Positions 1 to 64,000 of a DNA stretch of 64,000 bases are shown here, one piece after another. This DNA is from Lagopus muta (taxonomy: Eukaryota; Chordata; Aves; Galliformes; Phasianidae). Where the stretch lies: contig NC_064444.1 of NCBI RefSeq assembly GCF_023343835.1, forward strand, positions 17,335,219 through 17,399,218, in the 5' to 3' direction. Position numbers and translations under genes: made by a program. Every line of letters begins with the position of its first letter. The first letter of the stretch is position 1. Under the pieces are notes generated by a model. That model was not told the DNA's origin, ran no database searches, and worked only from the letters and a program-made list of their open reading frames with translations.

Positions 1-135
1 AAAACAAGGCACAGGAGTGGCTGGGACATCAGTCAAGCTCTCCTCAGCTCCCTGCTGCACTGACTCCACACCACGTCTGTATTGCCACAGTGCTAACACA
101 AACCATTCCTTACAGCCCAAAGAATTCCTGGAAAG

Positions 136-200
136 TAAATGAAGAAAAACAAGAAGAAAAAGTAAATGAAGAAAAAGAAGGAAAAAGAAAGAAAACACAA
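136..200. repeat. Purine-rich imperfect direct repeat
   Basis: Two copies of a GTAAATGAAGAAAAA-type unit lie about 28 bases apart inside a nearly pure A/G stretch. It looks like a decayed simple repeat in RANBP10 intron 1. Confidence 0.5.
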
Positions 201-1592
201 GGGTGACTCAGCCCAGCATTCATCCTTGTACAGATAACCCTTTATACTTTATTGCAATTACTGCAATCAGTGCAACACAAGTGAAGATCTTTTCCAAAAC
301 TCTTTTCAAATAGACCAATTCTGAAGTTAATAATGACAGAAAAGGATTTCAACAGTAAAAAACGATGGCTGAAATTTGGTTCCCAGCAGGAACGCTTGCT
401 GTCCCTCCTTAAGAGCCCTGCAGTGGCCCCAGTTCAAATGTGATTCTTACAGGACTGGATTAATTGCACTCAAGACCTTTCCCAGTGCTGCTTTACCTTC
501 TGGATGGCTGCAGCTGCAATATTCATCCTTTAGCAAGGAAAAAACTATACATGGGCTCACACAGCAGGTTAATATCTTTACAGTGATTAAAAATTAATCT
601 ACACCAGCAGCAGAAGCCCAAACCTCGTTAGAAACGCTTTATTTATCGCCTTCCCATCATCCCAAATATGGCTTTAAAGGAACTCCACCAAGGACATCCT
701 GGACCAGCTGTATTTTGGATCAAAGTAACACCCAACAGAGTGACCACGGGACCAGGTGGGATGCAACATTCACCACCAGGTCAGCGAGGCACTTCTTGGT
801 GGAGTACAGCTGCTCCTAATGCCACCAGCAGGGTTTGCTGCTCTCACAATTCTTCCCTTCGAAGCAGTACAGGCCAACAGGACAGCCTACAATACTAAGT
901 GCCACAAAAAGAGCATGTTTTGGTGGGGAATAATGACCAGAATGCACATTTAGCATTCTAGTTCTAGTTTTGTCTCCCAAGCTTGCACAGGTGTGTCACA
1001 GTGCTCTGTAGTATAATCTACCCTGAATGACAAGTCCAAATTCAGGACTTAGACTAGAAACAGTCTAAGTTCCACAGATCCCAGCCTCTATTCACAAACA
1101 CTACAGTGTCCCCTCTATAAAAGAATCTTTATGTTCATCACGGATACGAAGCTTCTAAAAAACAGTCTCAGTTCTCCTTCCAGTGCTCAAGTAACACTAT
1201 GACTCCTCTTCCCCATGCAAACACCCAACAATCCTAAATTAATTTCCAGGTCCCTCCCTTTCCTCTTCATTGCACATCTTGTTTGGATCACAGCTCATGA
1301 TGACTTAGAACACAGCACCCACTGGTTAGATCCCGAGTCCTACATTTTTTTCTCATGAGATAGATTAATGAAAACAGCCATGTGTCATCACCTGACCAAG
1401 GGTTCAGGCACAGGAACTCAGTGATTGGTGGCTCTCATCCTCACCTGTCTTCAGAATTGCTCGCTTTGAAGCCTGCCCACATTTCAGCACATTTCACCAT
1501 ATTTACCTCCATACTGCAGTAGAAAACTAACAAAAGTGAAATCCTTATATTGTTAATTCCATCTGTCTCGAAAGGCACAGACTCTTTGGTGC

Positions 1593-1833
1593 TGGCAAAG
1601 GACAAGAGGAGATGGGTTCAAACTGAAAGAGCTCTCCAGGTTAGATTGGAGATAGGAAGTTCTTTACTAAGGTTGGTGAGGCAGTGGCTGCACAGAGAGC
1701 TGCTGCTGCCCCATCCCTGCAGACAGCCAAGGTCAGGGAACGGGGCTGTGAGCCCTGATGGAGCTGTGGGTGTCTTTGCTCACTGGGACCAGATGGCCTC
1801 TAAGGGGCCCTTCCAATGGAAGCGATTCTAGGA
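1593..1833 (+). repeat. CR1 LINE 3'-end fragment
   Basis: It contains the CR1 3' landmarks in order: a GACAAGAGGAGATGG block, a CTGCACAGAGAG...CCCCATCCCTG-like region, and a degenerate CCCTTCCAA.GGAAGCGATTCTA end. Old and diverged; no open reading frame. Confidence 0.6.
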
Positions 1834-2166
1834 CTGAGGGCTAGGTTCCCAGGCAATCTCTATCGTGCCATAATTCTTTGTAATTCCAGGGTTTGAAGCA
1901 TCCAGACCCAGCTAGCAAGGGGAAAAAAATACCATAATTCACATTGCAAGTGACACTCTGAATTTCTAACACTGATGTAACTGCTCATAGCAAACTGCAG
2001 ATAACAGAAATGTCTGAATGCCTCTGCATTACATGTACCACAACACGTAACTTCCCCACGAGTCAACCATTGCAATGCTGAACTGAAGGCACGGCCCTGG
2101 GAAGGCAGCAGTGCAGCGGGATGGCCAACACCAGACGGAATTGCAGGCAGGTACTCAAGGCACTCA

Positions 2167-2298
<132 letters not shown>

Positions 2299-2808
2299 TC
2301 AGTGCTGGGACACCGGGATCTGCTGCGCAGATTGGGGGGCAGCATCTCCTTCCATCTGAAAACGACTGGAGTGTTTTCATCGCATTGAAAGCAGCAGAGC
2401 AGCTCTGCCACTCTCCTTCCCGAGGAACCCCCGGCGCTGTCGCCGCTGGAAGGAACCCGGCGGGACACACGGTGCCGCCATCGCAGAGCTGCCATCCCAG
2501 CGCCGCACAGCAGCGGCACGCAGCTCCATTACGCAAGAGGGGAATGACATCAGTGTTTACCGAGCGGGCAGGAAAGGGGCATCGCCGTGCCGTGCAGGGC
2601 AGGGAGCGCCTGGAAGGGCCGCATCGCCGCGATCCCCGAACCCGCAGCGCCGGGACGGCTCCTCGTCCCGCAGCCCTCAGCCCCCCCCGCCCTCCCCGAG
2701 CCCCGCTCCCGCAGCCCGGCACCCCGCAACCTTTCCCCTTGGGGTAGCGGAGCCGGCCGGTCCCGTCCCGGCCGAGGGAACGCGAGCAGAGTCGCCGCGA
2801 CCCGGCAC

Positions 2809-3013
2809 CTTTGTAGTGGACGCGCAGGTTGCCCTGCGAGAGGCCGATGTAGTTGTACTTGTCCTTGGGGCTCCAGGAGCGCGGCAGCGGCGTCTCCTCC
2901 TGGTTGACGGCCGGGTAAAGGCGACGGAGGCGCCGGCTCAGCTCCTGCTCCTCGGGCGGTCCCGGAGCCGCCGCATCCCCCCCGTGCGGGCTCCCCGCGC
3001 CCGCCTCCGCCAT
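2809..3013 (-). CDS. RANBP10: RANBP10 exon 1 (5' end of gene; remainder off the left edge)
   Basis: RanBP10 is a RanBP9 paralogue: a SPRY/LisH/CTLH scaffold that binds Ran and beta-tubulin and belongs to CTLH ubiquitin-ligase-type assemblies. Only its first coding exon is here: 68 codons plus one base, ending at a clean donor (AAAG|GTGCCG). The N-terminus is Ala/Gly/Pro-rich (residues 1-20). From about residue 22 it matches human RanBP10 nearly residue for residue ([16 protein letters not shown], then [20 protein letters not shown]), up to the entry of the SPRY domain (NLRVHYKG). The ATG at 3013-3011 is chosen because it gives the family start MAEA; the frame stays open upstream only through non-ATG codons. 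The SPRY body, expected in exon 2, was not found in 1-2808, so intron 1 is at least 2.8 kb. The gene is transcribed leftwards, head to head with TSNAXIP1. Confidence 0.93.
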
Positions 3014-3165
3014 CTTGGATTCGCTTTGTGTCACCGGGCGGGGAGCGAAGCCCGGCTCCGGCCGCCGGCCAATGGGCTACGAGCGTGTCCACAATGGGGT
3101 CGCGCTGCCCGACGGGAAGCGGAGTCCAACCCGCCGCCTCCCGCCCGCCGTATGCAGTCGCTGGG

Positions 3166-3184
3166 ACTACACGTCCCGACAGGC
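3166..3184 (+). promoter_or_regulatory. THAP11/ZNF143-type element
   Basis: ACTACACGTCCCGACAGGC matches the pattern ACTACnnnTCCCrnnnnGC. It lies about 150 bp upstream of the RANBP10 start codon. Assignment is by motif only. Confidence 0.6.
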
Positions 3185-3280
3185 CCCGCGCGCGAGGCCC
3201 CGCCCCCTCCCGCAGCGCGCCGTGCTGTGGGAAACGTGTCTCCTCTGCGCGGGGCCGAGCGGCGTCGTGCCGCGCTCAGG

Positions 3281-3299
3281 ACTCCCGCTCCCAGAATGC
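3281..3299 (+). promoter_or_regulatory. THAP11/ZNF143-type element
   Basis: ACTCCCGCTCCCAGAATGC keeps the strong TCCCAGAATGC half and has a degenerate 5' half compared with ACTACAATTCCCAGAATGC. Confidence 0.6.
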
Positions 3300-3562
3300 C
3301 TCCGGGCAACGCGGCGCCGAGGGGCGGCCGAGAGGCCGCCGCGCCGCCGCCGGTGTCCGCCGCGCCGCCTCCGCGCAGGGCCCGGTTTCGGCCGCCCGGT
3401 CAGATGGACGAACGGAGCTATTCGGACGGCCTCGCTCCGATCGAGGCCGTCTCGCATAGCTCACCCGTCGCTGGACCGGGGCCGGGCCGCGGTGAGAGCG
3501 GCGAACGGCGTCAGGCGCGGCACGGGCAGCTATGGCGGCGGGCGGGGGGTCCTGAGGCGACC

Positions 3563-3576
3563 GTCTCCATGGCGAC
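3563..3576 (+). promoter_or_regulatory. RFX X-box
   Basis: GTCTCCATGGCGAC fits the X-box pattern RYYNYY-N(1-3)-RRNRAC with a two-base spacer. RFX factors drive ciliary genes through such sites, so the site most likely serves TSNAXIP1. It sits just upstream of candidate non-coding first-exon donors. Confidence 0.65.
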
Positions 3577-3629
3577 GGGCGTAAACAGGCGGCACCGCGG
3601 GGCATGGCGGCGAGGCGGACTGAGAGGCG
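3577..3629 (+). other. TSNAXIP1: Candidate TSNAXIP1 non-coding first exon (end)
   Basis: The donor GAGGCG|GTGAGC at 3629/3630 is the best splice donor just downstream of the X-box; another lies at 3491/3492 (CCGCG|GTGAGA). Joining frames that contain the ATGs in this area to the exon at 5907 soon runs into a stop, so this exon is probably untranslated. The transcription start was not determined. Confidence 0.35.
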
Positions 3630-4092
3630 GTGAGCGGCAGAGCGCGGCGATCCGACCTGCGGGGCATCTCCCGTACGTGGGGAGCTGAGAGCCCCCCGCT
3701 GTGCTGCCCGGGGAGCGGCGGGGCGGGGATTGTATCGGCGCTGATACGTGTCTCAAGGGAGGGAATCGGCTGGGTGCGGCCGGGCACCGACGTGAGTGTA
3801 GGTTCACTCATTGAAAGGCCTTTCTCCTACACCCACCTGCTTCTAGGAAAGCCTGGTCCTGGCTGTATTTTTAACATGGTTTGCCAGTTCTGCTGGCCAG
3901 CACTATGGCCACCCCAGAGAAGCAGCTTCACGGGCATTTTTGGGACCCCAAGTCCCAGCTCCTGACTCAGACAGCACTGTTCCAGCTCTGTTTCGAACCT
4001 CACCTCTTCAGAAGATCAGCTCGCTCAGGTTTGCCCAGAAAAGGGCTCAGCTTGGCTGCTCTCACTGCCACAAGGAGCAAAGCACCCAATGT

Positions 4093-5006
4093 CACAGAAT
4101 CACAGAATGACTCGGGTTGGAAGGGACCTCAAGGATCACGAAGCTCCAACCCCCCAGTGCCGTGCAGAGCCACCAACCGCCACATTTCACAGCAGCCCAG
4201 GCTGCCCAGGGCCCCATCCAACCTGGCCTTGAACACCTCCAGGGATGGACGGGGCATCACAGCCTCTCTGGGCAGCTGTTCCAGCACCTCACCACTCTCA
4301 TAGCAAAGAACTTCCCCTGACATCCAACCTCAGTCTTCCCTCCCTCAACTTAAAACCATTTCCCCTTGTCCTTCTGTTATCTGCCCTTTCAAAGAGTTGA
4401 TTCCCCTCCTGTTCATAGGCTCCCTTTAGGTACTGAAGGCTGCAATGAGGTCACCCCGCAGCTTCTCTTCTCCAGGCTGAACAAGCCCAGCTCCCTCAGC
4501 CTGTCTTTGTACAGGAGGTGCTCCAGCCCCCTGATCATCTTTTTGCTCTCCTCTGGATTCTCTCCAACAGCTCCCTGTCTTTCTTGCACTGGGGGCTCCA
4601 AACCTGCACACAGTGCTGCAGATGGGGCCTCACAAGGGCAGAGTAGAGAGGGACAATCGCCTCCCTGTCCCTGCTGGCCACCCCTCTCCTGATGGAGCCC
4701 AGGATTCCATTTGCTTTCTGCTGGCTCATGTTCAGCTTTTCATTCATCAGGATCCCCAGGTCCTTCTCCGCAGGGCTGCTCTCAAGGAGCTCCTTCCAGT
4801 CTGCATGGATGCCTGGGATTCCTCCGGCCGAAGTGCAGAACCTTGCACTTTGCTGTGTTGAACCTCATTAGGTTCACCCAGGCCCACTTTTCAAGGCTGC
4901 TGAGGTCACTCTGAATGGCATCCCATCCTTCCACTGTGTCAACTGCACCACTCAGCTTGGTGTCATCAGCAAACTTGCTGACTCAGTGTCATTGATAAAG
5001 ATGTTA
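4093..5006 (-). repeat. CR1 LINE, long 5'-truncated copy
   Basis: On the minus strand the copy ends with the CR1 tail (CATTCTGTGATTCTGTGA). It includes the C-terminal part of the reverse transcriptase: a frame at 4535-4747 reads like CR1 ORF2 (motifs [38 protein letters not shown]). About 0.9 kb of element remains. It lies in the first TSNAXIP1 intron, antisense to that gene. Confidence 0.9.
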
Positions 5007-5009
5007 ATG

Positions 5010-5162
5010 TCATCCCTGGAGGTGTTCAAGGCCGGGTTGGATGGAGCCCTGGGCAGCCTGGGTTGCTATGAAATGTGGAGGTTGGTGGCCCTGCGTGTGG
5101 CGGGGGGTTGGAGCTCCGTGATCCTCGAGGTCCCTTCCAACCCTGGCCATTCTATGATTCTG
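5010..5162 (+). repeat. CR1 LINE 3'-end fragment, inverted next to the longer copy
   Basis: It starts at CCTGGAGGTGTTCAAGG and ends with CCATTCTATGATTCTG. It is the reverse complement of about 4093-4250 at roughly 85-90% identity by eye and abuts the 5'-truncated end of the minus-strand copy. Confidence 0.9.
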
Positions 5163-5906
5163 TTGTGCCAGTCCTGGTGTTCAGCTGTACCACAAATCTC
5201 CTCATTGCTCTGTCTACATCACCCTGTTAGTTTTTTCCACCCATCAGGCACATCACAACTAGCTACTCTAGGTATGCATCACCCAGATTCACAACCTCCA
5301 ACAGAATATTCAGTTAATTCTGTGGCTTTTGAAAAGTCTCTTCCCTGCTGTTGCACAGGACCTCTCCTGAATCTTCCTCGAAGATTACCAGTTGCCAAAC
5401 ACACATCTGCAGTGTGAAACCTACCCTGTCCAAGAAACAGAAGGCTCTGGTGAGTTCAGGTTTTAAGGGTGGAGGGAAGAGGAGTGGAATATAAACACTG
5501 TTCTTGGGCTGCGACAACTGCTGTGGATGTATATGCCAGATGCTAAAGCCAGATTTTGACACATATAGTCCAAAATAAAGGAAAAAAAAGTTGTTTAGAG
5601 CATCTTCCAGCCTTCAGGAACGCCTGCTCCATAGTGTGTGTCAGTAGACAAAGTAGCGTGGTGAAAACTATATCCAAATTATGCATAAATAAATACCAGG
5701 AAGGCACGTAGCAACCAACTGATGAGTGGTTAAGGTCCATAAAAGTCACATGTTTTGTCTCCGTTCGCATTTAGGTTGTATTTCTATCCCACCGTCCTCT
5801 CGGGCAGTCAGATTGACTGTGAGGCATTGTTGAGGATATTTCAGCCTCATTTTGGCTCTCTTTTGTGTTTGCAGTGCTCTTCAAACATAATTCTTTCTCT
5901 CTCCAG

Positions 5907-6019
5907 TCTTTCCAGCTTTCTGTTAGAGGCCAATGGTCCATGTGGCCCGCATTTGCAGCCGGCCAGACAGTCCTAAGGAATCACAAACCCTGCAGTGCCC
6001 CAGAGGAGAGAACACCTGG
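5907..6019 (+). other. TSNAXIP1: TSNAXIP1 first coding exon (easily missed)
   Basis: Acceptor after TTCTTTCTCTCTCCAG, donor CCTGG|GTAAGC. The frame encodes MWPAFAAGQTVLRNHKPC, which aligns with human PWPTYTSGQTILQNRKPC. It ends two bases into a codon, exactly the phase required by the acceptor at 6231. Its ATG context is weak (T at -3). Confidence 0.85.
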
Positions 6020-9000
6020 GTAAGCTAAGCCACAGGACAGCTAGAAGCAGGGTTTGGAAACAAGGAATTTACAGAGCAGGATCTCTCCCAGCACTGAGAA
6101 CAACGAGGTTGGCTTACCCCATAAAACTTGAGCATAATAAATAACATTATTGGTTCTGACTGGTAGCAATGGACAGTAGGAACAAAACCCAAGTCCTTGA
6201 GCTGATATCCATTCTCCTGTGTCTCTGCAGCAATGAACGGACCCTTCTCACCATTCCAAAGCCACATCACCTGGAACAACTGGAGTCTTACTTAAGGAAA
6301 GAGCTGCAGACTCTTGCCCTGACTAAAGGGATCTCCCAAGAACTGAAGCTGCAGGTCAGATCCAAGTTTCTGTTGACTTGGAACAACATACTGAGATGGG
6401 TTACTCAAACTGGTCATCCAAAGGAAAAAGTAGGTGGGAAAATAGGCAAATACAGTTTGTATTAGGTAGCCTAGTTCACAGCTCACAATAGAGAACTTAC
6501 TCAGAATGTCATTTGTTTGTATGTTGTGTTTATATGTTGTTGAGTAGCATGCTCCACAGCTTGTGTAACTTTCCATTTTCAAATCAAAGCCCAAGGCTTC
6601 AAAAAGACATGGTAAAATGAAGGGGGTGTGAAACTACTTACTCACTGAGCTCCCAAAGACTCTTGACTAAACCATAAAGCAAGGTGTAGGCTCCAAAATT
6701 TTCATTTCAAAAGCTTTCATTTGTGAAGTTCTTTGCTATGAGAGTGGAGAGGTGCTGGAACAGCTGCCCAGAGAGGCTGTGATGCCCCGTCCATCCCTGG
6801 AGGTGTTCAAGGCCAGGTTGGATGGGGCCCTGGGCAGCCTGGTGTAGCATTAAGCGTGGAGGTTGGTGGCCCTGCATGTGGCAGGGGGTTGGAGCTTCGT
6901 GATCCTTGAGGTCCCTCCCAACCCTGGCCATTCTATGATTCTATAATTATGTTTCTGCACATGACAAGAATGGGGCTCCTTGTCACGCTTTTGCTTAACC
7001 AGGATCCCCAAAATTAAGTTTTTATCAGGCCTACCCCTGGGAGTTTGTTGTGAACGTTTGAGAACACAGCTACTGAAGACACTGAAATCCACCACTTTAA
7101 TTCAAAACACAATCAGAGCATTTATGCTGAGTGACACATTTGGATTAGAGTTTCTCTGCATGAATTCTAATTCCCAGAGGAATCCTGTAGTGATAAGAAA
7201 GGAATGTGGTAAATGGAAAAGAATGGAGGGAAACAACCACAGAATCTTTAGGACTGGAAAAGACCACTAGTATCATCAAGTCCAACTGTCAGTTAATCAA
7301 CTGATTACTGATGGGTGATTAAGAGCAAGAGAAAACAGAGGTTTCATGAATGTGTTATTCTTGGAAAGTACTTTTTTACTGGATGACACAACATGTTTAG
7401 TTGCATTCAATAGCGAGGTACGCTCAGTGAGAACATTACTATTGCCAGCAAAGCCTTCCCAGGCTCACATACAACATGGCACTCTGACTGTCCCCACAAA
7501 CAAGTTTTACTCTGCTGAGGACAGCACATGGGCTGTCCCATCAGGGCCCAACTATCTGAATTCTGAGAATGTCTTCTCAAGCTCTCTTTCCTCTCTCAGC
7601 CCTACAGAGAGATCTTTGAATTCTTCATAGATAACTTCAAGACCTACAAGCCCTTGCTGTCAGCTATAAAGAATGAGTATGAAGCCACATTGGGTAAGCT
7701 CTTGGACTTTGACCTCAAGGGGAAAACACTGATGGAGATGTAGTCTTACACAGCTAATTACATATTGGAAATATATGTATATATATAGAATGAACATTCT
7801 AAATATTCACATAGAATAGTTCTCTTTGAGGGACATACAAACACATCAAATGATAAAACTATCTTTCTGGTCTGTTAATGAAGTCTTCCCACATGGGAGT
7901 CTACTTCCCTCATACATAGCAGGTGTTTATATATATATATTTATCAGACCTTTATTATTTAGATTGAAGGTTTTTCTGTAGTTATTTATCCTTATGATCT
8001 TCACCACACACACAGTTCAGGCAACATCCGTACCTCAGCTTTTCCGAAACCACCATGCTGATAGCAGAGTATATCATACTGATATATTTGGATGCACTTG
8101 CAGTGGTAACTTGAAGCTTGCATTACTCCTGAAGCAGGGCAGGGCAGAGAGCTGAACTGGCTGTTCCCTGTCCATTTGTGGTGTGCCTTTAAACCCCTCT
8201 TGGCTCTCAGATGCCACAGTGATAGCAGTGCTTTGTAAACAGGGCACTAGAAATAGCTTCTCACTGGGAACTCCTGTCACACTGAGCAGCCTACAGCTGT
8301 CAACACTTTCCTAACGGGACAGTTTCTCCAATAGAATGTGTCGTTTATCCCAGTAGCTGTTACCTGACTGCCTACTGATAGTCCCTCACTGTAGGCAGAG
8401 ATCTTTGCACAGTGCAAGATCAATGAATCAATATTAATCGTTACATCAGAACATTTTACTAACAGTTTCCTTCTGGAACTCTGCAGAAGATATTCCTTCA
8501 GCTCCCAGAGGATTACTAGTGTCAGTTCCATAGCCCGTATTGTGCTGAAGCTTACTTTTTAATTATTATTATCTTTTACGCATATTTTCTACTCGAGATG
8601 TTTTATTGACTCCTCCTTGCCAAGTGGTCAGCAGCCAGTTGTGAAACACTCCACTGACACCTCAGAACATAGTGTTCTTTGTTCACACCAAGTGAGCTAG
8701 TGCTCTAATTTTTGCCATCTTCTGGGGAGCTGTCCTGGTACCAGTGTCATAGTGAAAGAGCTCAGAAAAACCTTTGGTACAGTTACAGCACAGGAAGGAA
8801 ACTCACACCCAACTATAATAAGAAAAGTCATTCCTGTTTTTAGATTTATGCATGCATTTTAAGTTTTAAAATACAGAGTCTGCTGCATGGTATTTGTACA
8901 TGAATACTTATATTAGAGTTCTGGCAAAGAGGAAAATGTCTGCAAGTGACATTACTCAGTATCTGCCAGCATTTCTATCCTGTTCAGGAGAGAGAATGTA

Positions 9001-12000
9001 TGCATTATTCAGCAAGGAAAACCTTTGCCACAGCCTCATTTGAATTACATCTTCTTGTGGTGGAATTTCATTTAGTCATAAAAGCAAGCTTCCACAACAA
9101 GGAGGTGGTGACAGGTGGAGTTCTACTACGTGACTGGGATCTGGCACCCAAGCACTCACACCAATCCCCTCAGATAAGTGCCTTTAGGAAAAATAATCAA
9201 TTCAAAGGGGAAATAGTTGAGAGTGAAAAGCACAGATGGCAGCAAAACCAATATAAAGAGTTCTTTATTAGTTGTACTGATGAAAAAGAGAAATAAAGAG
9301 AGGAGAGAGTGTAGACAAGTTTGTACGCAGGTGGCACAAGGCCTTGCATTTGGAGACAAGAAAGCCAATCTAAGTTTGTGAAGACCATGCCTTTACAAAG
9401 CCAGGTAAACCACTAATTAGCAGCTATCTTCAGCTCCGTATGCTGCCTGTGCTTAAATGATGACAACCTAGTGAAGCATGATGGCATCATCAGTGTTCAT
9501 TGCCACAAAGCCTGAAATACTCAAGGAGACAAAATTCAAGTAAAATTCAGGTTTTGTTGCTCATTGTAAGAACTTACCTCTGCTCTCTTTAGCTCATCAG
9601 AAGGAGACAATCCGTGCCCTAGAGCCCTTGAAGGCCATGGTCACCACTGTGTCTGAGGAGTGCACCCAGCAGATATTAGCACTGCAGGAAAAGGAGAAAG
9701 TGGAAATAAATACTTTAAAGCAAGAGAAACATCATTTGTTAAAGTTTATTGACAACATGAAGGAAGAGAAGAGTTGTCTTCAGACTCAGGTAAATAAGGC
9801 TAAAGGTCAAACTCCTCCCAGCTTCACCTGAATCCATCTGATCTCTTCCTCCCAGGTGCTCATCCTTTAGTGCCAGAAGTACTGCAGCTGGTGGTGAGCA
9901 GCTGGCACTGTAGGAATGTTCAAGACCTGTCTGGATGCCTACCTGTGCGACCTACCGTAGGGAACCTGCTTTGGCAGGGGGGTTGGACTCGATGATCTCT
10001 GGAGGTCCCTTCCAACCCCTACAATTCTGTGATTCTGTGAAATGCTGGATCTCAAGAACATCCGTGTTCCCTTAGGGCTGGCTGTGCTGCTACCAGAAGC
10101 CTTGACTTGTAGCTGCTGTCCCAGACAACCAGCTTCTGCACAGACTGTAGGCTCCACAGTTGTGGAGATAGCATTTGTTGAACCTTGGAGACTTGGGTTT
10201 CAGCACATAGATTGAAACACTCAAAAATATTTCTTCCCTTAGCATTTCTAGACTTTCCTTTGTTTCCTCCACTTGTTGGTATTTACAAGCCTCACATGGG
10301 GATAAACTGAACGATCTCTGAGGCAACTGAGAATTTACATTTAGTTTCCTTTTGGGGGGAAGGGGAGGCACGCGTTTGCCTTCAGAGTTCTCACCTGAAT
10401 CACAGGAGCTCTCCAAGGTGCCTGCTGCTTTTTTGGGGGATGGAATTACAATAGAGAAACCTTGGAACTCAGCATGAACTGTATCTAATTCACTCTCTGA
10501 AAGGCAAAACACAGATAGAGCACTCTTCAGCAACCTTCTCCGGAGTCCAAGCCTTTCTGGCATGTTTCTCCCTAACCATCCTTTCCTACAGTGTTATTTC
10601 TTACCACTCTCCTGCTCCAGTTTTTTTTTCCTACTTCACATTCCTTTACCCCACACCTGCCCCATAGTCCTGCCTCTAGGCTCACCACGCCACCCAAAGG
10701 CTTCCCATCGATGCTGATCAATTCCTGCAGGTGGAGCACCTGCAGATGAGTGTAGCTGAGGAGTACACACGCTACCTCCAGGAGTACGGCGCCCGCAAAC
10801 TGCTTGTAGCAAAACTGAATGAGATGCACAACGAGCAGCTGGATGTGAAACAGCACCAGGTCCAAGGTGGTAAGTAGATCTCTGTAGGAATCTGTCCTGC
10901 CCAACGGCCCATTGCACACCCATGGTGCAGCATTAAGCGTCTCCAAAATATCATCAGATATGATCTGACTCTTAAAATAAGCTAAATTAGTGAACAAAAT
11001 ATCCATAAGCACATAGGGAAGGGATTAGGAGGGGACGTGGGTGGACAGTTGGGCTAGATGATCTTCGTGGTCTTTTCCAACCATAACACTTGTTGTTTAA
11101 AGGTGAAAAGGGTGAAGATGTGGTGAAGCTCACTCTGGCACTGAAGATGGCTCGGCAGGACCTCACAAAAGCCCAAGTGAAGCTGAATGCAATGACAGCA
11201 GAGTATGGAGATGTTGTGCCTAGGAGAGATTTTGAATCACTGGAGAAGAAATACTCTGACTTACTTCAGGAGGTCAGCACAAGCTCCAAATTTTTGAGCT
11301 GTATCACATGAGTGCAAAGATAATGGGATGTATCAGTATTCAAGTTAGGGTAGGGACTCTGTACACACAGCTCACATACAGGCTTTTGAACTATGTTTGT
11401 CTGACATTCACTGCACAGTTTTGTCCGAAGCACAGCAAACTGAAACTACTGCTGAACCGGGCAGCTAACAGCTACCTGCCTTGCTGGATTTTGCTTTCTC
11501 CAATAGCATTTCATGGCTGCAACTCCAGGCCATTGACTCCACCACCAGGGAGGTCATTGTATTTTCCAGCTGTGATAGAACCAGAGGAGGTTCCTCGAGC
11601 CAGGGAGACCTGTCCATGATAGAAGCCGTCCCTCCAGCTCCAAGCTCTCCCAAGGAGAACCTGTTGTGTCTGATGATAAGGATGGCTTTGAGTTGTGCAA
11701 GGCCTCCTCAGCAGTATCTTAGCATTCCACCAGAGAAATGCACTGAACCAGGCCAAGACCCTGTAATTCTTCTCTCTCTGCTCCTCACCACCCTCACTGT
11801 AAATGACTTTTTCCTTATATCCAACCTAAATCTGCTATCTTTGAGTTTGAAACCATTTCCCCTTGTCCCGTCAGCACAGACCCTGCTAAAGATTCTGTCC
11901 ACTTCTTTCCTGTAGCTCCCCTTCAGATACTGAAAGGCCACTCGTGGGTCTTCCTGGAGCCCTCTCTGCTCCAGGCTGCACAGCCCCAGCTCTCAGCCTG

Positions 12001-15000
12001 TCCTCGCAGGAAGGTGTTCCATCCCTTGGATCATTTTTGTGGCCCTCCTCTGGATACACTCCAACAGGGCTATGTCTCTCCTGCACTGAGGACTCCACAT
12101 CTCTGCAGATGTTTTTGCAGCCGAACAAGAATAAATTATATGAAAAGGAAACGTGTTCTAAATAAAGATGAATGGATCTGAAGGAAATGCACATAACATT
12201 TCTAGAACAAAAAACAAAACAAAACCACCTCTCCCATTCTCTCCTAGTGCATTAAGGTCTGTTTTGAAACAAAAAAACAGCATAAAAAACATCACTGATA
12301 TATTCTATTTGAAGTTTCTGGAAATGATAACAAGAAAAAGTAATGAATTGTTTATTTTTCATCCAATCTAAAGGCAGTTAACCAAGAATGCTCTCCGTAT
12401 ATCTATGTGCTGAACTGAATGCTCACCTGAACTGTCAGACAACAGAAAATCTCCATTGCTGTGGTTGGTTACAGCCCTCCTTTCTGTATGCTTTAGATGA
12501 AGACTCTGAGGAAGGATTTTGAGCAGCTCCACGAGGAGTATGGAACACTGCTGGAAATCCACCAAGAGACTGCAGAAGAGCGAGACAGCTTCTACAGCCA
12601 ACTGCAAGAAGCTGAACGCAGCCACACGCCCCGGCCCAACTGGGCAAAGTGTTCAGGTGCCGCCTGCACTCAGCACTCATTTGCTTGCAGACTAGATGTC
12701 TATAGAGCTGTATTCATTGCAAGGCTCTTACTGGGCTCACACAAAACCAGCACTCACGGGAAAAATGCCCCTCTGTGAACAGCTCAGCATCTTTTTGTTG
12801 TTGCAGAAGTGATTCCTGGCGGAGTGGAGCGGTGGGGCCGTCTGGCCGAGGGGAAGAGCAGCAATCAGCTGGTGGATGTGCTTCTGGAGGAAATAGGAAC
12901 AGCAGTGCTAAAAGAGATGAATGTCTTCCATGGATGGGTACGCGCATGCTTTCTCCTCTGTTTGTTTCCACTGAGCTTCATTGGTAGTAAATATCCATTC
13001 AGAAGGTGGGGAGGTTGCGTTCATGGTTGGACTCAGCGTATTTGGCGCCCACCATCAGCATAACCACTGAAAATTTTAGAGCTGGGGAAACTCGGATGCA
13101 AGAGAAAAGCTGAACCTGAGGGTAAGCATATCGAGGACAGCTGAAGTATAGAAGCATAGAATCATTAAGATTGGAAAAGACAACTGCTGAGATGAGCTTA
13201 GCCAAGCACCAGAATGACTAAGAGTGCATAGCAGGAGTGCACTGTAGGGAACGACTCCTTCCCACGGCATCAGGAGGTAATTCAAACCACACCACCCCAT
13301 TGCACTGCACCCTGACAAGCAGGAGAGGCAGGAAATGATACAGGGACAAGGCAGTGTTACAAGAGATCTTCACCTCATAACATATCCAAACATTTTCTCA
13401 GGGGCAGAGTAACACTTCCTTGGTCCTTCCACGTCTCTCCCTAAGAAATTCACCAAAACGTTGCTCCAGTGCTGCACTGATGCCAGCAAGGGGAAGGCCT
13501 CATCTGTTTCTCTTCTATTTCCTAGGGCAAAAGTGACAAGGTTCCTGTGTACCTGAGGTATGAAGGTGAAGTCAAGAACAAAAAGCCAACTAAGAAGGAT
13601 GTGGTGAACATCCTGAAGGACATCTGGAAAGAGAAAATTGCACTAGATCAGCAGGTTTGTCATTTTCCTTCTCTAAAGCCCTGAGCTAAATCAACCACAC
13701 TCGTGAATCTGAGACCTTAGCTAGAATGACTGCTGCTATTCTGGGATGTTCTGGTGCACTGTACACCAGGATGCCATCACAACTATGTAGCATCTGTTCT
13801 TAGGTTTGGAAGCATGGCAATATCTGTGCCACCAAAGCATGGTCAATTGTTTGGGTTTTTTTGTTTTGTTTTTCTGGACTGATTTTAACCCATGCCAATC
13901 CACTATGAAAGTCCAGAGGAACAAGTGGTACCACAAGAAATGAAGATGAGGAACAGAAAAGGAGGAAGAGAAAAAAAAAGTCACTTATGAAGCAAATTAG
14001 CATAAAAGTGCTTTGGTTTTGTCACACAAAAAAAGCAGACAATTTCCCCTTTTTGTCCAGGGTGGGTTGGGAGTGGAGGGTGGAGGCTAAAGAGCCTGTG
14101 TTTGAACCTTCTCATGTTAGGGACATGTATAATGCCCTGTTATCAGCCTCAGACACAAGAGCAACCTTTACAGAGGCAGAATCACTTCACAGATTTCTTC
14201 ACTTGAGCTAGAAGCCTAAATACATCCCTTAGGTCAGCCCTAAACAGTTTAGTGTTTCCTATGGCTGCTTTTTACTTTCAGATTAGATTCCTGGGGAAGC
14301 AGGGCTGCTGCAATCATTGTCTGGCTTCAGGTCTCTGCAGTAACTACTCCTCGTTGTCTGAACCCATGAACAAAGCTTAGCTAAATCAGACAGAGGGGAA
14401 GCACCTCACAGGTATTAAGTTCCTAAGTATTTCACAAAAAGGGCTAGGAGAAAAGAGATGATTTGTGGACTCAGCAACAGGAGAGCTTCCTCATAGACCT
14501 ACCTTTTAGATTGTACTGACTAAACCTGGAAGAAAGGCTTGGAATGACCAAATAGCAGGGAAGGCTCCAGCCAGCACCTGTCCTGCCAGAAGACACATCT
14601 GTATGCAAACAGCTGCAGTCAGACTGGCAGATTTGATTTAGTTCTGCTGCTCATGCACGATGCTCACTTGTTATCTGCAGACAGGAAAGCGTTCCAGTCT
14701 TCCTGAGTTCTTTCTCAGCTACCTCCAGAAGAAGTATGGAGATGCCTCTGCTATGGAATGGTCTTACAGTCTGTATGAGTACATGAGACTCTGCCCCTCA
14801 AACCACGTCATGAGCTCATTCTATGAGATACTCACTGGAAAGGTAGGCAACCCGTGCCCCTGTGCTGCACCCAGACATTGCTGGTAGTACAAACAAGAAG
14901 GCAGGGAAGCGTTCTGCAAGGCAGCTTCACTTCACTGCCTGTTCACAAAGAAACATTAAGGTTGGAAAAGACCTCTAAAAATCAAGCCCATCCCCACCAT

Positions 15001-18000
15001 GCCCACTGACCACATCCCTCAGTGCCACGTCTCCACAGTTCTTGGCCACCTCCAAGGACAGTGACTCCAGCACCTCCCTGGGCAGCCTGTCCCAATATAC
15101 TGCCACTATTTTTATTAATATCCAACCTAAACCTCCCTAGCACAACTTGAGGCCGTTCTCTCTCATCTTATCTGGGAGAAAAAGGCCAACCCCAAAGACA
15201 CATGACAGTGAACAACTCTCTTCAAAGCAGTTTGCTTAAGGAGGAACTGTTGTGAACAGCCGCCCTGCAAGCCATGGTGTTGCTTGACAATTTATAAATC
15301 ACTAAAAGCAGCTCAGGTAAAAGCTGATTTAGAAGTGAGCACAATCCTTTCGCAGTTTTGCTTCCCTCTTGAATGCAACCCAAGGGCCAACAGATAAGTC
15401 AGTTCCTGACCTGTGAACCTTCCCTGTTCCACAGGTAGCTGAAGAGCAATATCACGACCAGAATCAGCTGATTTCTGACCTGCAGAAGCAGCTGGCTGCC
15501 TGTGACAGCTCCAGCAATGGGTCCCTGCCCAGCAAGCAGTTCAGGCAAGAGCCAAGCAGCACACACTGAGCTCTGCGTGCTGGGATAAGCCAAGTCTGTC
15601 TGCTTCACTTATATCTGTCAGCACAGCCCAGGGAACAGTTTTCCTCTCTTAAATTCCTGTGAGGACAGCCATAGCAAGTGTCTACTTGTAAAACTCAGCA
15701 TAAGGTTTTAGAATTATGTGAGAACTGCAGGTTTTGATTAGCAAAACTGGGAAACCTGTGAAGAGATACAGGGCACTGGGGCACTGCACACATGTAGTGG
15801 GATGAGGCAGCATCTGCACCCAGCCCCATTCCCCAGGGAAGAGACAGAGGATCTGCTGCAGTGCTCCCTCCTGCTCCTAGCATGGCTCACAAAGCGTTTC
15901 TGGGAGTTTTGCCCCAGGTGCAGGATTTGTCAATTGGATTTGTCAATCACCTGTGCTTTCATAAACTGTACTCACTAGAGACAGCATTTCTTGGGGCTAC
16001 GGCACAGAATTAAGGCAAGGGCCATCTCCAACACACAGCTGGGAACATGGCTCTGGTGCAGACGTGCCAGCTCCCAGCTAACCAACACCATGCTGCGTTC
16101 AGAACTTCCCAAATGGTTCAGCATCAACGTCCACCTGAAATCACCACCCTTGCTTTGTTACCTGAAGGTGCATGCACTTCCTTGACATGTGTATCCTCTC
16201 TGAGGGCAATGAAGTTTTGAAGATGTAGCTCACGGTGCACATGCACACTCTGCTAGCTTAAAATGCTGCCGTCCATACCAGCACTCATTAACTGCTCACA
16301 TGCTGTTGCCTGTCTCCAAGCAGAATGGCTCTGAGGGAGGCTTTTCCTCTGAAAAGAAGAGATGCAATCCAAGAGCTGGTTGATGCAAGCAGGTTTAATC
16401 TGGACAGTGATGAAGACCTCATTGACTACACATCCTTATTCGAAGAAGTAAGTTCACATAAGTTTTCTTTTTGACTTGGGTTTAAGCAAAATAATTGAAT
16501 TAGGCTGGTCAGACTGCTTATCCAACTCCTATAGCTGCACTGCACACCACAGGCTCTGAAAACCATCTGCAGATCTCTGTAATGCAAGCTTTTGCTTTTT
16601 TCTGTGAGTTTTTCCCGATTTTATTTTCACTTTTCATATAGAAATTCCATTTCTATGGGAGCTATTTTAACATACAGTGGGGAATGACTCTTACTGGGAT
16701 GGAGGAACACGTGATCCGTGCTCTAAATTCTTTCAGGATGAAGAGGGGAACCCTGAACCTTTTGTTGCAAAGCTCAGGAGCCAGTATGTCAGTGAGAAGC
16801 AGGAGTACCTGCAAGAGCTAAAGAAGAGCCTGGGAGATGTAACGTACGTACAAAGGAGTGGGCTGATGGGGGTGGGGGCAGTGGATCAGAATCCCCCCAT
16901 GGACACAGGAACACATTGCTCCTGTGCAGGGACTCAGATTTGCATACCTGCTGTACCATACATTTGGGTCTTTTCATTGCCCACTTCCCCACCCTGCGGT
17001 GAGCTGTGCCTTTCTCCTTGTCACCCCTCCAACCTCACTGTGCCCATGTGCTGGGGCTGGATTTGAACTGCTCCTGGGCTTGCAGGGACCTGACAAAGAT
17101 GCTCAAGCAGTGCAGAGGATGAGCTCCCTAACAACAACCTTAGTGTGGAGAGAGGCGAGAAAGAAGGAGGATCCTGGAAGCCACCAGGGCACTGGGCTTA
17201 GGCTGAGCACCTATGCTACACGAGGTGTGCTGCTCAAGTCTGAGCTGAAGGGAAACTGTGGTCAGTCAGGAGTCTTGCATGACAGCCAGGGAAAACAGAG
17301 AATAAGTGAGATCAACACACACAGGACACGCAGAAAGCTTCTGGATTGACCATTGGCCAAGCCCCCTGCAGGGGTCAAGAAGAGAGTTGCAGGTGCACTG
17401 GGAGCCAAAATGGTAGAGTGAAAAGAGAAGGCTGTGCTGGGAGTATTTAGACAAGGAGGAGCATCTGGGGACACGGGCTGGAGGTGCTGGCAAGAAGCAG
17501 CAGTGAGTGGCTACAGAGAAGGGGAGGTAACAAGTCAGGGATTACTAGCTTTTACCAAGGAAAAACAGCATGAGATGAGGCATGGAGAGGTCAGCGTGGG
17601 AACTGGAGATGCAAAGGGTACCTAGGATTGAGAAACCTCCTAACTAGTGAACAGGCTCACCTGGAACAGCAACAAATGGGCACAAGGTAAAGAGGCAGGA
17701 CAAACAACCTGTAAGGGCTATGGCAAGCAGTGAGTGGAGAAAGTTGGCTGTGCTGGTAATAATCCCCTTCAGTACTTGAAGTTGATCTCGACATCCCTCA
17801 GCTCTCTAAAAACAGTAGCAAAGTCCTGTGTATACTCAGATTAGTTCTGAGGACTGAGAGAAGCAAACTGGACTGACAACTGCAGCGTTGAAGGCAAAAG
17901 TCTGAGAAATAATCCCACCTCAAATCAAGACAAACAGGATGGAGCAACTGCACAGAAAAGAAGCCACCAAGCAATGAGGGAAACAGTAAAGGTGGGGTGG

Positions 18001-18489
18001 ATGCACAGGCAGTTTAATGCTGTCTTTTACAGGCACTGAATTAGCAAGGAAAAGCATAGTTATATAACAAAGAGTAAAAAAATGCTTAACAGAGGAAAAT
18101 TAAAGTCTTTCCAGGTGATCACAAACTAACTCTCCCTAATTTCTTGTCAGTTTGATTTAGTAATTTATTATGTGCATTGTGGTACATTGTGGTACAAATG
18201 CTTGGGCATTCCTATCCTATACCATAGCAGTGCAAGTGACTGAATTGTTTTTTCAAGCAGAGAAGTGGATGCCGATGATCTGAAGGCAGCTTTCTGCAGG
18301 ATTGATCCCAAGATCAATGATCAGATGCTAGATGCCTACATCAGCCTGGCTTACCAGGTCAAAAGAGAACAGCCTGACCAAGAAGTTGTGCCTGTGGACA
18401 CCGTGCTGGAGAGACTCCGTGTTGGAGACGTGAGACGAGTAGGGCCCTCACCCAGGAAAGAAAGCACAACAGACTCTGAAGGAGAGTAA
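5940..18489 (+). CDS. TSNAXIP1: TSNAXIP1, translin-associated factor X-interacting protein 1 (14 coding exons)
   Basis: A coiled-coil protein enriched in testis and ciliated cells, named for binding translin-associated factor X; its molecular role is poorly known. Coding exons: 5940-6019, 6231-6354, 7600-7693, 9593-9789, 10731-10869, 11103-11272, 12497-12656, 12807-12937, 13526-13654, 14681-14842, 15435-15544, 16324-16447, 16737-16843, 18261-18489. All phases agree and give 651 residues (human about 658). Human-like landmarks: GQTVLRNHKPC (residues ~8-18), LEQLESYLRKEL, FKTYKPLLSAIKNEYEA, IRALEPLKA, VPRRDFE, TPRPNW, NQLVDVLLEEIG, KKDVVNILKD, YTSLFEE and, at the C-terminus, VRRVGP. Much of residues 100-320 looks coiled-coil. 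The ATG at 5940 is chosen by alignment; the exon stays open upstream to its acceptor at 5907 (after CTCTCTCCAG), so a start in an unseen upstream exon is possible. Intron 11 has a GC donor. All other junctions are GT-AG. Confidence 0.93.
6725..6945 (+). repeat. CR1 LINE 3'-end fragment
   Basis: Good match to the CR1 3' end, from GGAGAGGTGCTGGAACAGCT through CCATTCTATGATTCTA. In the TSNAXIP1 intron between the second and third coding exons, sense orientation. Confidence 0.85.
7238..7292 (-). repeat. CR1-like tail fragment
   Basis: ACAGAATCTTTAGGACTGG followed by AAAAGACC...ATCATCAAGTCCAAC is a diverged reverse-complement CR1 tail, 3' end at the left. Confidence 0.6.
7769..7945. repeat. Two short AT microsatellites
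   Basis: ATATATGTATATATATA near 7769-7788 and an (AT)n run near 7930-7942, both in a TSNAXIP1 intron. Confidence 0.6.
9910..10040 (+). repeat. CR1 LINE 3'-end fragment
   Basis: GGTTGGACTCGATGATCTC, then GGAGGTCCCTTCCAACCCC, then an ATTCTGTGATTCTGTGA end. Different CR1 subfamily from the copy at 6725 (TTGGACTCGATGATCT type). Confidence 0.85.
11038..11091 (+). repeat. CR1-like tail fragment
   Basis: TTGGGCTAGATGATCTTCG followed by GGTCTTTTCCAACCATAAC. The fragment ends about 11 bases before the TSNAXIP1 acceptor at 11102, so a repeat tail lies next to, or supplies part of, that polypyrimidine region. Confidence 0.65.
11770..12110 (-). repeat. CR1 LINE fragment
   Basis: Reverse-complement CR1 landmarks: TTTCCCCTTGTCC, CTCTGCTCCAGGCT..CAGCCC, CCTCTGGATACACTCCAACAG, CTGCACTGAGGACTCCA. 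Diverged and non-coding. Confidence 0.8.
13150..13200 (-). repeat. CR1-like tail fragment
   Basis: ATAGAATCATTAAGATTGG followed by AAAAGACAACTG matches the reverse-complement tail of an older CR1 subfamily. Confidence 0.6.
14948..15180 (-). repeat. CR1 LINE 3'-end fragment
   Basis: ACATTAAGGTTGGAAAAGAC, CCACTGACCACATCCCTCAG, CAGCACCTCCCTGGGCAGCC and ATCCAACCTAAACCTCCC in order, reverse orientation. Confidence 0.85.
15545..16323 (+). other. TSNAXIP1: GC-AG intron of TSNAXIP1
   Basis: The donor is TTCAG|GCAAGA, a GC donor with otherwise good consensus. The acceptor CCAAGCAG|AATGGC gives the phase that continues into ALREAFPLK, matching human LKSTFPLK. No usable GT donor lies close by in the right phase. 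Reading through the donor reaches a stop after eight further residues. Confidence 0.85.
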
Positions 18490-18508
18490 GGAAGCTTCCC
18501 ACGTTAAG

Positions 18509-18514
18509 AATAAA
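18509..18514 (+). terminator. TSNAXIP1: TSNAXIP1 poly(A) signal
   Basis: AATAAA 20 bases after the TAA stop, followed by a TG/T-rich stretch. It implies a very short 3' UTR. Confidence 0.75.
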
Positions 18515-21500
18515 AAGCCTGTTTGATCTGCAGTTTTGGATACAGAGCTGAGTCAGAGCTACTGCACTAAATACCACTTTTAATGCATGTAGAGACACAC
18601 ACAGTCACTAACTGTTGAGAGGATAGGCTAATTTGAACTGTCCTGGAAAAACAGATTGCATTTGTGAACTGGAGAGACATCATAGCCCACATGACAGAAT
18701 AAGTACCATCAGGTGTATGAAGCCCCTGCAATTTCTGCCTTGATTACTGAAATTGGTGTTGCCTACCTCCAGCATAAGTTGCTAAGTGTCAGGAAAGGAA
18801 ATACAAAAGCACTGAAAAAGCAGATGCATCATCTAACTAGGAATCAGGTGTCCTAACTGCACGTATCTCTGGGAGAAGTTCTGAAAACAGAAGATTTAAC
18901 ACAGCAAAATTCAGAATAGCTGGAAGGAAGAGGGCATTAAAACACAGAAGATATGTTTGGTAGATGAACTTCAGATTTGCAAAGCTCTCCAGGAGAGCAT
19001 CTAATGGAAAGGCAAGGAAAGCACTGCACTACCGAAAGCAGGATTCACTTGTTTTGCTTCACCCTGAGCAATATAGATTCCAAAAAGTTAAATGCATTGC
19101 CCTGTAAGCAGCAGTTCTTTCTTTCACCCTTCCAGTTTCATTGGTAGGACTTGAAAGATAGCAATCTATCCCTCCAAGCCTTCAGTTTAGTTTACTAGAG
19201 CAACTAGAACACCTCTCAACAGAAGAGAGAATGGATCAGAAATCCTACCTTGTCCTCCCTCAGCAGGAACTAGGAGGCTCTCTCTAGTCTCTTTTGAAGT
19301 GCTCTTAGAAAGAGGATTCTCACAGCACTTCAGCAGAAAGAAGCTGGAAGCTCTGTTATTACTTCAGACCAAAATTTTCAAACCCTGGCATGCAAAGATG
19401 TGAGGGTGCACTAAAAAAACTGCATAAAACACATTTGTAAAAGGACAAATACTATGTCAGTTAACAAAGCTGTTTCCTTTCAAATACTGGAGAGGAAAAA
19501 AAGCCCATAATACTGGAATTACTTTTTTTAAACGTGAAAATGACTGACCTTTGTATTGGCAACTGCCTGTCAAAATAACTCACTCACTGGCCTTCATTTC
19601 CTAGTGCTGTGCAGAATTGGTTTAACTTGTAAGCACTGCTGCCAAAAGCCAGGTATGATTTCCAGGAGTCCTCATTAACTGCACCATTTCAGACCTTTGG
19701 GAAGCTACACTGTACTTTTCAGTAAGGAACTCTTCCTCACAGATCCAAGAATACAGAAAACTGTATTTTGTGGCTTTAGAACATTCCTAAACTGCAAAGA
19801 AGAAAAAAGAAAAAGCAGTTACTCCACTCCTTTAGTCTGCAGTTTTCTTTCTTTAGTTTGGCTGAGCTGTGGCTGACCCCAGCTGGAAGCACCAGCCCTG
19901 TTCTGCCCCACTCTGACTCGAGGGGACTGCAAAGCAGCAGCCCTGAGCCACCCCTTCTCCACAGACTAATTAATCAGTTTAAAGACTGATGAGGAAGGAA
20001 CAGATTTTTTCTTTCCCTGAAAATAAGCAAGCACTTCAATTGCCTTACCTTGGGAACTGCAAACTGGCTAAGTGGAAAGGAAGCATGGTAGCATGTCAGA
20101 CTGGGAAACACAGAACAGCATTACAGATGAATGATATCCAAGGCAAAGTTTTATGTCTGTTCTTCTGAAAACTGTGTCATCCTTCCCCAGCTTGTGAACT
20201 GTTTTAGAAAGCCATCATTCTTTGCTCCTTACAAACCCTCTGACGTGGCTGACCTTCCTCCTGGTGCAGCTTAGGCTCACTGTAAGCAGTAAAACCACAG
20301 ACAAGCATTTCACTCATTCTCTCCCTTACCTGAAGGGCACAAGGGTTTATTTGGCACCACGGTTGGCATCAGGAAACACCTGCAGAAATGCAGCCCTCAT
20401 CTCTGAGCATGTGTTTTAGAAATAAAGGGAGGGCCCAAACACAAAGCATGGTGTGTTATTATTAGCTCTATCTCAGCCAGCCACCACCTCACTCCCACTC
20501 TTTGAAAGGAAAAGACCAGGGTAAAGATCACACACAACTTACCATCAGGGGCAAAACAGCCTAGACTTGGGGAAAATTATTGACAATTACTTGAGAGATG
20601 AGAAAGAAACAAAACTAAAAGACACCTTTCTCCCATTCTCCTCTTCTTCCAAAGCTCTAAGTCACTCCTTCATTCTCAAACTCTCCTACTCCCTTCCCAC
20701 TCCATACAGCACAGGAAGGTGGGGAACACAGGCTGCCATCAGCCTCTAACACTTCATCTCTGCTGCTCCTTCCTCCCTGCTCTGCCCAGTGATGTTGTGC
20801 TCCATGTGGTGCCCTCGGGCTGCAGGGGGACAGCCTGCTCCACCATGGGCCTCTCCTGAGCTGTAGGGAACTTCTACTCTGCTCCCAGAGCATCTCTTGC
20901 CCTCCTTCTGCACTGCCCTTGGGGTCTGCAGGATTGTCTCTCTCACATTTTCCTCATCACTCCCTCACACACCTGCTGTGCAGCACTTTTTACCATTTCT
21001 TATGTTAGCACTGATGTGCATTGCAGAAGGGTTCCAATTTAGCCAGTGGTGGCTCTATTTCAGAACAGGCTGTCTGACACAAGGGTACCCCTACAGTGCC
21101 CATGTTACCAAAACTTTGCCACGTAAACCAAATTTACACAATTAAGTCCATTTACCACATCTGAGCTAGAAAATTTAACCTCTCAGATGGTCTTCAATTA
21201 CTGCTTGTTAACTCCCCATCAGCTGTTGCCACAGATAAACTATGACCTGCTCTTGACATCGTAGACCAGGTTTGCAAAGTAGGACAAGATCCCAAGCTTC
21301 AAAGTTCCTGATCTAGAAAAAAAATACACAGCTGTAAACAAGGATCATCTTCTTCTCAGAAGGCAGTCCATAACTGCTCATTTGAGCACATAAATGGTTA
21401 GCATGAAGAGCACCAGCACAAGTGCCTATAAGGAACATTCTGAAAATGCAGCAGACGTATGGTAACCTTTCAGCTCACCAGAATAAGCAACATTTGTATT

Positions 21501-21518
21501 GTGCAGAATACACATCAT
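18515..21518. other. Gap between the converging TSNAXIP1 and CENPT tails
   Basis: No gene was recognised on either strand. Short open frames near 20657-20946 and 20897-21145 are in low-complexity Pro/Ser-rich context with no family match. Part may be CENPT 3' UTR if a more distal signal is used (another TTTATT lies near 20345). Confidence 0.6.
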
Positions 21519-21524
21519 TTTATT
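21519..21524 (-). terminator. CENPT: Likely CENPT poly(A) signal
   Basis: TTTATT on the plus strand is AATAAA on the CENPT strand, about 230 bases after the stop codon. Confidence 0.55.
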
Positions 21525-21754
21525 TTACAGAGCTGTAAAAGTATTTAAAGATACAAGGATAATAATTGATGGTGAGATCCAGCAGGCTGACATTATAGCC
21601 ACAGCACAACCTGAATCAATTCAAGCCCGTGCTGACTGCATATTGCCCCAGCAGCTGCAAGTGGAAAGCCATCACATGGAACCACCTATGGCCTGCTTGC
21701 AGCAGTCAGCTGTGCTTCCACCCCTAGGACATGCCCACTGCCAGAGGGGCACTT

Positions 21755-24700
21755 TCACTTGTAGGGAATCACTTTATTCCCACTCACAGCAACGGGAATC
21801 AGCAGCTTCCTGTACTCCAGAGGGAGGTGACGCTCCACCAGTACATGCAATGGCATCTTGTCTGTCACCAGCCCTTGCCTTTGTTCAGAAAAAAAGAGCA
21901 GAAAAGAAACAGAATAGTTAGTGGAAAGAGTTTCCAATAAACTTAATATCAAAGTTTCTGAAGTTTTCTTGCAGTGGCATTTTAGCATTTAACTCCTGAA
22001 ACACACAGGCTGTGACTGTTTGCAATAGGAAAGTCATCTCCCTTTATTTGCACACAACTTCCCCATGTGTTCAGTCCCATCTATGGTGCAGCCCCCCACA
22101 GAGATACATGTTTTCCACAGTGAAAGTCAGCACACTGAGCCATGCCAAAGCAGTGCATTCCTTTTTAAATTCACAGTCCATGTGACATGGGATAAGTTTT
22201 CCCATTTAAGGACATGCACAGAATGATGCAATGGAAGCAAACATCCCATTGTCCAGTAGACTTTTTTTTTTTACATGCCATTCACAACTCAGAGGTGGTT
22301 GGCATTTTAGAGCTGTGTAGACAGTGTTGTTTTCTAGTAACACCATTTAGCTGACTGGCCTGAAAAAAAATATCATTATCTCCCAGTCTCACAGAGAGAA
22401 ACAACAGCCTTTATGCATGCTTTCTTTGCAGGAAGAGCAGAAATGCTGTTCTTATTTGTCGACTGGTAACAACTCCTAATCTCTTTAGGAGGCAGTGGAA
22501 AAGCATAAAGACATTGGGAAAAAGGTAGAACAAGCATACAGAATCCTCAAACCTGGCCAACTAAGTCATCGTGTTTCTTGATCTACTTTATTAATATCAA
22601 TACAGCTGTCAGCTGGGAAAATGAATTCTCTAGACAGCAAGAGATTAATTCTTTCTAAGCAGCAGCACCAGCTCCTGGTACTCAAGCCCACACAAAACCA
22701 TTTACTTTAATCCCTCAAATAACTTGAACATAGCATCTGAAGGAAACTCTTCCAGGGGAAACTAGAATAACAACTTCCTTGACTTCAAATAAGGAGTGGG
22801 AAATGCTTCAGGCTTCCAACCCAAGAACAAAACCCTTGTATTTTGGTCGCAGGACAATGTAAATCCAGTCATAAGATGGGGGAGCTGAGGGAGCCCAAAG
22901 GGAAGAGCTGCACTGAAGAGGCTCTGAAAACATCCCATGCAGGATGCAGGCCCTCTGTGAGGTCTTGCAGCAGCAAGAAGAGGAACGCTGCTATCAGGAG
23001 AAGCCAGGCCAGAGAATCTTATTCCTGCTTTGGCAAGGAACAGCCAGTTTGAACTCTATCAGATTTGTTTGGGATTTTGTTTGGAGGACAGTAATGCGAG
23101 TGCTTGCAGTCCCCATTTCAGTCGCAAGTGCTCTCAGGGATGCAAACAGCCTAGCCTTGCTTACTGTAACTCACCTGCATTTTCTATGCACACCTTTCAT
23201 GTCCCAGCCCTTTCTGCTTCAGCCTTGCACACATTCCCCTCCTCTTGCTACCTGTTTCTCAGACTCCTCCTTCATTCCCAACCCTCAACACTTCTTCCTG
23301 CCCTCTACCACACTGGCCCTAGAGTATAGAAATTCACGTCCACAAATGTCTATTTTTTGGGACAAAAAGCCAAGCTGCATCACACAGAACAAGTCACAAG
23401 TTACCACGCTCACAGTGGCAACACTGCCAGTGTGCATACCCAGGCCGTGACAGTCTTACCAGGCTATCAGTGCAACACAGACCACCACAACAGGTTAATA
23501 ACACCTGTCCTTTACCTTCTCAAGAGGAGTTCCACGTCAGCCATCTCCACTGTTCTCCTCCCTGCATGCTGGCTGTAAGCTTCCAGATCACTGCTGATCT
23601 GCTTGAAGTATCTCTCAGAGCTGTAAAAGAATTAAAGAAAGAAATAAAAAAAATAAAATAATCAGGCTGTGGGGTGTACTAACACCAAATGCTTGCCCAC
23701 TTCTGTTGGGTAAGTTGTACTGCAGCTGCTCTCTGTGCAGGTCACAGCCTGCCAGAGAAATATGTGGGAGAAGAAACACGACAGTCCTGGGAATGAAGCA
23801 CTGCATCTCAGCCTCGGCCTTCTGGACCATCACCCAGTAATTCTGGATGTGTCAAGATAGCTGTGAAACAGCTGCACATTTGACAAGCAGAACCCTTCCC
23901 AGAACTCCCACACAGGCAAGAACAGGAGTTAACTGATAGTCTCATCTTTAACATGGATTTATTAGGCTCTTACGGGGTATGGTGTTGGAACAATCCCCAG
24001 ATTTTACTCAGGAAGCTAATTTCTAGATTCCAGTAGCTGAGAAACCCTGGAGCTGTAATAGTGCACGGCAGGAACAGCTTCACCTTGCTCAGCCTGATCC
24101 TCCAGAGCCATCCTGCTCAGAGTGCCAGTGATATCAGTGTGCTGTTAGCTGAAGCACTGCACGGTGCACTTGGTCCCAGCTGAGACAAATGTCAGAAGTT
24201 GCTGCAAGGCAGCATCATTCACTGATAGCCACGCAGCAGCCAAAAGCACCTAGCACATTTCTGTTCTCATTTTCATCACACCTCCTGCAGATTTCCCACC
24301 AGCTGAGTAGAGAAGGGCTGAGGGAGAGCCGTCAACTTGTCAGCAGGTCTCTGGAAGAATCTGCAGTTACAGAAGGAAAAAAAAAAAAAAAGGAGGGAAA
24401 AGAAGAGGAGGAGGAGAGCAGTTTGCTGCTGCTTACCATTTTTCAACAATTTTATAGGCGTCTCTGGTCACTGGCATTCTCACGTAATGGCTAAATATCT
24501 GCTTTATCAGCCTGCTTGCTATTTCAGGCTCACGTGTTTTCCTCTGTGCTGCTCCTGAGCTCTTTGGAACTGGCTTTGGAGCTCGCAGTGGCTGCGGGGG
24601 CAACCTTAGAGAGAAATTGAAGATTCACACATCATCAAGTGAACATACAGGCAGTAGGAAGAGAACCAAGTTCAGGCAAGGCTTATGCTGAATTTGAAGA

Positions 24701-27700
24701 TGTTAAGAACTACCACTTCTTCCTCCCTCAACTGCCGAAATCTCTCATGCCCACGAAGTACAGATTTTGCAAACCATCCATGTGGCATTCCAGCCTTGGG
24801 AGAATTCAGGCTCAAGTTTTCTGAGATAAGGGTGCCAACACAGCAAAAGCCAGCAAGCTATAGTTCACTCTAATATATAAATGCATCTGTGCTATAGCTC
24901 TCTGTAGTTTTCACTTCCCAGAAGTGGACAAAGTTTGAGGTATCCCTAGGCCATCTCCATATCTGGAGACAGGAGAGTCTGGTCTGTAAGATACAATCCA
25001 CCATTCCTGGCAGCTGTTAACACTTACCAGGGGTTTCTCCTTTGACACAGTCACCTTCCATGAAAAACATGCTCAGAAAAACTTTACATTATTAGAAATG
25101 TTTTGTTTAGCCTTTTGCATTCTTCCTCCCTCAGGCTTTTTTTTTTTTTTGAAGTCCTAAATGAAACTACTATTGTTTTCCTATCTCAAATGAAGATCTG
25201 CAACACAGAAAGGGGAAGCAAAGTCCCCAGATTCACTCACTAGACAAGTAAGAAACAACAGAGAAGACTTGTATCTCAGACCAACACATACAAAACCCAA
25301 ACAACACACGTTAGATAGCTAACAAGCAGCACCCTGAGCTCTCTGCTCTTGCCACTTGTGTTTCCCAGGCACACTTCCATCAGATCACTGCTGAAGGCTG
25401 TTCACACTTACTCAGGAGCAGCAGATTTTACAGGCCGTGGAGGCGACAGCAATGACAGCACAGGATGCAGTCTGTGGTCTGCAGCACGGACAAACATGGG
25501 TGTCTTCATGGAAACTTCTAAGGAAAAAAGAACACAAAAGGATACCAGCTACCTCAGGAACTGAAATCTGTTTCCAAATCCCTGAAGCAAGCACCACTGT
25601 AGCAGCAGCCAGAAGTCTAGCCAGCTTTGCACAAATCTGGTCTGGTGCCACACTGCCTGCACTCAGGCTATGGCTGTGTGGAACCAGCCTGGCCACTGAC
25701 TGCTGCAGTTCTATCTGCCCCATCTCCTGCCTCACACACTGGTGGTTTCCTCACTGCCAGCTCCCACCCAGTAGGCTGTCTGGGACCTGCAGGCTGGGCA
25801 GGGCCTCAAATGGACACTGGGGCTGATGGTTCCATCGATTTAAACTGCCAAAAAAGTTGCAGCCTTCTTCCAGAGAACTTCAAAGCACGAAAACTACTTC
25901 ACTGTCATCCTGTTAAATCAAGTATCAAATTCTCCTGAGCAGAGGGACGTGTAGAGCAAGAAAGTCACAAGACGAAGGTGAGTCTATGAGCATCTCCCAC
26001 ATGTGCAGTTTCAGAAATTCCCCCCAGCTAAGGCTCAGGATGCAGACAGTACCTTGTCTTTTCTTTGCCTGTGCACCATCTGTAGCAGTTTCATCCAATC
26101 TAATCTGCACCCTCTAACTTCAGTCTTCAATCCCTTTGGTTTGTAACAATGAGCAGGAAAGAAAACCTTAACTAAACTGAAATACTGAGCAGCTTCCTGT
26201 CTAGGACTGGTGAGAGAAGACCTCTTGCCTGCCAGTTTCCCTCGCAAGCTGAGCAGCGCCCAAGAATCCAGCATATCTGACAACATAACTGAAGTTTGTA
26301 CTTCACCACCCTCCCCAGGAGGCTGAGGGCAGCAGACAAGTCCATCTACCAGAGGTCTCAAGGTACCAGTGGGAGTTAAACTCTGCAACTCAAAAGTCAG
26401 GAGGCCCTCACAGAAAGCAGGGCTGGGTGAGTCACTATGGTTCCTCACGTTAGTTTCCTCTGAAGAAATCCTGACACGTGCTGGAGGAGCAGGAAGTGTG
26501 ATGCAGAGGAAGAAACTACTTGTGCTAAGGTTTCTGAGGTAAAATTTACAACTATAGTGCACAGTTCCTCATTTTTAATTCCTGCTTTTCTTCCTCTCTT
26601 TGTCCAACAAGATCTGGAAGACACTACTTCCACTGTTCCACCCTATCAGCACCGCACAGATCTCTCCAACAAGATGTTGAAGGTTACAGATAAGCATTCA
26701 CACACTCCTTTCACACACTATTGCAGACACCCTACAAACACTTCACAGCTTTTCTCACGGCAAAAGCATATCAGATCAATTGCCACCTTCTTATCACAGC
26801 TGAATTTCCTCACAAAGCCTCGAACTCTGGCAACAGGATTCTTTTAGGATGCCCTTAGTTCAGTTTTTCAGTTCAGGATACATTCATTACACACTGAATG
26901 ATTTTCAGACCAATGCCAAGAGAGCACTGAGATTCACTACAGGCAATTCTCAGATGTGGCCTTGACTGAACTACATTCTTCCAAACGCTGTGAAAACCTC
27001 TTGGAGCAATGGAACAGACTGATGCAGTAGACTGGCCCTAGGAATATCAGCCAATAGCTTAACCTAGACTATCTTATGGACTAAGCAGCTGATCACATTA
27101 TTAGTTCTGCTGTTTTTCAACCTGTTGACAGATACCAGGGGATTCTCCAACTGCCTTCTGCTACTTCTACAGATTTCTCCTTACCTTCACTCTCATGGTC
27201 TTCTATTTCACTTTCGTTATCAGTAGACTCTTCTTCAGCAGCATCCAGCTCTCCTGTGATGGTCCTACGTTCTATTTCACCTGTTTGCTCAACAGCTTCT
27301 TTTAATGGCTTTGCCCCAGATTTTTCAAGGGAGTACGAAGCAGGAGAACGCCTGCCAAGACTTCCAGCTCCAACACTTCCAGCCATCTCCAGCTCTAGAT
27401 TGCCAAAACAGGAAGAATACATTACTGCAGCAATCATCACAACCAAAGCTGCAGAAAATTAAACTCAGCCTGCCATTCCTGAAAAAGTTGCCATCTGTTA
27501 TATTCCTGCTTTCAAGGATTAGAACATCAATCCATTAAGCTGGGTAGTGAAAGCACCGATGAATCCTCATCTTTTTCCCTTTGCTGCACCTACATGTGCC
27601 AAAGTCAGGTGAAAATGGCACTTTAACTCAGAGCAAAGTTGTTATCCGAGTTCCTTTTAGATCATCTTCTTTTAATGAAAAGAACTACATAGCTTCTGTG

Positions 27701-30700
27701 CTATAAGGAAAGGTGGATTTCCCCTCAAAATAAGCATTACCAAAGACTTTGGACGGTATGTTAAAGACAGAAGACCCTTGTGATTTAAGAAAACTAACTT
27801 AGATCTAGATTCACCAAAGCATTTAGAGAGTATCAAAGTTGAGTCAGGCAAAGATTGTAATTTACTAACGGGAGTTTTTGTCAATTAAAGAAGCTTCCAG
27901 TAATTATTTATTTCCAGCCACTATTGCCAAGTAGATTTTGGTTTCTACCTGAGCTGTACTGCAGTCTTCCAGCTGAAATGTCAAGATCAGCTGGCCATAT
28001 TTTCCCCCCAGCATTTAACCCAGACTGCAGAACACTGAGAGAATTAACAAGCATCTCTCCAAGCACTGATGCCATAGTGCAGCTTGAGAGGTCCTAGTGC
28101 TACTGATCTCACCAGCTTTGGGCGAGTCCTGGTGCTCAGTGCCTTCTGCTACTCCTCCTCCTTCCAAAGGGGTCATTTTCATTTTGATTCCAGCATCCTG
28201 GGCTGCTGTTAGCTGTGACTCTGATTTTCTTGACAGTTTCTTCTCTGAATGTTCAGAATATTCAGTATCTGCATGGTGCTCTGTAGCTAAAGCAGGAAAC
28301 TTTATCATCAGTTTCACCAACCAAAAATACAGTCAACTACCAGCATCTGGTTTAACAATTGCTAAAATTCACTTGATAAGTAAACACATCAACAGCCATA
28401 AACTGCAAATGCAGTTCCCTTCCAGAAATTTACAATGAAAAACATTTCCTCAGTCTGCCACCTATTCAGGGCACACGTCAGATCCCCACAGAGGAAATGT
28501 ACTTCTCAGTAAGCAAAGACAAAGAGAGTAGAACTCTTAGAGCTAGTTTCACTTTTGGAGATGGCCTGAAAGGCCAATTCTTTTTTCCTTTAAATCTAGA
28601 AATATGTAGAGTTTATTCCCAGTCCCTCCTCCCCATTTCCAGCTCATGGGTATAGATGGCAAAGCACATGCCCAGGTATCCTGAAACTGAACCAGGGATC
28701 ATCAAAGCTGCCTAAGGCAGCCAGCGATTCTCACAGTGGCCTTTCAGTACTTAAGAGAAGGTTATAAAAGGAAAGAGACTGACTTCTACATGGTAGTATT
28801 AGGACAAGAGGAAATGGTTTCAAACTAGAAGAGGAAAGATTTAGACTAGATGTTAGAAGGAAATCCTTTACTCAGAGGGCAATTACCATCCCCCTTCATT
28901 CTGCTCAAGGGTTTTCCTTTTAAAATTCTGAGTCTCAGAGAGCAGCTGCCTTTCCCCAGCTGAGGAGTCCTTACATTCAGTCATTCACTGCACAGAAACT
29001 GCTCCATGCATTTGATGATCATTAATGGTAATCACTTTTCTCTGCACTCTGTTAAACCTGTTTTGAAATGCAGAGCTCAGAGCCACACAGCAGTAAAGGT
29101 GAACACGACAATCATTTACTTGGCAGCACAGCAGTGTTCACCACTTTATCTTCTTCTCTCACAGTTTTTTACAGGTAATTTGCTTTGCTGACCATTCTCC
29201 AAGCTCTGAGTTCACAGCACTGCAATAATCCTGAGGTGACTTTCATCATCCTCCAGTGTCACATCCAGTCAATGCCCACATTTCAGTGGTGCACCCAAGC
29301 AAAGCAATAACAGGACCAAAACCAAATCAATCAGGAAAGATTACAGAATGTTAATCTCAAGCAATTATAAATTTGGGGATGGAGAATAGCTGCTACCCAA
29401 GCAAACTAACTGAAAAGAACTGCTTAAAACAAAATGCTGCATTACCATGGTTAAAAGATAACTAATTTTGCTGATACTCCTAAGCTAGAGTTTAGAAAAT
29501 GGAATTCCACAGAACATAGGAATTTGTGTCCACACTCACCCAAGGTTTAGGCAATGAATGGGTGCTGCCTGCCAACCTCAGCACACACACAGTGTTTACT
29601 GACTTTTTCTATGGCAAAAGGATTCGGAGAAAGCAGAGCATGTAAAAACACAGTGTATGAAATCCTCTTCCAGGAACAGGGAGGTTGGTATTAAGCCCCA
29701 AACTACTAGTGACAATCATTATTACTTCAGACAGGGCAGCCTTGAAGCCCCCGAGGAGAGAAAGAGGCTGACAGGTATTGAAGAAAACTAAAGGCTAAAC
29801 TGGCTTCAATAAATATAGCAAGTGTCAACATGTGGACTAGCAAGAAGTGATTAGTTGGACAGATTCTTTGCCAAGAAGGAGCTATTCATCTTTCCTCCAG
29901 GAAGATGAGCAGTACTATGGACCTACAGAATAGAAAAGTTTATTCCATTTGCAGTTGCTGTGAACAAAGCAAATAGGGACAAGGGAGCAGATGAGTCACA
30001 GCACGCTTTTAGAAAGGAAATGCTCACAGTGCTTCTGATACGACTCAAGTTATCTCCAAAAACTTAATAATGCATTGCATTAATAAAACCTTGGCTTGGC
30101 TTTGCTCTGCAAGCCACCTGCAAGCACAGGCAGCAGCCAATATAGTTGCTTTAAACCTAAGAGAGGTAGCAGTCACAATCTAGTAACAAAGAGGGAATTC
30201 TTACCCCTTTCTGAGCATCAGGGCCCATCAAACACTCCAAAGGAGATGATCTCTAAGTAGAGATGCTCCCCTTGTGGCTCCCAGCTCTTACAGGAGGTTA
30301 GGGAGGGGTGGAGCCAGGGCCCAGCCCTTCAGGTGAATTGCTTCCACGGATCTCCAGCAAGATACCTCTGCTTCCACAGCCAACCCTCAAATGAGGTCTG
30401 GGAAGGGGTGGATCCTGGATCCTTCCAATCACTCAGGTACACTGCCTGCACCTGAGCTCCCCTGGGTTGGCCCTGCCTTCCCACCAGGTGCTCCATCACT
30501 GCTTCAAACCACAACTTACCATTTCCACTACCCCTACCAACCCAGTCCCTGTGATTTCATATAATACCTGCAACCCCCAATTCCCAACCCACTGTACTCA
30601 CTGCCAGCCATTTCTTCTGGCTCAGAGAACTGTTCCATTGGGTCATTCTGCTGGGAGTGATCTTGCTCCTCTTCTCCCTGCTTTGCAGGTGTTTTCTGAG

Positions 30701-33700
30701 TTATCCCATCAACATATTCATGATCAGTTATTAAGTCCTTTTCAGAAAATCTCCTGGTCCTTCTCTCATCTGTGCTCACAGCAGATACCAGGCCCTCCAA
30801 CCTTTCTTCCACGTGAGCAGGATGTGAAGAATTGCTTCTTTGTGCTGAAGTTTTTGAATCTGATAGCTGTGGTTCAACAGCAAGAAGGTTCTGTTCACCA
30901 AACTGAGGCTCAACAAAGAGCTCTGTATTATTCAGCACCACTTCTGCATCAGTTCCTACTGCAGTTGTTCCAGTCATAGATGATGTTTGCAAATCCACAA
31001 GATAGTCTTGTGCTGTTTAAAAAGTTTTAAAACAAGTTTTACATGGGAAAAAAAAGAGCCCATTGAAAGTTATAGGAATACATGTTTATTACCAGGACCT
31101 AGATAATACAAAATCTAAGTCATACAACCAAATTGAATTCATCCACAGCAAATCAAACTGTGAAACTCTGTCACCACTCTTCAGTGGCCCAAGCCAAACC
31201 ACCTCCCCAGTACCTGCAGTTATGAACATAATCCCATACAACATACAGTTTGTGTGGTGTGTAGGCAGAGGACACTGAAAATGCCCAGAATCAAGGCAAC
31301 TACAGGTGCAGAGCCTTGTTCCAAATCTGGCCTCCCAGATTACACCAGATTTCTGTGAACAAGTTAGTAGCCTTTAAATCCTAAAGTACAGTCCATGTTC
31401 CAGCAACTGCTTCTAAAAGTCACCTTATACAGGCCCCTCTGTCCCAAAACACAAGTATCAACACAAAAGAAACCTTTCATTTGCAGCATGTTCTGTTCCA
31501 CTCCCCCTTCAAAAGCAGCGATGTCAATAGCTTTGCGATTCTGCGGCCTCCGCTGTAAGCCTCTTTTTTCAACAGTGTCTGGTGCCATCACAGAGCCAAC
31601 TGACATGCGAAGAGATCTGTATAAAGAGAAAGGCAGAAAGCCTTTTCCAAACCCACACACTCCCCACTTGCTCTCAGGTTACAGCCAGGAGGCCCTTAAG
31701 ATAATACTTCACAAAACTCTCAGCTAAGAACAACAAAGCTCCAAAGATTACATGCCAGTCTACTTGAACAAAATGAAATCAGACCCTTTGCTTATCTGAC
31801 ATCAGAATACGTACCACAGGAAACAGATGGTTTTACAGCCTCCTACATAGAGAGGGCTGCAACTGCCAGCATAACTGGCGAAAGGTTCAGAAATCTTTAA
31901 AAAATAGAGTAGAATTTACTCTGAGAGTAAAGGTGTCCTCTAGATCATGGTGAGGAGTTAGAAGGATGGTGATCAAGTGCTGTCAGTACTGACAACAAAC
32001 TACAGCTGCCAACAAAATAAACTTTTTGAGGTAAGAGCAAAGACAGCAATAAAACAAATATGGGGGGGAAAATATGTTATCTGAATGTACATATTTTGTA
32101 TCTTAATGAGACTGGCCAGCTCAGCTATGTCTTGTTCTTCTTCCTAGGCAGCCTAATCAAAAATGGGATTCAGGATAAAGGAGGATTTAAAAGATAGGAA
32201 GAGTGGTACTCAGCCTTCTGAATCACTTTGCATGAGACAACGAGCAAGGACTGCAGTGAGAAACAAGAACAATTGCTAACTACAGCAAAGTACAGGTGTG
32301 ACAGAAGAAAAAGTCTCAACTTGCCAAAAAGCCTTTTAAATCCAGAAAATGAAGTCTGCATTGCTGCAACTGATGCGATGAGTCAACAGGTTAGAGATAA
32401 CAGTAGAGATAGTGAGTTAACAGGTAGAGATAATACTCTAAGGTATATTATGCATTGATTTACTATGGAGAAGAAAGGGAAAAAAGGAATGGCCCAAGGA
32501 AGCAAAAGGAGGAGACACGACACCTGCACAAAAAGGCAGAAGCAATGACAGCAATACATGCCAGACTTGCTGGGTCATGCAGTACAGGGGCCACAATCGT
32601 GGAAAAATACAAAGCATGTGGTATGACACTTCCACTCCAGTAATGAAACATGAGGGATGATTGTTATGATTAACACAGTTCTTTGTCATATCTGTAACAT
32701 TGCTCACAGTTACAGAGGTTATGAATCAAGGCAAGGGATTTTTTCTTTTAAACTCACCGAACCAAAGTGCTGTCCAATGATGAATGAGCTTAAAAAAAAA
32801 AAAAGAAGTTGGTTACTCATTAGTTAAAGAGCACTGATCTTGCCCACATTAGTAAATACTAGAGCATGTCCTCTCTACTTTTACAGCATTGCCTATGTCT
32901 TATAAACATGAACACATGCTGGACAAAAGAAAAATGAGTCAATTTTCTGATCACAGGTGAGTCAGTGTGGGATTCAGCTCCAGATTAAGACAGCCAAGCA
33001 CAAGCATCCATGTTCCCATTACGGTCAAACACCATTCACCAGCTATACACACCTTCTGTGGGCTGGGCTGAATCACCCTCTAGGCTCCAGTGAGCAGATC
33101 TCATTTAAACTTTAAGAGCAGTTCAGCCACCTAGCGTACATGCAGGCACACGGATTCAGAGATCTGTAAGTGGGAGCTGAATCCCACCTTAAAATTCTAT
33201 TCCACTTGGTACTGCCAACAGAATACATAAACTAAGGTGAGGTATTTTAACCTTCTGTCTCTGCTCAACTAAAAGAAAAGTGTATTCAGAAGCTTTATGT
33301 TAAGGGAAAAAAATATTCTAATGTAAAATATTATTTCCTTTATAAAATTTCCCCAGCCAAGGGCTGCATAACTTACAGGACATAACTACAACAAAATCTC
33401 TCTATATATTTTTTCCTATTTTCAGGTTTCTGGAATTTGGAGGAGACAAGGACTGCTTCCTTTTGCTGATGTTTCAAAATGCAAAAGAGCACCAAGCTGA
33501 AAAAAGTCAAGAAGCCACATTCAATAAGGACAGAGCCTGTGACTTGGATTTAATAAAAAACAAAAAAGGTTGCTTCACATCCCCTTCTTTGCTGTCCTCC
33601 TTGTACAACATGCTGCAGTCTTGCTTCCCAGCTGAGAAGTTATTAGGTGCTAAATTGCAGCAGGTCACAGAAATGTAAAAGTAAATGCAGATCCTCACCC

Positions 33701-36700
33701 TGCTTCCGAGGAAGCCGCTTGTCTGCTGCTCTCTCAAATTCAGACACGCTGAGTTTCTTTCTCTTCCTGGTCACGGGGAATGCAGTGACAGATGGATCCT
33801 CAGCAGCAAGGTCTGGCAATTGCAGTTCCACCCTATCAAAAAAAAAAAAATCAGGCCTTTAGTACAGGACATTATTATTCAGTTATATGCCCCGTAACGT
33901 TGCTCAAAATTAAATGGAAATTATTTGTCCTTTCTGTAGCAGAAATAATGAACTAATTAATCAAGGATTAGCTCAGCAAATATGGGAAACTCTGTTGTTC
34001 TTGCATACTAAAACAAATTTTGCTAGGTAAGAGAAACAAAACTTAAGTGCATATTCAGAAGGACAGGGATGAGAAACTTCAGGCTACGGTAGAAGTCTGG
34101 GCTCCCAAAACATTCCAAAGCTCTCTTCACCTAATGGCACACAGAAAGGCTAGGAGGAAGAAGGAAAAAAAGTCTGCACTTGTTTAACTTCAGCAACTAG
34201 CTGAATGTAAGTCTGCAGATATCTAACCACCTGATCTTTTAACACAGACTGATGAGACATACATTTCAAGATGTGCAGGAACTCCAATAGGCAAAATCAA
34301 GAAGGTCCTGAGATTACACTGCTCATCTGGTTTGATTTTTAGAAAGGAATGAAGTTACAGCACTCACAGCAACCCAGACTTCCTCTATCAAAGAGCAGAC
34401 AGAAGTTTGCTTAGTATTTTACAGGACCCGTTTTGTTTACTGGCAATGCAAAAGTTTAGCTATAAAAATCACACTATTTATAACAGGTTACTTTATTTTG
34501 CAGTAAACAAAAATGCAGATGATTGCCTAAAGTGGTCAGAGCAAATGACTACCTGCCACCACTAGCAGCTTTGCTTGATTTCACAGTGGAAGGCTCAGGC
34601 CCGTTAACATAGCAGAATGGAAGCTGAACATGAACAAAAGCACGTGAACTCTGTGCAAATCCCACCTGCAAACCACCCTACAGGAGAGCAAGTAACCCAC
34701 AGCAGCCCAGTACAGGGACAAGAAGCAGCAGTAACACTGTAGAAACAACAGCAGCAACCTGTTTTCTGAACATAAGAGAGAGCAGTCAGTCATTCCCACA
34801 CTTTACGCCCCAGTATCTTCAGCACACAGCCTGGAGACTTGCAAAGATCCAAGAGCTTTTATTGTAGCATCTATGATAGACAGTTTAGCAGAGACTTCCA
34901 TCAGAAGACTTTTTGTATCCAGCAAGTACTTCCACTGTAAAAGGCTATTAAAAGTCTGCATTTAAAAAAGAGGACTAGTACAAACACGAGGTATCTACTG
35001 TTCACTCCCAGTGTACTTTTGGTACTTTTAAAGCTGAAAAGATTACTTCTGAAAATCACAAAACACAAACCTGACTGCTGAAACAGAAGGAATCCTGCTC
35101 CTCAATTCCAGCAGAAAAGAAACTGCAGCTACATTTGGTAGTGTAAAAAAACAAACAAACAAACACCAAAGTGCTCACGTGCTAGAAGTCCTCTGAGATG
35201 GAGGCTCTGGTTGAGCATCTTCTCCTTCTTCCAACTTAACTGTCTGAAGTGCTAGAGGTGACACTTGTGGTTCTGTCAACAAAACCAAACATTCTGGTTT
35301 CCACATCTCAAACTGGCAACAGTGTCAAAACGCAGCCTGGGACTTTTCAGTCTAGAGAAGAGAATGCTGAGAAGGAGTCTCAGAGCTACAAGTATCTAAA
35401 ATGCAGGTGTCAAATCTGTGGGGGCTGACTTTCTCAGCAAGAGGAGAACAAGGGGCAGTGGGCAGAATCTGGAACATAGGAAGTTGTAAACCAACACAAG
35501 GAAGAACTTTCTTACTGTGAGGGCAACAGAGTGCTGGAAGAGGCTGCCAAGAGAAGTGGAGAAGTCTACTTCTCTATTCAAGACCCGTCTGAATGTTTTC
35601 CTGAGAGACTCTAGAGGTCCCCTCCAACCCCTACAATATTGTGATTCCATGAAAGAATCAAAAACACACTACGGTCTTAAAATTACACTTATGAACAGGT
35701 TAAAACAAAGACCAATTGCAAAGCATTTGGATTCCCCTCCTAGGAGAGCTGGCACATAGGCTGACAAACCAACGCTGACAAATGGCAGCATCAGCGTTCC
35801 ACCATCTACAGAGCTTTGGTTTGCCACTGTGAGCAGCAAGCACCTCTGCACCTTACACACCATCTCAGGGCAGCAGGCAGCACCAGGGCTGCCAGGGGAA
35901 AGAAAACAACAAAGATAACCTTCCACAGTTTTCACCAATGGAAGACCTGGTGTTTGAAGCTGCATGGCATAACAGAATCACAGAATGGTTCGGGTTGGAA
36001 GGGACCTCAAGGATCGTGAAGCTCTAACCCCTCCACCACAGGCAGGGCCACCAACCTCCACATTTCATAGCAGCCCAGGCTGCCCAGGGCCCCATCCAAC
36101 CTGGCCTTGAACACCTCCAGGGATGGACGGGGCATCCACAGCCTCTCTGGGCAGCTGTTCCAGCACCTCACCACTCTCATAGTACACAACTTCCCCCTGA
36201 CATCCAACCTCAATCACCCCTCCCTCAATTTCAAACCATTTCCCCTTGTCCTGCAGTTATCAACCCTTTCAAAGAGTTGATTCCCCATTGATAATCTTGC
36301 ACAGCTGTCATTTGCTGCACTTCTACTTGATGCTTTGCTAAGAACAGGGATCTGCTCACGGTTCTGGATGATCCTCCTCAGCATGAGGCGCGGCGTAGCG
36401 TTGTCCAGCTCAGACAAGGCATTGGGCCTATACCTCAGCGGGGTGCTGCTGCCAGCCTTGTTCTCCTTCCCTGAACCAGATCCGCTCTGAGAACAGACAC
36501 CAAAGACAAGCAGCTCAACGACCCGCGGGAGGGATGCACTTTAGCATTAAAATCACCCGTATCTACCTTGAAATGAAAGCCAAACGTGACTTATAGCACA
36601 CCTACCCCAGATTCCTATGAGGAAACACTGCAATTTTACTTAGCAAAGCTTTCAGCTGAAAACAATCCCGCCCTCGAAGCTCGGCTCCAAATAACTCCTC

Positions 36701-36903
36701 ACAGACAGCAACCCCTAGCTCACCTCCCTCTGCCCCGCAACAACCGCCCAGAAAGAGATGAATAAAGAGCTCTCCCGTACCGCAGCAGACACAACGGGCT
36801 CCCGCTCCTTTACCCGAGCTCGGTGCCTCGGAGACGCCCTGACGGCGACCCTTGGGGTGCGGGCCGCCCCACGATCGGCTCGGAGCCCGGCCCTGCCGGC
36901 CAT
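21755..36903 (-). CDS. CENPT: CENPT, centromere protein T (13 coding exons)
   Basis: Inner-kinetochore (CCAN) protein: its histone fold pairs with CENP-W on centromeric DNA and its N-terminus recruits Ndc80 when CDK-phosphorylated. Coding exons in gene order: 36903-36781, 36486-36360, 35272-35179, 33832-33699, 32788-32758, 31616-31474, 31012-30602, 28286-28113, 27394-27185, 25517-25412, 24604-24437, 23620-23516, 21878-21755. Phases agree throughout and give 649 residues. Start MAGRAGLRADRGAARTPR. T72-P73 (NATPRLMLRRI) and S88-P89 (QVSPLALQ) match the published chicken sites. Residues ~115-170 (VELQLPDLA, HSSLDSTLVRSL) match human LELQLPELE and SSLTRSL. Residues ~218-517 are acidic, Ser/Glu-rich and disordered-looking. 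Histone fold ~542-649 (IKQIFSHYV, VTRDAYKIVEKC, YFKQISSDLEAYSQHAGR, LVTDKMPLHVLVERHLPLEY). The linker exons are least certain; an extra or skipped exon there is possible. Confidence 0.9.
23516..24604 (-). other. CENPT: CENPT exons 11-12: first part of the histone fold
   Basis: Exon 24604-24437 carries a basic Pro-rich lead-in and the first fold helix region (EIASRLIKQIFSHYV). Exon 23620-23516 carries the long alpha-2 helix (YFKQISSDLEAYSQHAGR) and the start of the next (VEMADVELLLRR). Split codons TG|C and AG|G join them to each other and to the final exon at 21878. Confidence 0.9.
28740..28882 (+). repeat. CR1 LINE internal fragment
   Basis: AGGACAAGAGGAAATGGTTT, then GGAAAGATTTAGACTAGATG, then GGAAATCCTTTACTCAGAGG: the segment upstream of the CR1 3' end, whose tail is missing. 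In CENPT intron 7, antisense to the gene. Confidence 0.75.
32758..32788 (-). other. CENPT: CENPT 31-nt microexon
   Basis: Acceptor in a T-rich tract (T-run, then TTTAAG|CTCATT), donor GTTCG|GTGAGT. It encodes HSSLDSTLV plus split codons on both sides. It is the only exon found that reconciles the phases of its neighbours (1-nt end at 33699, 1-nt start at 31616), and it matches human ASSLTRSL. Confidence 0.85.
35334..35655 (+). repeat. CR1 LINE 3'-end fragment
   Basis: Contains TTTTCAGTCTAGAGAAGAGA, GGAAGAACTTTCTTACTGTG, CAACAGAGTGCTGGAAGAGG and ends CCCCTCCAACCCCTACAAT..TGTGATTCC. In CENPT intron 2, antisense to the gene. The left end is set by eye. Confidence 0.8.
35969..36282 (-). repeat. 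CR1 LINE 3'-end fragment close to CENPT exon 2
   Basis: Reverse-complement CR1 from the tail (CAGAATCACAGAATGGTTCG) to CCTTTCAAAGAGTTGATTCC. Same subfamily as the copy at 4093. It lies in CENPT intron 2, in sense with the gene, with its 5'-truncated end about 78 bases downstream of the preferred exon 2 donor. Confidence 0.9.
36360..36486 (-). other. CENPT: CENPT exon 2: Ndc80-binding segment with T72
   Basis: Acceptor TGTTCTCAG|AGCGGA. It encodes about residues 42-84, including TPLRYRPN and the CDK-type site at T72. Three donors give a usable phase: 36360 (AACC|GTGAGC), 36327 (TCAA|GTAGAA) and 36321 (AGAA|GTGCAG). 36360 is preferred because it places Ser-Pro at residue 88, as in published chicken CENP-T. 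Confidence 0.8.
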
Positions 36904-36955
36904 GGCGGAGCCCTCAGATAACCGTCGCGTCGAAAGCCGCGCGCTCACGGCGCGG

Positions 36956-36975
36956 TCTCGCGAGATCTCGCGACG
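36956..36975 (+). promoter_or_regulatory. Tandem BANP-type TCTCGCGAGA element
   Basis: A perfect 10-bp palindrome TCTCGCGAGA (36956-36965) is followed with no gap by TCTCGCGACG (36966-36975). This palindrome is the reported BANP binding motif of CpG-island promoters. It lies 53-72 bp upstream of the CENPT start codon. Confidence 0.7.
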
Positions 36976-37000
36976 CCCGACGGGAGGCGCCGCGCCGCGG

Positions 37001-37020
37001 GGCACGCCGGGAACGGTAGT
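37001..37020 (-). promoter_or_regulatory. THAP11/ZNF143-type element (site A)
   Basis: On the minus strand, ACTACCGTTCCCGGCGTGCC. Fits ACTACnnnTCCC with a GC-containing 3' end. Confidence 0.65.
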
Positions 37021-37033
37021 TTTGAAGCGCAGC

Positions 37034-37052
37034 GCAGTGTGGGGCGCGTAGT
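37034..37052 (-). promoter_or_regulatory. THAP11/ZNF143-type element (site B)
   Basis: On the minus strand, ACTACGCGCCCCACACTGC. One mismatch in the TCCCA core. Confidence 0.55.
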
Positions 37053-37098
37053 TCCGGCGCGGCGCTGAGGCGGCGCTCGGCCTCCCGCTCCCCGCGCT

Positions 37099-37117
37099 GC
37101 ATTGTGGGCCGCGTAGT
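37099..37117 (-). promoter_or_regulatory. THAP11/ZNF143-type element (site C)
   Basis: On the minus strand, ACTACGCGGCCCACAATGC. Strong 5' ACTAC and 3' CAATGC; one core mismatch. Confidence 0.65.
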
Positions 37118-37169
37118 TCCGGTGCGGCCCGGGCGGGCGGCGTCGGCGAACGGCGAGAGGCCGCGGTTG

Positions 37170-37188
37170 GCCTTGTGGGAGCTGTAGT
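37170..37188 (-). promoter_or_regulatory. THAP11/ZNF143-type element (site D)
   Basis: On the minus strand, ACTACAGCTCCCACAAGGC, a full match to ACTACAnnTCCCAnnnnGC. It ends 41 bases before the THAP11 ATG, so it overlaps the 5' UTR or start site. Confidence 0.7.
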
Positions 37189-37229
37189 CCGGCGGGGGGC
37201 CCGCGTCCGCGCCCCGAGGGACCCCCGCC

Positions 37230-37955
37230 ATGCCGGGCTTCACCTGCTGCGTGCCGGGCTGCTACAACAACTCGCACCGCGACAAGGCGCTGCATTTCTA
37301 CACCTTCCCCAAGGACGAGGAGCTGAGGCGCCTCTGGCTGAAGAACGTCTCCCGGGCAGGCGTCAGCGGCTGCTTCAGCACCTTCCAGCCCACCACCGGC
37401 CACCGGGTCTGCAGCGAGCACTTCCAGGGCGGCCGCAAGTCCTACCTGGTGCGGGTGCCCACCATCTTCCCGCTGCGCGGCGTCAACGAGCGCAAAGCAG
37501 CGCGGGCCGCCCGCCGCCCCCGCCCCGCCGCCGCCTCCGCCGCCGCCGCCACCGTCGTCGTCGCCCCGCAGGGCCCCGGCCCCGCCGCCGAGGCCCCGGT
37601 AGGGGGCGCGGCCGAGGACGTGAAGCCCATCGACCTGACGGTGCAGGTGGAGCTCGGGGCCGCCGCTGCCGGGCCCGGCCCCTGCTGGTTGCCGGTAGGT
37701 CAGGAAGGCCCCGTGGAAGGCGGCCCGCCGGACCACTCGTACTCCTTGTCGTCCGGCACCACGTCGGAGGAGCTGCTGAGGAAGCTGAACGAGCAACGTG
37801 ACATCATCGCTCTGCTGGAGGTAAAGATGAAGGAGATGAAGGGCAGCATCCGCCGCCTGCGTCTGGCCGAGGCCCAGCTCCGCGAGGAGATCCGAGAGAA
37901 AGACCGGCTGCTCCATGCCGCCAGCGTCGGGGCCCGAAAGCGCCACGGGCTCTGA
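37230..37955 (+). CDS. THAP11: THAP11 (Ronin), THAP zinc-finger transcription factor, single exon
   Basis: THAP11 binds DNA with HCF-1 and ZNF143 at promoters of growth and metabolic genes and is needed for embryonic stem-cell growth. 241 codons, intronless as in mammals. Residues 1-81 form the C2CH THAP finger: Cys6/7, Cys11, then Cys61-x2-His64, the VPTIF motif at 76-80, and PLRGVNERK as in human. Residues ~88-130 are Ala/Pro/Arg-rich, where human has a long polyglutamine tract; no Gln run is present. [13 protein letters not shown] (129-141) is conserved. DHSY (168-171) is the HCF-1-binding motif. A Leu/Glu/Lys-rich coiled coil spans ~178-229, followed by a basic C-terminus (ARKRHGL). The start has G at -3 and matches the human [11 protein letters not shown]. 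Four elements resembling its own binding site lie just upstream. Confidence 0.97.
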
Positions 37956-38240
37956 GGGCGGCCGACTCCTCCCGGGGCACGGCCGGGCCCTGCTTGAACG
38001 CTGAGCCTCCATCGCCCCGGGACAGGGCCGCCATGGGCCGTGGCCTCGCTTACCCACATGCAAACTCACCGGATTCAGGAGTTGCTGAGGAACGCTGTTA
38101 CAAACACAGCTTCCTCTTAGAGACACCTCTGGCCTACACCAAGTCCGCTGGCATCCTCTGTGTAGTTTGAAATTGTTCTCATTTAGGGCATTGGGACCCC
38201 GTGTCACCACTAAGTGGATGTAGGGTGTTGGTTTTCAGCA

Positions 38241-38246
38241 AATAAA
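38241..38246 (+). terminator. THAP11: THAP11 proximal poly(A) signal
   Basis: AATAAA 286 bases after the stop, followed by a GT-rich segment (TGTGCTCAGTTGAGGTGG). Confidence 0.6.
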
Positions 38247-39960
38247 CTGTGCTCAGTTGAGGTGGCAGGAACGCTACCCCCTGGAGAAGGCACGCCTGAA
38301 AGCATGGTTGCCACTGTACCCACCATAGGAACAAACAACGATGTTTTGCTTGGCCTTGCTTAGCAAAGGTGTGAGGAAAGCTTTAGAAAACCCTCTCAGG
38401 GTGATGTGTTTCTTCAGTAAATTACTGATGCCATAAAAGACTGCCATTTCTAGTGTGAAAGAATCCCAAAATTTAAGAGTGCTCATATAGGCTTGGCTTA
38501 CTCAGCAGTACATACGTATTTGTTACAGTTGTCTCTGCTCTCAACACTAGCAAGGATTGTGACCTGGTACAAAGAATCTGGTGGCATTTGATGTCTGTAG
38601 TTTATCCCAGTGGCTTAAGAACTCCCTCTTGTGAAACACAGGCTTTGTAACACGTCGGAATTTAAATCCTTGGCTTTCGTTCAGCGAACTGGGGTGAAGC
38701 CAAAGTGAAGCAAACGTATCTGCAGTGGTTGCAAACCCTTGCTGTCTAATCCTAACCTAGTTGGCATGACTAATAATCTGTACCTTAGGTAAGACCTTAA
38801 TGAAATGTGCTTGCGTGTTTTAAACCAAGATTTAAAAGTATTGTAACAAATTTACGTGGAATGATCGTGTAGTTTCTGTTTCTAGCCAGCGTTAGTCCCC
38901 TCACATTCAGCAACAGGAAACCAAATGGAAGTTGGCCAGAAGGCTGTGGAATGAGGGGTGTGAGGTGATGAGCTTGGACTGAGCCATGGAACGGAGCCCT
39001 TGGTGCTTTCCAGGAGGAGGGCATTTGGCGTGCCGCTCTGACTCCATCTCCATGCGTACTTGGATTGAGGGGGGGGGGACAGCTTGACTATTATGTATGT
39101 TGGGAAACAAAAGGCAGTTCACCACAGTGTGCCCATAATTACTTTTGAGGGAGTGCCCAGGTGGCTTCTGGGTCTGTAAGATCATCTTCCTGTACTTGGA
39201 ATGTGTTACATTTAGTAGATCGAGATGTCGATTTTACTACGTTTTATATAAGTATTTTCTAAATGTAAAAAGTATCTTTGGTTTGAAAATATTGTAATCT
39301 TTGTAACGCTGGCTAACATAGCTTTCCAACCGTGGGTTTCAATGCCCTCTGTAGGAGGGAACAAAAGGGCACATTGGCAGCTGTTAGCTGGAGGTTTATC
39401 TGTTGATCATGTAGCCAGTTCAGCTGAAGGCATTGGTTGTCAGAGCCTGCTATGTGATGCATGGGTCATTTCTTTATTGCTGTGTGTACTGAGTTGGATG
39501 GTTGACTGTGAGGATACTACAGGTCTATTCATGTACTAAGTATTTCCTGTTATTTTCATTTTAATTTATTTTCTCTGATATGTAGCTCTAACTTCAGCTC
39601 TGCCGTGTACTGATTTTCCTGCAAGTCAAGTAAGCAGCAAGTTTGTTTTGTTTTGTTTTTTGGGGGGGAGGGGGTGGTAGGGAAAGCAGATACCCGCTAC
39701 CCTATCTGATTTAGCATATGTAATTGGTCCAGCAGATCTATGCTCCCATCAAGACAATAGGCAGCACAAGGTCTCTCCTTACAAACGAGACCATTTGTGC
39801 ATCCTAGCTTCTTGAGAACACACGCGTTTTAACAGTCATGGTACTTTTTTACCATTGGAATGCACTTCAGGATGTTCAGCCACTTAGCCCGCTGGACTGG
39901 TTAACTGCTGGACTGTTCGACTTCTCCAGGTTACACTGAGGTGCTAACATGCTTAATTTT

Positions 39961-39966
39961 AATAAA
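39961..39966 (+). terminator. THAP11: THAP11 distal poly(A) signal
   Basis: AATAAA followed by TTTTGTTTTG and TGTTGTGTAATTGTG, a strong GU-rich downstream element. Using it would give a 3' UTR of about 2 kb. Confidence 0.6.
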
Positions 39967-39989
39967 GTATATTTTGTTTTGTTTCCTGC

Positions 39990-42900
39990 TTCCGTGTTGT
40001 GTAATTGTGAGGAGCTCCAGAGGGGTTGCGATGCTTTCTGTCCGAGGTGGAACTTTGCAAACTGCCCTGCTTTGACTAAAGGAACTTCCTAATTACTGTG
40101 AATACCGATACATCTGGAAAACTAACTTTGCAGTTTTGTTGGCTATGTAGTTCTACAGCATTCTTATCTGGGGACCTGAAGTTTCATTTTTAATGCTGAC
40201 TCACTGCTTCCCTCTCGCAGTGAGAGTAGTTTTATCATTATAGGTTTCACTTGCTAAACATTTACTGATGTGCTACTGCAGATGAAAATGGGACGTCTGC
40301 AGTTAGACTGACTGGATTGCTGAAAGGTCAGTGGCTGTAGCTTGCTTCTCTTTGGGAATGACTTTTTATTCCACAGCCTGAACGTCCTTCAACTAATGTA
40401 GGGTAAGGAAGAGGAGTTTGAGGTCTGCTCTGTGTAATTACGTGCCTGCCTACTCAGAGAGCTGGAGCTGTCTGATGAGCAGACAGCTACTGGGACAGTA
40501 AACAGGCTCTAAATAGGAGCAATTTGAGCAGCAAGAGCCAGACTTCCCACACAGTGCTTACACTGAAGGGACAGCGTGAGGCTCACACACCACACGTGGC
40601 TGAGGAAGGAGGAGCCCTGGCCTCCTGTGAGTGTGCAGGGAGTGAGTGTGCCCACTACAGTGCGCAGGGAAAAGCCAGCGTGCTGCTTTTTTGTGCAATT
40701 CCCAGAGTTCATCATCTGAGATTGCTTGCAACTATTGCAATTATTATTAATAATTGTAAAAGACAAAAAATTACAACTGGTGCATCAGACATTTAATGGG
40801 GTGAACTACAAACATTAAATGAAGCAGTGAAATTTTTTCCTCGTGCACAATCTCCCCCATTTGTTGCTAAATTAAGTGAGCAACCCTACTGGCAATGAAT
40901 TAAGAGGCTAATTAGGAAGGTACCTCAGACATGAGCTGTGTTACGCTCAATGCAAATGCTTTTTCTTCCATTTTAACTTCTCACCTTTCTGCATCCTGCA
41001 TTCTGAGCTCACGTGCACCCTCTCAGAATTCTCCCATTCCATGTTCCTGTGTGTTTGTGTGTACATGATAAGAAACGTCAGCCCCAGGAGGGGACTTGAA
41101 GAATGTTTCCTTAGAGTGGCTATTATTGCTGTAAGGGAAAACCTTAATTCCATATTCAGAATCAAACAGGAGAAAAACACAAGGAAAATTCTTTCCAATG
41201 CAAAGCCCTCTTTCACGTAAATAAAACCCTGAACATTTTCCATGTGCTCGCACAAGGCTTGCTCAATTCACTTGTGTTAGAGATCATTATTGCTCCCATT
41301 AAATGATTGGAGGACGTATGGTTCTTTTTGTGGCTCCTGACAAAGCACCTTGGTGTGTTCATTCACAAAGAATATTCTCCAGAGCTCAGCTCAAACTATT
41401 TATCTGCAGTTTTTTATGCCCACACTCACAGTCCTGCCCCGTTCCTACCTCTTCCTTGTGACCCGAGCTCAGATGTGACAAGGACAGAACAGAGCAGAAG
41501 TTACTGGGCCATTAACTGTCACTGTGCAGAGGCTGGAGGCTCCCCTGGGAACTGGTGTTCTAGAAAGCATGGGCTTACAGCCTGGATGGTGAATGTTACT
41601 GTTACAACCTCACACTTCTCTGCTCTTTGCACAGAGACTGGGACAGATGAAATTCTGGGCTAGATCAGGTTTAAAATGAGCCAGCATGAACAATGCCTGC
41701 CTTCTGCTCCTTACAATTCTTTTCCTTCTTGCCATCCTTCTTTTCTCTCACAGCAGAGGATTTGAGGTTCCTGGGGCACCTCAGTCCTGTGCAGGCAGCT
41801 CCTTTCGCTCTTCTCACCCAGACAGCCAGTCAGGCGCCCAGCATTGCTCCCAGATACAGAAAGCAGCAGTGACTTCCCAATAGAAATATTGCAGTTCAGA
41901 AAGGTGTGCTCAGAAAGCAAACTGGCATTGGCAGAGCAATGGCCACAGCCAGTCTGATTATTCAGGTGAAATACAAGCTGTGTTTTCTGGATGACAACTT
42001 TACCACCTGCTGGTAGATCTTCATCACTTTGCTCTTTTCCTTGGGTTAAAGCACAGCCTTCAGCACATTCATTCTGATGAAAAAACAATTTAGGAACAGC
42101 TCTCACACAAGCAAAACATCCCTAAAGCCCAGTTACCTCCTCAATACGCTCCATTCTGCCTTCATCTTTTTCTACTTTTCTTATAGTAATTCTCCCTCAA
42201 ATTCTTTCCGTGTCTCCCCCTCATGTTAGAACCTTTGCTACAAAGAGCAAAAAGGGGCCGCTACAGCTGTGCACCCGCATCCCAAAAGGTATTTCTTGTG
42301 CTATCCTGGCTACAACACGAACAGTAGACAGAAAATGAGTGCCATGTTACACGGCCTGCAAGTTCTAGACTCTGGCCTTGTGTTTGCAACTGTGAGATCT
42401 TCCCAGAGCTTTCTCCAAGCTGAACAAGCCCAGCTCTCTCAGCTTTCCTTCACAGCCCTCTGAATAAAAAATGACACAGCTGATGAGTCAGGATTGCTGC
42501 GTGCAAAACGTTTACCTGTACGAAAGTGTCACACGCTCTGTGATTTGAAAAAACAGGTTTTTTTCCATGGCACAAATCCTTGAGGCCCCAGAGAACTCAA
42601 GGGAAGGTGGGTGCTGGCAGTGGAAGGCACTGGCCCTCAGTGGTGTGTTGGGTGGGGCTGGGGAAGGGGCTCAAGTCAGCCACTTTCGGTCTGCTTTCCT
42701 GGTGTTCCCTCAGCCCTCGTCACCCCCACAGCCACAGGAAGGCCTCATATCATGGCCACATCTCCTCCAGCCTATGCAATGCCCCCCAGAGCAAAGCCTT
42801 CAGCCCTCTGCCAGCCCGCCCAGCCGCTGCTTTGTGTGCTCAGCCTGAGCCATGCTGAAGTCCAACTTCTTACAATGTTTATGTGTGGAAGCATCTATTT

Positions 42901-43040
42901 GAAGCCGTTTTTCTACCATGCCTGAACTTCTACCCAAATTGATTTCCCTAGAGGGTATCTGAGCAGCGGATTGTGTTTCTTCCGCACATTTCACTGTGCA
43001 GCTCCTCTCAGGAGTGCTGAGCTGAATTTTGGGACAAGCA
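39990..43040. other. Intergenic THAP11 - NUTF2
   Basis: No gene recognised. Apart from one small CR1 fragment (about 42405-42462), there are only short open frames without family resemblance. An AT-rich stretch lies near 40730-40900. Confidence 0.6.
42405..42462 (-). repeat. CR1 LINE internal fragment
   Basis: CCAAGCTGAACAAGCCCAGC followed by TCTCTCAGCTTTCCTTC is the reverse complement of an internal CR1 segment. Confidence 0.65.
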
Positions 43041-43223
43041 GCCGTTTCCTCACACACGGAACATCCCCGGGACCCCTCTGTGGGGAAATCCTGTCAGGAC
43101 TGCAAGCCTTAGGCAGCCACGGGCCAAACCCGCGCTATTTCTCTCGGTCTGCTTACAGAGCCCAGCCAGTGGACTTCGAGGCACGCCTCGAAGCGGGGGA
43201 TGGGAACGAGCCCCTCGGCGCTC

Positions 43224-43242
43224 CGCCGCAATCCCACAATGC
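43224..43242 (+). promoter_or_regulatory. Half THAP11/ZNF143-type element
   Basis: CGCCGCAATCCCACAATGC keeps TCCCACAATGC but lacks the ACTAC half. Confidence 0.4.
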
Positions 43243-43322
43243 TCCGAGGCACGGCCCGCGGGCGCAGCGCTGCGCGCTCTCCTTCCCCCATTCAAATGAG
43301 CCACCGCGGGCGGCGCCGCGGG

Positions 43323-43341
43323 GCACGTCGGGATTTGTAGT
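43323..43341 (-). promoter_or_regulatory. THAP11/ZNF143-type element in the NUTF2 promoter
   Basis: On the minus strand, ACTACAAATCCCGACGTGC. It lies about 165 bp upstream of the exon 1 donor. Confidence 0.65.
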
Positions 43342-43439
43342 CCCGCACTCCCAGCTCAACGCGGGGCGCCGCCTCCAGCCGGACTCGTTTTCCCGGCGCG
43401 CATCGGGACGGGGCCGGGCCGTGTGGGGCGGGGCGGGGA

Positions 43440-43507
43440 ACGCGGGCGAGAAAGGCTGAGGGGGTTCGCGCCGCGCACGGGGCTGCCGCCATAGTGGGAG
43501 CTGCGGG
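43440..43507 (+). other. NUTF2: NUTF2 non-coding exon 1 (5' end approximate)
   Basis: The donor CTGCGG|GGTGAGTGTGG is resolved as ...GCGGG|GTGAGT at 43507/43508, a near-perfect donor in the CpG island. No usable ATG precedes it, which fits a translation start in exon 2. The transcription start was not determined. Confidence 0.65.
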
Positions 43508-44049
43508 GTGAGTGTGGGGGGCGGGGCGGCTCGGCGGGGCCCGGCTGTCGGCACACGGCACCGCTCGGCGGCTCCGCGCTGCGGGGCGTTGCCGGTAGGC
43601 GCCTGACCAGGCCCGGCCCTGACCTTCCCCGTCTTTGAGGCGGGGGGCGGCGGCCGGGGGTTGGGGGAGAGGAGCGGCGGGCCGGGCGAGGCCCCGCAGG
43701 CGGAGGGGCGGCGCCGCCGTTTGGGTGTCGGGAGGAGGTTTGTGAGGGAGATGCGGGGCCGCGGTGACCGTCGGGCTGTGCTGAAATGAGATAACCGGGG
43801 GATCCGAGTTGAACGGATTCGGGTTGAAGTTCCTGCCCAAGGCTTTAGGGCTGTGGAACAAAGGGTAGGTGGGTGCTGGCTGTAGGGCTGAGCGCTTCGG
43901 GCTGCTCGCCTTCCCCACAGTACACGCCGGCCCCAGTCTCCTTTTGGGAGTGGCTTCAGACTGTAGCAGCGATGGGGAGAGAAGAGGCGCTGGCAGGTCA
44001 GAAGTACAGAAGTTACGGTGTCAGCGATGAAACGCATCACCTCATTTAA

Positions 44050-44232
44050 GATTTAGGTTAGGCGTGAGGAGGAAATCCTTCCCTCGGAGGGCCGGTGCTG
44101 CTGCCCAGAGCTGTGGGTGCCCCATCGTGGAGGTGCACCGGGATGTGGATGGGCTCTGGGCAGCCCTCTCCACAGCAGGAGATTAAAACTAGGTAATCTT
44201 TAAGGTCCTTTCCAACCTAAGCCCTTCTGTGG
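44050..44232 (+). repeat. CR1 LINE 3'-end fragment
   Basis: TTAGGCGTGAGGAGGAAATC, then GGCCGGTGCTGCTGCCCAGA, then CTTTAAGGTCCTTTCCAACC. In NUTF2 intron 1, sense. Confidence 0.8.
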
Positions 44233-44724
44233 AAATACAGTGATGTTGTGGCCCGCTTTGGGGCTGCTCGGCTCTTTTCCACCCTAGTTTCTGTTTGTTT
44301 CATGTGCCTCCCTAAAAGACTGCGGATTGTTCAGTAGGTAGCTTGAAATATATTTGCTTTACCATCCTTTTTTCCTTCTGCTCTGAAAATTCCAGCAGCT
44401 TTCAGCAATTTTCTCTGGTGGGGTGTCTGTTGTCCCTGCTGTTGATAGTAAGATCGTGTCATTAGTAGTGGTTGTGGTACATTCTGTGTAAGGATTGCAG
44501 CCTACACAAACAGCTCATAACTAAGAGGCGATTTCTTTTGGTTGCTTTTAAACTCCCAAATGTTGGGGTGTCACAGGTGGCTTTGATATCTGTATTTGTG
44601 CACAAGTGCACCTTTGCATACACTGTTCTCTGGAAGTAGAAACTGTGAGGAGGCCTCATTGCAGCCTTTCAGTTTTTAAAAGGGGGATTATAGAAAGGGG
44701 AATCAACTTTTTGCTTGGGTGGCT

Positions 44725-45020
44725 AGTGACAGAATAAGGGGCCATGGTTTGAAGCTTAAGGAGGGAAGGTTTAGAGTGGATATCAGGGGGAACTCTTCAC
44801 AGAGAGAGTGGTGAGGTGCTGGAACAGCGGCCCAGAGAGGCTGTGGATGCCCTGTCCATCCCTGGAGGTGTTCAAGACCAGATTGGATGGAGCCCTGGGC
44901 AGCCTGAGCTGGTATGAAATGTGGAGGTTGGTGGTCCTGCATGTGGTGGGGGGTTGGAGCTTCATCATCCTTGAGGTTCCTTCCAGCCCTGGCCATTCTA
45001 TGGTTCTATGATACCGTGTG
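44725..45020 (+). repeat. CR1 LINE 3'-end fragment
   Basis: GACAGAATAAGGGGCCATGG through GGAGGTGTTCAAGACCAG to CCATTCTATGGTTCTATGA. Closely related to the copies at 4093, 5010, 6725 and 35969. Confidence 0.9.
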
Positions 45021-48000
45021 CTTGCAGGAAGCAAATGAGAAGAGAAAATGCATGGTTGTGGAAGTGTGAGGTAGGTAGGTGCCATGGGAAAAGTTCTGTG
45101 AGTGTGGGTGTTGTGTTTTTCTCCTTCTTTTTCCAGGCATATGTTGCAAATCTGGAGCTTAACAAAGATCTGTGACCGTTGGTGCAGAGATGAGGTTTAA
45201 CGAGTTGTGCTTACGTGCCTGCAAAGCTTGTTGATCATAAAGCGTGCTGCAGAAAATCTTCCATGTTTGAATGGTGTCAGTAATGAGGGAATGCTGTGAC
45301 TAAACGTACAGCGGGGTAATATAATGCAGCTTTTATCTCAGTCCTCTTGCATGTAGCACCTCAGTAAGTCCACAGAACTGTTTTAGGGGCGCTTTGTGCT
45401 GCCTCCTTCAGGGCTGTTATTTGCACGGCCACTTGGGCAAACATGCAGCTGGAATTGTTCCTGGATGGGCCAAGCTGAACTGTGAACAAAGGGATCAGAT
45501 GGCAGTAATTGGTAGGTGATCTTGTGGGGATAAAACTGAATATTACTTTGGGTCTTTCAGTCCACGAATAAACCTGATTAAATTTTGAGTAATTGTAATA
45601 CGATATTTTTCTTCTGTAGCTTGAAAAATAGCTTTTGGTTTTCTCTTAGCCTGGAACAGCTGTCGCAATAGTCACAGGGATGGACAGATGGAAACATCTG
45701 ACAGTTTGCTATTTCTTGGACGTGGAACGTTGTGTTGCTCTGCCTAGAAGGTGAGGAAAGACATGGAGCAGCTGTGTTGTTCTGCTCTGTGCCCCCTGCT
45801 TTTCTGAAGGTGGCCATTCTGGAGTTTCTCCTGGGGAACACAGCAAGGATTCAGCCTTGTGCATTTCTGTTCTGTTTTTGGGTTTCACTGAGGGGGCCAT
45901 GAAATAAACAGCCACACGTGTAGCGTTGTTGCTTAACAGCAAAACATTGTCTTACCCAGCTACGTATAAAATAACATATGCCCATCTATTTGATAATCAT
46001 CTAGGGTGACTCGTGGGTTGTCAGATTGCAGACAGGATGAGCACCAAACTGAGCACAGGGAGAGCTTTTGCAGAGAACTGCCTCCCCCATCCATTTATTT
46101 ACTAGTGTCCCTCTACTTGCTAACGTCTGTAACCACCAAAATACACTTCAGGTTGGCATAATTCCTGCATTAATTTGTTTTAATGAAGTTGGAGGAGAGG
46201 GGGAAAAAAACCAAAACTGTGAAAAGTCAATTATTTTCTGTATATTTCAGGAGGAAAATGTCTGCTCCTTGTCACGCCTTTCTCACTTTCCATTTTCCAG
46301 CTGTGCACATACCCAGACTTAATTATTTCCAGGTCTGAAAGCATGTTTAGAATAATTTCTAGCATTCTTACCCTCACATTAAGGTGCATTCTATCTCTGC
46401 CCTGAGCTTGCTTTCTCTGGAGGAGCATGAGCAGGGCTCAGCCCTGGCCTTCCACCACCTGCAGGATGGCTTTCCACAGAGCTGGGGGGGCTGGGGGAGG
46501 TGAGAGGCCTCCAAAACTCAGAAGGGATTCTGCTTAGACCTGGGAGGGGGGCTTTTTCTCTGTACAGCGCAGCATTGAAACACCTTGCACGTGGGGGTTG
46601 TGTTATCTCTAATTGTCAGAGACTCTTGGCATCAAAGGGGGTAAAGGCAAAGTGGGCAGCCTGGTCTGATCTGATGCCCTGACTGACCCTGTGTGGAGAT
46701 GGAGCTCCTGAAGTTCCTTGCCATCTGAATTATTCAGGGCTGCCACCATCATTTGCTTTGTTTCTTCTCTTGATAGCATACGCCTTTGCTAAAGGCAGCT
46801 GATCTGCTATCGAGTGATTCTTGGTGTAGGCACTGGGTGATCTGCTGAAAGGTAACTAATCCTCTGACTGTGGTTCCATTGTGTTCTTAGAAAGCGCGTG
46901 CAGGAGGAGCTCCTGCCTCGGTGTTTTAGTAGCAGCGGGGGAGAGGATGAAGGGGGAATGGTTGAAAAGTTGTTTACTGCTTTACGTTTTTCTTTGTGGC
47001 ACTTAAAGGCTGCTCGCTACTTCTCATTGGGAGTGAACGAAATGCACGTGTGCTAGAGGTGTGTGCAACAGGAGCTGACACAGCTGGCAGCTCTTCGTTG
47101 TCTCTCTGTTAATCAGTAGCAAAGGGTGCAGCAACGGATGGTCTGGATTGTGCTTGTGTGGATCCCCAGGTAGCCCTGAGCCCATAGCACTGGTTTGAGG
47201 GGAGCATTGCTGCTCTCGTTACGTGGCTCTTCTGTCTTCCATAGAGCACCTCACCAGCTCAGTGTGTTCTTAAGCTTCAGTGATCTTAAGAGAGCTTAAC
47301 TTTGGTGCAGTGGTGTGCAGAGCCAGCTTTAATATTCAGGGGGTGTGGTTTGTTTGTGCTCAGATTTCTCATGGAAGTAGTGTAGTCGTACACAGAAACT
47401 GCAGATGAGATGGGGATTTTTTCCCTTCTGTCACTGTGGTAGGTTATTCTTTTAGGCTTTTCTTTTTTCTTTTCTTCGTTTCTGCAGGTCAGAAAGCCTG
47501 TACTGAGCTTATTTGCTTGTGTTTGTTGTGTGATTCCTTGTAGCTTCTTGGGTGGAGCATCCCTTGCAAAGGGAGGCCAATATGTAATGCAGATAGCTAA
47601 AGAATGCTACATTACTCACTACTGCTCATACCTTTGTGTTGACATCAAAAAGAGCTGGGTTCTTTTAGAAGTGCTGGCATGCCCTTCTTGAACTCAGACT
47701 TAAATTTGTTACCTGATTGCAGTCAGCTTGCATGTGTCCAGGTCTGATAATGCAGTAAGCACAGCTGCTGGCTGAAACAATGCTTTGTGGCCTTTCTCTG
47801 TCCTGCAGAGATGTGCTGACAGCCCACCTCCTCCCAAGGTTGCCAGTGCTCACAGGCTTCAGGGAAAGCAAATTGTTTTCATCTGTCAGTGAATGGCAGA
47901 ATAAAAAAGTGGCTTTTCCTTCACTTACGTATCTGAGTAGCATTACAACGTGCTGACAGAATCACCTCCAGGTTGTTCTCACAGTTTCTCATTTGTCAAA

Positions 48001-51000
48001 GGAAGCAATAGGAGGAGTTTTCAACCAGACCCTGTGTTCATCCCAACCTCTCATAGCCTGGGTCAGAGCAACGCAGAAGGAGGGATGAATGTAGGTATGA
48101 ATACCCAAGCTGTTAAAAGATCCCATGTTTCTGTGTTTTATGGACAGAAAGTCTTTTGCCCGAGGCCATTGTAACCTTAGTGTCATTGCAGGTTGTTCAG
48201 GGCCCGTGTGAAGTCCCATCTCTTCCTGCCTCCTCTGTCTCACACCTTCTTTCCTTCCCCCTTGCTGCTGCTGCCATCTGGATAACGCAGCTTCACTCAG
48301 TATCAGTGCCTTCTGCTGTGTGCCAAAGCAGTTGGGTCAAGGTTTATTCAGGCAGTCATCTCTGTGGTGGACCTGTATGGCTGGTAGCACAGGATGTCAC
48401 AGGATGGCGAGGGAGGCTTTGGGTTATTGGGCTGCCTTGGTTGATTTGGCAAGACTGAGCAGCAACAGAAGCACGGGGCAGTGATGCTGCAGTGGGTGGG
48501 CCGTGCAGGAGTTTTGTTTGGGTGGCTTTGTTTGCATTGAGGAAAGGCTACCATGGTGAACTGGGAAGTCTTGCAGGGTGTAGATATGAATTCCATCTGT
48601 GCTGCAGGACCTTGGCTTTGGGGTCAGGGATGTGGCAGTGTTGAGCTGCAGGAGGGTGAGTACAGGATGAGGGTGATAGGGATTCGGCCACTGCTGTGTT
48701 GGTTAAGAGGTGTAGGAAGTGTGGGGTGCACACAGAGGGCAGGAGTTTGCGTTAGGGGATGTCAGCATGTGCTGGGGAAGGAAAACCTGGGTGGATGTCG
48801 CCAAGAGATCCCCTGCAGAGCAGTGGCAGAGTGCTGTGCTGTCACAGTGTACCTGGTAGAGGGACAGTTGCTGGCAGCTGTGGGCTGCACTGGGCTTCTG
48901 CTTGAGCACTGACTGCTGGCTGATGTCTGAGCTGGGGATCAGCTCTATAATATGAGCAGATTCCAAGCGATGTAACAAGTGCTGTGAGCCCAAATGTTAG
49001 ACTCCGCTGAGGCACACTGATAGCTCAGCCTTGCTGCTGAGCTTCTGGAAAGAACCTGTGCTCTAAACTTCACAGCAGGAAACATGAGACACCATGGAGG
49101 AAAGGGTGACGCATCAGAAAAGGAAGACAAGTCTTTTGGGGAAGAGCGTATTAAACAGAACCATGTATGAGTGGCACGGGAAAAAAAAGAAAGTCAAAAT
49201 TAACCAGGAGTCATTAATTCCAGCAGGTTTTTTTTGAGTTCAGCTCTCACTTCTCTAACAAAACCAACACTGTTGGATTTATACAGATTTATTTAGCACT
49301 ATTTTACCTAACAGAAGACAAATACATTTTTAAGGAGGAGGTAGCAAGCTTGCACGCTAATTTTAAAAACCATGATACCACTTTCTAAATTTAAAATTCC
49401 AGTCCCTTAATTTCTGACAGTCTTAAAGGCTTTCTTGGTTTCATGCTTGAACAGAAGGTGTCTGGTGCTTGTGTGAGGCTGAGTGCCTCGAGGAGCTGAG
49501 GGTGGCTGGGGCTCAAGGAGCTGCAGGGCTGGTGCACAGCTGCAGCTTGGCTTTGTGTGATGGTGCTGTGAGCTCTTAGGGGGGAACACACATGTGGATT
49601 AACAGATTTCACTGAGAGCCAACTTTTTTACATGCAGAAGAATAAGCTGGTGGCTGCCATGTACGAGTTAGATACAGTTTAATGAGATTCACACTTGAAT
49701 ATTTAGGGAGGATGTCTGTTCTACGTTCATGGACTGGAGCTGAAGTGATGATGGGCCACAGAAACTGAACGGAGTTGATTTTTTCACTTGGGCTGTTTGC
49801 TGCACAGCAACCACCAGCCTGCCATCCCAGACTATCACCTGTAGGTACCCTCAGGTCTGGAATGAAAACAACAGGCTTTAAAAAAAAAAACAAATACTGG
49901 TACTTCTGGTTTTCCCAACAAGGCACAGGCGTCCTCAGCAGCAGGAAGTATAGGGAGAAGTGCAGTGAGGACATCAGAAAGCTTCTGCAGAAGCTGAGAG
50001 GGAGGCTGGCACACTTGTATGTGATCCAGGCTCTCTTTTCTCCAGTAAGGACATGTTTTAGAAGACCTGTGAGCTGTGCTGCCCTTGCAGGGTTCATCTT
50101 CTGCTTGTAGGAAGCGTTGAATCCTTGTGCCTGGCCTTGGTACAAAGGTGAGGAAATGGGAGCAGAAGTACAGAGGTGTTCTTGAGGGACGTGTTCTGTG
50201 TCACTCAGTTGGGCTGCAGCATGCCCTCGGGTTACAATGGGAGGATAAATCCTGAGGAAGCTGGAGTGGATAGCTGCTTTCCCCAGGACTTTTGAGATGG
50301 GACAGAGAGATTTCAGGTAGACCTTATCTTCAGCAGCACGCTGGGAGACTTATGGCCAACGTCTCAAATGCTGGGAGGGCAACACAAGGCCCATCTGCCT
50401 CTGATGCTGGTAGCTAAGGAGGTCTCTGCTGGTTTGGGTTGTGTTACTCATCCTTTGGGCATGAATGTGTCTCTTCCACCTGCGAAATAACGACACAACT
50501 GCACAGCCAGGGCTCAGCAAGTCCAAACCAATCACATGAGTTTGCTTAGCGTGAGCCAGTGTAGAAAGGATGGTGTTAGGGGGCACAGGGTGTTAAGGAT
50601 GCTTTTTTTGATTGTGAGAGACAAAAACTGTAGCCTGTGCTATGTTAAGAATTCAACAGGGAAGGACAGGATAGTGATACAAAGGCAGTATGCTCGTGCC
50701 CACGGCAGTCTTGCCATTCATTCTAGATCCTGAGGTTTCTTCTGGAAGGTGGATGGGGGTCTGCAAAGTCTATCCTGACAAACATAGTGAAAGAGGAGAA
50801 TCCCATATTGCGTTTTTGGTTGGTTATTGCTTGTAGGGAAAACTGAAGGCCTTGCACAGTGAGCTTATGCAGATGTGCAGGTTAGTTCCCATGGGATTGT
50901 TTGGTGCATTCCTAAAACTCGGCATGCTTGTGCAAATTCAGGACTGAGGCAGCTCCCCATCAGTGTTGTGTGGGAGACCTCTGCTACGTGTGGGGAGATT

Positions 51001-52181
51001 CATTGGCAAATCCTGCTTGTGCTGCTCAGGCACAGTCTGGAATTGTTGTATAGCTGGAGAGCTGCTGGTAAATCTTCTGAAGTGTGGGACAGAAGCTGTT
51101 TGAAAGAAAGGAAGTGACTTTAGGAAGGCTTTCTTTCGATACACAATCCTTCAGTCCAAGCTGAGGTTGTCTGCATCATGGTGAGGGGATCCTGAGTTCA
51201 GTGCTGACCTCACTGACTGCGTGGTTGCTGATGAATTAAGGATATTTCAGAAATGGGATAGATGAGTTTCATGTACTGTTCCAGGAAGAAAAAAAAAGAA
51301 CATTTCAGTGCTTACAGAGCCAGGTATCCATCCCTGGCAGGGCTGGACTTCTAATTAGCTTTCTAACTGCCATGATTGAAAGAAAGAATCAGTCTGAAAT
51401 CATGCACAGGATGGAGAGATGGCCTTTTCTTAGTGGAACCTATAGGAGCAGCACATCCTGTGTAGGTCAGATGTGGAGAGCTGGAAACAGACTGTTTTAG
51501 TTGAAAGGGGAAATCTTAATTTTACCACCACATGCTGAAATGACTCCAGGTTCAATTATGAACACTGAGTGTACCTCAGCCTTAGTGATGGGATACTACA
51601 GAAAAGCAGGTCCTAAAGCTAGGCTGTGCTGTGCAGCTAGCTAGTGGAAGTGAATGAACTCTGATTGTGTACCACTAATAGGATGCTCTTTACTGAGGGA
51701 CCTGTGTGGGTTAGAATGCCCTGTTCAGGGGCTGAATAGGTAAAGAAGTGCTATAAGCCTTGCAGACAATCATTTGTAACACTTGTGTTGTTAACAGTGA
51801 ATGAGATCGAGTCAGAATAGCAGCAGCTGGCCAACTTTTTCAGATGGTGACATTTTTGAAATCTGTGAATGTGAGGCAGTAACATTTACTCACTTTGGTT
51901 CTTATTTTCTGCTTCTGTGAGTTGACCTTCCACTGAAACAGCACTAGAAATCACTGACTGCTCTCATACAGAATAAAACCATTTGGTGCCCAGGACTTAT
52001 TTCACAGAAGTCTGGGATGCTGAGGTGGTGTTTGTCCTTTTCCTAAAGAAGAATTTTGTCCAGCTGAGGGATTCTGTGTCCACTGGTGCTTCAGCCACGT
52101 GTTATTCTTGTTTATGCAATTGCTCTTTCTGATAATTCCTTGTTTTGTTTTACAGTCACCAGCTGTAGGTGAGGATTCAGA

Positions 52182-55100
52182 ATGGGAGACAAGCCTATCT
52201 GGGAGCAGATTGGGTCCAGCTTCGTACAACATTACTACCAGCTTTTTGATGCAGACAGGACTCAGTTAGGAGCAATATATGTAAGTAGTAAAGATGCCCT
52301 GTCACATCTCATGTGGGATAGTGGGTTTTAACCTGACTTGGAATATCAGTCAGTGCAGCTGCACTTGCTGCACTTACAGTTTTTGCCTCCAGAAGATTCA
52401 GAGTGCTCTGTGTGATTACTGGTGGTGAGGAATGCTGCTGAGTGGCTGGGCTGTTTCAGCAAGGCACTCAGGTCTGACGAGTCTTCCAGCAGCATGTCCT
52501 GTTTTTCTGACCCTTGCTGAATGAGTCATATCAAGTTTCACCAAGTTCTGGAGGATTTAAGGTGTAGGAGCACTGTCTGATTTTCCCCCCCCCCCCCCCC
52601 CCCCACCTCAGCAGTCTCTACCAACACTGATAGCATTTGCTCTTTGGATTCTTGTGTTTGCTAGCTGTTGCCTTGTTTTGACAAAGGAGCCGTGAACAGA
52701 GAAGCCCATAAAGCAGGGAAAAACAAGTAGCCAATGTTTAATCACAACTCTAAATATGAAGGCACTTGGCAGTTCCTGTCATGCCATTGCTAAAATGCTT
52801 CAAATCTTCAGAAGACTGGTAATAAGTACAGGGTAATTAATTCTGGAAACATGGCCATCCATACAATGAACTCATGTGCTTTTTTTCTGCCCTTGGGGCC
52901 TTTTTACCTTTCATCAGCATTCAGTGGAGGTACCTATGCAGGAGCAGGCTGTGTTATGCAGCTCACTGATGTAGTGTTTGGTGGAGTTCCATGAATATGA
53001 AGCTTTTTGCCTGTTGCTGTTGCACCTGCTGTAGTGTGCTCTGCATGCTCTCTCTCTCTCGTACATGGGAAGAGCTTTTAGGCTGAAGCATCTCAGTCGT
53101 TTTGTGCCACGCAGGGCTGGCAATCTGTTAGAAAGCCTTTAGAGGCACATCCCACTTTGCTGGGTGTGAATAGGAAATGCAGGTTGGTACCTTAGTTGAA
53201 TAAAGTGTGACGTTACAAGACATTTTTATCAGGTTTCATTTATTCTCTATGTGTGCTTGACTTGTGTCCATACTTTTAGACTTTCTCATGAAAGCTAACT
53301 TAAATCCAGAGCCAGGAACTTTTTTTCTGCTGATAGAATCACGGTAGTGAAACTTAATCTACTTGATTTTCACCTGACAGTTCTAAACTATTTCAGTTGC
53401 TCTTTGTGGCTTCTTCCCATCTCCCTTTGAGGTAGTTTACAAATAGCTGGATTCTAAGAATAAATACCAAGTAAGCAAAACCTCTTAATGAGATTTGTGA
53501 AGCATTACTTAAGCAGGCTGATGATCTTTGTTTTTCCTTTTCCCTCAGATTGATGCATCATGCCTTACGTGGGAAGGACAGCAGTTCCAGGGCAAAGCAG
53601 CTATCGTTGAAAAACTCTCTGTAAGTCTTTAATCCCTCCTGAATGTTTTGGGGAAACAATGCTGCAGACTGCTAATGAGCTGCCTCTTAAAAGTGTGATT
53701 TAGGTTCTAGAGTGAAGAACCTGGGTTTCCCTCAGTGCAGCATACCTTGGCTTTTCTGATATGGGTAGTTACAGCTATGTTTCAGTGCTGTGAAGTCAGC
53801 GTTTCTTCTTGCATCAAGTCAGAGGAAAGTATTTTGTAACGTACCAGACTGAAACTCTCCATCCATGTTTCTAGTTAAACTTGGAGAAGTTTTATCTTTT
53901 TGAGATATGCCTTTTCTATAAAAATGAGCGTGCTTATAAGCTGTTGTGGGATCAGAAACTTTTTCTCTTGCAAGATATGTGGAACATGTGCTTTATAGCT
54001 CTGATGTTCTGTTCCAGGCATGGTATGTCAAACAATGTGACAGTTTCAGGCTTTCTATCTTGCACTTTGAGAAGAAAATCTTTGTTGTTTTTCCACGTGT
54101 GGTGTTATACAGCTCTTCCTCCTGTATTTTGGGATCAGTGCTTTCATCCAAGATGTCTTTAACTGAGATGTAAAGGCTGAGATTTACTCTTAGCTTTGAG
54201 TTTTAGGTGCCTGCATTGCTTTTGAGAAGGCCACGCACCTCAGAAATAGTACAGCTTGCAACTCACTTCTAGATGAGGAGTGAGGAGATAATCACGCTCT
54301 AGAGTTGCTTGTTTACTCAGTGTTCCTTAGGCAGCCAATTAGACACCCAACCAGCTAAAATTTGCCTGGCCCTAGCATCTCAGGCTGCTGCACTGGATCT
54401 GGTCCAGTGCAGATCAGCCTCTTTCCCATCTGAGTGTTGTATCATCTTTTCATCTTACCTTTTTGTGGTGGGAGTTGGACTCTGTGCGTTCACGTGCTGG
54501 CTGCACAGTCTTGCTTGGTGAATGGAGGCATATTTCTTTTCCCCAAGGAAGTATTTTGATTGCATCCATCTGCTTAAAGGAAGGAAGAAATGCAGTAAGA
54601 TAATTCTGTGCCCTCCCCTACCATGGCTTGTTATGGGACTGCAGCATCTTACCCTGACTCTTGCTCTGTAGCTGTCAGCACTGAGCTACGTGGGTTTTGT
54701 TTGCTCCTTTAACCTAATTTGTACACCTGCTCTCTTTGTGCTTCTGAAGTGTCTGAGCATTGTTGGGCACGTTGCTGAAGATTTGGCACTGGAGTTCTTT
54801 TGCACTTCTGTGATCCTGTGTTCTTTGGGCCCTAAACACAAAGAGGCAGGTTTTTCTCTTAACAGCGAGATCTCTGCTGTATTATAGCAAAGCTACAGCA
54901 CCTCTCAGCCTGCTCTGTCAGATGATGCTGATACAACTGGGCAAGGTCACAAAGACACTGCTTTGCAAGCACTTGCACCCTTGTTAAAGAGTGGGAGCTG
55001 ACACACATGCCTTCTGTCTTAACTGGTGCTGGGTGAAAGAATCATCTCAGAGTGCCTGTTTGCTTTCAGCATTTGGGGTAATCCTGTAGTTCCAGGAGCT

Positions 55101-58100
55101 TCGTGGAGCAGGGAAGAAGCTGGAGCAGGTAGCTCTAATGATGGAGCATTTGCAGACCAGCTTTCTTGTTTGGTGAGATCTCTTCATGTCTCTTGAAGAA
55201 TCCTGCTAGAGTTTGGTTTTCCTGCATTAACCAAGCCTATCCAAAATCTCTGCCAGTAAGGCCTTGGATTTAGCTTATTGCATGTAGTAGGCTTCTCAGG
55301 CTGGGCATCTCATAAAGTAGGAATAGAGCTTGCAATTGTGGTAGGAAATAGAAGTCCATCAGAGGAAATCAAGGGTGGATGCTGTGTAGCAGGTAGCTTC
55401 TCCTACTTCCTGCTTAGTCTGCAACCAGGGCTGAGTTTAAAGTACCCAAAAAAACCTTTGTTCTTGCAGAATTTCTCATGACTTAGAGGAGAATTCTGCA
55501 GTTCTAATAATGAAAGGTCCAGAGTCTTTCTCAGAGGACTCTAAAAGCTTTCCTTGTGGCTTTTCATTCATCAGCCACTTTAACTGCACTCTGCATCTAA
55601 AGAAATGCTTCTCTCAGGTACAGGTGGGTATCTGTATGCAACCATCTCTTGAGGTAGTTTCCCTTAATCTTAAATATTGGTGATTTTGGCTGACCTTACT
55701 CAGTCCAGTCACTGTATTCAAGGAGGAATAGCTTGTTTGGCTGCCCAACCATTAGGGCCCTTTTTCTCTGACAAGGGTCAGTCAGCTGTCTTTGAACAGG
55801 CACCATTGTGCCCGACAGGACTGTTGCAGCACCTGCTTAACACGTAGCTGTTGTGCTGAGGCCAGACTGAGTTTTGTAATACTCTCATTTGTCGAAGGAT
55901 GGGTGTGTGATGTCCCAGCCTATGCTTGTGCAGGCTGGGCATGCACATTACACATTCAAGTTCAGGATGGTGACCTTGGAAAACATTCTGCAAACCAGCA
56001 GACTCATTTTTCCAGTTCATGGTAGTTTGACATTATTAACCCAGCCAAGAGGAAATACTGGAGGCTTTATTCAGGGCTTTTCTTGAATAGTGTCTCTCTG
56101 CAATTGGAGGGCTGCTCTGTATGCTTATTTTGTTCCCCTTAAAGTAAGTTCCCTCCTGGTCCTTCCTCAGTTGTGTTCTCTCTTAGCCAAGGATTTAGTT
56201 TCCTGGTATGCTTCCTGAAACCTTATATTTGTAGGGCCAAGTTGGTAGTTCATGTTATTGCTAGTAGCACTCCAGTCTTCTCTTCTTACTTCTGCCTCCT
56301 AGGAAGTCTTTCATGCTCTTTGTGCTCAAGGGTAATGCAGAACTTATCAAAGGGCACATTTGGGTCTGTTTTAAGCCTCTTAAAAATCAGAAGGGTTGAG
56401 TGAAGTTGGTACATCCTACTTGTTTGAGTGACTGCATGCTGCTTTCCTGTGTTGAGTTTAGGTATCAGCCACGTTCTTGCCTAGAGCTCCATCAGAACTC
56501 TTAAAAACCCAAACTGTTTGCAAGTTTGCTACTTGGAGGCATGGGTGGTTAGCATGTGAATGTGGTCAAACTGGAAAAAAAGCGATCACTCCTCACTGGC
56601 TGGTGTTTCTCAGTGTATGTACCTTGCCACTTCTAACTCCACCTTTTTTTCTTCTCAATGTATGTGCTTTTGCTGTTCTGTCTGGCTCATGGCAAAGATT
56701 TTGCCGGTTGCTGTTCTGATTCTCTTCAGTTGCTAACATCAAGGGAAAAAATCAAACAGAAAAGGTAGAGATGAGAAATTTAGGTCTTGAATGCAAGTTC
56801 TTGGTCAATCTATTCCTATTAATAACCACTTTGAGGAAAAGCATGTTTGGATTTATATGGTAAGCCCTGTGTGTTAGGTCATATGCTTTTTTATTATTAT
56901 GCAGAGCAGAGCTTTCTGCTTTCCTCATGTGAACTTCCAGCTTTCAGATGAAGTAAAGCTCTTGAGGCCGTGCAATTAGACAAGAAAAAGATACTAATTA
57001 ATGACTATAGTGGCATACCTACTTTTAAAGCACCATGACATGAAGTAACTGTTATGATCCACCCAGCTGAGTAGTGTTGAGTTGCAAAAGCTCTCTGTAC
57101 AGTACTGCTAAAATCTAATGCTTCATAACATTGGATTTGTGTTTTGTGACTTCAGTAATGCAATGACTGTTTGTTTTTCATTTTTCATTACAGAGCCTTC
57201 CCTTCCAAAAAATACAACACAGCATCACAGCACAAGACCACCAACCTACACCTGACAGCTGTATACTCAGTATGGTAGTGGGACAGCTTAAGGTAAACTC
57301 TTTCCATTCAGCAGTAACAAATGCTTATATCTTGTGTTTTTTGCGGGATACTAAATCATCCAAGTTCTGAAAACAAAATACTCTCTCCAATGGGGAAGGA
57401 ATTCTGGTAAGGTTGCACTGGGATGTCATTCTGCTGTTCAAGTTTATCAAGAAAGTACTTCAGATAGCTTGTAATAGGTAAAATCACCTGTAATTTGGCA
57501 GTCATTGGCTCACATCCAGCAAGATGCTGAGGTTCTACTACATTATGCACACAGGTATCACAGGGGCTCAAGAAGCATCAATTATTTTGCTTATTCTGCT
57601 GCAAGATTTTAGTTGCACTCAGAAGCATCACTGTGCTGTTCCTGGACAACAAAAGCATCTCTAATAGAATATTCTATAACACATTTAGCTGTGGTAGTAT
57701 ACATCTTTTATTATTTGATAGCTCTTCAGTAAGACCACACGTTTTTGCTCTCTTAAAGTACAAATCTGTAATCCTGGTGTTAACCTTGGTAGGCAGAAGC
57801 AGTGGGAATGTTCCCTCAGAGTTCACACACTTCTTGCTGAAAGAATTTCTTGTGAAGAAAAGCCAGAATAGTTTTCAGCTGTAGTATGGTTACCCTGCTG
57901 TTTAAGTTGCAGTACTGAGCTGCATGAGCTTGCTCAATCTCATCTTCTTTTGAAGAAATGTCTGCAGCCCTGGTGTGTTATGATGCAAGTTAATGATACT
58001 ACTTAATGAAAGAGGTTGTCTTAGAATCTGCAAAAATACCTTGTATTTAAGAACTTGCACTCAGTGGACGATGTTTTATTTTAAAAGTGTGAAAGCACCA

Positions 58101-60355
58101 TAGTTATAATTATCAGAACAAGATTTGCTGGAGTTTGGTCCAGCCAAGCTGTCAAATCAGGACTCCAAAGCCATGCAACCTTTAGAGTTGCTTTGGGCCC
58201 TGTTTCTCTTAAAATAGCTATTTAGGCTTCCTTGTCCTATTACCTTTAAATGGCACTTCTGTTAACCTTCAGACTTCAACAGAGTGTACTGTTAAGCAAA
58301 CCTAGGACTGAAAGCTTAAATCTGTTTGCCTAGCAAACATTTTTTTGGGCATCCACTTCTAAGCCTAACACAGATGGCTTTGGCTCTCCTTAAAGGTGCT
58401 CTTGCTTCCTAGCTGCGAGTTGGGTTCCAGCTTTCTTGTTGCTCCCCCCTGCTTGCCCATACTTGATTGAAGAAAGAACCGTGCGTGCTCCCAGAAAGCA
58501 CTGCATTGCAGGGCAGCTGTGAGGTGAGACATGCTGAGCTCACCTGATGTCTGATGCCTGGGTGTACACAAAACTCAGTGATGTAACCAAGACTCCTTTT
58601 AGGTCAGTGTCTTGGGCCACTCACAGCTGCCTCTGGTTGTGCACTGTCATGTTTTCAAGCTTACTGTGTAATCACCAAGTGGATCAGAGCTGATATGAAA
58701 ATGTGTGGTTTAATGCTCAGAGATGCTGTTCCTCACTGAGGGAAGTGTTCAGCAAGACCACTGTGATCCTCAACTACAGATGGGCAAATACTCAGCAAGT
58801 CTGTAACGTGATGCATATAGTAACCACTCTTGTCAGTACATGAAGCTGTTTGTCATACTTAGCAAATGCTTTTTCTTGTGCATGCATGCTAGCAATTGCT
58901 TTAGTACACCTTAGTGCTGTTGTAGATAAGGTGACTGAGCAGCAGGGCTTGGTAAGTAACTTAGAGCTGGTGAGTAACTCAACCTGTCTGTAGTTTGTAT
59001 TGAACAGGAAATGCTGTAGACAAAAACACAGAGCTGCACACTTACTTTACTGAAAAGTTACCTTAATGGTGTGGCTGTTCTGCACAAGAGAAAAGACATT
59101 AAGGACAGTTAGTACCTTAATTTGAAGGAAAAAAAAACCATCTCTTCAGTTTTCCTGTTCACACAACTCAACCAAGTCCTTGAAAGCTCAGTGCATATAC
59201 TTTTGAATTCTCTATTTGCAAAACCTGTGTTGTTTTATGTAGTGAAGGATCTTGCAGGAAAGTAACTGGGCTGAAGGACCTGCAGCATGCATTTTCTGAG
59301 CGATCCTTCTTGGTGTGATGCTTCGGTGGGTTTTCAGAGGCCACAGCTGATTGAATGGCTAAGTTCAGTGAAGACTCACTGCAAGGGAGCTGGGCACGTC
59401 AGCTTAAGCCATTGTATTTTCATCTTGTTTGCTTTTAGGGGGGAAAAACTTCAAAATGAATGAAAAGTAAAACCTTGTTCTTCCTTCATACATTGTGGAG
59501 TGAGCTGCTACCAAATTGTTATAAAGCCTTGGCTCTCCTAGCAAGAATGGTTCTGAAGAATTAATCAGGCCAAAGTCCACTTGTCAAACTCTACTTCCTT
59601 TACCACAGCATTATGCCTTGAGAAAACGTGCATTATTATGCTTTAAATCTCTTGGCCTTTCACTTTGGAGTGGGGTTTAACTGTGGTCAGTTGTAACCAC
59701 AACTGCACTGTGTCAAAGTCAGGCTTGAGTCTGCCTCTGTGCTGCTCCAGTCTGCAGCCTTGCATGCTGATATTGGTATGACCTGTAAACATAGAATATC
59801 TTCTGGAGCAGTGTGAACTGAAGGGGATTGGACACAACAGCTTCTAGGAGAAGACATTAGAGTGTGACAGAGTGCATCTGAGTGGGGTGAATGATGCCTG
59901 TAGTGAGGGTCAGACTCTGGCAGAAAAAACACAGAGCTTTTATCAAAAAGCACATTATCAAGTGAGCATGCAAGATTCTCTCTAGTTGATGCTGAGCTAG
60001 GCAGTAATGTTTTCAAACCTGTGGATGGGTAATAAGTGTGCCTCCACCTATTTCAGTTCTGCTCTCATAGCTTTTTATTGCTGTTCATTACACATGCTTG
60101 CTTTAACTACTAAGATTGAGCATCAGTTTAAGCCTTCAGGAGTAAGTTTCTTTTGTTGTGATGCTAGTTCTGTGTTCCTCCAGCATGTTACCCAGTATTT
60201 CCAGTGTGCTTCACCTAGTAATATATTTCTCCTGTCGTGCTTAGGCAGATGATGACCAGGTTCTAGGCTTCCAACAAACGTTTTTGTTGAAAAATATTCA
60301 AGGTGCCTGGGTGTGCACCAATGAAGTCTTCAGGCTAGCCCTCCACAACGTGTAA
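52182..60355 (+). CDS. NUTF2: NUTF2 (NTF2), nuclear transport factor 2 (4 coding exons)
   Basis: NTF2 is a small homodimer that carries RanGDP into the nucleus through FxFG nucleoporins. Coding exons 52182-52280, 53549-53620, 57194-57292, 60245-60355, all phase 0, give 126 residues with standard GT-AG junctions. The ATG follows a short untranslated part of the exon (52156-52181, acceptor TTTTACAG). The protein is nearly identical to human: [19 protein letters not shown] (1-19), [84 protein letters not shown]. The conserved DD/ED region needed for Ran binding is kept (ADDD, 91-94). The C-terminus reads ALHNV-stop; human ends ALHNFG, so this copy is one residue shorter. The one-exon-per-frame, phase-0 structure is the vertebrate arrangement. 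Confidence 0.97.
52281..53548 (+). other. NUTF2: NUTF2 intron between the first two coding exons
   Basis: Non-coding. It holds the C20 tract and a short (TC)n run at about 53047-53060; nothing else was recognised. Confidence 0.7.
52585..52604 (+). repeat. C20 homopolymer in NUTF2 intron 2
   Basis: TTTT followed by an uninterrupted run of 20 C, then ACCTCAG. The true length is easily misread by sequencing. Confidence 0.9.
53621..57193 (+). other. NUTF2: NUTF2 intron between the second and third coding exons
   Basis: 3.6 kb. I see no gene, CR1 copy or strong repeat in it. The acceptor at its end is TTTTTCATTACAG. Confidence 0.65.
57293..60244 (+). other. NUTF2: NUTF2 intron before the last coding exon
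   Basis: 2.95 kb without recognisable coding sequence or repeat. The acceptor is CTGTCGTGCTTAG. Confidence 0.65.
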
Positions 60356-60920
60356 CCTCTGCCTTACCTCTGCTCCCTGCAGTCCTCACTGTCCTGGTTG
60401 AGTAAGGAGTGCCTTCTTCTGGCTCTCTGTCAGCTGAGCTCGTGGTGGCTGAGAAGCATGGCTGTGGCTTGCACATTCTCAGAGCAGTGTGGAAGATCTG
60501 CAGCTCTGAGTGTGAATTTTGAAGTGTTACGGAATTAATGTGAATAACTAACTATTATGCAGTGCCCCTTTTTCTCGAAAGGGAAAGGAAATTGGTAACC
60601 CAAATCACTGGATGGTTTTGCAGTGCATGTTGGCTACTTCAAAGCATTGCTGGAAGCCTGTTAAATGAGGCCTAACATCTGAAAAAAAATCTGTTCTCTA
60701 GTTCCTAGCCTCTCCTTTGAAACAAAGATAGCTGCAAGTATGCACTTCAGTTAATACTTTCTGTGGGGTGCTGATGAAAGGAGACTAAAATTCTTTCTTT
60801 CCAGATGAGGAGATTTTTATTTATTTATTTTTTTTTTGACTAGTGAAAATATTCTTTGGCAGCTGCACTTGAATGACAAGGTAGTGTAGCATCTAACACT
60901 GTGATGTGACTCAGGATTTC

Positions 60921-61373
60921 CTACAGTTTGCAAGCCTCCAGATCAGCAGGGATGTAGGAACTACTGGAAGAGGTCGAAAAGCTGCCAAGATCAACAGAGT
61001 TTGAGCCTGGAGAGGAGGTGACTGAGAGCTGTGTACCTGCTGTGTAGATGTAAGGTAGTGTGGTACTTCTGCTAATGACTGGAAGTTCAGTATCTCCACT
61101 GACCTGAAGCAAACTCTTGGTGGTGCTAGGCAATGTAACAAAGGACAGTGATTGCAAACCACAGCTTGGGAGGTTCAGACTTGACACAAGGGGCAACATA
61201 CCAGAAGGATTAGAACCCTGAGAAATGTTGCCTGGACACATTGTGAAATGCTCATGCATGGAGGGCGCTGCTGGACGAAGCTGGGTCTGGTGCAGCACTG
61301 CTGGTTGTCCTGCTGCAAGTCTGAGGCTGCACTGGAAATCAGAGGATCCTTCCAGTCCAATTCTCTGACATAC
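60921..61373 (-). other. Unexplained 151-codon open frame antisense to the NUTF2 3' UTR
   Basis: Open from 61373 to a TAG at 60921-60923; first ATG at 61298. The translation is rich in Ser/Thr/Pro/Leu (for example NLPSCGLQSLSFVTLPSTTK, and SFSTSSSSSYIPADL near its end), resembling the tail of a transcription factor, but I recognise no family. About 85 bases past the stop, on the same strand, is an A-rich tract (plus 60813-60838, read as A-run with TAAATAAATAAA). It could be a retrocopy fragment, a real exon or chance. Confidence 0.25.
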
Positions 61374-61407
61374 TCAAGGATGTCATGAAAATGTTGAAGG
61401 TATAGGG

Positions 61408-61413
61408 AATAAA
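61408..61413 (+). terminator. NUTF2: Candidate NUTF2 poly(A) signal
   Basis: GGGAATAAAATAATAGG contains AATAAA about 1.05 kb after the stop; the downstream region is only moderately GU-rich. Confidence 0.4.
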
Positions 61414-64000
61414 ATAATAGGAAAAACAAAACCCACGTATTTAAAGTGTGTGCTCACATCTGAAATGCAAATTTTGAGTTGGACGCAGCTGAATTTGGAG
61501 GGGAAAGTAAGGATAAAATGTTTCAGTGAGGTTACTTGAGCTGTGATTCAGATCTCACCTAAGTTGGGCTTGGATTAGTGTGTGCCTTGTGGAGCATCTC
61601 AAGTATCTTGGCTGTGGGTCTTGGCTATTAACAGCACGTATTCAGAATATTAAGAACAGACTGACTATAAATCATTTCATTTAATCTAGATGTAGTTGAA
61701 GGTTTTCCTTGTTCTTAGAGAATATTGCTCCCCTAGTCTATGAAGACATGACATTAAATGAATAACGAAAACAACAGTATGGGACCTTACTGTGGGAATT
61801 AGCAACATGCAGAAGAGCAGCTGTTTAAGGAAGAACTCTTTATCTTTTTTCACATGTCCAGTCCTGAATTACATAGAATATGTAGAAGAATATGAAGAAG
61901 AATTTCCCCTCGAGCCAAAGTGCTGTCAGCTGGGGTGTAGCTGTGCTTACCACATGTGGAGAGAACCTGCTGTACACCAGGCTGTTAGTGATCTGTTTTT
62001 GTAGAGGTACACTCATGTCAGTAATGAGTAAGCTCAGATTTGGTGAGCACTATGTCAGCATCTTCTGGTAGGTGCCTTGGTGACTTCAGAGGAGACCAGA
62101 GGGCAACTGCCAGTATGCAAAATGCTTACTAATAGCTGTAATTAATACTTGGTCAAGCTGGTAAGATTCTGCCTGGTGGTTGAAATGAAGCCATTAGAGG
62201 GAAGCTGAAATGAACCTGAACTCGATTCTGGCTTGGTCAAATAAGGCTACATTAATAAAGTGCTATCAAATACAAGGTTGCATTTCAAACTTTGAAGTGC
62301 TCCACTTTCTTAAAGATTCCAGCATGTGCAGTGTAAAATGAGTAGCAAGGAGTAGCAAGACCTTACTGGGATTTAAGCATCATGTCTGGTACCTGGGAAA
62401 AGCCAGAGATGACACTGCACTCCCAGACTTCAGCACACGGGGCGCCTCCTCTGGATGGACATGCAAGCATCTTTCTAGATAGACATAATGATGGTAATTC
62501 CCCTGAAATAATTGCTGTGACTGCTGTCATATGTGCTAATGAACAAGATGGACAGCCAGTCTAATTCAGCACAATTGCTGTGTTTGCTTTGTGTTAATTA
62601 CTGTGGAGCCTCTGCCCAGTGTGAAAGAAGGCTTATATCAGCAGGGCAGAAAGCTGCTCAGTTCATCCTGCTGTTGAACTGTGGCTTTATTAGCACTTGT
62701 CTTGATGATTTTTCTTTCATTATTTCAGCTTGGACTCACTGATACTTCTGCTGCCTGTAGGGCACCAGATTCCTCACTCACTTTGTGATTGTTTTGGTAG
62801 TAGTTTATCTTCCCCATTCTCCCACTTGATCACTTTTTTTTTTTTGCAAGCTAGGCTCATTCTCAGTTTACTTTCTTCAGTAGCAAGCTTGGTAGCTTAC
62901 CCTTCCCTGGCCTTCCCTTATTCTACCTTTTCTCTTTTTTTTAACGTAAGAAATGCATGCAGGATTTGGTATGTGGGTGCTCTGTGTGCTTGTGTTTGCA
63001 TAATTATGGGCTTTGGTCTCTGTTCCTTTCCTAATAACTGCTGACACTTTTGTCGTGATAGCTGGTGAGCTCTGAGCTGCTGTTTCCAAGCAGTTACAGA
63101 ATCGTAGCATATTCTGAGCTGGAAGAGACACTGAAGGATCAAATGTGACTCCTGGCTCAAAGTAGGATCACCTGAAAACCAATTTTGGTGTCACTTTCCG
63201 AGGCATAGCAGCTAATCTAGCACCCCTTTTGGTTTTGTTCCCTGGATGTACTTGAAAATACATCCTACATGGATATATTTCCTGACACTGCATATCACGT
63301 ACCATTTTTTTGCTAGTTGTTGCTATGAAATCCCTGCAGTTGGTTTTAGATTTGAATTTTCTTACTGTGCTTCAGTCCCACACTCCTGTCCTATTCACAC
63401 TGATGCTATGAGTGCTGTGGCAGGCTTCCTGCTCTGTGATGTGGTTGCTGTTCTTAGCAAGCTGCTCCTCAGAGTTGTCTTTATTCCTCAGTCAGTTTTT
63501 CATCTACATACGTTTTACATTTTTAAAAAGATGTTTATAGACACCAGTTCTCTTTCTTTAGTCTTTTCATTTGCTTTTCTTGCTAGACAGCTAGACCACT
63601 GAGAGTCAACATTCAGCATTTTGACAGTTTGTTTCATGTGCTCCTCTGGCTGCTGCTTTTCCAATACTTTCTTTTCATGCTTTTTCCCCCTTCTCATTCT
63701 GAAAGCTTAAAATCCTCCAAAAAGGCTGACTTGAATACAGCATGGTCAGTGTAAGGGAATTGTTTTGTTACTAGATCCTATGGATTGTTCAGACTAAATC
63801 CTGTAGTGATTTCCACTTCATACTGAGGCTGTATAGTGTCTCTGAGACTGGTAAGCATTCGACTGGAGAACTAGCCTCCCTATAGTCCTATTCAATTCAG
63901 TACTGTTGATACTCCTACTTCTGTAGTCCCTCATTCCTGTAAGCACAGAGCTGAATTGGCAAAGGCAGAAGGTAAGGCACCACTGGAAAGATTCTCTGTG
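61414..64000. other. Right-hand sequence without a supported gene
   Basis: Only a small CR1 tail (about 63097-63150), a T-rich tract near 62825-62845, and short open frames without family resemblance. In mammals EDC4 follows NUTF2; no EDC4-like exon was recognised here. Confidence 0.55.
63097..63150 (-). repeat. CR1-like tail fragment
   Basis: ACAGAATCGTAGCATATTCT, then GAGCTGGAAGAGACACTGAAGG, a reverse-complement CR1 tail, 3' end at the left. Confidence 0.6.

Follow-up and report, generated by a model that had tools for sequence, protein, structure and literature searches.

A graded array of four ZNF143/THAP11-type elements in the divergent CENPT/THAP11 promoter of Lagopus muta

The short divergent promoter between CENPT and THAP11 carries a graded, non-random array of four elements, all of them on the minus strand, of which one is of ordinary strength and three are weak. 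The array is real but mostly expected, being a bird example of a promoter type that was already known, and it extends to a bird a promoter arrangement that has been studied in human and mouse. The reading that we favour, with a probability of roughly 0.6, is that of a housekeeping promoter shared by CENPT and THAP11 in which the output of THAP11 is set mainly by ZNF143. Four elements alone do not prove that THAP11 controls its own gene.

The divergent promoter and its elements

Within the window, which is the whole stretch of 64,000 nucleotides analysed here, 326 bp of CpG-island DNA separate the putative start codon of CENPT from the start codon of THAP11, and the region 36900-37229 has a GC content of 0.77 with 62 CpG in 330 bp. 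The identity of the minus-strand partner as CENPT is well supported by sequence at the far end of the gene, where the exon at 21761-21880 matches the PDB chains of Centromere protein T and agrees with 3b0c_T, presumably a chicken protein, at all but one of 39 aligned residues. Its putative first coding exon (36814-36903, minus strand) was placed on the basis of an ATG at 36903, 30 codons followed by a GTAA donor, and an in-frame next exon, likewise putative, that starts at 36486 and holds the peptide TPRLMLRRI, which we take to be CENP-T-like. The gene at 37230 on the plus strand is, by its predicted protein, well supported as THAP11: the coding sequence (37230-37955) is a single open frame of 241 amino acids with a THAP domain (Pfam, E 2.9e-14), a coiled coil and a DHSY stretch of the D/EHxY type, defined as an HCF-1-binding motif in the available part of PMC6944463, and it matches the PDB entries 2lau (zinc finger, E 3.5e-50) and 5ajs (coiled coil, E 2.5e-25). 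The PDB and Pfam matches agree with the CENPT and THAP11 identities given to the flanking genes in the original prediction, the start codon of CENPT remaining a putative one.

Between these two start codons, and so in the CpG-island position near the start that is typical of the class discussed below, lie all four of the predicted minus-strand copies of the long motif ACTACnnnTCCCAnnnnGC, except that the first begins at 37002 and not at 37001. Element 1 (ACTACCGTTCCCGGCGTGC, 37002-37020), element 2 (ACTACGCGCCCCACACTGC, 37034-37052) and element 3 (ACTACGCGGCCCACAATGC, 37099-37117) each have one mismatch to the motif and score 27.6, 13.7 and 19.4 bits, respectively, against the genome-derived matrix described in the next section, and element 4 (ACTACAGCTCCCACAAGGC, 37170-37188) has no mismatch and scores 20.9 bits. 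From start to start the elements are spaced by 32, 65 and 71 bp, with 41 bp between element 4 and the THAP11 start codon.

The M4 core, which serves to recognize the ZNF143/THAP11 composite element (SBS2/M4/RBM), has the consensus ACTAYRNNNCCCR; it is matched exactly by three of the four elements (2, 3 and 4), and element 1 departs from it once, with a C at position 6 where A or G is expected. The ZNF143-type 3' tail (GC, then a CCGCG-type sequence) is full in element 1, which ends in the complete CCCCGCG found at ZNF143-type sites, partial in elements 2 and 3, and poor in element 4. The four elements are assigned to the ZNF143/THAP11 class. The available text of PMC5006282 divides M4 into two parts, ACTAYR for THAP11 and the CCCR side, which a ZNF143 site overlaps. 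The bird promoter resembles the housekeeping promoters that carry M4/RBM/SBS2 in the sequence of its elements, in their CpG-island position near a start codon and in their clustering.

Chance, site strength and the other islands of the window

The original prediction was accompanied by a proposal to compare the motif density with that of shuffled sequence, and for near-exact sites this comparison came out in favour of the four copies. When 36900-37229 was shuffled 2000 times with its dinucleotides preserved, no copy of the long motif within one mismatch appeared, against four observed, and M4 came up at a mean of 0.004 per shuffle against three observed. Since no comparable site arose in these shuffles, the four elements are not CpG noise. 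The matrix gave a similar picture, in that 1000 further shuffles of the THAP11 region yielded in total nine matches of at least 7 bits and a single one of at least 13 bits, compared with four observed matches of at least 13 bits in the region itself, and 200 kb of random sequence (twenty 10-kb stretches, all from contig C1) contained no match of at least 7 bits. What speaks for chance matching in GC-rich DNA is that, when up to three mismatches are allowed, the whole window shows no enrichment (50 matches observed compared with 45.39 expected, with 28 of 100 shuffles reaching at least 50), and the signal is therefore confined to near-exact sites. In view of the results for near-exact sites, we regard chance as an extremely improbable explanation of the array.

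The exact long motif is found 367 times in the 1.03-Gb assembly compared with 26 times for the reversed pattern, which indicates that the motif is in use in the bird genome. For the matrix, the first 100 of the 367 exact matches, on contigs C1 and C2, were merged to 93 stretches of 1 kb, 49 of which are CpG-island-like, and the 69 sites that these 49 loci hold within one mismatch of the motif were used for training, leaving out the other 44 loci. The majority sequence of the 69 training sites is GGACTACANCTCCCAGCATGC, followed by a CCGCG-type tail. Because these sites were selected at no more than one mismatch, the matrix is biased to the positions of the exact pattern, and the 49 comparison loci, having been picked for an exact site, are a sample of motif-bearing and not of neutral CpG islands.

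To rank the elements we used 81 genomic sites of at least 10 bits, each scored with its own locus omitted. The share of these sites scoring lower is 38% for element 1, 1% for element 2, 12% for element 3 and 15% for element 4. Element 1 is of ordinary strength, elements 2, 3 and 4 fall in the lowest 15%, and element 2, the weakest, scores below 80 of the 81; in this the bird promoter differs from the class at large, whose genomic sites are mostly stronger than three of the four copies at THAP11. When only the motif positions that had no part in the choice of training sites are scored, elements 1 and 3 rank among the best 0.08% and 0.64%, respectively, of all positions in the 49 loci (p = 0.0008 and 0.0064), and elements 2 (p = 0.096) and 4 (p = 0.075) are not convincing singly on this test. 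By the genomic matrix the outermost element 1 (37002), which has the complete tail, is the best site, ahead of the copy at 37170 that matches the pattern exactly, and this shifts the emphasis within the array from the latter site to the former.

All nine matrix matches of at least 7 bits in the window are confined to three CpG islands within a span of 40 kb. Besides the CENPT/THAP11 promoter, one is at 3107-3299, with three matches in both orientations (18.1, 26.4 and 19.9 bits), at the 5' end of a gene that we take from its N-terminus to be RANBP10, the head-to-head partner of which is presumably TSNAXIP1. The other is a CpG-rich stretch at 43323-43401 with two matches (30.6 and 7.3 bits), the former being the highest single matrix score in the window; this stretch is probably the promoter of NUTF2, the first coding exon of which was located at 52182. 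In human, the TSNAXIP1 promoter belongs to the same set of ZNF143 promoter-bound genes as THAP11 (PMC11118474, available part).

Such a distribution would also be expected if the array were an anchor of a Ronin-dependent cluster joining the RANBP10, CENPT/THAP11 and NUTF2 promoters, with the sites serving looping and not self-control. The accessible text of PMC10329844 gives the Thap11 locus of mouse ES cells as an example of a Ronin-linked promoter cluster and reports that loops mostly cover 10-50 kb and that promoters with more motifs tend to have more loops. However, neighbouring housekeeping promoters that carry a housekeeping motif need no loops as an explanation, and Nutf2, Ranbp10, Edc4 and Cenpt are not named in the main text of PMC10329844 as far as it was available. 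We consider looping somewhat unlikely as the role of the array, and it is compatible with the favoured reading of a housekeeping promoter set by ZNF143.

Control of THAP11 and CENPT

The original prediction had taken the four copies to suggest that THAP11 directly regulates its own gene; of this, self-binding is better supported by human data than control of the transcript. Binding of THAP11 to its own promoter is reported for HEK-293 cells, at two neighbouring places that hold THAP11-associated motifs (PMC6944463, available part, with a citation of Dejosez 2010). The bird promoter belongs to the orthologue of this human and mouse (Ronin) gene and likewise has THAP11-associated motifs, but it carries four elements where the human promoter is marked with two motifs. 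Given the class of the elements and the occupancy in HEK-293 cells, THAP11 is likely, by analogy, to bind its own promoter in the bird. In the same human cells, however, the F80L substitution affects how THAP11 binds one of these places, with no change in THAP11 mRNA (PMC6944463), and in an inducible human line overexpression of THAP11-HA leaves the levels of THAP11, ZNF143 and ZNF76 unchanged (PMC3936768), in the parts of these papers that were available. Direct autoregulation of THAP11 is a less likely possibility; the two human tests of it that we found are negative.

One form that autoregulation could take is that of a dose sensor, whereby the weak elements are filled only at high levels of THAP11 and then lower transcription. 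The placement of three of the four elements within the lowest 15% of the 81 site scores would suit such a sensor, as would the presence of human THAP11 on its own promoter and the precedent of the ZNF143 gene, where low-affinity SBS sites that follow the main start site serve as sensors (PMC3936768, available text). In both cases a gene that encodes one of the two factors has weak sites of the class. They differ in that a response to overexpression was shown for the ZNF143 gene, with THAP11 as the non-responding control in that same report (PMC3936768), whereas the bird THAP11 promoter is known from its sequence. As endogenous human THAP11 is moved neither by THAP11-HA nor, at the mRNA level, by F80L, we think a true autoregulatory sensor unlikely.

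The evidence on ZNF143 comes from a preprint (PMC11118474, available part), in which THAP11 is among the genes repressed in cis by ZNF143. At THAP11 two ZNF143 ChIP peaks flank an unannotated start site, the use of which rises on loss of ZNF143; displacement of an ETS factor is suggested there, and the authors term the regulation not clear. Our favoured reading would join these observations to the sequence as follows. The CENPT/THAP11 promoter would be a bidirectional CpG-island promoter with a composite ZNF143/THAP11-HCF-1 array of one ordinary and three weak elements. As in mammals, ZNF143 and THAP11 would bind overlapping parts of the elements, and binding near the start sites would drive housekeeping initiation both ways. 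At THAP11, bound ZNF143 would, again by extension from mammals, restrain the output or shift the start site, so that, as we propose, the level of ZNF143 sets the level of THAP11. THAP11 itself would occupy the same sites, yet it would not chiefly govern the level of its own mRNA. Since in lymphocytes the CCCR half of M4 reportedly goes to Ikaros (PMC5006282, available text), the occupant of the elements may differ by cell type.

The strong and weak grading of the array is of practical use, as site-by-site mutation could part control by ZNF143 from self-control by THAP11. The coordinate control of CENPT that was also predicted is plausible in that it fits the head-to-head geometry of the two genes; our literature search found no work on the CENPT/THAP11 promoter in birds or on joint control of CENPT and THAP11.

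Duplication, orientation and neighbouring motifs

Elements 2 and 3 both sit in a 30-bp direct repeat, the copies of which (37034-37063, containing element 2, and 37099-37128, containing element 3) are identical at 27 of 30 positions and lie 65 bp apart, and it is for this reason that the two elements have CCGGAACTAC in common. Function may be limited to elements 1 and 4, or to element 1 alone, with drift having preserved elements 2 and 3 after a local duplication, in which case to speak of four copies overstates the array. The repeat itself, the position of element 2 at the bottom of the genomic ranking and the two motifs marked in the human promoter (PMC6944463, available part) are all consistent with this. 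On the other hand, M4 is exact in both copies of the repeat, and the independent positions favour element 3 over element 4 (p = 0.0064 compared with 0.075). We hold the drift explanation to be doubtful, though it is the most serious of the alternatives. A more elaborate use of the duplication, in which it grew in birds into a graded same-strand weak array that acts as a dose sensor for the balance of ZNF143 and THAP11 and reports to both THAP11 and CENPT, strikes us as improbable; if true, the sensor would also inform a kinetochore gene, CENPT.

In elements 2 and 3, CCGGA stands directly before ACTAC, which creates an ETS-like CCGGAA core overlapping ACTAC, and the only two occurrences of CCGGAA in the whole window are these, each fused to ACTAC. 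A fused ETS-ZNF143 site as a general grammar was rejected: the pattern CCGGAACTACNNNNCCC has eight matches genome-wide, two of which are elements 2 and 3 themselves, compared with 26 for the reversed pattern, and among the 69 comparison sites ACTAC is preceded by CCGGA in none and by GGA in four. The paired CCGGAA-ACTAC fusions are better explained by duplication than by such a grammar.

Arrays of four sites are uncommon but not unique. Four sites of at least 13 bits within 200 bp were found at two of the 49 CpG-island-like comparison loci (L001 and L061), and the idea that the THAP11 array is unique was rejected on that account. The four sites of L001 are on mixed strands. At the comparison loci 22 of the 32 pairs of neighbouring sites consist of copies that face opposite ways, whereas the THAP11 copies all point one way, as had been predicted, and a same-strand run of four is therefore less usual. 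L061 (G000:C1:174839270-174840270) has four same-strand sites with a spacing of 43-44 bp, three of them strong, and is more regular than the THAP11 array.

The 1.03-Gb genome has at least 23 pairs of M4 sites that share a strand and are separated by 40-70 bp, at 20 listed places, compared with 48 (17 + 31) in the reversed-pattern control, a figure that simple repeats may inflate; as a class, such pairs do not exceed this control, and we claim no enrichment of them. Successive same-strand pairs occur at two of the 20 listed places, THAP11 and C29:3434854-3435081. The latter (G000:C29:3434854-3435081) consists of four successive same-strand M4 sites with a period of 71-72 bp and has the look of a tandem array.

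The palindrome TCTCGCGAGA has its sole occurrence in the window at 36956-36965, and it resembles what we take to be a BANP-bound element; a literature search joining BANP, TCTCGCGAGA and ZNF143 returned nothing. The stretch 36956-36973 reads TCTCGCGAGATCTCGCGA, that is, the palindrome together with a second partial copy, and it lies between the CENPT start and the four elements.
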